A stretch of DNA of 57,844 bases, from assembly GCF_000285275.1 (NCBI RefSeq), contig NZ_CADO01000009.1:1-57844 (forward strand). The letters are read 5' to 3'. The notes beneath the pieces are model-generated. The model was given only the letters and a program-made list of their open reading frames with translations. It did no database searches and was not told the origin of the DNA. This DNA is from Acetobacter pasteurianus subsp. pasteurianus LMG 1262 = NBRC 106471 (GTDB lineage Bacteria > Pseudomonadota > Alphaproteobacteria > Acetobacterales > Acetobacteraceae). Every line of letters begins with the position of its first letter. Positions within the stretch are counted from its first letter, which is position 1. The position numbers and the translations under genes were made by a program. Shown piece by piece: positions 1 through 57,844 of the stretch.

Positions 1-126
1 AACGGGGCAGTCTGGTCATCTTCCTCATAATCCTCATCATCAGGGCCCGATCCGCTTCCCTGTCATGTGAACAGATCGGGCAATCCGTATTTGTATTACT
101 GGCCAGTATGAAAAACTGACCCCGTT
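1..126. other. Window edge, no gene supported
   Basis: All frames in this left-edge piece are short or run off the window. On the minus strand one frame encodes an acidic stretch after a stop codon, but it has no start codon or ribosome binding site inside the window. I cannot assign a gene here. Confidence 0.4.
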
Positions 127-846
127 TTAGTCATCCAGCCTGAAGCGGATGACATAGACCTTGTGCAGTTCCTTCACCGGTGCGCCATTACGTGTGGCCG
201 GGCGATAGCGGGCCTTGTGCACGTAATCCAACGCTGACTGAGCAAAGGCCTGACCGCCAGAGACCGACTGCACATGGCAGTTGCTGGTCATGCCAGAAGC
301 TTCCACATCACAAATCAACGTCACACGGCCTTCAATGTTGTCTTCCTCCATTTCTGGCGGATAGACCGGCTGCACATTGTTTAAGGGCGCAGAACCAGCA
401 GACGTATCTGGTGCATCTGTTGTGCCATCTCCTGCAGCGGCTGCACTACTGGGTGCAGATGTTGCTGGAGGCGCAGCAGCCGTTTTGGTCTGTGGGGGCG
501 CCGGGTGTTTGGGCGGCGCCTTGGCCACGTGCTTGATGGGCGGCTTGGGCGGCGGTGGCACCTTGATTTTCGGCGGTGGAATATATGGCGGCGGCGGCAC
601 AGCCATAACCGGAGGTGGGGGTGGTGGCGGAGGCGGGGGTGGCGGAGGCGGCGGGGGTGGCAACATAACTGTTTTGATAGGCGGATGTGTAACAGGAACA
701 CTTGCCGTGGTTCCCATACCGTACATCAGCCCCAGCACGCCCATAAGATGCAGCGCGACAACCACCAACAGGGCAACAACACTGACAACAGCCCCTACCC
801 GGAACGTATATTTCACCGAGCCCAGCTGTTGCTCGTAGTCATTCAT
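127..846 (-). CDS. TonB-family energy transducer with long polyproline tract
   Basis: A 239-residue protein with a short cytoplasmic N-terminus, one membrane segment at about residues 17-42, a very proline-rich periplasmic linker (about residues 57-110, including a run of about 17 prolines) and a C-terminal TonB-type domain starting with the VQPVYPPEME motif. TonB proteins transmit proton-motive energy from ExbB/ExbD to outer-membrane receptors; family and architecture support this, although exbB and exbD are not in the window. An ATG 30 bases further upstream is open, but the ATG at 846 is chosen because AGGAGG lies about 10 bases before it (856-862). The gene stands alone on its strand. The C-terminal domain could also serve a TonB-like scaffolding role. 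Confidence 0.85.
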   Translation of the reverse strand: MNDYEQQLGSVKYTFRVGAVVSVVALLVVVALHLMGVLGLMYGMGTTASVPVTHPPIKTVMLPPPPPPPPPPPPPPPPPVMAVPPPPYIPPPKIKVPPPPKPPIKHVAKAPPKHPAPPQTKTAAAPPATSAPSSAAAAGDGTTDAPDTSAGSAPLNNVQPVYPPEMEEDNIEGRVTLICDVEASGMTSNCHVQSVSGGQAFAQSALDYVHKARYRPATRNGAPVKELHKVYVIRFRLDD

Positions 847-1218
847 ATTTGCACGTCCTCCTTTGTCACCCTGCATCGCGACAGATGCTATTATCTTACC
901 CTTGATACACAGGGCGTTACCGGAGCCTGTTTACCTTGGTATGACAATAACAGATTGCTGTTCTGCCATACAGGTAACCTTTCCCGACTTTCGATTGGGC
1001 AATTAGATAGGCTTTCTGTCAAGAATGTTCTGCTAATTTCACATTTTCTTTCATAAAGACAATCTGTTCTGGCGCAGGAACAAAATCGCTCTCATGCTGA
1101 GTTTTCTCAGCTTCACCAGTGTTTTTCCTGTTCCCCCTTGGCTCTTTTCCTAACAAAAAAGCAGGCCCAAAATGGAGCCTGCTTTCCTGTATTTTTGTTT
1201 CGATTAAGCAATAAACCC
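847..1218. other. Intergenic region between prfB and the TonB-like gene
   Basis: This 372-base stretch carries no convincing gene. It holds the ribosome binding site of the TonB-like gene (856-862), a TTGACA hexamer in minus orientation at 1017-1022 without a clear -10 partner, a small perfect hairpin with arms GCTGAG and CTCAGC and a TTTT loop (1096-1111), and the prfB terminator at 1155-1185. Confidence 0.6.
1155..1185 (-). terminator. Rho-independent terminator of prfB
   Basis: On the minus strand the arms AAAGCAGGC and GCCTGCTTT form a 9-bp stem with a 10-base loop, followed by a run of T. It lies about 35 bases past the prfB stop codon. Confidence 0.85.
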
Positions 1219-2350
1219 TTACTGGGCTGAAGCACTGGCCTCTGATCGCGTTGCTCCTACCCGCATGGCAAGTGCGGCTGCCATAAAAGCATCCAGATCA
1301 CCATCCAACACCGCATCCGGGTTGCCGGTTTCTACCCCTGTGCGCAAATCCTTTACCATCTGGTAAGGTGCAAGCACGTAAGAGCGGATCTGATGCCCCC
1401 AGCCGATATCCGTTTTGGCAGCTTCTGCTGCTGCGGCCTCGGCTTCGCGCTTCTGCAACTCTGCTTCATACAAACGCGCACGCAGCATCTGCATGGCCGT
1501 TGCACGGTTGCGGTGCTGGGAACGGTCTGTCTGGCAGGCCACAACAATGCCTGTGGGCATATGCGTGATACGGATAGCGGAATCCGTTTTGTTAACGTGC
1601 TGCCCACCAGCACCAGATGCCCTAAAGGTATCTACTTTCAGGTCTGCGTCATTGATCTCGATTTCAATGGAATCATCAATAACGGGATACACCCAAACAG
1701 ACGCAAAGGATGTCTGGCGGCGTGCTGCGGCATCAAACGGTGAAATACGCACCAGACGATGTACACCTGCTTCTGTTTTCAGCCAGCCATAGGCATTAGG
1801 GCCGGAAACGAGAATGGTGGCAGATTTCAGGCCCGCCTGTTCCCCTTCCGAGCTTTCCATCAGTGTAACCTTGTAGCCATGCGCCTCTGCCCAGCGGGTG
1901 TACATACGCAGCAGCATTTCTGTCCAATCCTGCGCTTCCGTACCTCCGGCACCTGCATTCACTTCCAGATAGCAGTCATTGCTGTCTGCTTCCCCAGAAA
2001 GCAGGCTTTCTGTTTCCCGCCGTTTGGCTTCTTCCGCTAGATCACGCAGGGTGGCCATACCTTCGGCCACCAAATCTGCATCCCCTTCGGCTTCAGCTAG
2101 CTCAATCAGTTCACTGGTGTCACGCACGTTGGTTTCAAGCGCTTCCACACCTTCAATCTGATTGGCCAGAAGGGTGCGCTCACGCATCATTTTTTGCGCA
2201 GCGTCTGAATCATTCCACAGATCGGGGTCTTCTGCCCGATTATTCAGTTCAGCGAGTCTTTCCTGGGCGACATCCCAGTTAAAGATGCCTCCTCAGCAGT
2301 GCCACTGACTGCTTGATCTGGTCGTTAAGGGCTTCAGTCTCGGCAGACAT
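1219..2350 (-). CDS. prfB: Peptide chain release factor 2 with programmed +1 frameshift
   Basis: RF2 releases the finished peptide at UGA and UAA codons. The gene is two overlapping frames: ATG at 2350 opens 23 codons ending CAT CTT TAA, and the main frame resumes at AAC (2280) after skipping one T at 2281, giving about 376 residues (E. coli RF2 has 365). The downstream frame continues [19 protein letters not shown], typical RF2 N-terminal sequence, and contains the SPF stop-recognition tripeptide (VRISPF) and the GGQ catalytic loop (GAGGQHVN). An internal Shine-Dalgarno AGGAGG sits three bases before CTT, as in other bacterial prfB sites. The slip site is CTT TAA C rather than the usual CTT TGA C. 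It lies 57 bases downstream of the penicillin-binding protein gene, probably cotranscribed. Confidence 0.95.
2278..2293 (-). promoter_or_regulatory. prfB +1 recoding site, UAA type
   Basis: Read on the minus strand the site is AGGAGG CAT CTT TAA C. The Shine-Dalgarno-like hexamer, the three-base spacer and the CTT slippery codon match the known RF2 autoregulatory frameshift signal. The in-frame stop is TAA (2279-2281), which both RF1 and RF2 can read, whereas TGA is the usual stop here. Confidence 0.9.
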
Positions 2351-2407
2351 CAGGCCGATTCTCCATATTTTTCTATCATGTCAAAAAAGACAATGTGGTG
2401 TTGGCCC

Positions 2408-5170
2408 TCAATAAAGGCCACCCATACCAATGTCACCCCCGGCTGGTGCAGAAGGCGCCGCAGAACCTGACGAACCACCATTGCCGGAAGGAGCGTGTTC
2501 TCCTGATTGGCCGCCTCCAGAACCTTCAGCAGCCATATCACTTTCAGAATCAGGCATGTTTTCAGCACCTGTATCTGCGGCTGTGAGTTCCTGCGGGTTG
2601 ACGTTGCTTGAAAGGTTTGCGCTCAACCCTGGCACCTGCCCTTCCTTAAAGGCATCTATGGCCACGCCTCTGCCCGTATCATACTGCACGAGTGTAATGC
2701 CTGCGGGTGGCACAAAATCCTGCCGTGGATACCCATCCAAGGCGGTTTTCATCACCTTGTTCCACAAGGGGCCAGCAATAGCACCACCAGTTTCGTTTTT
2801 ACCGAGGGACTGAGGTGTATCAAACCCGATCCACACAACGGTTACGATATCCGGGGTGTATCCAGCAAACCATGCATCATTAAAGTTCTGGCTGGTGCCG
2901 GTTTTACCCGCGATAGGCACATCTATGCCCGTTCCAGCCCGCATGCCCGTGCCGCGCCGGATAACATCCTGCAACATGGTGGTAATCTGGAACGCACTTT
3001 GGGCAGATGCCACCTGCTGCCGGCTATCATGCAAGGCAGGCAGATCATTTTGTCCCGGCATGACAATAGGCTGCTCTATAGGTGCAGCGGCAGACGCAGC
3101 TTTTCCTGCATCCCCAGATTTCTGATCCGATGGTGCATCCGGGAACACAGCATCCGCCGCGGGCTGGTCTGCCGTCTGCCCGCCATTACCTCCCGCATTT
3201 AGCTGCGCGGAAGCTGTGGTCAACGCCAGACCCTCCGGCCGCCAGATAACGTGGCCTTCACGGTCCTGCACATCGTCCACCAGTGTTGGCGTTACCTTAC
3301 GCCCACCTGCCGCGAGCGAGGCATAGGCCCCCGCTTCCTTCAACACTGTGGTTTCCACTGCCCCCAGTGCTGCCGGGAGTACGTGCGGCATGGAATCCAC
3401 CAACCCAAGGTTGGTTGCCATATCCGCTACGGTTTTCATGCCCAGATGGGCCGCCAAGCGAATGGTAACCAGATTGCGCGATTCACGCAGAGCATCATGC
3501 AGAGTGGTGGGGCCCCAAAAATCTTTTTCATAGTTATTGGGGTGCCATGCTCCGTAAGAAACGGGGGAGTCATCAAACTTCTGGGAAGGGGAAATCCCCT
3601 GTTCCATGGCATCCAGATAAACAAATGGCTTGAAGGAAGACCCCGGCTGACGCAGCGCCTGTGTTGCGCGATCAAACTGCGAAGCCTGAAAAGACCATCC
3701 GCCCACAAGAGCCAGAACCCGACCCGTGCGTGCATTCATGGTTACAATAGCGCCTTCCACCACAGGCACCTGCATAAGGGCAACATGGCCCCCTTCGGCC
3801 TGCGGTTGCACCATCACCACATCGCCGACGCGCAATGGCTTAAAGCGTCGTGCCCATGCCATATCCTTGGCCTGCACCACACCTGTACGGGGCTCGCCTC
3901 CGCTTTGGGATGCGTTGTTCCGCCGCACAACGCTGCCTTCAAGCCAGCCCACCTGCCCCTTTGCATCCAGCACAACAGCCAAACGCCATTGGTCAAGCAT
4001 ACCCGCAGGCACAGGAACGCCCTGTAAGCCCTTTACCCATTCTGCTGTGGAGGTGGATGACCCGATATCGGAGAGATGATGCACCGGCCCACGCCAGCCA
4101 CGATGTGCGCGATCATACGCCATCAGACCCTGGCGCAGAATATCCTGTGCATTGCGCTGAAGCAGCAGATCCAAACTGGTATGAACATCCAGCCCGCCCT
4201 GCATGGTCACGTCTTGGCCGTAACGCTCCATCAGCTCGCGACGCACTTCTTCTGCAAACCATTCGGCCCCCGGTGCTGGGCCGGGGCGCGTGAAGCTGCG
4301 GGTAGTCAGCGGCTGGGCTTCTGCTACGCGCGCGGCATCATGCGTAATAGCCCCAATATCGGCCATACGCTCCAACACCCAGTTTCGGCGCCCTCTGGCT
4401 GCATCAGGGAAGCGTACGGGGTTATAATTGGTGGGAGATTTAGGCAGCGCCGCCAAAAACGCGGCTTCTGCATCATCCAGCTGATCAAGCGGCTTGTTGA
4501 AATAGGTCTGAGATGCTGCGGCAATACCATATGCGCCACTGCCCAGATAAATTTCGTTCAGATAGATTTCCAGAATCTTGTCTTTGGGCAGAACCTGCTC
4601 CACCCGCATGGCCAAAAAGGCTTCCTTAGCCTTACGCCGGAAAGACACCGCGTTGCTGCCCAGCAGCATGATACGCGCCACCTGCTGCGTGATGGTGGAC
4701 GCCCCAATAGGCCGCTTGCCTTTGCCGCGCGTTAAATCCGTAAGGCCAGCGCGCGCAATGGCAACGGGGTCCACCCCTTTATGCGTCCAGAACTTCTGGT
4801 CTTCTGCCGCAACAAAGGCATTTTTAACCTTATCGGGCACAGCACTGATGGGCACAAAAATACGCCGCTCATTCGCCAGTTCGGCAATAAGCTGATCATC
4901 TCCAGCATAAAGGCGGCTCATGACTGGCGGCTGGTAGGAGCGCAAGCCCTCTACCGTAGGCAGATCCGCCACAATCCCTTCGTATTGGGACCACAACAGA
5001 ACTACAGCACCCGTGGTGCCAACCAACGCCAACGCAGCCGTTGCACCAAGCACCTTCCGCCATTGGCGAAAACGCGAGCGGCGCAGATCGGGCCTGCGAT
5101 TTTGCGGAGACCTGCCCTGAGAATGGCTGGAAGATGAACCCGGATCACCAGAAGACGGAGCGCTTGTCAT
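2408..5170 (-). CDS. mrcA: Class A penicillin-binding protein 1A
   Basis: A bifunctional peptidoglycan synthase of 920 residues anchored in the inner membrane. The first 40 residues are cytoplasmic and basic, a membrane segment follows at about 41-60, then a GT51 glycosyltransferase domain with catalytic Glu123 in EDQKFW, and a transpeptidase domain with the nucleophile in SSFK (Ser511) and a KTGTS box near residue 740. The C-terminus is a Gly/Ser/Pro-rich low-complexity tail. It polymerises lipid II and crosslinks the glycan strands. Length is slightly above typical for PBP1a because of the tail and an insert rich in Ala, Gly and Asp before the last third. The next gene downstream is prfB, an arrangement found in other alphaproteobacteria. 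Confidence 0.93.
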   Translation of the reverse strand: MTSAPSSGDPGSSSSHSQGRSPQNRRPDLRRSRFRQWRKVLGATAALALVGTTGAVVLLWSQYEGIVADLPTVEGLRSYQPPVMSRLYAGDDQLIAELANERRIFVPISAVPDKVKNAFVAAEDQKFWTHKGVDPVAIARAGLTDLTRGKGKRPIGASTITQQVARIMLLGSNAVSFRRKAKEAFLAMRVEQVLPKDKILEIYLNEIYLGSGAYGIAAASQTYFNKPLDQLDDAEAAFLAALPKSPTNYNPVRFPDAARGRRNWVLERMADIGAITHDAARVAEAQPLTTRSFTRPGPAPGAEWFAEEVRRELMERYGQDVTMQGGLDVHTSLDLLLQRNAQDILRQGLMAYDRAHRGWRGPVHHLSDIGSSTSTAEWVKGLQGVPVPAGMLDQWRLAVVLDAKGQVGWLEGSVVRRNNASQSGGEPRTGVVQAKDMAWARRFKPLRVGDVVMVQPQAEGGHVALMQVPVVEGAIVTMNARTGRVLALVGGWSFQASQFDRATQALRQPGSSFKPFVYLDAMEQGISPSQKFDDSPVSYGAWHPNNYEKDFWGPTTLHDALRESRNLVTIRLAAHLGMKTVADMATNLGLVDSMPHVLPAALGAVETTVLKEAGAYASLAAGGRKVTPTLVDDVQDREGHVIWRPEGLALTTASAQLNAGGNGGQTADQPAADAVFPDAPSDQKSGDAGKAASAAAPIEQPIVMPGQNDLPALHDSRQQVASAQSAFQITTMLQDVIRRGTGMRAGTGIDVPIAGKTGTSQNFNDAWFAGYTPDIVTVVWIGFDTPQSLGKNETGGAIAGPLWNKVMKTALDGYPRQDFVPPAGITLVQYDTGRGVAIDAFKEGQVPGLSANLSSNVNPQELTAADTGAENMPDSESDMAAEGSGGGQSGEHAPSGNGGSSGSAAPSAPAGGDIGMGGLY

Positions 5171-5265
5171 ACAGGCCCTTTACCATTCTCACACATAATC
5201 GTCTGCCCTGTTTGCGCATTGTAATAAAAATCATGGCCGAATTCCGACCACATCTACAAACAGTG

Positions 5266-6339
5266 CTAACCCAACATGTCACCCAGCAGGCGGGCTGTAT
5301 AATCCACCACCGGTACAATACGCCCGTAATTGATACGGGTGGGGCCAATAACGCCAATAGCCCCTACTATCCGGTTCGCCTCATTACGGGCCGGTGCCAT
5401 AACAACAGACATACCCGTGGCCCCAAACAATCCGCTTTCTGCACCGATAAAAATGCGCACGCCTTCTGAGTTTTCCACCAACTCCAGCAAACGCAACATG
5501 GTTTCCTGCGCTTCCAGGCGGTCAAACAGCGTTTGAATGGCCAGTAACCTGTCCTGCCCATCTACATCAGCCAATAAACGGGATTGCCCGCGCACAATCA
5601 GGGTACCCCCCAATCCGTCTCCGCCACCATCCCAAATGGCAAGGCCACTTTCCACCACTTCCGCCGTGAGACCATTCAGAATACTTCGGTCTTCCGTCAT
5701 TTCAGAACTCACGCGCGTGCGTAAATCTGGCAAAGAAGCCCCCATGGCCCGTGCGTTCAGATAGTTTGCCGCCTCCACCAAAGCAGAAGGCGGCATGCCC
5801 GGCGGTGTTTCAATAACACGGTTTTCAACATGCCCGTCTGCGCCCACCAGAATAACCAGTGCGCGATTGCTGCCTAACGCCACAAACTCAATATGTTTGA
5901 TGCCACCATCCCCTTTGGGGGCTACAACCAGCCCGGCCGCATCGGACATACCCGCCAAAAGTGAAGATGCCTCTGTAAGCGTATCTTGCAGTGAGCGCCC
6001 TTTGGCCTCCAGCGATTGACCGATGACCCGCTGGTCTTCTTCCGAGAGCGCGCCAAACTGCAACAGGCCATCTACAAACAGCCGCAACCCTTTTTCTGTA
6101 GGCAACCGCCCAGCAGATGTATGGGGAGAAAACAGCAAACCTGCTTCTGTAAGGGATGCCATGATATTGCGTATTGTGGCCGGAGAAAGCGGCAGCCCAA
6201 GCCTGTGAGACACAGTGCGGGAGCCAACAGGTTCCCCACTCGCTACATATTCTTCCACCACTTCACGCAGAATAGCCGCAGACCGCGCATTCAGCCCCGG
6301 AGGCAGAGCAGCTTTTACTGGCAGCAAACCACGCTTCAT
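5266..6339 (-). CDS. hrcA: Heat-inducible transcription repressor HrcA
   Basis: A 357-residue HrcA. The N-terminal winged-helix domain carries [20 protein letters not shown] and the recognition region [16 protein letters not shown]; the C-terminal part ends [14 protein letters not shown], which is diagnostic. HrcA represses chaperone genes by binding CIRCE elements and is kept active by GroEL. I start at 6339 rather than at ATG 6366 because AAGGAG at 6350-6355 precedes this ATG by about 10 bases. It is divergent from rph, a common alphaproteobacterial arrangement. I see no CIRCE repeat (TTAGCACTC with its inverse) in the 126-base divergent region, and no grpE or dnaK in the window. Confidence 0.93.
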
Positions 6340-6465
6340 GACACAAGGGCTCCTTCGCATATCCATAAATCCCGGATAGCCTTTATATACCCTATTCGTG
6401 CAGTTTTACTGCCGACAAAAGCGCACCATACGCGCCAGACATCTTATTTTACCAAGGAGCTCTCC

Positions 6466-7200
6466 ATGCGCCCTTCAGGCCGCCAGCCAGACCAGATGCG
6501 CCCCATTACCATTGAAACAGGCTTTGCCCACCACGCTGAAGGCTCTGCCCTTATTCGCGTTGGTGGTACGGAAGTACTGTGCACTGCCAGCATAGAAAAC
6601 CGCGTGCCGCCTTTTTTGCGTGGTAAAGGTACAGGCTGGGTTACTGCAGAATACGGCATGCTGCCCCGCGCCACCCACACACGCGGCAACCGTGAAGCTG
6701 CAAAGGGCAAGCAATCTGGCCGCACGCAGGAAATCCAGCGCCTTATTGGCCGTTCCCTCCGCGCCGTCACAGATCTGGACGCTCTGGGTGAAATGAGCAT
6801 TACGCTGGATTGTGACGTGCTGAATGCTGATGGCGGCACGCGCTGCGCTTCCATTACGGGCGCATGGGTGGCGTTGCGTCTGGCACTTGGCAAACTGGTT
6901 GCCACCAATGTGCTGCCACGGCTGCCGCTGCGTGGGCAGGTTGCTGCTGTTTCCTGCGGGCTGACAACTGAAGGCGCTGTGCTGGATCTGGATTACGTAG
7001 AAGATAGCTCTGCTTCTGCCGACACCAACTTTGTGCTGACAGCAGACCGTCGCATTGTGGAAATTCAGGGCACTGCAGAAAGCGCACCGTTTACGGAAGA
7101 TGCGTTTGACAACCTGTTCGCACTGGCACGCAAGGGTGTAACCGAGCTGTTTGAAGCCCAGATGGCTGCCGTGGAAGCTGCGGAAAAAAAGCGCGCATGA
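6466..7200 (+). CDS. rph: Ribonuclease PH
   Basis: A 244-residue phosphorolytic 3'-5' exoribonuclease that trims the 3' ends of tRNA precursors, normally as a hexamer. Recognised from [14 protein letters not shown] at the N-terminus, [17 protein letters not shown], and the [14 protein letters not shown] motif with the active-site acidic residues. The frame is open upstream, but ATG 6466 has AAGGAG at 6454-6459 and gives the family length. The stop overlaps the rdgB start by four bases (ATGA), so the two are translationally coupled. Confidence 0.95.
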
Positions 7201-7796
7201 ACTCCATAAAACTGGAACGTGGCAGCACCCTTGTGCTTGCCACGCACAATGCTGGCAAGCTGGCAGAATTTGCCACGCTACTGGCTGATTTTGGCATCAA
7301 GGTTGTTTCTGCTGGTGAGCTAAACCTGCCAGAGCCAGAAGAAACGGCCACCACCTTTGCAGGCAATGCCGCCATTAAGGCATTAGCTGCCGCCAAAGCC
7401 GCCAACCTGCCCGCACTGGCCGATGATTCTGGGCTATGCGTGGCCGCACTGGATGGCGCACCCGGCATTTATTCTGCGCGCTGGGCTGACCCGAACAAAG
7501 ATTTTGCCGGTGCCATGGCGCGTATTGAAAAAGAAATTGGGCAAGGCGAACGCAACGCATGGTTTATTTGCGTACTGTGTCTGGCTTTGCCTGATGGCCG
7601 CACGGAAAGCTTTGAAGGCCGCATAGATGGGCAGATTGTCTGGCCCCCTCGTGGCACGCAGGGGCACGGATATGATCCGATTTTTGCCCCTGAAGGCGAA
7701 ACCCGCACATTTGCTGAAATGGCTGATGCGGAAAAAAATGCCATCAGCCACCGCGCCCGTGCCTTTGACACCTTTAAAAGCGCGTGCCTGAGCTAA
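7197..7796 (+). CDS. rdgB: RdgB/HAM1 non-canonical purine NTP pyrophosphatase
   Basis: A 199-residue nucleotide-pool sanitiser that hydrolyses dITP, ITP and XTP to monophosphates. The family signature is clear: [12 protein letters not shown] at the N-terminus, [20 protein letters not shown] in the middle, and the GYDPIF and SHRARAF motifs near the C-terminus. It overlaps rph by four bases and converges with the next gene 18 bases away; no terminator is visible between them. Confidence 0.95.
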
Positions 7797-7814
7797 CGCC
7801 TAACTACCTACAAA

Positions 7815-9059
7815 CTAGCCACCTGCCGGTTCTGCGGAGCTGACAGGTGGCCCCTGAATGGGGAAGCGAATCAGCAAATAGGGTGGTTGGCGTTCATCTT
7901 TACCATCATGAAAACCAGCGAGCCTGTTCCACTGCCCCAACGTGCAATACACATGGGTTTGCGTGCAAAAAATACCGTCTGGTGAAAGAATCCGCGGGTC
8001 ATGCACCATGAGTTCCATGGAACCATCTGTATTGCGGCGGAAAATGGCATCATGCTCAAAATTGGTGGTGTAAATGCGCCCTTGAGCATCTGTTGCCAGA
8101 CCATCCGCCACACCTTTTTCCCCCTCATCCTTTACGGCAGCCGCCAACGCACTTTCTGTTGCAGACATATCTGACAGCAAAGCTGTGGGCAGGCTGTACA
8201 AGCGGCGACTGGTAAGAGGTGAATAAAAAACGCGGCTGGAATCTGGGCTTAAGGTAATGCCGTCCACCCCGCCGGTAACAAATTTGGGTTTTTGCGCGGG
8301 ATCATATTTAAGCGGTATCCCTTCCACCACGGCCATAAAACCTGCTTCTGGTTGTATGGAGGGATGTTTCCCCAACACACGCCGTTGCTGACCTGTGGCG
8401 ATATCTACCACCACCAAAGCCGGACTGTGGCCGAAGGAGCTATCGGTCACATACACGGTTCCTTCCGCCCCATGTGTAAGGTCCACCCGCAAATCATTCA
8501 TATGGCTGTCAGGCAACAAAGCTGGAGCTTTTAGAACAATAGAACGCACCAACTTATTGGCAGCAGGATCAAAGCAGACAATTTTTGCGGCACCCGGCTG
8601 CAAAGGTAATCCGGCCAATTTGCCATCATCAATCGCCCAGATAAAACCGCGCGTGTCCTGTGTCATACCGTGAATGGAAAGGAGGCGGTCTGCCGGAGGG
8701 GCATTTGATGGCATGCTCAACGCGGCACTTGGCCAAGGGACAAGATGGCCATTCACCAACTCCGCCAGCGTAGCCCCTTTATGGTTAATGGCATGCCGCG
8801 GAAAGCCTACAAAAACACGGCCATTATCCGTCACCACAATGCCCGATGGCCCCGGTCCATAAAACTCTGCCACAATCTCGAATGATCCGGCAGATTCGTA
8901 CCCCTGATCTCCATGCACCCCGGTTTGCACAATAGCGCTTGGTGCAGCACGTACAGATTTGGTGAGCACCAGACCTAAGCTCGCACCACCAGCCACAAGC
9001 AGATGCCGACGCGCCAACTTTGGTCTGATTGCAGGGCTAAGTGGTTTCTGATTCAGCAT
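7815..9059 (-). CDS. Exported beta-propeller protein, major-royal-jelly/yellow type
   Basis: A 414-residue secreted protein. The N-terminus has an ARRHLLVAGGASLG segment resembling a twin-arginine signal, ending near SVRAAPS. The mature part has repeated beta-propeller strands and the motifs MNDLRVD and GTVYVTDSS typical of the major royal jelly / L-dopachrome tautomerase-related family found in many acetic acid bacteria. The substrate is unknown; lactonase or sugar-related activity is only a guess from the fold. The frame is open upstream to 9215. I prefer ATG 9059 because it starts right before the signal peptide, though an ATG at 9077 is also possible and the ribosome binding site is weak. 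Confidence 0.72.
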   Translation of the reverse strand: MLNQKPLSPAIRPKLARRHLLVAGGASLGLVLTKSVRAAPSAIVQTGVHGDQGYESAGSFEIVAEFYGPGPSGIVVTDNGRVFVGFPRHAINHKGATLAELVNGHLVPWPSAALSMPSNAPPADRLLSIHGMTQDTRGFIWAIDDGKLAGLPLQPGAAKIVCFDPAANKLVRSIVLKAPALLPDSHMNDLRVDLTHGAEGTVYVTDSSFGHSPALVVVDIATGQQRRVLGKHPSIQPEAGFMAVVEGIPLKYDPAQKPKFVTGGVDGITLSPDSSRVFYSPLTSRRLYSLPTALLSDMSATESALAAAVKDEGEKGVADGLATDAQGRIYTTNFEHDAIFRRNTDGSMELMVHDPRILSPDGIFCTQTHVYCTLGQWNRLAGFHDGKDERQPPYLLIRFPIQGPPVSSAEPAGG

Positions 9060-9189
9060 TATGTTCCGGCGCACCATTCCGTTGTGTCTCCAGTTCTTTG
9101 GTGAATCTGAAACACAGTGTGCCACAGATTGGCAGGTATCCGGGCGTTTTCTGCCCAGCCCTTCCATCACAACACAGCGCAACACAAAA

Positions 9190-9218
9190 AAAATGGCGCC
9201 GGAAACCGACGCCATTTT
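9190..9218 (-). terminator. Second terminator behind rpsA
   Basis: Arms AAAATGGCG and CGCCATTTT form a hairpin with an inner GG/CC pair, followed on the minus strand by eight T. It lies behind the first rpsA terminator with no gene between. Confidence 0.85.
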
Positions 9219-9243
9219 CTTAAAACGTAATGCTCAAAAAACA

Positions 9244-9270
9244 TAAAGGAGCAGTCAGACCGCTCCTTTA
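9244..9270 (-). terminator. First rpsA terminator
   Basis: Arms TAAAGGAGC and GCTCCTTTA enclose a 9-base loop about 12 bases past the rpsA stop; a T-rich tract follows on the minus strand. Confidence 0.8.
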
Positions 9271-9281
9271 TGGCTGAACAA

Positions 9282-11000
9282 TTAGTCTTCGCCGTCTGTG
9301 TTACGACGACGGATAGCTGCACCCAGGATATCACCCAGGGAAGCGCCGCTATCAGCAGAGCCGTATTCGTTGATGGCCTGCTTGTCTTCTTCCACTTCAC
9401 GGCCCTTGATGGTCAGAGCCAGCTTGCGGGCTGCACGATCAACAGAGATGATCTTCGCATCCACGCGTTCGCCAACTGCAAAGCGTTCCGGACGCTGTTC
9501 TGCCTTATCACGGGCCAGTTCAGCGCGACGGATGAAGCCGGTCAGAACATCATCAACCTTCACTTCGATACCGTTCGTCTGAACAGCGGTCACGGTGCAG
9601 GTTACGATGGAGCCCTTCTGAACGCTGGCAAGCGCATCGGCTGCCGGATCTTCCTGAAGCTGCTTGATGCCCAGAGAGATACGTTCTTTTTCCACATCCA
9701 CATCCAGAACCTTGGCTTTGACAACCTGGCCCTTTTCGTAGTGCTTCATGGCTTCTTCGCCCGGTTCGTCCCAAGACAGGTCGGACATGTGAACCATGCC
9801 GTCGATGTCTGCAGACAGACCGATGAACAGGCCGAACTCGGTGATGTTGCGGATTTCGCCTTCTACGGTGGAGCCAACTTTGTGCTCTTCCGCAAACTGC
9901 TCCCACGGGTTGCGCTGAACCTGCTTGAGGCCCAGAGAAATGCGGCGCTTGGCGCTGTCCACATCCAGAACCATCACGTCCACTTCCTGAGAAGTTGCGA
10001 CGATCTTGCCCGGATGGACGTTCTTTTTCGTCCAGGACATTTCGGACACGTGCACCAGACCTTCAACGCCCGGTTCCAGCTCAACAAATGCGCCGTAATC
10101 GGTGATGTTGGTCACACGGCCCGTGAAGCGTGCACCCGGCGGGTACTTCAGGGCAACATTTTCCCACGGATCAGCTTCAAGCTGCTTCATGCCAAGGGAG
10201 ATACGCTGTGTTTCCGGGTTGAAGCGGATAACCTGCACGCGCACCGGCTGGCCGATCTGCAGAGCTTCGGACGGATGGTTGATGCGCTTCCATGCAATGT
10301 CGGTCACATGCAGCAGGCCGTCAACGCCGCCCAGATCAACGAACGCACCGTAATCGGTGATGTTCTTGACCACGCCATCCAGAATCATGCCTTCCGTCAG
10401 GCCCTGGATCAGTTCGCTGCGCTGTTCAGCACGCGTTTCTTCCAGAACGGCACGGCGGGACACAACAATATTGCCACGAGCGCGATCCATTTTCAGAATC
10501 TGGAACGGCTGAGGCACACCCATCAGCGGGCTGACATCACGCACGGGGCGGATATCTACCTGGCTGCCGGGCAGGAACGCCATGGCGCCACCCAGATCAA
10601 CCGTGAAGCCACCCTTCACACGGCCATAAATAGTGCCGTTGACGCGGTGATTGGCTTCGAAAGCCTTTTCCAGGCTTGTCCAAGCTTCTTCACGACGTGC
10701 TTTTTCACGGGAAAGGACAATGCTGCCATCGCGATCTTCATATCGTTCAACATACAGTTCAACGATATCGCCAGGCTTAACTTCCGGCTTTACACCCTGA
10801 GGTGCAAATTCACGCAGAGCAACGCGGCCTTCGCTTTTCAGGCCGACATCAACAATAGCGTAATCATCGGTCAGACGAACAACGCGGCCACGAACAACGG
10901 AGCCATCAAAGCCCGTATCACGGCCAAGGGTTTCGTCCAGAAGGGAGGCAAAATCTTCACCGCGGAAGTGATCCGCAGTTTGGGTTGTGGCTGAAGCCAT
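9282..11000 (-). CDS. rpsA: 30S ribosomal protein S1
   Basis: A 572-residue S1 with six consecutive S1 RNA-binding domains. The repeats are visible as recurring ITDYGAFVDLGG / ITDYGAFVELEPG / ITEFGLFIGL segments followed by VKAKVLDVD-type strands. S1 unfolds mRNA on the 30S subunit and aids initiation. Start MASATTQTADHF at 11000. Upstream lie cmk and aroA on the same strand, as in many proteobacteria (aroA-cmk-rpsA), but 284 bases separate cmk from rpsA and this gap contains its own candidate promoter. Two tandem terminators close it. Confidence 0.97.
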   Translation of the reverse strand: MASATTQTADHFRGEDFASLLDETLGRDTGFDGSVVRGRVVRLTDDYAIVDVGLKSEGRVALREFAPQGVKPEVKPGDIVELYVERYEDRDGSIVLSREKARREEAWTSLEKAFEANHRVNGTIYGRVKGGFTVDLGGAMAFLPGSQVDIRPVRDVSPLMGVPQPFQILKMDRARGNIVVSRRAVLEETRAEQRSELIQGLTEGMILDGVVKNITDYGAFVDLGGVDGLLHVTDIAWKRINHPSEALQIGQPVRVQVIRFNPETQRISLGMKQLEADPWENVALKYPPGARFTGRVTNITDYGAFVELEPGVEGLVHVSEMSWTKKNVHPGKIVATSQEVDVMVLDVDSAKRRISLGLKQVQRNPWEQFAEEHKVGSTVEGEIRNITEFGLFIGLSADIDGMVHMSDLSWDEPGEEAMKHYEKGQVVKAKVLDVDVEKERISLGIKQLQEDPAADALASVQKGSIVTCTVTAVQTNGIEVKVDDVLTGFIRRAELARDKAEQRPERFAVGERVDAKIISVDRAARKLALTIKGREVEEDKQAINEYGSADSGASLGDILGAAIRRRNTDGED

Positions 11001-11182
11001 GTGTAACTGTTAACCTTGGGCCTGCCTGCAATGGGCAAGCAAGCTATTCCTGCGCCCCGCATCATGCGGCACGGCTTACCTGGCATGTCTATAGGGGCCA
11101 TCCCCTGTAGCCTTTTTGCCAAGCCTCAAATCAAAATAAAAACAAACCTGCAAGGTACGCAGTGTTTGATCATGCACAGACA

Positions 11183-11224
11183 CTGTGTACAGGCCGCTTG
11201 TCAATACAAACCACCTGTGCACAG
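11183..11224 (-). promoter_or_regulatory. Inverted repeat around a TTGACA in the rpsA leader region
   Basis: Arms CTGTGCACAGG and CCTGTACACAG (minus strand) form an 11-bp dyad with one G-T pair, separated by 20 bases that contain TTGACA (TGTCAA at 11199-11204). It lies about 180 bases upstream of rpsA. It could be an operator over the rpsA promoter or a hairpin; no good -10 hexamer is obvious, so this is tentative. Confidence 0.35.
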
Positions 11225-11284
11225 CCTGAAAACTGCCAGAAAAACGGCATTACGTTACCAGTCTAACACAATTCCGCAGAATTT

Positions 11285-11938
11285 TTATTCTGAGATTCCA
11301 GCGAGTCGTTCTCTTACAATCTGCAATGCTTTTGCCAAAACGGCATCTGCTTCAAGCGCATCTGTTTCGATCACATATGCGTCATCCGCTACAAGCATGG
11401 GGGCGGATGCACGCCCGGCATCTGCCTCATCCCGCGCACGGAGGGAATCTTCCAGTCCTGCTATACGCGTTGGGGCATCAGGAGCATTCCGGTCACCACC
11501 AAGTTGCAAAAAGCGGCGTAAAGCCCGTGTGCTGGGGGATGCTGTAATAAACAACTTTACGTCTGCATCCGGAAAAATGGCAGTACCAATATCGCGCCCA
11601 TCCAGCACGGCCCCTTTTGCCTGCGCAAACCGGCGCTGTGTTTCCACCAAAGCCGCGCGCACTTCTGGCTGTGCCGCCACTTTACTGGCAGCCTGCGCCA
11701 CTAGGGGTGTGCGTAAATCTGGTCTTTCCAAATCGGCTGGCAACAACTGTGAGGCAAATTCCTGCGCGGGAGAAGCCGGATCCTGCCCCGCATCCAAGGC
11801 CAAGCGCCCAACTGCACGGTAGAGCAAACCTGTATCCAGATACGGCAGATGCAAAGCTTCTGCCAACCTGCGCGCCAATGTGCCTTTACCTGCGGCGGCA
11901 GGGCCATCCACTGCGATAACTGGGCCGCCTCGTGTCAT
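11285..11938 (-). CDS. cmk: Cytidylate kinase
   Basis: A 217-residue (d)CMP kinase. The P-loop is AVDGPAAAGKGTLARRLAE at residues 9-27; LPYLDTGLLYRAVG and LDGRDIGTAIFPDADVKLF are the CMP-binding and lid-side motifs of the family. It phosphorylates CMP and dCMP with ATP in pyrimidine nucleotide synthesis. Its ATG overlaps the aroA stop by four bases, so aroA-cmk is a coupled operon. Confidence 0.95.
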   Translation of the reverse strand: MTRGGPVIAVDGPAAAGKGTLARRLAEALHLPYLDTGLLYRAVGRLALDAGQDPASPAQEFASQLLPADLERPDLRTPLVAQAASKVAAQPEVRAALVETQRRFAQAKGAVLDGRDIGTAIFPDADVKLFITASPSTRALRRFLQLGGDRNAPDAPTRIAGLEDSLRARDEADAGRASAPMLVADDAYVIETDALEADAVLAKALQIVRERLAGISE

Positions 11939-13284
11939 GCTACAAACCCCGCGCCAATGCTGTTCATCAGATCTAGATACTGTGGAAAGCTGGTTTCGAT
12001 AAAAGAGGTATCATCAATTTCCACAGGCTTTTCAGCCACAAGCCCCATAACAGAAGCGCTCATGGCCAGACGGTGATCCATGTGGGTTTCAACCTTCCCG
12101 CCGCCGGGGATATGACCAGCCGTGCCGTACACAACCATGTCGTTTCCTTCCACAGCGGTGCGGACACCATTGTTTTCCAGCAGCGCTACGGTTGCGGCCA
12201 ACCGATCGCTCTCTTTCACCCGCAGTTCTTCAACTCCGCAAAAGCGCGAAACGCCTGATGCATAAGCCGCGGCAACGGCCAGCACCGGATATTCATCAAT
12301 CATGGAAGGTGCACGTTCTGGTGGCACTTCCACACCTTTGAGGGCGGAGGCACGCACACGCAAATCCCCTACGGGTTCTCCGCCTTCTGTGCGTGCATTC
12401 AAAATTTCAAGCTGGGCGCCCATTTCCTGCAATGTGGTAAACAATCCGGTACGCAATGGATTGAGCCCCACCCCAAAAATGGTGATGTCCGACCCAGCCA
12501 CCAGCAGCGCCGCAACAAGCGGAAAAGCAGCGGATGAGGGATCACCCGGCACGGCAACATCACGCGCCACAAGGTTGGGCCGCCCCTGCAAACGAATAAT
12601 CCGGCCACCATCAGGCGTTTTTTCTACGGAAACGTCTGCCCCAAAATGGCGCAGCATGTTTTCAGTATGGTCACGCGTGGCAACTGGCTCTTCTACGCGT
12701 GTTTCACCTACCGCATTCAACCCGGCCAGCAATACGGCAGACTTAACCTGCGCAGAAGCAACGGGAAGGCGATAATCCAGCGGCTTGGGGTCTGCCAGAC
12801 CACGAATGGCCATGGGTAAACGGCCGCCCTCACGCGCAAGGAATGTGGCACCTGTTCCGGCCAGCGGGTCCATAACGCGCTTCATGGGCCTGCGGCGAAG
12901 GCTGGCATCCCCTGTCATTACGGATGTCATGCCGTGGCTGGCCAAAATGCCGGAAAGCAAGCGGGCGGCCGTGCCAGAATTGCCCATATCCAGCACGTTA
13001 TCGGGCTCTTTCAACTGGCCAACACCTGGCCCGCTTACACGCCACTGGCCCGGCCCTTCCTGCACGGCATCTGCCCCCAAAGCACGCATGGCTGCGGCCG
13101 TGCACAACACATCCTCACCTTCCAACAGGCCAGAAATATGCGTGGTTCCCTTGGCAAGGGATGCAAACATGAGGGCACGATGGCTGATAGACTTATCTCC
13201 CGGCACCCGGATGGAGCCGGAAAGAGGAGCTTGAGCGCGAGAAACCCGTAACGGGCGGGTGGAAGATGTGGTCTGCTGTGTCAT
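11935..13284 (-). CDS. aroA: 3-phosphoshikimate 1-carboxyvinyltransferase (EPSP synthase)
   Basis: A 449-residue enzyme of the shikimate pathway joining phosphoenolpyruvate and shikimate 3-phosphate. Key segments are SIRVPGDKSISHRALM near the N-terminus, MGNSGTAARLL, the GDASLRRRPMKRV motif, ASAQVKSAVLLAGL, and KESDRLA near the C-terminus. The RPMKRV and TRDHTENML spacing resembles class II enzymes, but the PEP-site motif has the usual Gly (NSGTA), not the Ala of the tolerant CP4 enzyme. The frame is open to 13398; ATG 13284 gives the family length. It is divergent from the FYDLN-protein gene. Confidence 0.95.
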   Translation of the reverse strand: MTQQTTSSTRPLRVSRAQAPLSGSIRVPGDKSISHRALMFASLAKGTTHISGLLEGEDVLCTAAAMRALGADAVQEGPGQWRVSGPGVGQLKEPDNVLDMGNSGTAARLLSGILASHGMTSVMTGDASLRRRPMKRVMDPLAGTGATFLAREGGRLPMAIRGLADPKPLDYRLPVASAQVKSAVLLAGLNAVGETRVEEPVATRDHTENMLRHFGADVSVEKTPDGGRIIRLQGRPNLVARDVAVPGDPSSAAFPLVAALLVAGSDITIFGVGLNPLRTGLFTTLQEMGAQLEILNARTEGGEPVGDLRVRASALKGVEVPPERAPSMIDEYPVLAVAAAYASGVSRFCGVEELRVKESDRLAATVALLENNGVRTAVEGNDMVVYGTAGHIPGGGKVETHMDHRLAMSASVMGLVAEKPVEIDDTSFIETSFPQYLDLMNSIGAGFVA

Positions 13285-13527
13285 ACCTTGTTCATTCCGG
13301 CGTGTGGGGCGGCAAGTCAATCCGCCAGAAACCATAAAAACTGCTTTCTGCTGCCAGAAAATGCATTTGTTCTGCAAGTCGGGTTTGACAGGACACAAAA
13401 CACAATGGCATTTGGCGTCGCCTTATAGTCTGGTTCGATTCCACCTCGCGTTGCGGGAAGGTATCGGCCTTCTTTCCGGGGCATCTGTGCCCCCCAATCT
13501 GACTGCTCAGGATCGACAGGTAGCAAG

Positions 13528-13863
13528 ATGTCTCAGCCCGATCTCGGCACCAAACGCGTCTGCGTCTCCTGCGGTGCCCATTTTTATGATCTAAACCGCA
13601 CTCCTGCCGTATGCCCCAAATGTGGCACGGAACAGCCCCCACTGGTGCCCCGTTTGCGCCGGAATTCTGATACCCTGTCCAACACCCCGGCAACAGCGGC
13701 CCCCGCCAAGAAACCCAGTGAAGATGATATCGATCTGGATACAGATGCGGATACAGATGCCGATGACGTGCTGGAAGATACCGCCGATCTGGATGACGAT
13801 GATGATGATGACATCAGCTCCGATATTGATGTCAACACCGATTCGGACGAACACGATTCCTGA
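13528..13863 (+). CDS. FYDLN acid-tail protein (TIGR02300-type)
   Basis: A 111-residue protein typical of alphaproteobacteria. Residues 9-42 form a small zinc-ribbon-like domain with CVSCGAHFYDLNR and CPKCG, and the C-terminal half is extremely acidic (runs of Asp and Glu). The function is unknown. The position divergent from aroA is conserved in the group. The aspartate codons form a low-complexity GAT/GAC run near 13735-13815. Confidence 0.9.
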   Translation: MSQPDLGTKRVCVSCGAHFYDLNRTPAVCPKCGTEQPPLVPRLRRNSDTLSNTPATAAPAKKPSEDDIDLDTDADTDADDVLEDTADLDDDDDDDISSDIDVNTDSDEHDS

Positions 13864-13890
13864 TCTGCTGCCATAAACACGGCAAAGAAA

Positions 13891-13912
13891 AAGCCCGCCT
13901 TTTGGCGGGCTT
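13891..13912. terminator. Bidirectional terminator between the FYDLN gene and folB
   Basis: Arms AAGCCCGCC and GGCGGGCTT with a TTTT loop, T runs on both strands, located between two convergent genes. Confidence 0.92.
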
Positions 13913-13936
13913 TTTTATGAAGATCTCATCAAATTT

Positions 13937-14338
13937 TTACGCAGGTGTTGAACGTCTTTCTATTTCCACGCCAACGGCTTCGATTTCTTCAAAAACATCC
14001 AGCTTTTCAATCCGTACCCGCACCACCTTCACACGGTTATCTGCCAGCACACCGGCCGCAATACGTTCTGCCAGCGTTTCTACCAGCCTGACATGCCCCT
14101 CCGCCACAATCTGACGCACCAGCACGACCACCTGCTCGTAGGAAACTGTGCGGCTTAGATCATCCGCACCGATTTCCAGATCTGTGCGATCATCCACCCC
14201 GAATGAAACGGATACACGAATACGCTGCGATACCCCCTGTTCGTGCGGAAAAACACCGATATTGGCATCCAGAATCATGTTGCGGATAAACAGGCGGCGC
14301 AAAGGCGGCTGATCCGCCCATGGAGCAAAAACAGCCAT
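13937..14338 (-). CDS. folB: Dihydroneopterin aldolase
   Basis: A 133-residue FolB-type protein beginning LFIRNMILDANIGVFPHEQ, the characteristic start of the fold, and ending with VRVRIEKLDVFEEIEAVGVEI. It cleaves dihydroneopterin in folate synthesis. It is last in a run of minus-strand genes with the SDR gene four bases upstream, supporting a pterin link for that neighbour. Confidence 0.9.
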   Translation of the reverse strand: MAVFAPWADQPPLRRLFIRNMILDANIGVFPHEQGVSQRIRVSVSFGVDDRTDLEIGADDLSRTVSYEQVVVLVRQIVAEGHVRLVETLAERIAAGVLADNRVKVVRVRIEKLDVFEEIEAVGVEIERRSTPA

Positions 14339-14341
14339 TTT

Positions 14342-15142
14342 CTATTCTTCCAATACAGCACCGGCAGACAACGCCGGAGACCATTGTAAATGCTGCCCAC
14401 CATCCAGCGCCAGCATCTGCCCTGTTACAGAGGGTAAAGCCAACAGCGCCAGTGCGGCGCGCGCAACTTCTTGCGGCGATGTGCCATGCCCCAAAGGCAC
14501 AGAGGCACATTGCCGGGCAAACTGTTCTTCTGTCTGCCGCGTACTTGGCAGTGCTGGCCCGGGGCCTATGGCATTCACACGTATGCCCTTAGGGGCCAGA
14601 GCCAGCGCCATTGTTTGTGTTAACGTCCACAAAGCGCTTTTAGACACCGTATAGCTGACAAAATGCGGCGTAAGAGACCACACGCGCTCATCCAGCATAT
14701 TCAATATCATGCCTTGCGCCGTTTCTGGCAGCGCCTTGGCAAAATGCTGCATCAGCACAAATGGGGCACGCAGGTTGGGTTTTAGGTGCGCCATCCAGCT
14801 TTCACGCGTGGCATTGTGCCATTCATCCCGCTCGAACGTAGAGGCATTGTTGACCAGCACACCTAGCGGCCCACCCAAGGCAACTGACGCCTGTTCGACC
14901 AGAGGTTCCACCCCTTCCTCGCGCGCCAAATCTGCTTGCAACAGGCAGCTTTTCTGCCCACACGCGTTAATAGCGGCTGCCGTTTCCTGCGCATCTTCCT
15001 GGCCTGAGCGATAGTGAATTGCCACATCAAAGCCAGCCTGTGCCAGCCCCAAAGCTATGGCACGCCCAAGCCGCGCCCCTCCGCCCGTTACCAACGCACG
15101 ACGGGGAATGGCCGCAGAAATGGGAAAACCATCCAGTGGCAT
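14342..15142 (-). CDS. SDR-family oxidoreductase, pteridine-reductase-like
   Basis: A 266-residue short-chain dehydrogenase/reductase. The nucleotide-binding motif is VTGGGARLGRAIALGLA, followed by NNAS, and the catalytic Tyr and Lys are in VSYTVSKSALWTL. Sequence flavour (IHYRSG after the second strand) and the neighbouring folB suggest a FolM/PTR1-like dihydropterin reductase, which is an inference. The frame is open to 15166, but ATG 15142 follows AAAGGAGG by about eight bases, deciding the start. Confidence 0.82.
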   Translation of the reverse strand: MPLDGFPISAAIPRRALVTGGGARLGRAIALGLAQAGFDVAIHYRSGQEDAQETAAAINACGQKSCLLQADLAREEGVEPLVEQASVALGGPLGVLVNNASTFERDEWHNATRESWMAHLKPNLRAPFVLMQHFAKALPETAQGMILNMLDERVWSLTPHFVSYTVSKSALWTLTQTMALALAPKGIRVNAIGPGPALPSTRQTEEQFARQCASVPLGHGTSPQEVARAALALLALPSVTGQMLALDGGQHLQWSPALSAGAVLEE

Positions 15143-15162
15143 CGTATCAGCCTCCTTTATCG

Positions 15163-15768
15163 TCATGCAGGGCGCCGTGCGCCCAGTGCTGCGGCCAGAG
15201 TGCCATCATCCAGCACATCCAGCGCCCCACCCATGGGCACGCCTTGCGCAACACGGCTGACGGTTACACCACCATAAGGCGCAAGCTGATCCATAAGCCA
15301 ATGCATGGTGGTGGCCCCTTCTACCGTTGCGCCTAATGCCAGAATAATTTCGCGCACTGTGCCTTTGTTCAGCTTTTCAAACAGCGGGGCTACGTCCAGA
15401 TCTTCCGGCCCAATACCCGCCAACGGAGAGAGTGTGCCGCCTAAAACCTGATACACACCCCGGTGCACACCAGCACGCTCCAGCGCCCACAGATCACCCA
15501 CCGTTTCCACAACACAGATCAAACCCTGATCTCGCAAAGGATCAGAGCAGATATGGCATGGATCTATCGTATCCAGATTACCGCAGGATGAGCAGGTTTT
15601 TATGGCATTGCCTGCCCGCTCCATTGCGTGCGCCAGAGGCGCAAGCCGGGTTTGCGGTTCTTTCAGCAAATACAGCGCAACCCTGCGCGCAGAACGCGGG
15701 CCAAACCCCGGCAACCGGCCCAAAAGCCGGATAAGCTGCTCTATTTCCTGCCCACCCATACCGGACAA
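15163..15768 (-). CDS. recR: Recombination mediator RecR
   Basis: A 201-residue RecR. It has the N-terminal helix-hairpin-helix LLGRLPGFGPRSARRVAL, a four-cysteine zinc finger (CSSCGNLDTIDPCHIC), a Toprim domain (CVVETVGDLWALERAG) and the C-terminal Walker-B-like region. RecR acts with RecF and RecO to load RecA on gaps. The first codon here is TTG (15768); an ATG three codons later is the alternative. It sits directly after ybaB, as in many bacteria. Confidence 0.95.
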   Translation of the reverse strand: MSGMGGQEIEQLIRLLGRLPGFGPRSARRVALYLLKEPQTRLAPLAHAMERAGNAIKTCSSCGNLDTIDPCHICSDPLRDQGLICVVETVGDLWALERAGVHRGVYQVLGGTLSPLAGIGPEDLDVAPLFEKLNKGTVREIILALGATVEGATTMHWLMDQLAPYGGVTVSRVAQGVPMGGALDVLDDGTLAAALGARRPA

Positions 15769-15790
15769 TTCTGTTACTCGCTCCGCTGTA

Positions 15791-16117
15791 TCAGAACGGC
15801 AGTTTCATGCCGGGCGGCAGGTTGAGGCCACCGGTCACTTTCTGCATTTCTTCTGCGGCTTTTTCATCCAGCTTTTTGCGGGCATCTGCACAGGCAGCCA
15901 CGATCAGATCCTGCAGCATTTCCATTTCTTCCGGATCTGCCAGTTTGGGATCAATTTTAATGGAGCGCATGTCCCCTTTACCACTCAGCACAACCTGCAC
16001 CATGCCTGCGCCAGCTGAACCTTCAATGTTCATGGCTTCCAGCGTGCTCTGCATTGCTTCCATTTTGGACTGCATCTGCGTGGCCTGCTTCATCAATGAG
16101 GCAAGATTTTTCATCAA
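15791..16117 (-). CDS. ybaB: YbaB/EbfC nucleoid-associated protein
   Basis: A 108-residue member of the YbaB/EbfC family that binds DNA as a dimer. It starts [20 protein letters not shown] and contains the conserved [21 protein letters not shown] strand region. It lies between dnaX and recR, its standard place. Confidence 0.93.
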
Positions 16118-16213
16118 CTATCCCTTTATTCTCAAACTGCCCTGTTGCTGGCAGCCTGTTGCTATATGTCACACCACACAGCCTGAGGGGCGTGCATTAC
16201 CTGCTCACCGGAG

Positions 16214-18211
16214 TCAGTCTGGAGACATGCCCGGATCATAGGGCCGTTCATCATCATCCAGAAACTCTGCATCCAGCGGTGCAAAAAGCAGCTCGGGCAC
16301 AGGTTCTTCTGGCGGTAGGCCGTAATCATCCAAACCGTGATCACGCACTTCGCCCAATTCCGCATCCGGGAAAAACTTGAGAATGGCTTTTACCAGCGGA
16401 TGCGCTTCAGCTTCCTTACGCCGAAACTGGATGATCTCAGCGCCTTGCGCATCCAGCGTAGGCTCGCCTTCTTCTTCCGAAAGGCCGACCCGCCAAGACA
16501 TACCCGTGGCGCGGTCCAACACTTTGCGAAGCTCTTGCGCGGCACCAGCGGGCACGTGCTGCTCAAACCGCAACACAATATGCCCGGGCGCAAAGGACAC
16601 CAGATGCGCTGCATGCCGAAGCTGCCCATGCAGAATGGCTTCTTTCTGATCCTTCACCAAAGCCACGGCTTCTCGCCATGTGCGCGGATGAGGTAGAGCT
16701 TGCGGCTCAACAGATGGCATAGGCACCGGGGCCGCTACTGGCACGGCAGCAGAAACACTTTGCCCACCACTAACCATACGCAACGGCGGTGGCTGATGCC
16801 CTGCAGAAACAGATGAGGCTAGCACAGCAGAAGTTGTCCCAGCAGAAGGCGCTCCAGAACTTGCACCCACACTTGGCGCAGTTCCTCCCTGCCCTGCAGA
16901 ACCTTCCGCCCCAGAAAGACGTTTTATTAAATCTTCTGGAGATGGCATATCCGCCACGTAGCATAGGCGAATAAGCACCATATCTGCGGCAGCACGTCTA
17001 TCAGATGCAGCTTCTACTTCCTGCATCCCCTTTACCAGCATCTGCCACGCCCGCATAAGCACCGGCACTGTAAAGGTATCCGCCATATGCGTGCCGCGCA
17101 CACGCTCGGCTTCCGGCATATCTGCCGAATCGCGCAGGCTGGGCACAGCGCGCAAGCGGGAAACCGTGTGCACCAGTTCCAGCATATCCCCCAACACAAG
17201 GCCGGGATCTGCGCCACGTGCGTATGCTGCATCCAGCAGCGCCAAAGCCTGCTCTGGCTTACCAGTCAGCACGGCTTCCAGCAGATCGAACACCACTTCC
17301 CGATCCGCCAAACCCAGCATGTCACTGATAACCGTGGCGCCAATAACGCCATCTGCATCAGTCTGCCCCGTGCCCTGCGCTATGGCCTGATCCAACAAGG
17401 AAAGCCCATCACGCACCGAGCCATCAGCCGCCCGCGCCACCAGTGCCAGTGCATCTGATGACAGGCGCACATGTTCTTTTTCTGCAATGCAGGAAAACAG
17501 CCCCACCAGTTCAGATTGCGGAACACGACGCAAATCAAACCGCTGGCAGCGTGAAAGCACCGTTACCGGCACTTTCCGCAGTTCTGTGGTGGCAAAAATA
17601 AACGTAACTTGTGCTGGCGGCTCTTCCAGCGTTTTGAGCAGCGCATTGAAGGCATTGCGAGAAAGCATATGCACTTCGTCAATAATAAAAACCTTCATGC
17701 GCCCCTGCATGGGGCGGAAACGCGTGGCCTCTATTATCTCGCGCACATCATCCACGCCCGTGCGGGAGGCAGCATCCATTTCCAGCACGTCCGGGTGCCG
17801 GTCATTCAGGATGGCTACGCAGTTTGCACACACACCGCATGGATCTGCCGTTGGGCCACCTTTGCCATCTGGCCCAATACAGTTAAGGGCACGCGCAATA
17901 ATACGGGCCGTCGTGGTTTTGCCCACACCACGCACACCTGTAAGCATAAACGCATGCGCCACCCGCCCCAGTGCAAACGCATTACGCAGCGTGCGCACCA
18001 TTGCTTCCTGGCCAATCAGGTCATCAAATGTGGTAGGGCGATATTTACGGGCCAGCACCCTGTATGGCGATGCGGCCTGATCCTGCTGCGTTGCGGGGAG
18101 CTGTTCTGGTGCCTGTTGGGCTGGCTCATCACCAAACAGACCGGGGCCTTCCATTTCAGGATTAGGGAGTCCCTCATCCTGAGGAAGCTGCGCGTCTGTG
18201 TTGTCGCTCAT
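16214..18211 (-). CDS. dnaX: DNA polymerase III subunit gamma/tau
   Basis: A 665-residue clamp-loader ATPase. Residues 33-260 hold the AAA+ core: YRPTTFDDLIGQEAMVRTL, Walker A GVRGVGKTTTARI, a four-Cys zinc module (CIGPDGKGG, CGVCANC), Walker B IIDEVHMLS and the SRC sensor. The middle is Ala/Pro/Ser-rich and the C-terminus is tau-like. It loads the sliding clamp and links polymerase cores. The frame is open to 18355, but ATG 18211 follows AAGG and the earlier codons overlap the SRP RNA. No obvious A-rich slippery sequence for producing a gamma form was found. Confidence 0.95.
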   Translation of the reverse strand: MSDNTDAQLPQDEGLPNPEMEGPGLFGDEPAQQAPEQLPATQQDQAASPYRVLARKYRPTTFDDLIGQEAMVRTLRNAFALGRVAHAFMLTGVRGVGKTTTARIIARALNCIGPDGKGGPTADPCGVCANCVAILNDRHPDVLEMDAASRTGVDDVREIIEATRFRPMQGRMKVFIIDEVHMLSRNAFNALLKTLEEPPAQVTFIFATTELRKVPVTVLSRCQRFDLRRVPQSELVGLFSCIAEKEHVRLSSDALALVARAADGSVRDGLSLLDQAIAQGTGQTDADGVIGATVISDMLGLADREVVFDLLEAVLTGKPEQALALLDAAYARGADPGLVLGDMLELVHTVSRLRAVPSLRDSADMPEAERVRGTHMADTFTVPVLMRAWQMLVKGMQEVEAASDRRAAADMVLIRLCYVADMPSPEDLIKRLSGAEGSAGQGGTAPSVGASSGAPSAGTTSAVLASSVSAGHQPPPLRMVSGGQSVSAAVPVAAPVPMPSVEPQALPHPRTWREAVALVKDQKEAILHGQLRHAAHLVSFAPGHIVLRFEQHVPAGAAQELRKVLDRATGMSWRVGLSEEEGEPTLDAQGAEIIQFRRKEAEAHPLVKAILKFFPDAELGEVRDHGLDDYGLPPEEPVPELLFAPLDAEFLDDDERPYDPGMSPD

Positions 18212-18282
18212 GCCTTGCCCGAAGAAAAAGTTCACGCCTTGTTTTATATGCGAAACACGTGCCGCATTGGCGGAAAATAACG

Positions 18283-18382
18283 GGTGGAAAGCCGAACAAT
18301 GACCCGGACGAAACTTACCATGGCTGCTTCCTTCCGGATCTGACCGGGTTGGCAAGGTATCCGTCCACTGCCGACTTTCCGC
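18283..18382 (-). ncRNA. ffs: Signal recognition particle RNA (small, 4.5S type)
   Basis: The minus strand contains the universally conserved SRP loop core GTCAGATCCGGAAGGAAGCA with the following AGCCATGGTAAG, as in bacterial 4.5S RNA. The ends pair through GGAAAG (18375-18380) and CTTTCC (18286-18291), giving a hairpin of roughly 100 bases. It lies just upstream of dnaX on the same strand. Exact ends are estimated from the terminal stem. Confidence 0.93.
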
Positions 18383-18523
18383 TTTTTACATAACACTAAA
18401 TGGGTGCGTATGCCAACCCTGTGTAGTAGCCACCAAAGCCCGTTGCTTTACCTTCTGGCCATGAACAGGCTAAAAACAGCACACCCCAGAAGCACAGACC
18501 TGTGTATTAAGAGAGTTTTGCGC

Positions 18524-18952
18524 GTGTTTTTATTCCGCCCTTCCACTCCGCTTTTTCGGCCATTTGCTTTGGCATCCCTCTTTTTTATGGGCTCTCTTGC
18601 TGCATCAGCAGTAGCGCGCGCAGATGATGATCCGCCGCCCCGTACAAACGTGCCCAATGCGCAACTGCAAAAAGAGCTGGCCGTTCTACATTTTAAACCA
18701 GAAGCAGCCAGCCCGGCCTGTATTGATGCCCTGAAAGAACTGCACAAAACACAGGATATGCTCAAAGCCGAAGAAGCTCGATCCCATGATCAGGATCTAG
18801 CTATTGCGGAAGATGTGCTGGAATCTGATTTTGAAAATTCCATAGAAATGTGCGCCCCAGATGTGCAGCGCTTGTGCGAAGCACCCAACCCATCTGCTGA
18901 GTTGGCACATACCTGTGAGAAAATTGACAGTCTGCCGGATTCAGCAAACTGA
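18524..18952 (+). CDS. Small exported protein of unknown function
   Basis: I do not recognise the family. With a GTG start at 18524 it has a good Sec signal peptide (hydrophobic FALASLFFMGSLAASAVA, cleavage near ARA-DDD) and about 110 mature residues, mostly helical and charged. Cysteines occur in SPACIDAL, EMCAPDVQRLC and HTCEKI, suggesting disulfides in the periplasm. The frame is open back to 18404, so ATG 18461 is an alternative start; no strong ribosome binding site decides it. It lies 33 bases before the sugar transporter and could be cotranscribed. Confidence 0.6.
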   Translation: MFLFRPSTPLFRPFALASLFFMGSLAASAVARADDDPPPRTNVPNAQLQKELAVLHFKPEAASPACIDALKELHKTQDMLKAEEARSHDQDLAIAEDVLESDFENSIEMCAPDVQRLCEAPNPSAELAHTCEKIDSLPDSAN

Positions 18953-18985
18953 TTTTTCTTTAAATCCAGAAAGGCTTGGCCCGGC

Positions 18986-20266
18986 ATGCACAATCGCACC
19001 TTCTGGCGTGCCATTTCCTGCCCGGCGGGCCCTTATGGCTGGCCACCTCTTGTTCTGGTTGCAATATTATTTTTTATAATCGGCTTTGTAACCTGGTTGA
19101 ACGGCCCCCTGATATCCTTTGTGAAAATTGCATTTTCTCTCGATGATATCAGTGCATTTTTAGTTCCTTTTGTTTTTTATATTTCCTACTTTTTATTCGC
19201 CATCCCGGCTGGCAGAATTGTAACAAAACAAGGCCTGCGGCAAAGCCTGATATATGCCCTAAGCATTATGACAGCAGGCATGATTGTTACAGGCCAATTT
19301 ATGAAAGTGCCCTCCTACCCCGGCACATTATGCGGATTTTTAATTCTGGGAAGTGGGTTGGCGCTTCTACAGGTTGCCGTAAACCCTTACATAAGTTTTT
19401 TAGGCCCCGTAGACCGCGCTGCACAACGCATTGCAATTATGGGCATTTGCAACAAAGTTGGAGGAATTTTAGCGCCTGTTGCTTTGGCGGCATTTGCCAT
19501 GCCGCATATTGGAGATTTGCCTTTGGTGCAAAGAAATTCTCTTTTGCAAAAACAATTCATTTCCACAATTTACTGGCCATATATAGGAATGGCTGCACTT
19601 TTAGCTTTAACCACTTTGTATATAAAATTTTCAAGTTTGCCTGATATAAAAACACCATTTTCAAACAACAAAGAAATTAACGCCCCAATGAAATTCAACC
19701 CAACCCTGTGGTTTGGTGTTATGGCCATGTTTCTTTACGTTGGCGTAGAAGTTCTGGCAGGAGACGCAATTGGCACTTATGCATCTGGGTTCCATATTCC
19801 ATTAAATATCTCCAGCTTTTTTACATCAGCTACCCTTGTTTGTATGCTTTGTGGATATCTGGCGGGGTTGATATGTGTACCCCGCGTTTTATCCCAAGAG
19901 CGCGCCCTTATGCTTTCCTGTTTTACAGGTTCTGCCCTAAGCCTTTTGGCATACATGACGCATGGCTACCTATCCGTTGCATGCATTGCACTTCTTGGAT
20001 TTTCAAACTCCATGATATTTCCATCTCTTTTCCCAACTGTTTTGAATTCCACTCAAAATAAAACCTCTTTTGTATCTGCATTGCTGGTTATGGCATATTG
20101 TGGAGGCGGCATTTTGCCGCAATGCTTTGTGTGGCTAAAACCCATTATAGGGTTTCAGGCAGCATTTTCTACACTGTCCTGCATATGCTATTTTGTAATT
20201 TCTTTATTTATTTTGTGTTTTTCAAAAAAAACTACACCACAAACTTCTAACGGCCAAATGACATGA
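18986..20266 (+). CDS. FucP-type sugar MFS transporter, probably for N-acetylglucosamine
   Basis: A 426-residue transporter with about 12 membrane segments of the FucP/GluP branch of the major facilitator superfamily: IIGFVTWLNGPLISFVKIAF in the first helix region and LQVAVNPYISFLGP in the fourth are typical. These carry sugars by proton symport. The stop overlaps nagA by four bases, so GlcNAc, as in NagP of other bacteria, is the likely substrate by context. The gene is conspicuously AT-rich (one 60-base stretch near 19141 is about 28% GC), unlike its flanks, which suggests recent acquisition. Confidence 0.83.
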   Translation: MHNRTFWRAISCPAGPYGWPPLVLVAILFFIIGFVTWLNGPLISFVKIAFSLDDISAFLVPFVFYISYFLFAIPAGRIVTKQGLRQSLIYALSIMTAGMIVTGQFMKVPSYPGTLCGFLILGSGLALLQVAVNPYISFLGPVDRAAQRIAIMGICNKVGGILAPVALAAFAMPHIGDLPLVQRNSLLQKQFISTIYWPYIGMAALLALTTLYIKFSSLPDIKTPFSNNKEINAPMKFNPTLWFGVMAMFLYVGVEVLAGDAIGTYASGFHIPLNISSFFTSATLVCMLCGYLAGLICVPRVLSQERALMLSCFTGSALSLLAYMTHGYLSVACIALLGFSNSMIFPSLFPTVLNSTQNKTSFVSALLVMAYCGGGILPQCFVWLKPIIGFQAAFSTLSCICYFVISLFILCFSKKTTPQTSNGQMT

Positions 20267-21366
20267 CAGAACTTTCCGGAAACCTTGTACTTTCCAATAC
20301 AGTTGTAAGTGGAAAGATAAATTTCGAAACCACAATCCAGAACATTGCGCCCACCAAACATGAAATGGACCGCTATATTCTTCCGGGATTTATTGACGGA
20401 CATATACACGGTGGCGATGGGGCAGATACTATGGATGGTGTAGAAGCCATTCATACACTCAGCAGGTTTCATGCCCGGCATGGCACAACCACATTACTAC
20501 CCACAACAATCACCAGCCCTTGGCCGGATGTTATCAACACATTGCAGGCTATTGCTGAAGTTACCGGGCAACAAATTCCCGATGGCCCCATGATACACGG
20601 CGCACATCTGGAAGGGCCTTTTGTGAGCCCCCATAAACTTGGTGCCCAGCCCCCTTTTAATATCCCACCAACCCCAGATAAAGTTTCAGAAGTCCTCGCC
20701 ACAAACTGCGTGCGTGTAGTGACATTGGCACCAGAGCTACCCCACGCACAAACCGCCATGGAAAGTTTTGCCAAAGCTGGTGTGTGCGTAAGCCTTGGCC
20801 ACACCGTTGCCAGTTATGAACAAGCCCATCAGGCTATTTGCCATATTTGCAAAGCTGGTGGTGTGGCTGGCGGCACGCATCTTTTTAACGCTATGCCCCC
20901 TATTGAAAGCCGACGCCCTGGCCCTGTTACAGCCTTGATGTGCAGTGACGCCTATGCCGAGATGATTTTTGATACACACCATATTCATCCAGCAACATTC
21001 CAATTGGCGCAACGCGTTATGCCGGAGCGGCTTGTTTTTGTAACCGATGCCATGCGTGCTGCTGGCTTGCCAGATGGCCCAAGCCAGCTTGGTGGGCAGG
21101 ACGTGATTGTAGAAAATGGTACGGCACGCTTACCAAATGGCAGCCTTGCAGGAAGTGTGCTGACACTGGATGTCGCCCTGCGTAATGCCATAAATACCGG
21201 AACACCGCTGCACGAAGCTGTAGCGCTTTTAACGCGCAATCCGGCAAACTATCTGGGGCTGCATGACCGCGGTACACTGGAAACCGGAAAACGTGCTGAT
21301 TTTGTTGTGATGGATTCTAACCTGCACGTGCAGGAAGTATGGGTAGGCGGCCAGCGTATTCATTAA
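20263..21366 (+). CDS. nagA: N-acetylglucosamine-6-phosphate deacetylase
   Basis: A 367-residue amidohydrolase. It shows the metal-binding GFIDGHIHGG motif near residue 50, HLEGPFVSPHKLGA, the GGTHLFNAMPP motif and FVTDAMRAAG with the catalytic Asp. It converts GlcNAc-6-phosphate to glucosamine-6-phosphate and acetate in amino-sugar use and peptidoglycan recycling. It is translationally coupled to the transporter upstream. No GlcNAc kinase or nagB lies in the window, so those steps must be encoded elsewhere. Confidence 0.93.
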   Translation: MTELSGNLVLSNTVVSGKINFETTIQNIAPTKHEMDRYILPGFIDGHIHGGDGADTMDGVEAIHTLSRFHARHGTTTLLPTTITSPWPDVINTLQAIAEVTGQQIPDGPMIHGAHLEGPFVSPHKLGAQPPFNIPPTPDKVSEVLATNCVRVVTLAPELPHAQTAMESFAKAGVCVSLGHTVASYEQAHQAICHICKAGGVAGGTHLFNAMPPIESRRPGPVTALMCSDAYAEMIFDTHHIHPATFQLAQRVMPERLVFVTDAMRAAGLPDGPSQLGGQDVIVENGTARLPNGSLAGSVLTLDVALRNAINTGTPLHEAVALLTRNPANYLGLHDRGTLETGKRADFVVMDSNLHVQEVWVGGQRIH

Positions 21367-21368
21367 AA

Positions 21369-21402
21369 ATGACGGGAAGAGTTTTTGTTTGCTTCCCGTC
21401 AT
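21369..21402. terminator. Terminator between nagA and opgH
   Basis: Perfect 11-bp arms ATGACGGGAAG and CTTCCCGTCAT with a T-rich loop, between convergent genes. The T tail is weak on either strand. Confidence 0.75.
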
Positions 21403-21414
21403 AATACGTCAGAT

Positions 21415-23562
21415 TTACTCTGAAAGCTGCAGAACGCTTTCCACGCCTTTGCGCGTGCCAAGCACCGCAGCTTTTTCTTTGACTGTAAGCTTGTGTTCAA
21501 CTTCAGAAACCGTGTGAGATTCTGAAAGCTTCACCAAACCCACCAACTGATCTGCATTAATAGGATCGCCAGCTTTGCGTTCTGGTGGCAGCATAGCCAT
21601 ATGTGCCTGCGCCAGCCCTACATCTGCCCGCAAAGCGCGCAAAGCATCTTCCGGAAGATCTGGTGCCTCATCACTTTCGCGGTCTTGCTCTACCTTTTTG
21701 AGAACATCCGGCATGTTGGTTTCTTCTGGCACCAGAAGTAGGCCAGCTTTACGAAAATCCAAGCCCACATTACGGCTGCTGGTAAACGCTACCAGAGGAA
21801 TGGAAAAAACCAGACCCAACAAAACAGGTGTCATCCAGAAAAACAGTGATGGAGAAACAACCCATGCTCCAGCACCCAACAACAAACCAAAAATGGTAAA
21901 ACGCCCATATTGGCGCACAATATCCATAAACGGTACGCCGCCGTCATCTCGCCGCTGTGCATTCCAACCGGAATCATGGCCTGTGAGAATAGAAAATACG
22001 CCGAGCGTTTGAATCAGCATGGCTATTGGAGCAATCAAGCCACCAATCAGCGTTTCCACCAATATGGAACCTGCCGCACGTATGGCACCACCACACCCTT
22101 TGCAATTTTCTCTATCCAGCAAGAGCGCGATATAAGCGAGAAGTTTTGGTGCCAACAGCACAATCATGGTGCCAATAAACACGTACTTCGCCTGCACTGG
22201 GTCAACATGTGGCCAGTGTGGATAAAGAAGCTTTGTTTCACCAAAATATTCAGGCCGCTCAAAATGAGCCTGCAAGGAAATGAGAATACCTGTTAGCAAA
22301 AATACCAGCCACAAGGGGGATGTTACATAAGCCCCGATGCCAACAATCATGTGCATCCGGCTAACCCAATGCAGCCCCTTTGTTGGCAGAACCTTGACGT
22401 GCTGCAAATTGCCTTGGCACCAACGCCTATCACGAATGGCAACATCGGTAAGAGATGGAGGGCTTTCCTCATAAGAACCATCAAGCGCTGGTACCATATG
22501 AATGGCCCAGCCCCCACGGCGCATCAGGGCAGCTTCTACAAAGTCATGGCTTAGAATATGCCCACCAAAAGGTGGCTTTCCCGGCACATGCGGCATACCC
22601 GCTTGCTCTGCAAAAGCGCGTGTGCGGATAATGGCATTATGGCCCCAGTAATTTCCTTCTGAGCCATGCCACCATGCAATACCGTATGCAATAACTGGCC
22701 CATACACACGGCCTGCAAACTGCTGCAAACGTGCAAACAGTGTTGTGCCGCCAGTAATAACCGGAAGTGTCTGTATCAGCCCTACACCGGGATTACGTTC
22801 CATTGCTGCGGCCATACGCACCAACGTAGCGCCAGACATAACGGAGTCTGCATCCAACGTAACCATGTGGTCATACGCTCCGCCAAAGCGGCGTACCCAT
22901 TCCCCTAGGTTACCTGCCTTACGCTCCACATTGTTATGACGGCGGCGGTAAAAGATATGATCATATCCGCCAGTTTCTTCACGCAGCGCCAGAAATGCAG
23001 CTTCTTCCTCTACCCACACATCCGGGTTTGTAGTGTCCGATAAAATAAAGAAATCGAACGCAGCCAGTTCTCCCGTTTCCTGCAAACTATCGTAAATGGC
23101 TTTCAGCCCCGCCATAACGCGACGAGGAGGCTCATTATACGTGGGCAGCAAAACGGCGTTGCGCCGCGCAAGCTGAGGCAAAGGGCCAGACTTGCTAATC
23201 CCCAGTCCAAGCCCTCCATGCGCAACCAGAGAACAGAACCCGGCAACCGAAGATGTGAATGCCAGTGCAATCCACATAAACAAAGCAATAAACAGCAGCA
23301 GCATGATCACACCCAAGGTGGAAACACCTGCCTCATCCATCACTTTATGTGTGCGCCATGCCCCATAGGCCGTTAGCAGCAAGGCTGAGCCAATAACAGC
23401 CAGTCGACGCAACACAATATTCCGCGGAGAGGTAATAGGCGTGCGGCCACGCCATGCCATATTGGGTGCAGCATGAAAATCCTGCACCGGCATATCCAAC
23501 GGAGATTCTGAAGGGAGAGCACGAAACATTTGTGTAGAATCCGGCATGTTTACGGCGTCCAT
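21415..23562 (-). CDS. opgH: Glucan biosynthesis glucosyltransferase H
   Basis: An inner-membrane GT2 glucosyltransferase of about 715 residues making the backbone of osmoregulated periplasmic glucans. Membrane segments flank a large cytoplasmic domain with LLPTYNEPPRRVMAGL, LDADSVMSG (DxD) and the RDRRWCQGN (QxxRW-type) motif. The C-terminal half has several more membrane helices and a charged tail. It overlaps the end of the upstream opg gene. A GTG at 23574 and an ATG at 23547 are alternative starts; ribosome binding sites are weak, consistent with translational coupling. Confidence 0.9.
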   Translation of the reverse strand: MDAVNMPDSTQMFRALPSESPLDMPVQDFHAAPNMAWRGRTPITSPRNIVLRRLAVIGSALLLTAYGAWRTHKVMDEAGVSTLGVIMLLLFIALFMWIALAFTSSVAGFCSLVAHGGLGLGISKSGPLPQLARRNAVLLPTYNEPPRRVMAGLKAIYDSLQETGELAAFDFFILSDTTNPDVWVEEEAAFLALREETGGYDHIFYRRRHNNVERKAGNLGEWVRRFGGAYDHMVTLDADSVMSGATLVRMAAAMERNPGVGLIQTLPVITGGTTLFARLQQFAGRVYGPVIAYGIAWWHGSEGNYWGHNAIIRTRAFAEQAGMPHVPGKPPFGGHILSHDFVEAALMRRGGWAIHMVPALDGSYEESPPSLTDVAIRDRRWCQGNLQHVKVLPTKGLHWVSRMHMIVGIGAYVTSPLWLVFLLTGILISLQAHFERPEYFGETKLLYPHWPHVDPVQAKYVFIGTMIVLLAPKLLAYIALLLDRENCKGCGGAIRAAGSILVETLIGGLIAPIAMLIQTLGVFSILTGHDSGWNAQRRDDGGVPFMDIVRQYGRFTIFGLLLGAGAWVVSPSLFFWMTPVLLGLVFSIPLVAFTSSRNVGLDFRKAGLLLVPEETNMPDVLKKVEQDRESDEAPDLPEDALRALRADVGLAQAHMAMLPPERKAGDPINADQLVGLVKLSESHTVSEVEHKLTVKEKAAVLGTRKGVESVLQLSE

Positions 23563-25094
23563 CGGTACAACCACTGTTCGGATACTGGCCCGGCATCCGT
23601 TTCCAACGCGCAGCTTAGATCTGCCACCTTGGCATCACCCGGCACAAACTCAAATGTTGTGCGCCACCCGTTGATTTCCGGATTTGGCTCTACAACAACA
23701 TTACGAATTGTGCCCGCAGATGCTTGGGGAGAAACGTGAAAATGCATGTCCTTTGGCAGGTGCTCGAAAGGTGCTCCCACAAAATCTATAGCAAAGAAGC
23801 GGGCAGTTTTATCATCCACCACAGCGCCAACACGTGTGGCTCCAATACGCGCCAGTGGAGTGGGGAAAGGAGCATCCCACCCCCAGTACATGCGATAGGT
23901 AAAGCTGTATTCCTTGCCTGCCTGCAGGGGTTCCTTAGGCCGCCAGAAGGCAACAATATTATCGTTCACTTCATTAGGCGTGGGAATTTCCACCAGATCT
24001 ACCCAACCCGAACCCCAATCTCCAATAGGCTCAATCCATAGGGAAGGACGCTTTTCATAATGCAAGGCCAGATCTTCATAATCATGAAAAGAGCGCCTGC
24101 GCTGCATTAACCCGAAACCGCGCGGAGAGGTATCGGAGAATGTTGAAAACTGGAGATCAAGCGGATTACGCAATGGCCGATAAAGCTGTTGGTCTGCACC
24201 TGTCCACATTTGCAGGGCTTCGCTATCATGCGCAGCAGGGCGCCAGTCATCAATGTGATTGCGATCGTTCCCGTCAAAATAGAACATGCCCGTCAGTGGC
24301 GCGATGCCAGATTGTTCTATTTTAGTGCGTGGGAATAATGTGGATTGCACATCAAACACCGTGCTCTCACCTGGGCGGATAGTAAAACGAAAAGCCCCTG
24401 TAAGAGATGGGCTATCTAACAGCGCATGAATGACAACAGACTGCACGCCAGGCTGAGGTTTTTCCAACCAGAAAGCACGGAAAAGCGCAAATTCCTCACC
24501 TTTAGGGTCCCCCGTACCATCGGCAAAACCGCGTGCAGAAAGCCCGTAAATCTGGTCTTTACCGACTGCACGGAAATACGATGCCCCCAGAAAAACACAG
24601 AACTCTTCCATCACTCCGGGGGTGTTAATTGGAGCACGCAGGCGCAAACCAGCAAAACCCAGATTATCATCTACCCGCAAAGAAGAATCTGCATATGTAA
24701 ACAAGTCTGGAGAGTAAGGGACAGCCGCAGCCTGCCCGTTTTGCACTTCGTAAATTTCGATCCGCGGCTTGTATAAAAAACCACGCGGATAAAATTCCAC
24801 ATCAAAACCCAGATTATCACCAGCCCACAAGGCACGGTCCGGGCGATAGGCAATGCTCCGGAACTGATCAAAATTCAGGTTGGAAAGTGCCTTTGGTAAC
24901 GTCTGGTCTGGCGCCTTGTAAGCCCCGTTTGCCAGCCTGCGAGCAATCTGCGCAACTGTGTTATCATCAAATGCGCCTGTGGCACTTACCAGCCCTTCGG
25001 CGTGCGCCCGCCCAATGGCACCCCCTACCAGCGAAGCCAGAGTAGCACCCGCCCCTGCCTTGATTACATCACGTCGCTGCACATTTGCTGACAC
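23550..25094 (-). CDS. opgD: Periplasmic glucan biosynthesis protein, OpgG/OpgD family
   Basis: A 514-residue periplasmic protein of the MdoG family. The N-terminus MSANVQRRDVIKAGAG is a twin-arginine signal with cleavage near RAHAEG, which resembles OpgD rather than Sec-exported OpgG. Family features include YRPDRALW, GLRLRAPIN and LWIEPIGDWGSG. It acts on the beta-glucan backbone made by OpgH; whether it is a branching or processing protein cannot be read from sequence. It precedes and overlaps opgH by about 13 bases. Confidence 0.87.
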   Translation of the reverse strand: MSANVQRRDVIKAGAGATLASLVGGAIGRAHAEGLVSATGAFDDNTVAQIARRLANGAYKAPDQTLPKALSNLNFDQFRSIAYRPDRALWAGDNLGFDVEFYPRGFLYKPRIEIYEVQNGQAAAVPYSPDLFTYADSSLRVDDNLGFAGLRLRAPINTPGVMEEFCVFLGASYFRAVGKDQIYGLSARGFADGTGDPKGEEFALFRAFWLEKPQPGVQSVVIHALLDSPSLTGAFRFTIRPGESTVFDVQSTLFPRTKIEQSGIAPLTGMFYFDGNDRNHIDDWRPAAHDSEALQMWTGADQQLYRPLRNPLDLQFSTFSDTSPRGFGLMQRRRSFHDYEDLALHYEKRPSLWIEPIGDWGSGWVDLVEIPTPNEVNDNIVAFWRPKEPLQAGKEYSFTYRMYWGWDAPFPTPLARIGATRVGAVVDDKTARFFAIDFVGAPFEHLPKDMHFHVSPQASAGTIRNVVVEPNPEINGWRTTFEFVPGDAKVADLSCALETDAGPVSEQWLYRWTP

Positions 25095-25160
25095 GTCTGT
25101 CTCCCGTTCTTTTGCTAAATTTTATGGGATGGTTTTTTCATTGCTCTGAAGAGACCCATC

Positions 25161-25526
25161 TCATTCTGGTGAGGTTTTTTGTGGGCACACAGACAATAAA
25201 CTTTCCAGTTCCGCCATATCGGAACTGGCTGCCTGAGCAGCCTTATCTTCAATCTGACGATACAGGGTGACAACCGCTTTACCTGTGGGCGTAAGGAAAG
25301 CCCCACCGCCCCCACCGGGACGTGTGATAACCAGAGGTTCCTTAAAAAGCTGGTTCAGATTATCTACCAACAGCCATGTACGACGATAAGACATGCCCAT
25401 GGCACGCCCTGCCGCTGAAATGGAACCCGTTTCTTCCAACTTTTCCAGAAGATGTATCTTGCCGTGCCCCAACGCAGGCTTACCATCTGCATCTAGCCGC
25501 AATGTCAGTCTTACTCGTGCCGTCAT
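25161..25526 (-). CDS. Stand-alone ModE-type winged-helix regulator
   Basis: A 121-residue protein equal to the N-terminal DNA-binding domain of ModE. The helix-turn-helix is LEETGSISAAGRAMGMSYRRTWLLV at about residues 30-54, and the wing carries the glycine-rich RPGGGGGAFLTPTGK. ModE normally also has molybdate-binding Mop domains; these are absent, so it cannot sense molybdate in the standard way. No molybdate genes are nearby. It sits 66 bases upstream of the opg genes on the same strand and may regulate them, which is inference. Confidence 0.83.
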   Translation of the reverse strand: MTARVRLTLRLDADGKPALGHGKIHLLEKLEETGSISAAGRAMGMSYRRTWLLVDNLNQLFKEPLVITRPGGGGGAFLTPTGKAVVTLYRQIEDKAAQAASSDMAELESLLSVCPQKTSPE

Positions 25527-25595
25527 GCCTACCCACTTTTCCAGTTATCAGCCTTTGAGTTGAATAACTGTATAAGGAAAAAACGGAAATTCTAT

Positions 25596-26108
25596 ATGAC
25601 TCCCAGCGCAGATACCACTTGGCGTGCCATGACACCAGATGATCTTACCGGTGTTATGACATTAGCTGCCCGTGTTCATCCTGATTACATGGAAGATCTG
25701 GCTGTTTTTGAAGAACGCCTGAAACTTGCACCCAGTGGCTGCTTTTCTCTTGTACGAGATAAAGAAGTGCTTGGCTATCTGATAAGCCACCCATGGCAAG
25801 GCCTTGTTTCCCCGCCATTAAATACTTTGCTGCATACTCTGCCTAATCAGGCAGACAGTTGGTATATTCATGATCTTGCCCTGTCCCCCACAGTAAGAGG
25901 GCAAGGTTTTGCACAACAGGCTTTAGTATTGGCAGAGCAAACAGCCCGCAGGCATAATCTGCACACTCTTCTCTTAACATCTACCTGCCACGCCATTGGC
26001 TTTTGGCAAAAAGCAGGTTTTACGGATGCGCCCACCAATAAAGCAGAACAGGCGGTGCTGGCATCTTATGATGCACAAGCCCGCCTGCTTTACCGCGCTA
26101 TAAATTAA
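25596..26108 (+). CDS. GNAT-family N-acetyltransferase
   Basis: A 170-residue acetyltransferase. The acetyl-CoA site is LSPTVRGQGFAQQAL at about residues 96-110, preceded by the WYIHDLAL strand. The substrate is unknown. The frame opens at TTG 25560 but ATG 25596 is preferred because GGAA lies about eight bases before it and the domain starts directly after. It converges with recA, six bases away. Confidence 0.82.
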   Translation: MTPSADTTWRAMTPDDLTGVMTLAARVHPDYMEDLAVFEERLKLAPSGCFSLVRDKEVLGYLISHPWQGLVSPPLNTLLHTLPNQADSWYIHDLALSPTVRGQGFAQQALVLAEQTARRHNLHTLLLTSTCHAIGFWQKAGFTDAPTNKAEQAVLASYDAQARLLYRAIN

Positions 26109-26114
26109 AGAAGT

Positions 26115-27140
26115 TCAGTCACCTTCTTGGTGTTCTGGTGCCACCATCATGGCCTCGGCAACAACACCGGCGTGTTCACGCACACGGCGTTCGATATCTG
26201 CGGCCATTTCTGGATGATCACGCAGGAACTGTTTGGCGTTTTCACGCCCCTGCCCAATGCGCTGACTATCGTATGAAAACCAAGCCCCGGATTTTTCGAC
26301 AACACCAGCTTTTACGCCAAGGTCAATCAGCTCACCCACCTTGCTGATACCTTCACCGTACATGATATCAAACTCTACCTGACGGAAAGGCGGCGCCATT
26401 TTGTTTTTAACAACCTTTACGCGCGTCTGGTTACCAGTAACCTCATCCTTGTCCTTAATGGACCCGATACGGCGAATATCCATACGCACGGAAGAATAGA
26501 ACTTCAGGGCGTTACCACCCGTGGTTGTTTCCGGGTTCCCAAACATTACACCAATTTTCAGGCGGATCTGGTTCAGAAAGATCATCAGAGTATTGGAGCG
26601 TGCCACCGTGCCTGTAAGCTTACGCAGCGCCTGGCTCATCAAACGTGCATGAAGACCAACATGGCTATCGCCCATATCCCCTTCCAGTTCTGCACGTGGC
26701 ACCAATGCGGCAACACTATCCACCACCAGAACATCAATCGCGCCGGATCGCACAAGTGTATCTGCAATTTCCAGCGCCTGTTCACCCGTATCTGGCTGGC
26801 TGATCAGCAGGTTATCTACGTCCACACCCAGCTTTTTGGCATAACTGGGGTCCAGCGCATGTTCGGCATCAATAAAAGCACATGTGCCGTCACGTTTTTG
26901 CGCTTCTGCAATAGCATGGAGCGCAAGCGTGGTTTTACCAGAACTTTCTGGCCCGTAAATTTCCACCACACGCCCACGGGGCAACCCACCAATTCCGAGC
27001 GCAATATCCAGCCCAAGGGAACCTGTAGGAATAACATCTGCCTCTACTTTGGGCCGCTGCCCCAAGCGCATGACAGAACCCTTGCCAAAAGCACGTTCAA
27101 TCTGCCCCAGCGCGCCTTCGAGAGCCTTTGCCTTATCCAT
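26115..27140 (-). CDS. recA: Recombinase RecA
   Basis: A 341-residue RecA. Walker A is [13 protein letters not shown] at about residue 67, followed by [19 protein letters not shown] and the L2-loop region [11 protein letters not shown]. It forms the strand-exchange filament and triggers SOS by stimulating LexA self-cleavage. The frame is open to 27212. ATG 27140 is chosen because AGGAAGGG is about ten bases upstream; the ATG at 27149 is too close to it. An inverted repeat about 180 bases upstream is a candidate regulatory site. Confidence 0.97.
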
Positions 27141-27306
27141 TTTTACCATTCCCTTCCTGTGGGCCGGACTGCCAGATGTATGTAAGGCCCTTGAATGTGC
27201 ATAACGCACCATGCACGAAAGATTATGCGTTTAATTCCTGCCATAAAGCCCCTGCGGCAGCAACGAATGTACCGGGTAACCGCTTTATGAAAACTTTTTG
27301 CTACTG

Positions 27307-27345
27307 TTGCCATCTCTCACTGTTCTATTAAGAACAAATTGGCAA
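27307..27345. promoter_or_regulatory. Nested dyad upstream of recA, candidate SOS operator
   Basis: The centre (27321-27336) is TGTTCT, four bases, AGAACA: a perfect 6-bp inverted repeat. TTGCCA and TGGCAA flank it at 27307-27312 and 27340-27345. The known alphaproteobacterial LexA box is a direct repeat GTTC-N7-GTTC, so this contains the half-site in inverted form. It may be a variant LexA operator or another regulator's site. Confidence 0.4.
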
Positions 27346-27351
27346 CTTTTC

Positions 27352-27383
27352 AAGATGGCAGCGTGAGATTAAGCTGCCATCTT
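27352..27383 (-). terminator. Terminator behind the GGT-like gene
   Basis: Perfect 11-bp arms AAGATGGCAGC and GCTGCCATCTT with a 10-base loop, about 20 bases past the stop codon at 27402. The T tract is poor on the minus strand and better on the plus strand. Confidence 0.65.
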
Positions 27384-27401
27384 TTAAGATTCTGAAAATT
27401 A

Positions 27402-28859
27402 TCAGCTCTTTTTCCCATGATCGGAAGAAAGAGCTAGCCCGAACCCTCTGGGGTCTGTCCAACCAAAGCATTTGCTGCCATCGCCCGGCAAGCCGGCTGG
27501 GCAGGACACAAAATTGGCACGGCCTACACCGTTGGTAACCTGTGGCCGACTACCCACTATTGCAGCCTGCAACGCAACGGCTGCCGTATCTGCCGCTACA
27601 TTCTGCCCAGATGCGGTAGCCGCAGCCTGAAACTGGTTATTACCGCGGTGCGCAATGGCAACAGGCAGAAGCGGCAGGGGTTTCCGCACCGGAGAAGCCC
27701 CCAGCATAATGCCTGTGGAACCAGCAATACGCCCGGTACCAAACAGATTGTTCATGGTGAATGCACAGCCAACAGATTCCCCCTGCCTATCCGTCACCAC
27801 AAAAGATGTAGAAGCAGGCAAGGCTGGCAGAACAGAGCCAGCAGGAATATGGCCAGAGTTCAGAAGAGCCTGTGCATCTGCAATACTGGTGGCCGCCCCT
27901 TTTGCACCTTGTCGGGCACGCCAACCAGATACTGCCGTTTCGGCCCTTACACGACCGCCATTCTGCCCCACATTGGAGAGGTATGCAGCAGCCATACCAA
28001 ACCCGCCATCTGCAGGCGGTGGCAGAAAGCTGATATCAACACCATCAACGCGTGCTGTAAGCGGCTGGGCCGCCACGGGAACAGCCGCGCGCAAATCCAG
28101 CGTTGTTAGCCCGGCACCTGCAACACGCGCGGCATCGGCAAATGTCTGGCCCAAGGCTCCAGCATAAAGATCACCCACACCAGCAATGCGCATCCGCTCC
28201 AGCGCACCTGCCAAACGTGTTTGCACCATCACGTCATCCGCCACCAGCACGTTACCGTTGGCATTACCAAAAATGGCACGGGTTCTTTCATCTGCCAGCA
28301 AGGGTGCCTGAACAGCAGCAAGGTCAGAGGCCAACAATCCGCCTACCGGCACCCCGCGGGAAGCCAGATTACGGGCCGGCAACAGCAGATCAGCAAAATC
28401 CACACTGCCATAACGCAGCTGCATCAAATACAGGCCACGGGCCAGCATGGGCACAGAAGCGGGGCGATCTGCCCCGGCATCATTCAACCCGGCTCTGGGC
28501 AGAAACACAAAAGCTTGCCCAGCACTATCACCCGGCTTCCATGCCAGACAGGCACCACCGCCACCCAAAGATGCGCGGGAAGGCAGCGTAACAGAAAGAG
28601 CGAGCCCAAGGGCTGCCGCAGCATCGGCTGCATTGCCCCCTTTGGCCAGAACATCGCGCCCCACCAAAACGGCCTGCGGTTCATCCGCCACAACTTCTCC
28701 CACAAACCCGGTTTCCACCGGCTGTGCGATATGGCTGCCAGAACTACAGGCTGGCAGAACAGAGGTAAGAGCAAGAGCCAAAGCCCCCGCACGCTTGCGA
28801 GAACCAGAAAGCACGGTTTTAAACCGCGTAAAACGGGGAATAATAGAACGGGCGGCCAC
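27402..28859 (-). CDS. Gamma-glutamyltransferase-like lipoprotein, divergent
   Basis: A 485-residue protein of the GGT fold with GGNAADAAAALGLALSV and SLGGGGACLAW near the N-terminus and MNNLFGTGRIAGSTGI before the C-terminal part. A basic, hydrophobic N-terminus ends in VLPACSSG, a plausible lipoprotein signal. Classical GGT hydrolyses or transfers gamma-glutamyl groups after self-cleavage at a Thr. Here the processing site reads ASTSFVVTD, and the SerSer and acidic residues that bind the gamma-glutamyl group in E. coli GGT seem missing (KPLPLLP in place of RPLSSMSP). Activity is therefore doubtful. The start is GTG 28859, preceded by GGAG and AAGG. Confidence 0.75.
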   Translation of the reverse strand: MAARSIIPRFTRFKTVLSGSRKRAGALALALTSVLPACSSGSHIAQPVETGFVGEVVADEPQAVLVGRDVLAKGGNAADAAAALGLALSVTLPSRASLGGGGACLAWKPGDSAGQAFVFLPRAGLNDAGADRPASVPMLARGLYLMQLRYGSVDFADLLLPARNLASRGVPVGGLLASDLAAVQAPLLADERTRAIFGNANGNVLVADDVMVQTRLAGALERMRIAGVGDLYAGALGQTFADAARVAGAGLTTLDLRAAVPVAAQPLTARVDGVDISFLPPPADGGFGMAAAYLSNVGQNGGRVRAETAVSGWRARQGAKGAATSIADAQALLNSGHIPAGSVLPALPASTSFVVTDRQGESVGCAFTMNNLFGTGRIAGSTGIMLGASPVRKPLPLLPVAIAHRGNNQFQAAATASGQNVAADTAAVALQAAIVGSRPQVTNGVGRANFVSCPAGLPGDGSKCFGWTDPRGFGLALSSDHGKKS

Positions 28860-29011
28860 GCCTTGCTTTCTCCACTACTGGGCCCGTCCGGCGGGCAGTC
28901 GTCTGGATGGTATCTCTCTGGATTAACCTGCTTTACGGCGGGCAGCAACAGCCCAACCTTGCCGTAATGACCGCACGTGCCATACCATTCCAGTTTATGG
29001 ACAAGGACACC

Positions 29012-29785
29012 ATGCAGAATCTGAAATCTTTCTTCCGCCTTACAGCGGGCGCTGGGGCACTGGCTGCCGCTCTGTTTTGTGCGGACTCCGCGCCGGTACG
29101 TGCAGCAGATAGCAGCTTTACACCTGCCCAGCGCGCCGAAATCGTCAACATCATGCGCAACGCCCTGAAAACCGACCCCTCCATTCTGTCGGATGCGATT
29201 GCCTCCCTGCAAAATCAGGCCGCAGCGCAGACAAGTGCCTCTGCGCTCGACCTGGTTCGCCATAACAAACCGCTTTTTGGTGGCAGCTCTACTGATGTGG
29301 TGTTGGGGAACCCGCAGGGTACCCTGAATGTAGTGGAGTTTTATGACCCACGCTGCCCTTACTGCCGTAAGGTGCTGGATGATCTGGATGCACTTGTTGC
29401 CGCAGAACCAGACCTAAGACTGGTGGAAAAAGTTATTCCTGTTCTTGGGCCAAACAGCACGCTGGATGCACAGGCCATTATGGCTGCTGGCTTGCAGGGC
29501 AAATACATTCCGTTCCAAAAAATCCTGATGACGGATTCTTCTGCCCCTGGGATGGATCGAATCCGGAATGCAGCACGGCAAGCCGGGCTGGATACGGATA
29601 AGCTGGTGAAGGACATGAAAAGTTCGGCCGTCACCACAGCGCTGGCAAAAAATGTTGCTCTGGCCCGCTCCATCAATCTGGAAGGAACGCCTACCTTCAT
29701 TATTGGGGATCAGGCCATTATCCCCGGTGCTGTTTCTTTATCTGAACTTAAAGCTGCCGTGGATAAGCTGAAAAGCAGCCACTAA
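29012..29785 (+). CDS. DsbA-family thiol-disulfide protein
   Basis: A 257-residue periplasmic protein with a Sec signal (LTAGAGALAAALFCADSAPVRA), an N-terminal helical region, and a thioredoxin domain with the redox site DPRCPYCRKVL. The cis-Pro loop is LEGTPTFIIGD. The organisation resembles Com1/ScsC-like members with an N-terminal oligomerisation segment. It oxidises or isomerises disulfides in exported proteins. ATG 29012 is preferred over 28907 as it starts at the signal peptide with AAGGA five bases upstream. Confidence 0.9.
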   Translation: MQNLKSFFRLTAGAGALAAALFCADSAPVRAADSSFTPAQRAEIVNIMRNALKTDPSILSDAIASLQNQAAAQTSASALDLVRHNKPLFGGSSTDVVLGNPQGTLNVVEFYDPRCPYCRKVLDDLDALVAAEPDLRLVEKVIPVLGPNSTLDAQAIMAAGLQGKYIPFQKILMTDSSAPGMDRIRNAARQAGLDTDKLVKDMKSSAVTTALAKNVALARSINLEGTPTFIIGDQAIIPGAVSLSELKAAVDKLKSSH

Positions 29786-29793
29786 TCCTGTTT

Positions 29794-29821
29794 GGTGGGT
29801 GCGTTAAAACCCGCACCCACC
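29794..29821. terminator. Bidirectional terminator between the dsb gene and hemA
   Basis: Arms GGTGGGTGCG and CGCACCCACC form a perfect 10-bp stem between convergent genes; five T follow on the plus strand a few bases later. Confidence 0.85.
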
Positions 29822-29832
29822 AGAAATGCTTT

Positions 29833-31098
29833 TTACGCGGCCGAGCAGGCTGCCTGACGTGCTGGCATAATGCCTTCTTCACGCAGCAGAACACCCAGCG
29901 CATTAATCAAGTCATCCATCATCTCATCCGTGTGGAACGGCCCCGGCGTAAGGCGCAGACGCTCCGTGCCCTGCGGCACAGTCGGATAATTGATGGGGGT
30001 TGCGTAGTGCCCATACTCTGTCAGCAAGCGGCGGCAGATGCGCTTGCAACGCTCTGCATCACCAATGGGAATGGGCACAATATGGCTGGGTGTCATGGTA
30101 AATGGCACACCGGCAGCCCGCAGGCGGTGGCGGAACGTATTCACGCGCTCAAAAATAGATTCACGCCGCCAGTTTTCCGCACGCACCTTGCGCACACTGG
30201 CAAGCGCCCCTGCCACAACCGGTGGCGGCAGTGCTGTAGTGAAGATGAACCCGGAAGCTGTAGAGCGCAGAAAATCTACAATCTCAGCAGAAGCTGTAAT
30301 GTAACCGCCATGCACACCAAAGCCCTTGGCCAGTGTGCCTTCGATAATATCAACCTGATCGGCCACACCATCGCGCTGGGAAACACCGCCGCCTTCCTGA
30401 CCGTACAGGCCCACGGCATGTACTTCATCCAGATAGGTCAGCGCATTATATTTACGGGCAAGCGCACAGGTTCCGGCGATATCGGAAATATCACCGTCCA
30501 TGGAATAAACGCTCTCAAACGCGATCAGCTTGGGAGCATCTTTTGGCGCTGCCGCCAATTTTTCTTCCAGATCTTTCAGGTCATTATGTTCGTAAATGAC
30601 TGTCTGAGACCCGCGAGCACCTTTGATGCCTGCAATCATGGATGCATGATTCAGCCGGTCTGAAAAACAGATCCAACCTGGCATGGATGTCAGAATAGTT
30701 TGCAGGCTGGCCTGGTTGGAAACATAGCCAGAAATAAACAGTAGCCCAGCTTCCTTACCGTGCAAGGAAGCCAGTTCTGCTTCCAACTGCGTATGCAGCG
30801 GGCTTGTGCCTGCAATATTACGCGTACCACCTGCGCCAGCCCCATGTTCCCGAATGGCGGCGATAGCAGCGTCCTGCACCTCCGGCACAACGCCCATGCC
30901 CAGATAGTCATTGGTTGACCATACAATAACTTCACGCCCTTGCGGCAGATCACGCACGGCCTCTTCATACAAAGGAAAGCGCTCTGCCTGACGGGCCAAT
31001 GGCGTAAAGGTTCTGTAACGCCCCTGATGTTTGATCTGATCCAGCGCCTGATGGCAGTGATCATAAAAAGGATGGCGGGCGTTTTTTATCGCTCCCAC
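29833..31098 (-). CDS. hemA: 5-aminolevulinate synthase
   Basis: A 421-residue PLP enzyme condensing glycine with succinyl-CoA, the first step of haem synthesis in alphaproteobacteria (C4 route). Diagnostic segments are [44 protein letters not shown] and the PLP-lysine motif [13 protein letters not shown]. The frame opens at 31140, but GTG 31098 has GAGGAG about nine bases before it, and earlier codons include that site, so GTG is the start. It converges with the dsb gene across a shared terminator. Confidence 0.94.
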
Positions 31099-31200
31099 GC
31101 TAACTTTCTCCTCGCTTCTCGTCAGAAACGGTCGGGGCATGGCGCGTACCCATCGGCCGTCTGGCCTGTGTGTTCACACGTTTGTGTATATAGTGCTGCT

Positions 31201-31677
31201 TTACCGCACATACACCCGCACAACCGGTTTCGTCACGGAAGAATCCGGCATAGCGGACATTTCCACCTGCGCTTCCGATGCTCCGGCGTTAATCATTTCC
31301 TGCAACACGGCGCGGCCATCACCCTGCACCAAGTTCATCAGGGAAGATTGTTCCGCATCTGCATTGGCCTGTGGCGGCACCAGACATCTGACAACAAACA
31401 GAACATCAGGTTTGCGGCTAAGGGCAAGACGCGTGATCTGATCAACCGGTCCTTCCCACTGCGATGCAGGGGTACCTGCTGCCAGCTCAATCAACGGCGG
31501 CACAGGCGGCGGACCCGGCGGCGGCGGCGGAATATACGGCTTGGGTGCCACACCTGCGTTCGGGTTGAAGGTTTTTTGATCAACCAGCTTGCAGCCTGTC
31601 ATGCCAACCAGCACGCACCCCGCAACAACAACACGGAGAAAAGACCCTTTTTCTATCACTTGGGAAACGGGCAGCAT
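31201..31677 (-). CDS. Small proline-rich lipoprotein of unknown function
   Basis: A 158-residue protein with a lipoprotein signal (VVVAGCVLVGMTGC; the lipidated Cys near residue 29) followed by a proline-rich linker containing PYIPPPPPGPPP, then a globular part ending SVTKPVVRVYVR. I do not recognise the family. ATG 31677 has GGAG 12 bases upstream; codons before it belong to an open extension. It lies upstream of hemA on the same strand, but about 100 bases separate them. Confidence 0.72.
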   Translation of the reverse strand: MLPVSQVIEKGSFLRVVVAGCVLVGMTGCKLVDQKTFNPNAGVAPKPYIPPPPPGPPPVPPLIELAAGTPASQWEGPVDQITRLALSRKPDVLFVVRCLVPPQANADAEQSSLMNLVQGDGRAVLQEMINAGASEAQVEMSAMPDSSVTKPVVRVYVR

Positions 31678-31834
31678 AACAGGACAGTTCTCCACCAGAA
31701 CGTGTAATGGCAATTCAACATGGCTTTACAAAGCCATTTCTGTTTCTTTCGCGCTCTCCTGCACCGTGTGCAAGTCCTTTGGGCCTTTTCTTACCCTTTT
31801 CAGCAGCAAAATTTCGTTCCACACTCTCTTTCCA

Positions 31835-33766
31835 ATGGCACAGGCCACACTCATAGAGCATCCATTTACCTCCCCTGCGACAGCCCTGCCTGCGCAGGAT
31901 ACAGTTGTGCTGCGCCTATGTGCGGCGGCTCGCCTGCTTTTAGGGAAAGCCAGAAATTCTGCGCATCTGGCGCTACTGCAAACACTTTGCCTGCCTGTTA
32001 CGGCACTATGGTGCCGCGTGCTGCGTTTTGATCCAGCACACCCCGATTGGCCGGACCGGGACAGATTTGTTGTGCCCTCCGCCACCCTGCACCCTTTATT
32101 GCAGGCCATGCTGCACCTTAGCGGCACTTACGCGTTTTCCGAGTCCCCTTTGGAATATGGCATGCATCCGGGCGTAGAAACCGCCCCTGGCCCTGCTGGG
32201 CAAGGCATCGCAGCTGCGGCTGGTATGGCACTTGCAGAACACCTTCTGGCAAAACGCTATGGGCGTTCATTGGTCAACCACCGGACATGGGTGCTGGCGC
32301 GCGATGGAGATTTGGCCACTGGCGTTGCCATGGAAGCCGCGCAGCTTGCCGGTCGTTTTGGCCTGACCCAACTTGCTGTTCTCGTCAGCCCCACGCCGGG
32401 AGCAGATAGAACCGAGTTCTCAAACTCTCTGGCGCGTTTTAGCGCATCAGGGTGGAGCATCCGTAAAGTAGATGCATCACAGTTAAGCGCCATCAACGGT
32501 GCTCTAGCGGCCACCTTGCGGGCTAAAAAACCAACACTTATTGCCTGCATGCCGCCTGAAAGCCCGCAAACCTTTCGTCCTCAACCATGCCTATCACCAG
32601 AAGAGGAACTGACAGGCCCGTGGAGCCCAACAGCCCGACGCGGCGCCACAGCATACCGTTCATGGCTTAAACGGCTGGCCAGACATCGCCTGCGCACAGC
32701 TTTTGAGCGTGAAACTGCTAACACCTTACCGAGCTTGCTCATGGAGGACTGGAGCCGGCTGTGCCGCCGCGCCATGCAGCCCACACATCAGGCCTCCACC
32801 CAGCAAGCCGCCATAACCAGCCTGCATACGCTTTCTGCCCTTTTGCCAGAGCTTACAGTTTTAACCGCAACATCTGCATTGCCTCGCACCTCTGCGGCAG
32901 CGCACATTCAACCAGACTGGCCATGTAATATTCAGGAACATGGTATGGCCGGAATGTTAAATGGCATGTCCTTGCATGGCGGCATTTTACCTTGCGGCAT
33001 TGCCAGTATGATTACGGTGGACCGTATGCGCGCCGCACTCCGTATGGCTGCGCTGATGCGCCAGAAAATTATCTATCTTTTAACAGATGATGGGCTGGCC
33101 CTCAGCCATGATGGTGCAAGCTGGCAACCGGTGGAACAACTTGCCAGCCTGCGCGCCATGCCGCATCTGGCCGTTTTTCGGCCCGCAAACGCACAGGAAG
33201 CCTTTGCCTGCTGGAAGGCAGCCATCCGCTGGCAATCTGGCCCGGCTGTTATCATGCTCTGCCCCAACCCGCCCGAACATTCCTATGCTGTGCCCATGCA
33301 GGGATCTGCCGCACGCGGAGGATACATTCTGCACGGCAGTGCTACGCGGCATGTCACCCTTATGGCTTCTGGCCCAGAAGTGAGCATTGCATTGGAGACG
33401 GAGCAGCTCTTGCGGCAACATGGCGTGCAGGCCGCTGTTGTTTCCATTCCCTGTTGGGAAGTGTTTTCCAACCAACCAGAAGCTTACAAAACTGCCATTC
33501 TGGGCACAGATGTGCTGCGTGTGGGAATTGAAGCTGCCTCTGGCTTTGGATGGGAACGCTGGCTAGGCAGCCAAGGATTTTTCGTTGGTATGGATGATTT
33601 TGGCGTATCCGCACCTGCCAACGCGGTGTATGAACGTTTTGGCATTACTGCCGGAGCGATTTGTGCGCGGGTTTTAAAACACTTGCGTACATCCGGCGCC
33701 ATAGAAGAAAGGTTCCTTCAGGCGCCATCACCTACCTCCCGCCAGCAAGAGCGGGAGCCGTTGTAA
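31835..33766 (+). CDS. Transketolase homologue with lost catalytic residues
   Basis: A 644-residue protein that aligns over its whole length with transketolase: PDRDRFV, GVETAPGPAGQGIA, EHGMAGMLNGMSLHGG and QPVEQLASLRAMPHLAVFRPA. Against E. coli TktA (from memory) many active-site residues differ: His66 of SNGHGS is Thr84; the GHPE motif is missing; GDG is RDG (156-158); the metal-ligand segment DDNGISID is VSPTPGAD; His461 is Asp418; His473 is Trp430. The catalytic Glu is kept (Glu368). Canonical sugar transfer seems unlikely. It precedes gap and pgk with a 52-base gap, the place of a true tkt in related bacteria. ATG 31835 lacks a good ribosome binding site. Confidence 0.85.
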   Translation: MAQATLIEHPFTSPATALPAQDTVVLRLCAAARLLLGKARNSAHLALLQTLCLPVTALWCRVLRFDPAHPDWPDRDRFVVPSATLHPLLQAMLHLSGTYAFSESPLEYGMHPGVETAPGPAGQGIAAAAGMALAEHLLAKRYGRSLVNHRTWVLARDGDLATGVAMEAAQLAGRFGLTQLAVLVSPTPGADRTEFSNSLARFSASGWSIRKVDASQLSAINGALAATLRAKKPTLIACMPPESPQTFRPQPCLSPEEELTGPWSPTARRGATAYRSWLKRLARHRLRTAFERETANTLPSLLMEDWSRLCRRAMQPTHQASTQQAAITSLHTLSALLPELTVLTATSALPRTSAAAHIQPDWPCNIQEHGMAGMLNGMSLHGGILPCGIASMITVDRMRAALRMAALMRQKIIYLLTDDGLALSHDGASWQPVEQLASLRAMPHLAVFRPANAQEAFACWKAAIRWQSGPAVIMLCPNPPEHSYAVPMQGSAARGGYILHGSATRHVTLMASGPEVSIALETEQLLRQHGVQAAVVSIPCWEVFSNQPEAYKTAILGTDVLRVGIEAASGFGWERWLGSQGFFVGMDDFGVSAPANAVYERFGITAGAICARVLKHLRTSGAIEERFLQAPSPTSRQQEREPL

Positions 33767-33818
33767 CAATAAGAAGATCGTACAAGATCACAGAACGACA
33801 GAACGGAGAAAGAAAACC

Positions 33819-34841
33819 ATGGCAGTCAAAATCGCTATCAATGGCTTCGGACGCATCGGCCGCCTTGTGCTGCGCGGCATTATTGAAAGCGGACGCACCG
33901 ATGTTGTGCCGGTAGCTATCAATGATCTGGGCAGCGTAGAAGCCAATGCCCATCTGTTAAGCTATGACAGCGTGCATGGTCGCCTGCCTGCTGATATCCG
34001 GGTGGATGGCAACAAAATTATTGTCACCGCCAACGGTCGCACATGGGACCCCATTACCGTTTCTGCGGAACGTGATCCCTCCAAGGTTCCTTTTCAGGGC
34101 GTTGACGTGGCCATGGAATGCACGGGCCTGTTTACCTCCAAGGAAAAAGCACAGCCGCTGCTTACAGCTGGCGCACGTAAGGTGGTTATTTCCGCACCAG
34201 CTACAGATGTGGATGCCACCATTGTTTACGGTGTGAACCAGGATGTACTGACACCGGACATGACCGTGATTTCCAATGCATCCTGCACCACCAACTGTCT
34301 GGCCCCAATGGCCAAGGTGCTGGAAGATGCGTTCGGGATTGAACGTGGCTACATGGTCACCATTCATTCCTACACGGGTGATCAGCGCACGGTAGACACG
34401 CTGCACAAGGATCTGCGCCGCGCCCGCGCAGCTGGCCTGAACATGATCCCGACCTCTACCGGTGCAGCCCGCGCTGTTGGTCTGGTTCTGCCACAGCTTA
34501 AAGGCAAGCTGGATGGCACCGCCATTCGTGTTCCTACCGCCAATGTTTCCATCGTTTCTCTGGACTTTGTGCCTAAAAACACACCGGCTTCAGTTGAAGA
34601 CGTCAACAACGCCATCAAAGCCGTTGTCGACTCCGGCAAGATGAAAAACGCTCTGGCGTATTCTGATGCACCGCTCGTCAGTTCTGATTTCAACCATGCA
34701 CTGGCATCTTCAACATTCGATGCAACACAGACCGCATTGGTAGATGGTGGCAAACTTGTTCGTGTCTGCTCCTGGTACGATAACGAATGGGGCTTCTCCA
34801 ACCGCATGTCTGATACAGCAGCTCTGTTCGGAAGCCTGTAA
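33819..34841 (+). CDS. gap: Glyceraldehyde-3-phosphate dehydrogenase, type I
   Basis: A 340-residue dehydrogenase. The NAD-binding motif is [13 protein letters not shown], the catalytic Cys is in [13 protein letters not shown], and the closing [12 protein letters not shown] is typical. It oxidises glyceraldehyde 3-phosphate to 1,3-bisphosphoglycerate. ACGGAG lies about ten bases before the ATG. The stop overlaps the pgk start by one base (TAATG), so gap-pgk are coupled. In acetic acid bacteria lacking a full upper glycolysis this serves pentose-phosphate outflow and gluconeogenesis. Confidence 0.97.
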
Positions 34842-36064
34842 TGGCAGAACTTCCTTTCAGCACGCTGGATACGCTTGACCCCAAGGGCAAACGTATTCTG
34901 CTGCGTGTGGACCTGAACGTGCCCATGAAGGACGGGAAGGTTACAGACGAAACACGTATTGAACGTGTTGTGCCCACCATTCGCGAACTGGCTGAAAAAG
35001 GCGGGCGGGTTATTCTGCTCAGCCATTTTGACCGGCCAAAAGGCAAGGTGGTGCCGGATATGTCGCTCCAGCCCATTGCTACGGCTCTGGCCACAGCTTT
35101 GGGGCGGCCTGTCAGCTTTGCGCATGATTGCATTGGCCCGGATGCCGAAGCCGCTGCGCGCTCCATGCAGGATGGAGACATCCTGCTGTTGGAAAACACG
35201 CGCTTTCAGCCGGGTGAAGAAAAGAACGATGCAGGCTTGTCCGCAGCCCTCGCCAGCCTTGGCGATGTGTATGTGAACGATGCCTTTTCTGCCGCGCACC
35301 GTGCACATGCTTCTACCGCTGGCGTTGCAGCCCATCTGCCATCTTATGGTGGCCGATTGATGCAGGCAGAGCTGGAAGCTCTATATGCTGCGCTGGAAAA
35401 TCCGGAACGGCCTGTTGGGGCTATTGTGGGCGGCGCAAAAATTTCCACCAAACTTCAGCTGCTTGAAAATATGCTGGCAAAGGTGGACATGCTGGCTATT
35501 GGTGGCGCCATGGCCAACACGTTTTTGGCTGCCAAGGGCCTACAGGTTGGCAAATCCCTGATCGAAAAAGACATGCTGGATACAGCACGCACGATTATGG
35601 AACAGGCCAAAGCCAAAAACTGCGATCTGATCCTTCCGGTAGATGTTGTGATTTCGGAAGATTTTATTGCAGGAGCACCCACACAGGTTGTGCCTGTAAC
35701 GGCCATTCCTGATGGCTGGATGGCACTAGACGTTGGACCAGAAACCGTAAAGCTGCTGCAAAGCAAACTTGCTGGTTTGAAAACGCTGGTCTGGAACGGG
35801 CCTTTGGGCGTGTTTGAACTGCCTCCGTTTGATGAAGGCACAAATGCTGTTGCTCAGGCTGCTGCCCAACTGACGCAGGAAGGCAAACTGAAAACCGTAG
35901 CCGGTGGTGGAGATACTGTTTCCGCCCTGCGGCATGCGGGTGTGCTGCATAAGATGTCTTATGTATCCACCGCAGGCGGGGCTTTTCTGGAATGGCTGGA
36001 AGGCAAGGTGCTTCCCGGCCTGACAGCTATCAGCACAACACTGGAAAAAACCCTGCCAATCTAA
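34841..36064 (+). CDS. pgk: Phosphoglycerate kinase
   Basis: A 407-residue kinase transferring phosphate between 1,3-bisphosphoglycerate and ADP. It has [11 protein letters not shown] at the N-terminal substrate site, [23 protein letters not shown], and the C-terminal nucleotide-site motif [12 protein letters not shown]. It is coupled to gap and ends at a strong terminator. Length and motifs are ordinary. Confidence 0.97.
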
Positions 36065-36090
36065 GCACGGTTTTAAAGTTCTATTCTTGC

Positions 36091-36125
36091 AAAACCACTT
36101 CAGACCTTGTGTCTGGAGTGGTTTT
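36091..36125. terminator. Terminator behind gap-pgk
   Basis: A near-perfect 15-bp stem (36091-36105 with 36111-36125), 5-base loop, eight T on the plus strand. It abuts the stop codon of the convergent transporter gene. Confidence 0.93.
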
Positions 36126-36127
36126 TT

Positions 36128-37021
36128 TTATGCTGTCTTTTCAGCTTTCAACTGCGGGCGTGGATGCCCGTACATTTGCATCAACCCAACACCCGCCATA
36201 ACAATACACCCACCAATAAGGGTGCGCGCATTTGGCACTTCTCTCACCAACACAAACGCCAGCAGAAGCGTTGTGGGAGAAAGCAAATATAACAAGCCGG
36301 AAGAACGAGCGACACCCACCTGCCCTACCACATGCGCCCAGGCGCCATACCCCAGAATAGACGGGAACACCCCCAACACCCCAACCAACGCCCAAGCTGG
36401 CCAACCATTATGCGTGTTTATGGCACTGGGAAGCCACGGCAGAAGCAGACCTGCGCCAATTAGCAAAATATAAGCCGTAGTCACCAACGCTCCGTAGCGC
36501 GTTACCAAAGGCCGTTGGAGCAGATAGTATGTTGCAGAGCATAAAGCTGCTGCCAGCATAACCGTGGTGCCAGAACCGAAACCTAACCCGCCGGGTTGGC
36601 CGCTCCCAATAATCACCACACCGGTAAAGCTGATGAGAGAACCCAGCCACCCCCACACAGTCAGTCGTTCGTTCAAGAACAGAACAGCGGCAATAGCGGC
36701 TAAAAAAGGGGCTGTATTCAACAACAGACTGGCTGCGCCAGCAGAAACTGTCTGTTCACCCGTATTGAAAAGAATATTGTAAAGCGCAATGCCAATGCCG
36801 CCACACGCCAAAAATCGTGGAATATCTTTTAGTCGCGGTAATGCTGGGCGCTTTACACACAACCAGCACACAACAAGGCACGCAGCCACCATATAACGGG
36901 CCGCAGCTAACGGAACAGGTGCAAAAAAAGGAAGTGCCAGCCGCACAACCGGATATGCACATGCCCAAGAAAGCAATGCAGCCACAACGGCCAGAACAGG
37001 CACAGGTTTATGAGGAACCAT
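36128..37021 (-). CDS. DMT-superfamily (EamA) transporter
   Basis: A 297-residue inner-membrane protein with about ten hydrophobic segments in two EamA repeats; LLSWACAYPVVRLALPFFAP opens the first and LAAALCSATYYLLQ the second. These are typically metabolite or drug exporters; the substrate cannot be told. It is convergent with pgk and lies 60 bases downstream of the phosphatase-like gene. Confidence 0.85.
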   Translation of the reverse strand: MVPHKPVPVLAVVAALLSWACAYPVVRLALPFFAPVPLAAARYMVAACLVVCWLCVKRPALPRLKDIPRFLACGGIGIALYNILFNTGEQTVSAGAASLLLNTAPFLAAIAAVLFLNERLTVWGWLGSLISFTGVVIIGSGQPGGLGFGSGTTVMLAAALCSATYYLLQRPLVTRYGALVTTAYILLIGAGLLLPWLPSAINTHNGWPAWALVGVLGVFPSILGYGAWAHVVGQVGVARSSGLLYLLSPTTLLLAFVLVREVPNARTLIGGCIVMAGVGLMQMYGHPRPQLKAEKTA

Positions 37022-37080
37022 TCAGTATCAGGCCCTGCAATTAAAAAGGATCATGGAAACCGTGATCTTTTTTACCGCAC

Positions 37081-37755
37081 CTATTCGCGCCGCAAAACCT
37101 GATCTGTCAGAAAAGAAGAAAGCTTATTTGCCACAAACTCTTCTTTTAGCGCGTGCTCATCATATTCATTCCGCACCCATTCAAGAAAAGGCATGCGACC
37201 TTCTCCCTCCGCCTGATAATGCAGGAAAAATGCATCCAGAATACCTGTGCGAGAACTCCGGAAATGCCCGTATTTCCAAGACAGTTCCTTAAGCGCCTGT
37301 TGGGCAGATCCACCTTCAAACAGCACCACCAAGCCAGACGCCAAACCGGCGCGATCTGCGCCCGATTTACAATGCATCAGCATTGGAAAATCCAGCTTCT
37401 GGTACATATCCGCAAAACGCAGAATTCTATCCTTATGGGGCGCACCACGGCTTTCAAACGCCATATCTACATGGTGCAAACCAAGGCCGCGTGCAGCATT
37501 GCGAGAGAGGGCATCAGACCCGCATTTTCTATGCCCACGTAAGTTCACCAGCGTACGCAAGCCCAACCGTTCCATGGCTCTTTTCAAGCGCGCTGGGGTG
37601 GGGTGGTTACACCGATATACTTTGCCCGGAATAACCGCGTGAAAATTCGTCCACATCAGGCGGAAAATGGCGTGATCTACAAACAGGCTGTCAGTCCAGG
37701 CCCGCGCACGGCCAGATGATGAAGAAAGATGGCCGTCAAACACGAAAAACCTCAC
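37081..37755 (-). CDS. Protein tyrosine/dual-specificity phosphatase family protein
   Basis: A protein of about 224 residues with the CX5R phosphatase signature HCKSGADRAG near residue 135 and an upstream LVNLRGH segment typical of the tyrosine-phosphatase fold. GKVYRCNHPTPARL at the start of the domain resembles bacterial dual-specificity-like enzymes. The substrate could be a phosphoprotein or a phosphorylated lipid. The start is uncertain: TTG 37761, GTG 37755 and a later GTG preceded by GTGAGG are possible. It lies between the transporter and sdhB. Confidence 0.8.
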   Translation of the reverse strand: MRFFVFDGHLSSSSGRARAWTDSLFVDHAIFRLMWTNFHAVIPGKVYRCNHPTPARLKRAMERLGLRTLVNLRGHRKCGSDALSRNAARGLGLHHVDMAFESRGAPHKDRILRFADMYQKLDFPMLMHCKSGADRAGLASGLVVLFEGGSAQQALKELSWKYGHFRSSRTGILDAFFLHYQAEGEGRMPFLEWVRNEYDEHALKEEFVANKLSSFLTDQVLRRE

Positions 37756-37850
37756 TACCAAACAGATCGTCTTCTAGCAGGTTTCATGTTCCACCTTCCT
37801 TTGCTGCCGTCAATGCAGAAGGGCAGGAAGATGAAGTATCTTCGCTTGGG

Positions 37851-37895
37851 TTACAAAAAACCCGGCAGGGCAAAGCCATACCGGGTTTTTTGTAA
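37851..37895. terminator. Bidirectional terminator downstream of sdhB
   Basis: Perfect 15-bp arms (37851-37865 and 37881-37895) beginning TTACAAAAAACCCGG, with built-in T runs on both strands. Confidence 0.92.
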
Positions 37896-37920
37896 ATCGA
37901 CTGCCTGGAAAGACGAAAAA

Positions 37921-38703
37921 TCAGACTTTCCGTTCCAGTTGCAGTTCCTTGATACGCCCAATGGCCTTGGCCGGGTTCAGACCCTTCGGGCATGTCTGGG
38001 TGCAGTTCATGATGGTACGGCAGGCATACAGTTTGAAGGTATCTTCCAGCCCATCCAGACGGTCACCCGTATGTTCATCGCGGCTATCAGCAATCCAACG
38101 ATACGCTGCCAGAAGAACGGCTGGGCCTAGATACTTGTCCCCATTCCACCAATAGGATGGGCAGGATGTTGTGCAGCAGAAGCACAGAATGCATTCCCAC
38201 ATCCCGTCCAGCTTGGCACGTTCCTCAATGCTCTGCTTCCGTTCGGAATCTGGCGGAGGAGCACTGTCTGCCTGCATCCAAGGCTGGATAGAGCGCAACT
38301 GCGCATAAGCACCATCCAGATTGGACACCAGATCTTTTACAATTGGCATATGCGGCAGCGGATAGATGCGCACATCGCCTTTGATGTCCTTGATGGGTTT
38401 CAGGCACGCAAGCGTGTTTTCCCCATCAATGTTCATGGCGCAGGACCCACAAATTCCTTCACGGCAAGAGCGCCGGAATGTCAGTGTGGGGTCTATTTCG
38501 TTCTTGATATGGATGATGGCATCCAGCACCATTGGCCCGATAGTATCCAGATCAAGTTCATAGCTATCAATAACCGGGTTTTTGTCATCATCCGGGGTCC
38601 AACGATAAATCCGGAATGTTCTGACATTTTTTGCACCGGCTGGTGCGGGAAAGGTTTTACCTTTCCCGATCGTGCTGTTGCGCGGCAGTCTGAGTTCAAC
38701 CAT
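37921..38703 (-). CDS. sdhB: Succinate dehydrogenase iron-sulfur subunit
   Basis: A 260-residue subunit of complex II. The 2Fe-2S ligands are in [15 protein letters not shown], and the 4Fe-4S and 3Fe-4S ligands in [16 protein letters not shown] and [11 protein letters not shown]. It passes electrons from the SdhA flavin to the membrane quinone site. It is last in sdhCDAB and is followed by a strong terminator. Confidence 0.97.
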
Positions 38704-38739
38704 GTTCGCCTCCCTTTATCGCCCGTTCGTTCCGATAAC

Positions 38740-40551
38740 TCAGTAAACGCGCTTTTTGGGTGGGAAGACCTGCACATCATCGGTCAGGGTCTTCATATGC
38801 ACCGGACGGTAGGTCAGCTTCACGCCGCCCTTGTCATCCAGCCACGATACGGAATGCTTGAGCCATTCCTTGTCATCACGGTTAGGATAATCATCCCGCG
38901 CGTGTGCCCCACGGCTTTCATGCCGTGCAAGGCCGCTTTCCAGCGTGACAGTGGCGTTTGCCAGCAGGTTTTCAAACTCCAGCGCTTCCATCAGATCGCT
39001 GTTCCAGATCAGGGAGGAATCTGCCACAGAGATATCGCTCACGCCGGTCCAGATATCGCGAATCTTGTCCACGCCTTCCTGCAGGCTTTCCTGCGTACGG
39101 AACACAGCGGCATGTGTTTGCATATCACGCTGCAAGCGCTCACGCAGGGCAGAAACCTTGGTGCCACCCTTGGCGTAACGCAGCCGGTCCAGCCGATCCA
39201 GTGCAGCTTCACCAGCACCAGCAGGTAGCGGACGGGTAAAGTCTGTTGGCTTCACCACTTCCGCAGCACGACGGGAGGCTGCACGGCCAAACACGATAAG
39301 ATCCAGCAGAGAGTTTGTGCCCAAACGGTTTGCACCATGCACGGAAACACAAGCTGCTTCACCCACAGCCATCAGGCCCGGCACAACTGCATCCGGGTTA
39401 TCCGGAGTTGGGCGCACTACTTCACCATGAATATTGGTGGGAATACCACCCATATTATAATGCACGGTTGGCAGAACCGGCACGGGCTCCTTGGTCACGT
39501 CCACACCGGCAAAGATGCGTGCCGTTTCAATAATACCCGGCAAACGCTGGTGCAGAAGATCAGACCCAAGGTGCTCAAGGTGCATCATGATGTGGTCTTT
39601 TTTCGGACCACAACCACGGCCTTCCTTGATCTCGATTGTCATGGCGCGAGAAACCACATCGCGCGAGGCCAGATCCTTGGCCGTTGGCGCATAACGCTCC
39701 ATAAAGCGTTCGCCTTCGGAGTTGGTCAGATAACCACCTTCACCACGGCAGCCTTCTGTCAGCAGGCAGCCTGCTGGATAGATGCCGGTGGGGTGGAACT
39801 GCACAAATTCCATATCCTGCGTAGGAATACCCGCACGCATGGCCATACCGTTACCATCACCCGTACAGGTATGGGCAGAGGTGCAGGACTGGTACGCACG
39901 GCCATAACCGCCGGTAGCCAGCACAACCATCTTGGCGTTGAAACGGTGGATTGTGCCATCATCCTGGCACCAGGCCATCACGCCACGGCATTCACCTTCC
40001 TCATCCATGATGAGGTCAATGGCAAAATATTCGACGAAGAATTCAACATTGTGCTTGAGGCACTGCTGATACAGCGTGTGCAAAATGGCATGGCCGGTAC
40101 GGTCAGCCGCAGCACAGGCGCGTGGTACAGGCGCCTTACCATAATCGCTCATATGCCCACCGAAGGGGCGCTGATAAATCTTGCCATCTTCCGTGCGGGA
40201 GAACGGCACACCAAAGTGCTCCAGTTCGCGCACAGCAGGCACGGCCTCACGGCACATAAATTCAATGGCGTCCTGATCGCCCAGCCAGTCAGACCCCTTT
40301 ACGGTGTCATACATGTGCCAGCGCCAGTTATCTTCGGCCATGTTACCCAGAGAAGCCCCGATGCCCCCCTGTGCAGCCACAGTATGGCTACGTGTTGGGA
40401 AAACCTTGGTAACGCATGCGGTGCTTAGCCCTGCGGCGCCCATTCCCAACGTTGCACGCAGGCCCGAACCACCTGCTCCCACAACCACAACATCATAAGC
40501 GTGATCAACAATTCGGTAAGCTCCCCGTGACGGAGAGGTATTGGCGTTCAT
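38740..40551 (-). CDS. sdhA: Succinate dehydrogenase flavoprotein subunit
   Basis: A 603-residue flavoprotein oxidising succinate to fumarate. FAD-binding [13 protein letters not shown] is at the N-terminus; [16 protein letters not shown] holds the His that covalently binds FAD; the catalytic region includes [11 protein letters not shown] and [14 protein letters not shown]. It lies 36 bases upstream of sdhB in the complex II operon. A long open frame on the opposite strand (39337-40428) is a shadow. Confidence 0.97.
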
Positions 40552-40668
40552 CGTGACGGCGCTCCCATTGCGTTCGGCCTGTCAGTCTTTTCAGGTTCGT
40601 GCCACAGCGCTTCAGGCTTTGGGGCGCTGGCGGCACAGGCTCTTGATTCTATAAGGCGGTGGCCCGGC

Positions 40669-41082
40669 TTATTTGGCAGTACTACCGCGCACAAACAGCT
40701 TGATAACGGCAATTACGCCCAGCAGCCCCAACAAAGAGGTGCCAATTTTAACAAGCAAGCGGGTAGGCAGATGCGCCTTGCCATGCACGTAATCATCCAC
40801 AATGACCTGCAGCCCAAGCTGAGCATGGTAGAAAGTGGTGATGATCAAGGCGATCAGCATGGTCGCGTTTACGGGCTTGCCGCCCCACTTCACCACTTCT
40901 GTATGATCTGCGCCGCCAAGGCGGAACATCTGCACCACAAACCACGTTGAAAGTGGAAGTAGGGAAGCTGCCGTTACACGTTCGGCCCACCAGTGGGCTA
41001 CACCGGAATGCCCGGCCCCAAGCCCGCGTGCCCGCCCAAGCTGGGAGCGCATGACTTCAATATGAGGAGCAGAAGCATTCAT
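40669..41082 (-). CDS. sdhD: Succinate dehydrogenase membrane anchor subunit
   Basis: A 137-residue hydrophobic anchor with three membrane segments, containing GVAHWWAERVTA and HAQLGLQVIVDDYVHG with the His of the haem/quinone region. It holds SdhAB on the membrane. The frame is open to 41181, but ATG 41082 follows AAGGTG by eight bases and begins one base after the sdhC stop. Confidence 0.93.
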   Translation of the reverse strand: MNASAPHIEVMRSQLGRARGLGAGHSGVAHWWAERVTAASLLPLSTWFVVQMFRLGGADHTEVVKWGGKPVNATMLIALIITTFYHAQLGLQVIVDDYVHGKAHLPTRLLVKIGTSLLGLLGVIAVIKLFVRGSTAK

Positions 41083-41083
41083 G

Positions 41084-41557
41084 TCAGGACACCTTTCCTG
41101 CTTTGGCGCGGCTGCGTTTGCGACAAATGGAAACAGCCAGAAGGCCAGCCGCCAGAACAGTGCTGACACCAGCGGTAACACCCACGGCTACCGGGCCATC
41201 CTTGTTAACTTCCTTTTTGTCGTACCGGTAACCGCTATCCCAGATCAGGTGGCGAATACCGCCAACCGTGTGGTAAATAACAGATGCCAGCCAACCAAGT
41301 AGCACAAGCTGCCCAAGCGGGTTGCCCGTAACCTTACGCGCTGTAGCAAAGGCTTTTGGCCCTTTGGCCGCAGCCCCAAGCCAGAACACACCCAGTGTTG
41401 CACCTGCTGTTGCGATAACGCCCGTAATACGGTTCATAATGGAAAGAACCATGGAAAGGCGATAACGGTAGACCTGTAAATGCGGCGACATGGGCCGCTG
41501 AATAAGTCTGCCGTCACTTCGGCTCCCTACATAGAGGGCCTTGCGGATATCCTGCAT
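41084..41557 (-). CDS. sdhC: Succinate dehydrogenase cytochrome b556 subunit
   Basis: A 157-residue membrane subunit with RPMSPHLQVYRYRLSM before the first helix, SIMNRITGVIA in the first helix and HTVGGIRHLIWD bearing the haem-ligand His. With SdhD it forms the haem b and ubiquinone site. It is the first gene of sdhCDAB. The C-terminus is longer than usual and basic (RKRSRAKAGK). Confidence 0.94.
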   Translation of the reverse strand: MQDIRKALYVGSRSDGRLIQRPMSPHLQVYRYRLSMVLSIMNRITGVIATAGATLGVFWLGAAAKGPKAFATARKVTGNPLGQLVLLGWLASVIYHTVGGIRHLIWDSGYRYDKKEVNKDGPVAVGVTAGVSTVLAAGLLAVSICRKRSRAKAGKVS

Positions 41558-41693
41558 TGTCTGCCTCGTACCCCGTCTCTATCCCGTAGCGCCGGCTGGA
41601 TCCGGCGTTTGCATCGTTTTTGTCCTACGCCCCACCCCTCTGGCCGGTCAATTCAACAGACCAACACGAGGCCGAGAGGGGTGGGATTCTCAC

Positions 41694-42716
41694 TCAACCG
41701 TGTCTGGGCAGGAGATCGAGAGCAATCATGGTTTCGGCAATCTGCACCGCGTTCAAAGCCGCACCTTTCCGCAGATTATCGGACACACACCAAAATGCGA
41801 GACCATTGGGAACTGTTGGATCGACACGAAGGCGTGAAACGTAGGTTGCATCTTCACCCACCGAGTCAATCGGAGTCACGTAGCCACCATCTTCACGCTT
41901 ATCCAGCACCACAACGCCTTCTGCTTCACGCAGGGCTTCGTAGGCACGCTTGATGTCAACGGGTTCTTCAAACTCAGCCACAACAGATTCAGAGTGACCA
42001 ATAAACACGGGCACACGCACACAGGTGGCAATCACGTCTACATCCGGGTCGAGAATTTTCTTTGTCTCGACTCGCATCTTCCATTCTTCTTTGGTCGCGC
42101 CATCATCCATAAACACATCGATCTGCGGAATGCAGTTGAAGGCGATCTGCTTCTGGAACTGCTCAATCTTGGGTGGATCATTCACAAAGGTGCCGCGTGT
42201 CTGGGCGAACAGCTCATCCATGCCGTCCTTACCTGCACCGGAAACCGCCTGGTAGGTGGACACCACAACCCGCTTGAGGGTGAACAGATCATGCAGCGGC
42301 TTAAGTGCCACCACCATCTGAATGGTGGAGCAGTTGGGGTTGGCAATAATGTTGCGCTTGATCTGCTTAAGGGCATTCGGGTTTACTTCTGGCACCACCA
42401 GCGGCACATCCGGATCCATACGGAAGTGAGAGGTGTTGTCGATCACCACGCAACCTGCCTTGGCAGCAATAGGTGCATATTTTGCAGACACAGAGCCACC
42501 GGGGGAAAACAGTCCAACGTCCCATCCGGTGAAATCAAATGTTTCAAGGTTCTGCACTTTCAGAACCTGATCTCCGAACGAAACTTCCCGCCCGGCAGAA
42601 CGCGGCGAGGCCAGAGCCACAATTTCATCAACCGGAAATTCCCGCTCCGCCAGTGTTTTGAGGATTTCACGCCCCACGGCTCCAGTCGCGCCTACAACAG
42701 CAACCCGATATCCCAT
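41694..42716 (-). CDS. asd: Aspartate-semialdehyde dehydrogenase
   Basis: A 340-residue NADPH enzyme that reduces aspartyl phosphate to the semialdehyde, the branch point to lysine, diaminopimelate, threonine and methionine. The nucleotide motif VGATGAVGREILKTL opens the protein and the catalytic Cys is in NPNCSTIQMV. It is divergent from the transhydrogenase operon across a 405-base region. No terminator is evident between it and sdhC. Confidence 0.96.
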   Translation of the reverse strand: MGYRVAVVGATGAVGREILKTLAEREFPVDEIVALASPRSAGREVSFGDQVLKVQNLETFDFTGWDVGLFSPGGSVSAKYAPIAAKAGCVVIDNTSHFRMDPDVPLVVPEVNPNALKQIKRNIIANPNCSTIQMVVALKPLHDLFTLKRVVVSTYQAVSGAGKDGMDELFAQTRGTFVNDPPKIEQFQKQIAFNCIPQIDVFMDDGATKEEWKMRVETKKILDPDVDVIATCVRVPVFIGHSESVVAEFEEPVDIKRAYEALREAEGVVVLDKREDGGYVTPIDSVGEDATYVSRLRVDPTVPNGLAFWCVSDNLRKGAALNAVQIAETMIALDLLPRHG

Positions 42717-43121
42717 AATCCACCTGCTTTTGATCTTGTATATATGTCGGCCATATATATGGCCTGATGGCGGCAGACCCTAGACCATTACGCAACCAAA
42801 TGGAATTGCCCGCCACGGGCAGCTGCCCCAGTGATTGCACGCCCCGCGGCTTTTTTCTGTACACTCCAAAACATTGATACCCACCCGAAACAGAAACCCA
42901 CTGCCATGGTGAGCCGTTTAAGCGCACGACATACGGAACAAGGGGCAAGCCAGCGCTAAACAAAAATACAATAAATTACTTGAACACTATGACTTATATT
43001 TTTGATACACATCATTGCAGCCTCCCTGCGCGCCGTAGTGTCATGACTTTTGTGCCTCAGGCAGGATGCAAAACCTGTTCTGACCTTTGCCCAACTTTTA
43101 CAACAGAGTTTGGAACAGACC
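42717..43121. other. Divergent regulatory region asd / pntAA
   Basis: This 405-base region holds no supported gene. It contains a perfect 16-bp palindrome GGCCATATATATGGCC at 42749-42764, a short hairpin with arms TGCCCG and CGGGCA near 42808, and a C-rich stretch followed by a T run near 42840. Promoters for asd and the pnt operon must lie here, but no confident -35/-10 pair stands out. Confidence 0.5.
42749..42764. promoter_or_regulatory. 16-bp perfect palindrome upstream of asd
   Basis: GGCCATATATATGGCC is its own reverse complement and lies 33 bases before the asd start codon, where an operator would overlap a promoter or leader. The binding protein is unknown. Confidence 0.35.
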
Positions 43122-44273
43122 GTGACACTTAAAATTGCAATTCTGAAGGAAACGGCAGCCGATGAAAGACGGGTTGCCATGATTCCATCAGTCGCCCAAC
43201 GCATTGCCAAACTTGGAGCCTCACTGGTTCTGGAACAGGGCGGAGGGGCCGCTGCAACCTATACAGATGCAGCATACACACAGGCTGGCGTCACCACAGA
43301 AGCGGATCAGCAGAAACTTCTGGGAGATGCAGATATTGTGTTGGCCGTGCAGCCACCCAGCGTGGATACGGTAAAAAAAATGAAGCCCGGCAGCCTGCTG
43401 GTATCTTTCATTTACGCCAAAACACAGCCCGATCTGGTCAAGGCTTTGCGCGATGGCAAGATTACCACATTTGCCATGGAGCTTATTCCGCGCATCAGCC
43501 GGGCACAGGCCATGGATGCGCTTTCCAGCCAGGCAGCCTTGGCCGGGTATTACGCACCTCTTCTGGGCTGCGTGCATATGCAGAAAATTCTGCCCATGAT
43601 GACAACTGCCGTTGGCTCGCTCCGGGCTGCACGTGTGTTGGTAATGGGGTTGGGTGTTGCCGGGTTGCAGGCTTTGGCAACAGCGCATCGGCTTGGCGCT
43701 GTGTGCGAAGGCTATGATGTGCGCCCCGAAACTAAGGAAGAAGCTGAATCCGTTGGTGCGCGCTTTGTAGATACCGGCGTGGATGCCCGAGGCGCTGGCG
43801 GCTACGCCCGTGAACTGACACCAGAAGAAAAAACAAAAGTGCGTGCTGCACTCAGCCAACATATTGCACAGGCTGATCTGATTATCACCACAGCAGCCGT
43901 TCCCGGCAAACATGCACCACGCCTGATTGATGCAGACCAGTTGGCCGCCATGAAAGAAGGCTCTGTTGTGGTAGATATGGGCGCCCCCAATGGCGGAAAC
44001 TGCGAAGGCACAAAAGCCGGAGAAATTATTAAAGTTGGGCCGGTAATATTGGTAGGGCCAACTAATCTTCCATCCTGCCTGGCTGCACAGGCGAGTGAGC
44101 TTTATGCCAAGAATATTTACAATCTTTTAGAACAGGTTGTGCATGACGGCGCGCTGAAACCTGATTTTACGGATGATGTCATTAAAGGCACCACCCTTAC
44201 GCATGATGGCGCAATAACCAATGATGCCATCAAACAGTTTATCGAAAGCGCTCCAGTGGAGAAAGCATCATGA
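43122..44273 (+). CDS. pntAA: NAD(P) transhydrogenase subunit alpha, part 1
   Basis: A 383-residue NAD(H)-binding subunit (domain I) of the proton-translocating transhydrogenase. MTLKIAILKETAADERRVAM is the typical start, VMGLGVAGLQALATAHRLGA is the dinucleotide site, and RPETKEEAESVGARF is the mobile-loop region. It feeds hydride to NADP bound by PntB, using the proton gradient to make NADPH. The start is GTG 43122 with GGAA about eight bases upstream, although the frame is open to 43050. It overlaps pntAB by four bases. Confidence 0.94.
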   Translation: MTLKIAILKETAADERRVAMIPSVAQRIAKLGASLVLEQGGGAAATYTDAAYTQAGVTTEADQQKLLGDADIVLAVQPPSVDTVKKMKPGSLLVSFIYAKTQPDLVKALRDGKITTFAMELIPRISRAQAMDALSSQAALAGYYAPLLGCVHMQKILPMMTTAVGSLRAARVLVMGLGVAGLQALATAHRLGAVCEGYDVRPETKEEAESVGARFVDTGVDARGAGGYARELTPEEKTKVRAALSQHIAQADLIITTAAVPGKHAPRLIDADQLAAMKEGSVVVDMGAPNGGNCEGTKAGEIIKVGPVILVGPTNLPSCLAAQASELYAKNIYNLLEQVVHDGALKPDFTDDVIKGTTLTHDGAITNDAIKQFIESAPVEKAS

Positions 44274-44596
44274 TTACCGCAACATCCATGACCTTTATTA
44301 TCGCTTTATACATTTTCATGCTGGCGGCCTTTACCGGGTATGTAGTGATCAGCCGCGTGCCATCCATTCTGCATACGCCCCTGATGTCTGGCTCCAACTT
44401 TATCCACGGTATTGTGGTTGTTGGTGCTTTGGATGCGTTGTTTAATGCAACCAGCATTTCCGGACAGATTATTGGTTTTATTGGGGTTTTTCTAGGCGCA
44501 GGCAACGTAATGGGTGGTTATGTGGTAACAGACCGTATGCTTGCCATGTTCCGGCCCAGCCAAAAACCGGCCCCCGCCAAGAAGGAACAGCAATAA
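44270..44596 (+). CDS. pntAB: NAD(P) transhydrogenase subunit alpha, part 2
   Basis: A 108-residue membrane subunit with three helices, containing SRVPSILHTPLMSGSNFIHG and GAGNVMGGYVVTDRML, typical of PntAB. In alphaproteobacteria such as Rhodospirillum the alpha subunit is split this way. It forms part of the proton channel with PntB and begins inside the pntAA stop (ATGA). pntB starts on the next base after its stop. Confidence 0.94.
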   Translation: MITATSMTFIIALYIFMLAAFTGYVVISRVPSILHTPLMSGSNFIHGIVVVGALDALFNATSISGQIIGFIGVFLGAGNVMGGYVVTDRMLAMFRPSQKPAPAKKEQQ

Positions 44597-46012
44597 ATGT
44601 TTATTGAATACATTGTGGGCCTGAGTGGCCTTATTGCTGCCGGCCTGTTTATTTACGGGCTGAAAGCCATGTCCTCCCCCGTTACGGCTGTATCTGGTAT
44701 TGTTACAGCCGGTTACGGTATGATCTTTGTTATTGCAGCAACTTTTCTAAATTTATTTAACGTGACGGAAGCCGCAAAACCGCACCTTCTGGTAAATCTG
44801 GTCCTGGCTATATTGGCTCTGGTTCTGGGTTGCGCATGGGCTGGTTGGCGTGGCCGTACTGTGCAAATGACAGCCATGCCGCAGATGGTTGCAATTTTTA
44901 ACGGTATGGGCGGTGGTTCTGCTGCATGCTTGGCGGCTGTAGAACTTTTAAGCGATGATCCAACATCCCCCCTGCACCTCACCATTACCGTTTTGGGTGC
45001 GCTTATCGGGTGCATTTCACTTACCGGTTCCATTATCGCATGGGCCAAGCTGGACGGACGGATGAAAAAGCCTGTTCGCTTTGGTGGTCAGCGTATTTTC
45101 AATGCCGGGGTGTTTCTTATTGCTCTGGTGTTGGGCGCACTTACGGTCATGCAGTATGCCACACCGATGCGGGAACTCCCGCGGGATCTGTTCTTCCTAG
45201 CGGCTCTGCTGTTTGGCGTGTGTATGACACTGCCTATCGGTGGTGCCGATATGCCGGTCGTTATTTCGCTCTACAACGCATTTACCGGGTTGGCTGTTGG
45301 GCTTGAAGGGTATGTGATGAACAACCCCGCCCTGATGATTGCAGGCATGGTTGTAGGGTCTGCCGGTACATTGCTTACTGTGCTGATGGCCAAGGCCATG
45401 AACCGCTCACTCACCAACGTGTTGTTCAGCAACTTTGGTGATAGCACCAGCAGCGCCAAAGGCCCGCAAGGTGAAATGCATTCTGTTGATCCAGCAGATG
45501 CTGCCACCACCATGCGTTATGCATCTAGCGTGATCATTATTCCCGGTTACGGGCTGGCCGTGGCACAGGCACAACAGAAACTTTACGAATTTGTCAAAAT
45601 TCTTGTTGCCGATGGTGTAGATGTTAAGTTTGCCATCCACCCCGTTGCTGGCCGTATGCCTGGACATATGAACGTTCTTCTGGCCGAAGCTGGCGTGCCA
45701 TATGACATGATTTATGACATGGATGACATAAATGATAGTTTCGCCACAACGGATGTTGCGCTGGTTATTGGCGCGAACGATGTGGTGAACCCGGAAGCCC
45801 TGACCGACAAATCCTCTCCCATTTATGGCATGCCTATTTTGAATGCTTACAAGGCACATCAGGTCTTTGTCATTAAACGTGGTACAGGCGTTGGATATTC
45901 TGGCGTGCAGAATCCGCTCTTCTTCCAGAAGAACTGCACAATGGTATTTGGAGATGCACAGGCCGTGCTTTCCAAAATGGTTGAAGCTGTCAAAAGTCTT
46001 GGCGGCTCCTGA
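44597..46012 (+). CDS. pntB: NAD(P) transhydrogenase subunit beta
   Basis: A 471-residue subunit with eight to nine membrane helices and a C-terminal NADP(H)-binding domain. The motifs GYGLAVAQAQQKLYE, HPVAGRMPGHMNVLLAEA and VIGANDVVNPEA are diagnostic. It completes the pntAA-pntAB-pntB operon, which ends at a strong terminator. Confidence 0.96.
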   Translation: MFIEYIVGLSGLIAAGLFIYGLKAMSSPVTAVSGIVTAGYGMIFVIAATFLNLFNVTEAAKPHLLVNLVLAILALVLGCAWAGWRGRTVQMTAMPQMVAIFNGMGGGSAACLAAVELLSDDPTSPLHLTITVLGALIGCISLTGSIIAWAKLDGRMKKPVRFGGQRIFNAGVFLIALVLGALTVMQYATPMRELPRDLFFLAALLFGVCMTLPIGGADMPVVISLYNAFTGLAVGLEGYVMNNPALMIAGMVVGSAGTLLTVLMAKAMNRSLTNVLFSNFGDSTSSAKGPQGEMHSVDPADAATTMRYASSVIIIPGYGLAVAQAQQKLYEFVKILVADGVDVKFAIHPVAGRMPGHMNVLLAEAGVPYDMIYDMDDINDSFATTDVALVIGANDVVNPEALTDKSSPIYGMPILNAYKAHQVFVIKRGTGVGYSGVQNPLFFQKNCTMVFGDAQAVLSKMVEAVKSLGGS

Positions 46013-46019
46013 GCATGAC

Positions 46020-46045
46020 AAGGGCGAGGCTTATCCCTCGCCCTT
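46020..46045 (+). terminator. Terminator of the pnt operon
   Basis: Perfect 10-bp arms AAGGGCGAGG and CCTCGCCCTT, 6-base loop, followed by a T run. Confidence 0.92.
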
Positions 46046-46087
46046 TTTTATTTTCCATATCTGCTTGTAAAATAAAGGAAGCATATC

Positions 46088-47116
46088 ATGTCCGGAAAAA
46101 TGAAAGCCGCTGTGGTTCATGAATTTGGCAAACCACTAACCATTGAAGAGCTGGACATTCCCACCATTAAACCTACCCAGATTTTGGTTAAAATGATTGC
46201 CTGCGGCGTGTGCCATACAGATTTGCATGCTGCCAGCGGGGATTGGCCCAAAAAACCACATCTGCCGTTTATCCCCGGCCACGAAGGCGTTGGCACGGTT
46301 GTGCAGGTTGGCAGCGAAGTGGACTGGGTAAAGGAAGGTGACGTTGTTGGCGTGCCTTGGCTCTATTCTGCCTGTGGCCATTGCGAGCATTGTCTGGCTG
46401 GGTGGGAAACGCTTTGTGCGAAGCAGGAAGAAACTGGCTATTCCGTAAACGGCTGCTTTGCCGAATACGTGGTAGCAGACCCTAACTACATTGCTCATCT
46501 TCCCAAAGGCGTAGACCCTGTAAAAGTTGCTCCTGTACTGTGCGCAGGCCTGACCGTTTATAAAGGCCTGAAAATGACAGACACGCGGGCAGGGAACTGG
46601 GTTGCCATTTCCGGCGTTGGGGGGTTAGGCCAGATGGCTGTGCAGTACGCCGTAGCAATGGGGCTGAATGTTGTGGCGGTAGATATTGATGATGAAAAAC
46701 TGGCAACCGCCAAAAAGCTTGGTGCAACGTACACTGTTAACGCCAGAAATACAGATCCGGCAGCATTTATGCAGGAAAAAGTTGGTGGCGTACACGGTGG
46801 ATTGATCACCGCTGTTTCCACCAAAGCATTTTCTCAGGCTATGGGTTATGTGCGGGCAGGGGGCACTTTGGTGCTAAATGGGCTGCCGCCGGGTGATTTC
46901 CCAATTTCTATCTTTGACATGGTCATGAATGCCATTACCATTCGCGGCTCCATAGTAGGCACACGGCTGGACATGATTGAAGCTCTTTCCTTCTTTGCGG
47001 AAGGGAAGGTAACATCTGTCACCACAACGGATCGGATTGATAACATCAACGCAATTTTTGATGCGCTCAAGAACGGTCGGGTGGAAGGCCGCGTGGTTCT
47101 GGACTTCCGCAACTGA
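46088..47116 (+). CDS. adhP: Zinc-dependent alcohol dehydrogenase, AdhP type
   Basis: A 342-residue medium-chain dehydrogenase. Catalytic zinc ligands lie in CGVCHTDLH and PGHEGVGTVVQVG; structural zinc ligands in CGHCEHCLAGWETLC; the NAD-binding motif is SGVGGLGQMAVQYA. It interconverts ethanol or short alcohols and aldehydes in the cytoplasm, distinct from the periplasmic PQQ enzymes of acetic acid bacteria. It is 39 bases upstream of an aldehyde dehydrogenase gene, a natural pathway pair. AAAGGAAG precedes the ATG. Confidence 0.94.
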   Translation: MSGKMKAAVVHEFGKPLTIEELDIPTIKPTQILVKMIACGVCHTDLHAASGDWPKKPHLPFIPGHEGVGTVVQVGSEVDWVKEGDVVGVPWLYSACGHCEHCLAGWETLCAKQEETGYSVNGCFAEYVVADPNYIAHLPKGVDPVKVAPVLCAGLTVYKGLKMTDTRAGNWVAISGVGGLGQMAVQYAVAMGLNVVAVDIDDEKLATAKKLGATYTVNARNTDPAAFMQEKVGGVHGGLITAVSTKAFSQAMGYVRAGGTLVLNGLPPGDFPISIFDMVMNAITIRGSIVGTRLDMIEALSFFAEGKVTSVTTTDRIDNINAIFDALKNGRVEGRVVLDFRN

Positions 47117-47155
47117 GCAACTCCTAATCTCAGAAACAAAAGAAGGGTTATTCTG

Positions 47156-48547
47156 ATGGCTTATGCAACAATCAATCCCTTCACCGAAGAGCAGGTGAAG
47201 ACATTCCCCACCGCCACAGATGCGGAAATTGAAACAGCGGTTGGCAAGGCTGATGCCGCTTTCCAGAAATGGAAAAACTTCTCCCATGCAGATCGTGCAC
47301 GCATTCTGCAGAAAGCAGCTGATTTGCTGCGCGAAAATCTGGATGAGTATTCCAAGCTGCTGACCCTTGAAATGGGCAAGCGCTTTGCTGAAGCTCAGGC
47401 AGAAACGGAACTGTCCGCCGCTATTTTCGAATACTACGCCAAGAACGCTGAAAAGCTGCTGCAGCCGCAGGATCTACCCGTAGCAGACCCGCAGGAAGGT
47501 CGCGCCAAACTGGTGTATGAACCGCAGGGAATCATTGTTGCGATCGAACCTTGGAACTTCCCGTTCTATCAGGTTGCCCGCATTATCTCTCCTCAGCTTT
47601 CCGCCGGTAACACGGTTATTCTGAAGCACGCCTCCAACGTGCCGCAGTGTGCTGCCGCCATGGAAAAACTGATGCTGGACGCCGGGCTGCCAGAAGGTGG
47701 CTTTATCAACCTGTACCCGTCCCACTCACAGCTTGCCACGGTTATTCAGGACCCACGCGTACGCGGTGTTGCCCTTACGGGTTCTGAAGGCGCAGGTGCC
47801 AAAATTGCTGCTACAGCCGGTGGCGCACTTAAAAAGTGCATCATGGAACTGGGTGGCTCCGATGCGCTGATCGTGCTGAACGATGCAGACATTGAAAAAG
47901 CCGCCAAATGGGCTGTTTTTGGCCGCCACTGGAACGGCGGGCAGGGGGGCGTTAACGCCCAACGCATGATTGTGGAAGACGGTGTTTACGACAAGTTTGT
48001 AGAGCTGTACCGCAAAGGCGTGAGCGCCCTGCGTATGGGTGATCCGATGGACCCCAACACCACCATGCCGCCTCTTTCTTCCCGCGGGGCTGTGGAAGAC
48101 CTGAAAAAGCAGGTTTCTGAAGCTGTGGCACACGGTGCAAAAGCAGAAGAAGTTCCGCTGGAAATGCCCAACAAAGGCTGTTTCTTCCGCCCTGTTATTC
48201 TGACAGATCTGGATGAAAGCAACCCGGCACGCCGTTGGGAATTCTTTGGCCCGGTTACCATGCTGTTCCGCGCGAAAGACGCAGACCATGCTGTAGAAAT
48301 CGCCAATGATTCCCCATACGGCCTGGGTGGTTCCATCTTCTCTCAGAACGAAGAAAAAGCTGCTGAACTGGCCCGCAAGATGGACACCGGCATGGTGTAC
48401 ATCAACCACCCGACAATGGTGAAAGCTGACCTGCCGTTTGGTGGTGTGAAGCGTTCTGGCTTTGGCCGTGAACTGATTGACCTTGGTCTGAAAGAATTCG
48501 TCAACACCAAGTTGATCGACATTGTGGACATTGACGCACCGTTCTAA
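47156..48547 (+). CDS. Aldehyde dehydrogenase family protein lacking the catalytic cysteine
   Basis: A 463-residue member of the succinate-semialdehyde dehydrogenase-like branch. The NAD-site region is EPWNFPFYQVARI, the general base Glu231 is in MELGGSD, and PFGGVKRSGFGRE closes it. The nucleophile should be Cys 34 residues after the Glu, in GQxCxxA. Here residues 259-271 read WNGGQGGVNAQRM, so position 265 is Gly (codon GGC, 47948-47950). The frame is intact and the rest is well conserved. Either the protein has lost dehydrogenase activity, or two T-to-G changes (GTG TGC to GGG GGC) arose by mutation or sequencing error. It pairs with adhP. Confidence 0.9.
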   Translation: MAYATINPFTEEQVKTFPTATDAEIETAVGKADAAFQKWKNFSHADRARILQKAADLLRENLDEYSKLLTLEMGKRFAEAQAETELSAAIFEYYAKNAEKLLQPQDLPVADPQEGRAKLVYEPQGIIVAIEPWNFPFYQVARIISPQLSAGNTVILKHASNVPQCAAAMEKLMLDAGLPEGGFINLYPSHSQLATVIQDPRVRGVALTGSEGAGAKIAATAGGALKKCIMELGGSDALIVLNDADIEKAAKWAVFGRHWNGGQGGVNAQRMIVEDGVYDKFVELYRKGVSALRMGDPMDPNTTMPPLSSRGAVEDLKKQVSEAVAHGAKAEEVPLEMPNKGCFFRPVILTDLDESNPARRWEFFGPVTMLFRAKDADHAVEIANDSPYGLGGSIFSQNEEKAAELARKMDTGMVYINHPTMVKADLPFGGVKRSGFGRELIDLGLKEFVNTKLIDIVDIDAPF

Positions 48548-48567
48548 TAGGCGCGGTTCAATCCAAC

Positions 48568-48603
48568 AAAAAAGGCGGAGGGAAATTTCCCTCCGCCTTT
48601 TTT
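48568..48603. terminator. Bidirectional terminator, 36-base perfect palindrome
   Basis: The sequence from AAAAAAGGCGGAGGGAAA onward mirrors itself exactly, giving A/T runs on both strands, between the convergent aldehyde dehydrogenase and serC genes. Confidence 0.93.
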
Positions 48604-48630
48604 ATACCGTGTAACGGTAAAAATTTTTAA

Positions 48631-49806
48631 TTACTGCGGTACGACCTGCGCAAAAGCCCAATCCAGCCAAGGCAGTAAGGCGCGCACATCTGCTGCTTCT
48701 ACCGTAGCACCACCCCAGATACGCAGGCCCGCAGGGGCATCACGGTAACTGGCCAGATCAAACCCAATGCCTTCTTCTGCCAGAATGGCCAGCATCTTCT
48801 TGACTGTTTTGGTCTGATCTTCGCGCTCAAGGGCCAAGAACCACGGGGCCACAATACGCAGACAAATAGCTGTGGAGGAACGTTCTTCACGCTTCTGAGC
48901 CAGAAACTCTACCCAGTCCGTTTTTTCCACCCACATGGTTACTTCAGCCAGATTGGCTTGGCTGCGCGCTTTCAACCCTTCCAAACCGCCAGCACCTTCG
49001 GCCCATTTCAGGCTATCCAGCGCATCTTCCACGCACAGCATGGAAGGCGTATTAATGGTATCTCCCCGGAAGATACCTTCAATCAAAGCACCCTTGTTGG
49101 TCATGCGGAAGATTTTGGGCAGAGGACGTGGTGCCTGAAAACTTTCCAACCGCTGCACAGCCTTGGGAGAAAGGGCGATCATGCCGTGGGCGGCTTCACC
49201 CCCCAAAGCTTTCTGCCAAGACCATGTCACCACATCCAGCCGATCCCACGGCAGATCCATTGCAAACGCAGCAGAGGTGGCATCACAGATTACCAGCCCC
49301 TCATGCTGCTCTGGAATGGCATCTGCTGAGGGAATACGCACCCCAGAGGTGGTGCCATTCCATGCCAGCACCACATCATGGTTCCAATCAACCTGCGCCA
49401 TATCTGGCAGGCTGCCGTATTCGGCTTTCAGAACCCGTGTGTTTTCCAGTTTAAGCTGGGTGACAATATCCTGCGCCCATAGTGCTGAGAAACTTTCAAA
49501 CGCCAGCACATCTACCGGGCGTTCCCCCAACATGGACCACAAGGCCATTTCCACCGCACCGGTATCAGAAGCAGGCACGATACCTACACGCCAACCTTCT
49601 GGTACACCTAAAATGGCACAGGAACGGTCAATAACGTCTTTCAGCCGTGCACGCCCTTCTGCTGAGCGATGCGAGCGCCCCACCAACGCATTTGCCAGCG
49701 CCGATACATTCCAACCCGGCCGCTTTGCGCACGGGCCAGAAGAAAAGCATGGATTAAGGGGACGGCTGGCCGGACGAGGAAGAACGGATAAGGAAGCGGC
49801 TGTCAT
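48631..49806 (-). CDS. serC: Phosphoserine aminotransferase
   Basis: A 391-residue PLP aminotransferase converting 3-phosphohydroxypyruvate to phosphoserine (serine and pyridoxine synthesis). The start region [25 protein letters not shown], and the PLP-lysine motif [16 protein letters not shown] match the alphaproteobacterial SerC type. It lies downstream of a tRNA-Leu gene on the same strand; serA is not in the window. Confidence 0.94.
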
Positions 49807-49837
49807 AACCTTGGCCAGAATAGGGGGAGAAGAAATC

Positions 49838-49924
49838 TGGTGCGAGAGAGGGGACTCGAACCCCTAAGCCCTTTCGGGCGGTCGATTTTGAGTCGACTAC
49901 GTCTACCAATTCCGTCACTCTCGC
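49838..49924 (-). tRNA. tRNA-Leu (anticodon CAA)
   Basis: On the minus strand the gene begins GCGAGAGTGACGGAATTGG and ends with the T-arm GGGGTTCGAGTCCCC, acceptor CTCTCGC and an encoded CCA. The anticodon loop CTCAAAA reads CAA. A long variable arm (CCGCCCGAAAGGGC region) is as expected for a leucine tRNA. Length is 87 bases including CCA. Confidence 0.95.
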
Positions 49925-49979
49925 AGCGTGGCCCTTTTCCTATCAGCAAATTGCCGCCGGGAAAAGAGGCATGCATGCT

Positions 49980-50321
49980 TTATCGGCACACTCTTTTTGT
50001 ACCGTCAGAGGCAATATAGGTGCCTGTCTGGGTATCAAAGCATGCATTCTGCACGCAAGAATTGCCAGAAGAAAGCGGCTGCGGGTAATTTTGCACACCC
50101 ATCGCCATATTTTCACGCGCAGCGGTTCCGCACAGTGGTGTGTTCAGCGGTGCGGAAGGGTCATTGGTCAAATGGCTATCATTCGTTGCAGATGGCTCGG
50201 TTGTCAGGCCCGGAGCAAAGCTTTGCGGGGGAATACGATGCCCCTGCTGAGGCGCACACCCTGCCAGCAGCCCTCCCGCCAGACACAGGCTGACAACACC
50301 AACAGAAAAACGGATGGACAT
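49980..50321 (-). CDS. Small lipoprotein of unknown function
   Basis: A 113-residue protein with a clear lipoprotein signal (VVSLCLAGGLLAGC, lipidated Cys at residue 22), a Pro/Ser/Thr-rich middle, and a C-terminal part with three cysteines ending NACFDTQTGTYIASDGTKR. No family recognised. AGGAAAGAAG precedes the ATG. A G/C hairpin with arms CGCGGGC and GCCCGCG lies just upstream (50344-50363), between it and xseA. Confidence 0.72.
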   Translation of the reverse strand: MSIRFSVGVVSLCLAGGLLAGCAPQQGHRIPPQSFAPGLTTEPSATNDSHLTNDPSAPLNTPLCGTAARENMAMGVQNYPQPLSSGNSCVQNACFDTQTGTYIASDGTKRVCR

Positions 50322-50419
50322 GCGCTTTCTTCTTTCCTGACAGCGCGGGCCCCTCCGCCCGCGTAGTTTATATTTGGCAGATCATAAACCTGATTGGCGT
50401 TGCAGCTCAACTCGGCGTT

Positions 50420-51874
50420 TTACAGTTCCAGCACGCCTTGCTTGGGTTGGCGCGTGCCATCGCCAATCACAGCCGGGCGGGCACCATCACCGAATGTCAG
50501 TTCTACACGTTCGCCATCACGTAATTGTTCAACACTGGTAACTGGCCGCCCCTCCGCCGTAACAAGTGCATATCCACGGGCCAACACAGCGCGGGGAGAA
50601 ACAGCTTCCAACTGCCCGGCAATACCTGCAAGAGCTGTCCGTCTTTCCCGCACCAATGCCTGCAATGGAGCTGGAGATATCCGTAGGCGACCCAACCGGG
50701 CATCCTGCTTTTGGAAAGTATGCGCCATGCTGGCCTGCAACATGTTTGCCAGCACCGCCAAACGGGTGCGCCGCCCTGCCAATAAGGTTTCAACTGCAGG
50801 CATATGGCGTTCAATAGCAACCAGATCGGCTTTCCGCCGCTGCACCAAAACGGGTAGGGCAACATCTAATCTACGGCCTCTGTCATCCAACTGCATACGC
50901 GCTGTCTGCAACAGGCTTGGCAGATCCGGCATGGCAGAAGATGCACGATCCAGCCTTAAGCGCGCGGTTTGCATCTGGCGAGAAAGCGCGCCCAATGCAC
51001 GGGCGTTTCTGTGCTCTATATCTGCCAGAAGTTCCGTGCGCACTGGCACGGCCATTTCTGCCGCAGCTGTGGGTGTTGGCGCGCGCCTGTCTGATGCAAA
51101 ATCAATCAGGGTTGTATCTGTTTCGTGCCCTACGGCAGAAATCAGCGGGATTGTGCATGCAGCAGCAGCTCGTACCACGGCTTCATCATTAAAAGCCATC
51201 AGGTCTTCGAGTGATCCACCACCACGTGCCACAATCAGCACATCTGGCCTGGGCACTGCGCCTTGGCCATCAAGCTGGGAAAAACCATCAATCGCCGCAG
51301 CAATGCGGGCCGCAGCTCCTTCCCCCTGCACAGGCACGGGCCAGACAATAACAGGCCGCGGGAAACGCCTTTGCAAGGTTGTGCAGATATCATGCAGCAC
51401 AGCACCTTGAGGTGATGTCACCACCCCGATCACACGCGGCAAAAGCGGAATGGCTTTTTTGCGGGCTGTATCAAACAGCCCTTCTTCCGCTAGCCTGATG
51501 CGTAAGCGTTCAATACGGGCCAGCAAAGCGCCTTCGCCCGCATATTCCATCCGCTCTACAACAAGCTGATAGCTGGAACGCTCACCATATGCCGATATCT
51601 TGCCGGTGGCGATAATTTCCACCCCGTTTTCCGGTGCCAGACCAAGGCGGGAAACCGAACCACGCCACACCACACCAGAAATTTTGCCCCGCTCATCCTT
51701 GAGCGAAAAATACACATGGCCGGAGGGGTAGCGTTTAAGTTCCGTAATTTCGCCACGCACGCGCACGCGGCTGAATGTGCCCTCCAGCGTGCGCCGGATA
51801 GCCCCAGAAATTTCTGAAACGGTAAATTCCGGCACATTGTTGCTGGCCGATGGAATGTCAAACTGTTCGGTCAT
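50420..51874 (-). CDS. xseA: Exodeoxyribonuclease VII large subunit
   Basis: A 484-residue nuclease subunit. It has the N-terminal OB-fold (VRVRGEITELKRYPSGHVYF), the catalytic region VGVVTSPQGAVLHDI and ARGGGSLEDLMAFNDE, then GHETDTTLIDFASDRRAPTP, and a long coiled-coil. With the small subunit XseB it degrades single-stranded DNA from both ends. It is divergent from purD, 66 bases apart; xseB is not in the window. Confidence 0.95.
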   Translation of the reverse strand: MTEQFDIPSASNNVPEFTVSEISGAIRRTLEGTFSRVRVRGEITELKRYPSGHVYFSLKDERGKISGVVWRGSVSRLGLAPENGVEIIATGKISAYGERSSYQLVVERMEYAGEGALLARIERLRIRLAEEGLFDTARKKAIPLLPRVIGVVTSPQGAVLHDICTTLQRRFPRPVIVWPVPVQGEGAAARIAAAIDGFSQLDGQGAVPRPDVLIVARGGGSLEDLMAFNDEAVVRAAAACTIPLISAVGHETDTTLIDFASDRRAPTPTAAAEMAVPVRTELLADIEHRNARALGALSRQMQTARLRLDRASSAMPDLPSLLQTARMQLDDRGRRLDVALPVLVQRRKADLVAIERHMPAVETLLAGRRTRLAVLANMLQASMAHTFQKQDARLGRLRISPAPLQALVRERRTALAGIAGQLEAVSPRAVLARGYALVTAEGRPVTSVEQLRDGERVELTFGDGARPAVIGDGTRQPKQGVLEL

Positions 51875-51940
51875 GCGGCTAACCTATGCTACAGACGCTC
51901 GCCCTGAAAAGAGCAGAACATCAAGATGCAGGAGAAAACA

Positions 51941-53209
51941 ATGCGGGTACTTCTGGTTGGATCTGGCGGCAGGGAGCATGCGCTGGCCGCAACACTTGCC
52001 CGTTCTCCGGAGCTTTCAGCCCTGTTTATCGCACCCGGCAACCCCGGCACAGCGGAACTTGGCGTAAATGTGCCCATTGGTGCGCAAGATGTTCCTGCAC
52101 TTGTGCAGTTTGCTCTGGAACAAAAAGTCGATCTGGTTATTCCTGGCCCAGAAGCCCCATTGGTGGCAGGACTGGCCGATGCCTGTGCCCGCGCCAAGCT
52201 GGCCTGTGCCGGCCCCACGCAGGCTGCTGCCCAACTTGAAGGCAGCAAAAGCTTTACCAAGGAAATCTGTTACGCCGCCAACATTCCCACAGCACAGGCC
52301 GAACGGTTTACAGACGTAAACGCCGCCTTGACCTATGTGCGTGAAAAAGGTGCACCCATTGTTATCAAGGCCGATGGCCTGGCAGCCGGAAAAGGCGTTG
52401 TGGTTGCCACCACATTGGCCGAAGCAGAAAGCGCTGTGCAGGACATGATGGCTGGTGGATCACTTGGTGATGCAGGCCGCTGTGTGGTGATTGAAGATTG
52501 CCTTGTCGGTGAAGAGGTCTCGCTTTTTGCATTCTGTGCAGGTGAAACAGCAACGCTGATTGGTGCCGCCCAAGACCACAAACGCATTGGAGATGGAGAT
52601 ACCGGCCCCAATACCGGCGGAATGGGAGCTGTTTCCCCTCCAAAAGGTTTTGGTCAGGCAGAACAGGAAGCCGCGCTTGATCTGCTGGTTCGCCCCATGC
52701 TGAAGGAAATGGTGCGCCGTGGCACACCTTTCCGGGGTGTTATTTTTGCTGGCCTGATGCTGACAGATAGTGGCCCGCAACTGATAGAATACAACGTAAG
52801 ATTTGGTGACCCGGAAGCCGAAGCACTGTTGCCTCGGCTTACTTCTGACCTTCTTCCTGCTCTTAAGGCTCTTGCAGAAGATCGGCTGGATACCACACCT
52901 GTCACATTTTCCGATCAAGCATCTGTTTGCGTTGTCATGGCAGCGCGTGGCTATCCTGGTTCACCTGAAAAAGGTGCCGTTATTTCCGGCGTTGAAGATG
53001 CCAACAAACTACCTGATGTGCAGGTCTTTCAAGCTGGTACCAAGCTGAATGCGGCAGGAGAGCTTGTTGTGGCCGGAGGGCGCATACTGGTTGTTTGCGC
53101 ATTGGGAGACACCGTAAAACAGGCGCAGGAACGCGCTTACGAAGGTGTTAAAGCCATTTCATGGGATGGTGCTACATGGCGCACAGATATTGGTAACCGC
53201 GCCCTTTAA
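51941..53209 (+). CDS. purD: Phosphoribosylamine--glycine ligase
   Basis: A 422-residue ATP-grasp enzyme for the second step of purine synthesis. It begins MRVLLVGSGGREHALA, with PGNPGTAE, the ATP-grasp strands GAPIVIKADGLAAGKGVVV, and DHKRIGDGDTGPNTGGMGA. The frame opens at 51926 but ATG 51941 follows AGGAGA by five to six bases and gives the family start. It converges with rimI across a hairpin. Confidence 0.96.
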   Translation: MRVLLVGSGGREHALAATLARSPELSALFIAPGNPGTAELGVNVPIGAQDVPALVQFALEQKVDLVIPGPEAPLVAGLADACARAKLACAGPTQAAAQLEGSKSFTKEICYAANIPTAQAERFTDVNAALTYVREKGAPIVIKADGLAAGKGVVVATTLAEAESAVQDMMAGGSLGDAGRCVVIEDCLVGEEVSLFAFCAGETATLIGAAQDHKRIGDGDTGPNTGGMGAVSPPKGFGQAEQEAALDLLVRPMLKEMVRRGTPFRGVIFAGLMLTDSGPQLIEYNVRFGDPEAEALLPRLTSDLLPALKALAEDRLDTTPVTFSDQASVCVVMAARGYPGSPEKGAVISGVEDANKLPDVQVFQAGTKLNAAGELVVAGGRILVVCALGDTVKQAQERAYEGVKAISWDGATWRTDIGNRAL

Positions 53210-53224
53210 TCAGCTTTAAATAAC

Positions 53225-53266
53225 AGCCCTTAGCCATACAGACCCGTTTCTGTTTGGTTAAGGGCT
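53225..53266. terminator. Hairpin between purD and rimI
   Basis: Arms AGCCCTTA and TAAGGGCT, extended by CCA/TGG and ACAGA/TCTGT pairs with single mismatches. It overlaps the rimI stop codon and has no long T tract, so a terminator role is probable but not certain. Confidence 0.5.
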
Positions 53267-53716
53267 TGCTGTTTGGCAGGCTCGGCCCAAAACCAAGGCG
53301 TCTGAGCCATCTTCATAATACTTTTTACGTAAACCGAGTTTTTCAAAACCCTGTTTTTCATACAGGGTTCTGGCGGATTGATTGTTGACCGAAACTTCCA
53401 AAAACAGGGTTTGCGCTCCCTTATATTGCGCAACCTGAGCACCCCATGCCAGCAACTGTTGGGCCAGACCGCGTTTTCTATACTCTGGCAATACGCAGAC
53501 CGTTAAAATTTCTGCTTCATCCACCACAGTGCGTAACATGATAAAACCGGCGGGTTGGTCTTCCTCCATAACAATACCTGCATGCACACCCGGAGATGAC
53601 AGCAAAGCCGTTATGGCTGTTTGATCCCACTGAGCACCTGTATTGAAGCATTGCACATGCATGCTGGCTAATAGCTGGGCATGTGCAATGCTTGCCTCCT
53701 GCACATGCACGGTCAA
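53258..53716 (-). CDS. rimI: Ribosomal-protein-alanine acetyltransferase-like GNAT
   Basis: A 152-residue GNAT. The acetyl-CoA site is LPEYRKRGLAQQLLAW at about residue 79, and LEVSVNNQSARTLYEKQGF is the RimI-like C-terminal signature. RimI acetylates the N-terminus of ribosomal protein S18. Its start overlaps the tsaB stop by four bases, a conserved tsaB-rimI pairing that supports the name. Confidence 0.9.
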   Translation of the reverse strand: MTVHVQEASIAHAQLLASMHVQCFNTGAQWDQTAITALLSSPGVHAGIVMEEDQPAGFIMLRTVVDEAEILTVCVLPEYRKRGLAQQLLAWGAQVAQYKGAQTLFLEVSVNNQSARTLYEKQGFEKLGLRKKYYEDGSDALVLGRACQTASP

Positions 53717-54405
53717 ACTGGTTGGGCCCGTAAGCCATCTGCCGGCAATTTAGCTTCTGGCGGATCTACATACAGCGGAACAGGATCTAACGGAGGAATC
53801 TTTCCCATTTGGCGTTTAAGTGCTGCATCTGCAATTTGCTCTGGGATTGGCGTGCGTAATGAACTGTGAATAGCATGAGGGAAAGAAAGAGCCTCACAGG
53901 CATCACCTGCCACCAGCCAACTGCCTTCTGGTGCCTGCCAATGGGCTATCATGACTGCGCGAACATGCTGAGCATCTTCAACAAACACCCGGCCACGACG
54001 GGCCGGTGTAACCACCAGCCATCCTTTTAATTCTGGATGCCGCTGCAATTCTGCATCCAATGCAGGTGCCAGAGCTTCAGCGCGTGTTACGCCCACCAAT
54101 GGGCAGCCAGCCCCCAGTGCAAAACCAGCAGCCACAGCGCAAGATGCGCGCAGGCCAGTAAAAGACCCCGGCCCAACAACCACGGCAACAAGATCTGGCT
54201 GTATGCCAGTTTCTGCGCCCCATCCTGTTTTTTGTAAAACCGTATCGGCAAGAAGGTTAATGCCCTCCGCCGCCTGCTTACCCGCCACCATCTCGGCATT
54301 CAGCACAGAAAGCTTATCACCTTCGGCCAGAACGCAAGCAGCCATTCCGCAAGCAGACTCCCCTGCTGGGCTACCATCCAGAACCAGAATACGCTGCACC
54401 ATCAT
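53713..54405 (-). CDS. tsaB: tRNA threonylcarbamoyladenosine synthesis protein TsaB
   Basis: A 230-residue ASKHA-fold protein with RILVLDGSPAGES at the start and VVVGPGSFTGLRASCAVAAG, the TsaB hallmark. It supports TsaD in making t6A37 on ANN-decoding tRNAs. ATG 54405 is chosen because it overlaps the upstream stop as ATGA; an upstream TTG at 54420 is also open. It is coupled on both sides to the nitroreductase and rimI genes. Confidence 0.93.
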   Translation of the reverse strand: MMVQRILVLDGSPAGESACGMAACVLAEGDKLSVLNAEMVAGKQAAEGINLLADTVLQKTGWGAETGIQPDLVAVVVGPGSFTGLRASCAVAAGFALGAGCPLVGVTRAEALAPALDAELQRHPELKGWLVVTPARRGRVFVEDAQHVRAVMIAHWQAPEGSWLVAGDACEALSFPHAIHSSLRTPIPEQIADAALKRQMGKIPPLDPVPLYVDPPEAKLPADGLRAQPV

Positions 54406-54986
54406 GAAACCACGCAGCAAGCTTCTTCAAACGCCAAACGAGGGGCGCGTGGGAGCTGATTTTCAAAATCTCCATACCCCAGGCACAGCAGAAAGTTTGC
54501 ACGCCAACCCTGTTCCGCCAGAAAAGCGTCTTCCACCAAAGCCTGATCAAACCCGGAAATTGACAAAGCATCAAGCCCCAGGGCACGAGCTGCCATAATC
54601 ATATAGGCCCCTTGCAGCGTACCGTTCCGAAAGGCGGTTTCCTCTGCCAACCCAACATCGGAGGCAAACCATGAACGCAGGTTTTCTTGCGGACACAAAC
54701 GCGGCAACTGCTCAAAAAACAACGGATCATGCGCAACAATGGCAATAACCGCCGCACCCATTACCCTATTGACGTTGCCCTCAGACAAAGCCGGACGCAA
54801 CCGCTCACGCCCATCTGAACCGGTAATAAAAACAAACCGGGCTGGGCTACAATTGCCGGATGTAGGCCCCATTTTTGTGAGATCATACAACTGACGCAGC
54901 ACATCTTCTTCGACTGTGCGGGTTGTCCAGCGGAGGGGCGTACGCGCCTTTCTGAAAAGGAGATCCAGCCCGTTTTCATCCAGCAT
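54402..54986 (-). CDS. Nitroreductase-family protein, RutE-like
   Basis: A flavoprotein of about 194 residues. RKARTPLRWTTRTV followed by YDLTKMGPTSGNCSPARFVF matches malonic-semialdehyde reductase RutE and relatives rather than general nitroreductases. The FMN-binding C-terminal part has GLDALSISGFD. Without other rut genes nearby, the substrate is uncertain. The frame opens at 55040; ATG 54986 gives the family length and is preceded by a weak purine-rich site. Confidence 0.85.
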   Translation of the reverse strand: MLDENGLDLLFRKARTPLRWTTRTVEEDVLRQLYDLTKMGPTSGNCSPARFVFITGSDGRERLRPALSEGNVNRVMGAAVIAIVAHDPLFFEQLPRLCPQENLRSWFASDVGLAEETAFRNGTLQGAYMIMAARALGLDALSISGFDQALVEDAFLAEQGWRANFLLCLGYGDFENQLPRAPRLAFEEACCVVS

Positions 54987-55031
54987 ATGTATCTTGCCCT
55001 GTCTTGCGTCTATCATTGAAAGGGCAGGCGT

Positions 55032-55090
55032 AAAAAACACCTGCCTGCTTTCTATGCCACGCTTTGGTGCGCGACAAAAGCAGACAGGTG
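55032..55090 (-). terminator. Terminator behind the Nfu gene
   Basis: On the minus strand the arms CACCTGTCTGC and GCAGGCAGGTG pair (one G-T), with a 31-base loop containing a smaller stem, followed by TTTTTT at 55032-55037. It begins a few bases after the stop codon. Confidence 0.75.
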
Positions 55091-55096
55091 CAGCAC

Positions 55097-55657
55097 TTAG
55101 TCTACCTGTTCGACAGAAACCACTTCTGGCACGTAATGACGCAGCATGTTTTCTACACCATGCTTAAGCGTTGCGCGGGAAGATGGGCACCCTGAACACG
55201 CACCCTGCATGGTCAAGCGCACAATGCCATTCCGATAACCACGGAAGACAATATCCCCGCCATCACCAGCCACTGCTGGACGCACACGCGTATCCAGCAG
55301 TTCCTTAATCTGCGTTACAATTTCTTCGTCTTCGGGAGCAATGGCATCTTCTGTAACAGCTACGCCTTCTGCCACGACAGGATGCCCAGCCACAAAATGA
55401 TCCATCAGAGTGGACAGAATTTGAGGCCGTAGTTCTTCCCAATCTTCAGAATCTGCTTTTGTTACAGAAACAAAGTCGTTCCCCAAAAACACGCGAGAAA
55501 CACCGGGAAGGGCAAACAATGCTTCCGCCAAAGAAGAGCGACCAGCTACTGCATCGGCATCAATAAAATCAATGGTGCCAGCGTCCCCCATAACTGTCTG
55601 CCCTGGCAGAAATTTGAGCGTAGCAGGATTGGGTGTGCCTTCAGTTTCTATAAACAT
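55097..55657 (-). CDS. Nfu-type iron-sulfur cluster scaffold
   Basis: A 186-residue protein with an N-terminal Nfu domain (EGTPNPATLKFLPG) and a C-terminal NifU domain whose MQGACSGCPSS CxxC motif binds the cluster between two monomers. It carries 4Fe-4S clusters to target enzymes, as NFU1 does in mitochondria. It is upstream of the tsaB-rimI group, a frequent alphaproteobacterial neighbourhood, but separated from it by a terminator. Confidence 0.94.
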   Translation of the reverse strand: MFIETEGTPNPATLKFLPGQTVMGDAGTIDFIDADAVAGRSSLAEALFALPGVSRVFLGNDFVSVTKADSEDWEELRPQILSTLMDHFVAGHPVVAEGVAVTEDAIAPEDEEIVTQIKELLDTRVRPAVAGDGGDIVFRGYRNGIVRLTMQGACSGCPSSRATLKHGVENMLRHYVPEVVSVEQVD

Positions 55658-55802
55658 GACCAGTTGAGCCTGAGTAATGAGGAAAGAGAACTTGTTACCT
55701 TTCAGTTGGCATTAGAATGCGTACAAAACAAGTCCTGTATTCAAAGAAAAACGGTTCTTCTTAGGGGAATTCGCTTTGAATAATCAACTTTCCTTAATTT
55801 TA

Positions 55803-55844
55803 CATGGCAGAATGTTTGCCTTGCTCTTTGGCAAATCTGCCATG
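55803..55844. repeat. Two-tier inverted repeat in intergenic DNA
   Basis: Outer perfect arms CATGGCAGA and TCTGCCATG enclose inner arms TTTGCC and GGCAAA. It lies about 40 bases past the stop of the DUF2075-like gene. There is no T tract on either strand. Confidence 0.6.
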
Positions 55845-55883
55845 CAATTACGAAGCAGAAAGTAACCCAATTTAAAGCAGGCC

Positions 55884-57119
55884 TTAATTGCGTAATGATT
55901 GCTCCTGCAGCAGTTTCTTCCTTAACGCAGGATCATGGGCATAAAGATACAGACCTCTGACAGCCCTTGTCATAAGCACATTGATGGCGTTGAGCATGAT
56001 CTGCTCCTTCACCTGCTCTGGTTGGGCCAAGCCATCCTTACCAGCAAAAGCGGCACCATCTTCATAACGTGTGGGGTCTAGGCGCAAGCAATCTGCTTGT
56101 GCATCATACGTAACAGATGGCCCCAGAATGAGTCCTACATAATTCAGATCAAACCCCTGCACGGTATAAACAGATCCAACTTCATTGATCGTATCGGGTC
56201 GTTCTGCCCAAGGCAGTTTTTCATCTGGCTTTGACAGATCCCACCGCAGGTGGAAACGTCCTTCATCAATAAAGTGCTCTTTGCCATCCAATCTGTAAGG
56301 ATAATCATAAGTCGCAACGATACGTGACAACCCGCACTGGCTATTTTTCTGTTTGATTAACGCGTACATTTCTTGAGCATCATCAAAACATCTGAAATCA
56401 AAATTCTGCTTTTTTGGGAAGGTTGTCACCTTTTTTAAGCAGAAATTTTTTATCCATTCCAAAACATCTGCGTTTGCATGCATGCGAAATTGATCTGTCA
56501 GATAAAATGTTTCTACTGGGAATCCATTTATAATTTCTGAAAGCGTATCTTTATTCCAGTAACTTTTGAACTTTAAAACCTGTTTTTCATCAAAAACAAG
56601 GATAACAATACGAGCAAGCTTTATAATCTCTTCAAGGTGATTGTTTTGGTTAAATCTATTGTATTTATCAGGACGTGTTAAAAGAAGATGTGCTTCATCA
56701 ATCAGCACAACATCTGCCTTTTTTCCTAATTTATTCATTTTGTTTATAAATGTTGTTGGACGCTCAAAATCCTTTTTCCTGATATACGGAAAGTCTTCTG
56801 ATATATTTGTATACAGCTTCATCATTTCAGGATGATTCACAATAAGGTAGTTTTCCTTTCCAGAAAAACAATCTTCATCCTGGCTGCTTCTGGCCATGCG
56901 CTGCAAATCATTAAATATAGAATTTATAACAAGACTTTTTCCTGTTCCGGCATCACCTTCAATAACAAAAATAGCGTGTTCATTTTTTTGGTGGGCCTTG
57001 CAAAACTCAAGAATATCTTTTTTTAGCGCTTTCTGTGCAGAAGATAATTTTTGAAAAGGAGAAAGTTTCTTTTTTGCATTATTGTTTTCAATATTTTCGT
57101 TCTGAAAATGAGACATCAT
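55884..57119 (-). CDS. DUF2075-type P-loop NTPase/helicase-like protein
   Basis: A 411-residue protein with Walker A EGDAGTGKSLVINS at about residue 54, Walker B VVLIDEAHLLL at about 137, FYLTDQFRMHANADV and a C-terminal VYTVQGFDLNYVGL and NVLMTRAVRGLYLY, the superfamily 1 helicase-like layout of DUF2075 proteins (also the Schlafen group 3 NTPase). The cellular role is unknown; related proteins appear in mobile or defence settings. It lacks an N-terminal GIY-YIG nuclease seen in some relatives. The N-terminal two-thirds are very AT-rich (28% GC in one 60-base sample) but the C-terminal third is about 53% GC, which looks mosaic. Confidence 0.8.
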   Translation of the reverse strand: MMSHFQNENIENNNAKKKLSPFQKLSSAQKALKKDILEFCKAHQKNEHAIFVIEGDAGTGKSLVINSIFNDLQRMARSSQDEDCFSGKENYLIVNHPEMMKLYTNISEDFPYIRKKDFERPTTFINKMNKLGKKADVVLIDEAHLLLTRPDKYNRFNQNNHLEEIIKLARIVILVFDEKQVLKFKSYWNKDTLSEIINGFPVETFYLTDQFRMHANADVLEWIKNFCLKKVTTFPKKQNFDFRCFDDAQEMYALIKQKNSQCGLSRIVATYDYPYRLDGKEHFIDEGRFHLRWDLSKPDEKLPWAERPDTINEVGSVYTVQGFDLNYVGLILGPSVTYDAQADCLRLDPTRYEDGAAFAGKDGLAQPEQVKEQIMLNAINVLMTRAVRGLYLYAHDPALRKKLLQEQSLRN

Positions 57120-57138
57120 GTTTTCCTAACCCCATAAA

Positions 57139-57170
57139 AAAAGCCTTTCTTGAAAACAAGAAAGGCTTTT
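57139..57170 (-). terminator. Terminator behind the beta-propeller gene
   Basis: Perfect 14-bp arms AAAAGCCTTTCTTG and CAAGAAAGGCTTTT with an AAAA loop (plus strand), followed by T on the minus strand. It separates the propeller gene from the DUF2075 gene. Confidence 0.92.
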
Positions 57171-57196
57171 CCAAAAACAGTCTTAGATTTCAATCC

Positions 57197-57844
57197 TTAA
57201 CGCAGGATACCAGTATGCCCGATGCAATACCGGCCAGGCTGCGGCCATACGGTAAGGCCATGAGGTTCCGCACCAACCGGAATTTTAATCATGGAACCAT
57301 CATCGGTATTGATTTTGTAAACAACATCATCAAACCGGCCTGAAAGCCATAGGCTTTTACCGTCTGCGCTTACATTCCCCATATCTGGGCTACCGCCACC
57401 GGGAATAGGCCAATCAGCTACAATCTTATTGGTTGCAAAATCAATAACTGTAACACCACCCGCCTTGCTGTGCGGTTTACCATGAATTTTATGAGAACCA
57501 CGGTTGGCAACATACATTTTTGTACCATCGCGGCTGGGGTACAAACCGTGCGTACCAACACCTGTATGAATAAAACCTGTTTCCTTAAATGTGTCGCCAT
57601 CTACAAGGAAAACACCATCTGCCATCATATCGGCAACGTAAAAGGTTTTCCCATTTGGAGAGATCAGAATATCCTGCGGCATGCCTCCACTGGAAAGAGC
57701 AAGATAGCCCAGAACTTTTTTGTTTACCGTGTCAACTTTTACAAGATGACCACCAAATTCACATGTGAAAATGGCATAGCGTCCATCAATCGAGATGGGG
57801 TGGTTGCCGTCCTCCCCGCACGGCATCGCAATGTGCCAGAATGG
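57197..57844 (-). CDS. YVTN-type beta-propeller protein, N-terminus outside window
   Basis: The C-terminal 215 residues of a protein that continues beyond the window end. It has repeated propeller blades such as ILISPNGKTFYVADMM, YPSRDGTKMYVANRGSHK and NVSADGKSLWLSGRFDDV, typical of YVTN/YncE or cytochrome cd1-like propellers. No haem-binding CxxCH is in the visible part. An in-frame ATG at 57826 exists, but the reading frame stays open to the edge, so I treat the gene as truncated. The function is unknown, probably periplasmic. Confidence 0.8.
   Translation of the reverse strand, partial: PFWHIAMPCGEDGNHPISIDGRYAIFTCEFGGHLVKVDTVNKKVLGYLALSSGGMPQDILISPNGKTFYVADMMADGVFLVDGDTFKETGFIHTGVGTHGLYPSRDGTKMYVANRGSHKIHGKPHSKAGGVTVIDFATNKIVADWPIPGGGSPDMGNVSADGKSLWLSGRFDDVVYKINTDDGSMIKIPVGAEPHGLTVWPQPGRYCIGHTGILR

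What the first reader, a model, noticed from the sequence alone, without database searches (positions are those of the whole stretch)
31835..33766. Transketolase homologue in the gap-pgk cluster has lost most catalytic residues
The protein aligns end to end with transketolase but lacks the SNGHG His, the GHPE motif, the first Gly of GDG, the metal-ligand Asn segment (VSPTPGAD instead of DDNGISID), and the His of THDS and PTHQP (Asp418 and Trp430). The general acid Glu368 is kept. A full-length, intact, conserved-looking frame beside gap and pgk argues against a decaying pseudogene. It could be a regulatory or structural partner of glycolytic enzymes, or a thiamine-diphosphate enzyme with a new reaction.
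Basis: partly seen in the sequence, partly recalled or inferred. Interest (0 to 1): 0.75.

Follow-up and report, generated by a model that had tools for sequence, protein, structure and literature searches.

The report
A dead transketolase kept by selection
Acetic acid bacteria carry, beside two glycolysis genes, a relative of the enzyme transketolase that has lost the parts needed for catalysis yet is kept intact by natural selection, and the same loss seems to have happened more than once in related bacteria that have another gene for the real job.

Summary
Window 31835-33766 (+) encodes an intact 643-aa protein with the three-domain transketolase fold, but 15 of 22 listed invariant cofactor/substrate residues are replaced or missing. 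A complete transketolase sits elsewhere in the genome, in a pentose-phosphate operon. Across Acetobacteraceae the slot upstream of gap-pgk mostly holds a true transketolase: of 151 genomes classified (200 sampled), 79 keep 16/16 key residues, 36 keep at most 6, 5 are intermediate, and 31 have no such gene before gap. All 36 degenerate genomes have another transketolase-type locus. Degeneration arose more than once. The degenerate genes are not simply decaying: dN/dS is about 0.08, and losses concentrate in the active site. Codon adaptation is poor, unlike gap and pgk, so it is probably a scarce protein rather than a stoichiometric partner of them. Best reading: a ThDP-free pseudoenzyme formed in place where another transketolase does the catalysis, kept for a non-catalytic (probably regulatory or binding) role. 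The pseudoenzyme reading is well supported; its role is inferred. Human TKTL1 is the nearest known analogue. At least one published reconstruction counts what looks like this gene as a working transketolase.

The parts
31835..33766 (+). pseudo-transketolase, 643 aa, complete reading frame
   Evidence: AlphaFold2 model mean pLDDT 86.2, pTM 0.88
32075..32089 (+). PSATL (res 81-85) in place of the SNGHG His motif
32156..32194 (+). YGMHPGVETAPGP (res 108-120); GHPE His (H100) missing, G114-P115 kept
32297..32326 (+). ARDGDLATGV (res 155-164), former GDG motif; E160 lost
32384..32407 (+). VSPTPGAD (res 184-191) where the Mg2+ ligand Asn185 segment lies in transketolase
32636..32689 (+). RRGATAYRSWLKRLARHR linker (res 268-285), conserved in the family
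32936..32938 (+). E368 = E. coli E411; Glu in 74 of 99 degenerate homologues
33023..33025 (+). R397 in place of Y440 of the ThDP pocket; Arg in 95 of 99 degenerate homologues
33083..33139 (+). TDDGLALSHDGASWQPVEQ (res 417-435): H461->D418, S463->G420, H473->W430 (Trp in 86 of 99 degenerate homologues)
33449..33568 (+). C-terminal domain motifs PCWEVF (539-544) and GFGWERWLG (570-578)
33819..34841 (+). gap, glyceraldehyde-3-phosphate dehydrogenase
   Evidence: named by recognition of the sequence, no family scan run on it
34841..36064 (+). pgk, phosphoglycerate kinase
   Evidence: named by recognition of the sequence, no family scan run on it
36091..36125 (+). terminator-like hairpin after pgk (15 pairs); none was listed on the + strand in the 52-bp gap between the pseudo-transketolase and gap
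   Evidence: consensus scan only; 12 sites found, 6.1 expected in shuffles
31201..31713 (-). conserved upstream neighbour, 170 aa, no Pfam match

Best explanation
The gene is the in-place descendant of the true transketolase that precedes gap-pgk in most Acetobacteraceae. Where another transketolase does the catalysis (here one in a pentose-phosphate operon), this copy lost its ThDP, metal and substrate sites but kept the fold under purifying selection. It is a pseudoenzyme, probably made at low level, that most likely works by binding a protein or small molecule (a regulatory or moonlighting job the ancestor already had). Supported here: loss of the site, intact frame, selection, in-place origin, repeated origin, and presence of a second transketolase. 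Inferred: no activity, low abundance, the order of events, regulatory role. Confidence is about 0.9 that it is a selected pseudoenzyme and about 0.45 for the regulatory/binding role; the figure below is for the whole statement.
Against: No functional datum exists. The gene is dispensable to the family: 31 of 151 genomes have none before gap. Some degenerate copies are short (497-544 aa in G080, G043, G178), which fits ongoing decay in those lines. Better retention of the C-terminal domain also appears in the intact type-B enzyme. The gene's own tree puts most degenerate copies together. Intact slots nested among degenerate ones could also be regained genes. The cross-table treats related genomes as independent. 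In the three intact loci that could be compared, the slot gene also had lower codon adaptation than hemA, so that comparison does not separate the classes; the one with pgk does.
Confidence: 0.6

Rival explanations
1. It pairs with the genome's true transketolase as a heterodimer and changes its activity or direction, as reported for human TKTL1.
For: Transketolase is a dimer with sites at the interface (recalled). TKTL1 lacks ThDP residues, and heterodimers with TKT are reported in a paper of which I saw passages (PMC12525540). Fold kept, E165 kept in the window. All 36 degenerate genomes have another transketolase-type locus.
Against: Codon adaptation is lower than that of the true tkt (0.44 against 0.577), so it may be too scarce. 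No type-B partner was found in 5 of 36 degenerate genomes, which have another kind.
Confidence: 0.25
2. It is a structural partner or scaffold of Gap and Pgk.
For: Gap lies within about 200 bp downstream in 78 of 80 named loci; no terminator-like site was listed in the 52-bp gap.
Against: Codon adaptation far below gap and pgk, and below pgk in 49 of 49 AAB loci, against 6 of 21 intact loci. Persists without gap-pgk nearby in Acetobacter sp. AN02. Thirty-one of 151 genomes have gap without it.
Confidence: 0.1
3. A decaying pseudogene.
For: Redundant beside a second Tkt; no gene in the slot in 31 of 151 genomes; three copies are only 497-544 aa.
Against: Full frame; omega 0.036-0.123 over 26 pairs with 2dlnL 42-386 against omega=1; 166 columns at least 90% conserved among 95 core sequences.
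Confidence: 0.03
4. A ThDP enzyme with a new reaction, or a cofactor-free enzyme in the old pocket.
For: Arg397 (95 of 99) and Trp430 (86 of 99) are new, nearly fixed residues in the old pocket; Glu368 often kept.
Against: Most metal and diphosphate residues gone; E411 is Val in 19 of 99, and D469 is kept in only 62% of the core.
Confidence: 0.05

Closest known systems
Transketolase (TktA/TktB, EC 2.2.1.1)
   Same: Three-domain fold and end-to-end homology; same slot beside gap-pgk as the intact family members
   Different: Cofactor, metal and substrate residues mostly lost; NCBIfam equivalog score far below cut-off
Human TKTL1
   Same: Transketolase relative that has lost ThDP residues while keeping the scaffold; described as a non-catalytic regulatory protein (PMC12525540, passages)
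   Different: TKTL1 lost them with a 38-residue deletion; here many substitutions plus short gaps, in bacteria, in the resident gene's own place, apparently more than once
E. coli TktA-MarR interaction
   Same: A transketolase with a reported regulatory binding role (PMC3905653, passage)
   Different: There the protein is an active enzyme (recalled); no MarR link was tested here

Membership tests
Transketolase enzyme | Three-domain transketolase fold | tested here: met
Transketolase enzyme | ThDP and Mg2+ binding residues | tested here: not met
   H66, H100, L116, E160, N185, I187, H261, F437, Y440 lost; G114, D155, G156, E411 kept
Transketolase enzyme | Substrate phosphate/hydroxyl residues | tested here: not met
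   H100, R358, S385, H461, R520 lost; D469 kept
Transketolase enzyme | NCBIfam TIGR00232 equivalog score | tested here: not met
   351 against 682 bits
Transketolase enzyme | Catalytic activity | not testable with these tools
   needs purified protein
Pseudoenzyme (selected, catalytically dead homologue) | Catalytic residues lost while fold and frame are kept under purifying selection | tested here: met
Pseudoenzyme (selected, catalytically dead homologue) | Absence of activity shown by assay | not testable with these tools
   needs purified protein
Pseudogene | Relaxed selection or broken frame | tested here: not met
   omega 0.054 for the window pair, 2dlnL 300
TKTL1-like modulator | Heterodimer with an active transketolase | not testable with these tools
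   no complex prediction was offered
TKTL1-like modulator | Loss of the site by one internal deletion | tested here: not met
   many substitutions and short gaps instead

The most novel reading that the evidence does not exclude
The gap-linked transketolase of Acetobacteraceae has a hidden second, non-catalytic job. Each time another transketolase was at hand, catalysis was outsourced and the resident gene was stripped of its active site but kept for that job, several times independently. The lineage would be a natural experiment that separates the two functions.
Probability: 0.35. Interest if true: 0.78.

Novelty: new variant of a known kind. Interest (0 to 1): 0.58.

Why it matters
If right, it gives a graded, repeated series of enzyme-to-pseudoenzyme conversions at one fixed gene position, with intact, half-eroded, eroded and missing states in related genomes. 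That makes a possible non-catalytic role of transketolase testable in bacteria. It also affects metabolic models: A. pasteurianus 386B APA386B_1521, whose number adjoins gap 1520 and pgk 1519, is counted as a transketolase (PMC3751514); that it is the degenerate slot gene follows only from the locus numbers. G. xylinus CGMCC 2955 is credited with four transketolases (PMC5908849); whether one of them is the slot gene was not shown.

Tried and rejected
C-terminal domain as the retained functional part: 14 of 15 degenerate genes keep its canonical-invariant residues better than the other domains, but the intact type-B enzyme shows the same direction (0.82 against 0.67 and 0.69), so this was dropped as evidence; in the window the gap is wider (0.84 against 0.55 and 0.54). 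Counting origins on the gene's own tree: most degenerate copies fall together (3 label changes, at least 2 forced), so GAP+PGK was used as an organism proxy. Both trees are 'quick' searches. A riboswitch or other Rfam family near the gene: none at gathering thresholds. The promoter scan gave 1 hit against 3.0 in shuffles. Literature: ten searches listed no paper that by its title or abstract start deals with a degenerate transketolase in acetic acid bacteria; this covers only the held open-access library, several listings show only the top 10-20 of many papers, and one search used one artificial phrase. Papers of which I saw passages: PMC5908849, PMC12508126, PMC12525540, PMC3751514, PMC12651746, PMC3905653, PMC6558740; the rest were search listings only.

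Limits of the counts. Slot regions were held for 160 of the 200 sampled genomes, mainly because the gap listing is capped: 162 places, 126 with a transketolase-type gene. Dropped before the 151-genome table: 6 fragments (G103, G165, G148, G007, G155, G093), G004, G052 and G128 (no clear call), and two extra gap copies of G143. 'Absent' means no tblastn hit at E 1e-5 in the stretch before gap (2.6 kb or more; 0.66 kb, to the contig end, in G049), not in the whole genome. Two absent genomes (G029, G116) were counted as having type B although their match is only 47-48% identical, no closer than an intact slot Tkt. For G107, G035, G036, G059 and G132 adjacency to gap was not checked or not possible; in G117 the slot gene is not beside gap. 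G009 and G132 are cut by contig ends. Intactness of the other transketolase was judged by score and open frame, not by residues. The type-B list was typed by hand. dN/dS: 26 close pairs out of 152 candidates were run, each locus used at most twice, so pairs are not independent; one pair (dS 0.05) fell out of the medians; two control fits failed (PGK L051-L057, GAP L043-L046); one canonical pair had saturated dS (G023-G187), and several others have dS above 1. Active-site test: genes were called degenerate by 16 such residues, so it is partly circular; of the 5 intermediates, 3 show the excess at p below 0.05 (G078, G092, G151) and 2 do not (G064, G108); the 15 genes are not 15 lineages. Codon-adaptation control: the 21 'intact' loci hold one intermediate (L092) and at least one near-duplicate pair. 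The 'core' set of 95 was chosen by Arg at position 440, so its invariance there is circular; the independent figure is 95 of 99. Catalytic residue roles and domain borders are recalled.

Full report

A true transketolase exists. The genome has a 700-aa Tkt with all 16 checked residues on another contig, next to a transaldolase-phosphoglucose isomerase fusion, a 6-phosphogluconate dehydrogenase-like gene, a HAD hydrolase and 6-phosphogluconolactonase. I call this type 'B'.

Relatives. The protein search found 3846 homologues and listed the best 120. Of these plus the query, 99 are degenerate (at most 8 of 16 key residues), 6 intermediate and 16 intact. Named degenerate ones include Acetobacter, Gluconacetobacter, Komagataeibacter and Lichenicoccus; loci from Novacetimonas and Endobacter add to these. 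Among the 99, Arg replaces Tyr440 in 95 and Trp replaces His473 in 86, while Glu411 remains in 74.

Genomic position. In 78 of 80 named loci gap begins within about 200 bp after the gene, whether it is intact or degenerate; L107 has gap 1.2 kb away and L112 has none. Intact copies occupy the slot in Acidocella and in MAGs named Rhodopila, for example. So this is the resident gene changed in place. In Acetobacter sp. AN02 (L112) the gene is kept as a 626-aa frame upstream of a long frame that I read as aconitase (recalled, not searched), with no gap or pgk in the locus.

Census. Of 200 sampled family genomes, 160 had a slot region held and 151 could be classified: 79 intact slots (16 of 16 residues), 5 intermediate (11-15), 36 degenerate (at most 6) and 31 with gap but no transketolase-type gene before it. 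Type B is present in 7 of 79 intact, 5 of 5 intermediate, 31 of 36 degenerate and 31 of 31 absent, two of the last by a 47-48% match only. The remaining 5 degenerate genomes have another Transketolase_N locus. In this sample, erosion or absence is seen only where another transketolase-type gene exists. The Fisher p of 2e-28 ignores relatedness.

Repeated origin. On a GAP+PGK tree of 81 genomes, starred branches force at least 7 changes of the degenerate label (against all other states, absent included), and 9 changes are needed between degenerate and intact-or-intermediate slots. Changes are not all origins; regain of an intact gene would also count. Holding intact plus intermediate slots as one clade is rejected. 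Genus codes agree: g97 and g99 each hold intact and degenerate members, and g92 holds 12, 11 and 4 of 16 residues in three genomes. Against many origins, the gene's own tree places most degenerate copies together: 3 label changes, at least 2 forced. I ascribe that to long branches, which the tool itself warns of.

Selection. Pairwise codon-model omega (my own implementation, F3x4) has median 0.076 (25 pairs with dS above 0.05, of 26 run; range 0.036-0.123), against 0.027 for gap, 0.038 for pgk, 0.030 for the hemA-type neighbour and 0.10 for the small upstream gene; the window pair gives 0.054, with 2dlnL 300 against omega=1. Two other degenerate lineages give 0.055 (dS 1.7) and 0.082 (dS 2.5); nine intact pairs give 0.025-0.077, leaving out one saturated pair. 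In 15 of 15 tested degenerate genes outside the core set the invariant active-site residues were lost in excess over other invariant residues (p 9.2e-4 or lower); the window gives p 0.01, and of five intermediates three give p below 0.05 and two do not. The test is partly circular, since genes were called degenerate by 16 such residues. Still, uniform decay should have struck the rest equally, and for instance G199 lost 13 of 22 active-site but 31 of 244 other invariant residues.

Abundance. With weights from 21 ribosomal protein genes of the same genome, codon adaptation is 0.44; three of the 36 other mechanical frames in the window score lower. Gap is 0.70, pgk 0.625 and the true tkt 0.577. 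I see no Shine-Dalgarno-like purine run before the start, while gap has one. With gap as reference in each locus, the slot gene scores below pgk in 49 of 49 AAB loci, against 6 of 21 intact loci and 7 of 9 other degenerate or intermediate loci; below hemA it is in 40 of 47 AAB loci but also in 3 of 3 intact ones. Base composition differs between these groups, so this is indirect.

Interpretation. The best-supported reading is a pseudoenzyme. The fold is selected and most of the ThDP site is gone, so a protein- or ligand-binding role is likely. Low predicted abundance speaks against a scaffold for Gap and Pgk. Precedents are human TKTL1 (passages of PMC12525540) and E. coli TktA binding MarR (passage of PMC3905653). 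The actual partner is not known.

Noticed in passing
window 31201-31713 (-): A 170-aa proline-rich protein without any Pfam match is conserved between the hemA-type gene and the gap slot, also in most of the fetched genomes that have no transketolase-like gene there.
   Followed up: partly
L112 / L193 (Acetobacter sp. AN02; G117 looks like the same genome): The pseudo-transketolase is kept as a full frame with no gap-pgk nearby and has one of the longest branches in the family.
   Followed up: partly
L257, L276, L265 (G080, G043, G178): Degenerate slot genes of only 497-544 aa, perhaps on the way to loss.
   Followed up: no
L140, L141, L203 (genus code g92): Three genomes of one genus code hold 12, 11 and 4 of 16 key residues: a graded series.
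   Followed up: partly
window 37081-37761 (-): Small tyrosine-phosphatase-like protein (Y_phosphatase3, E 4e-7) near the cluster.
   Followed up: no
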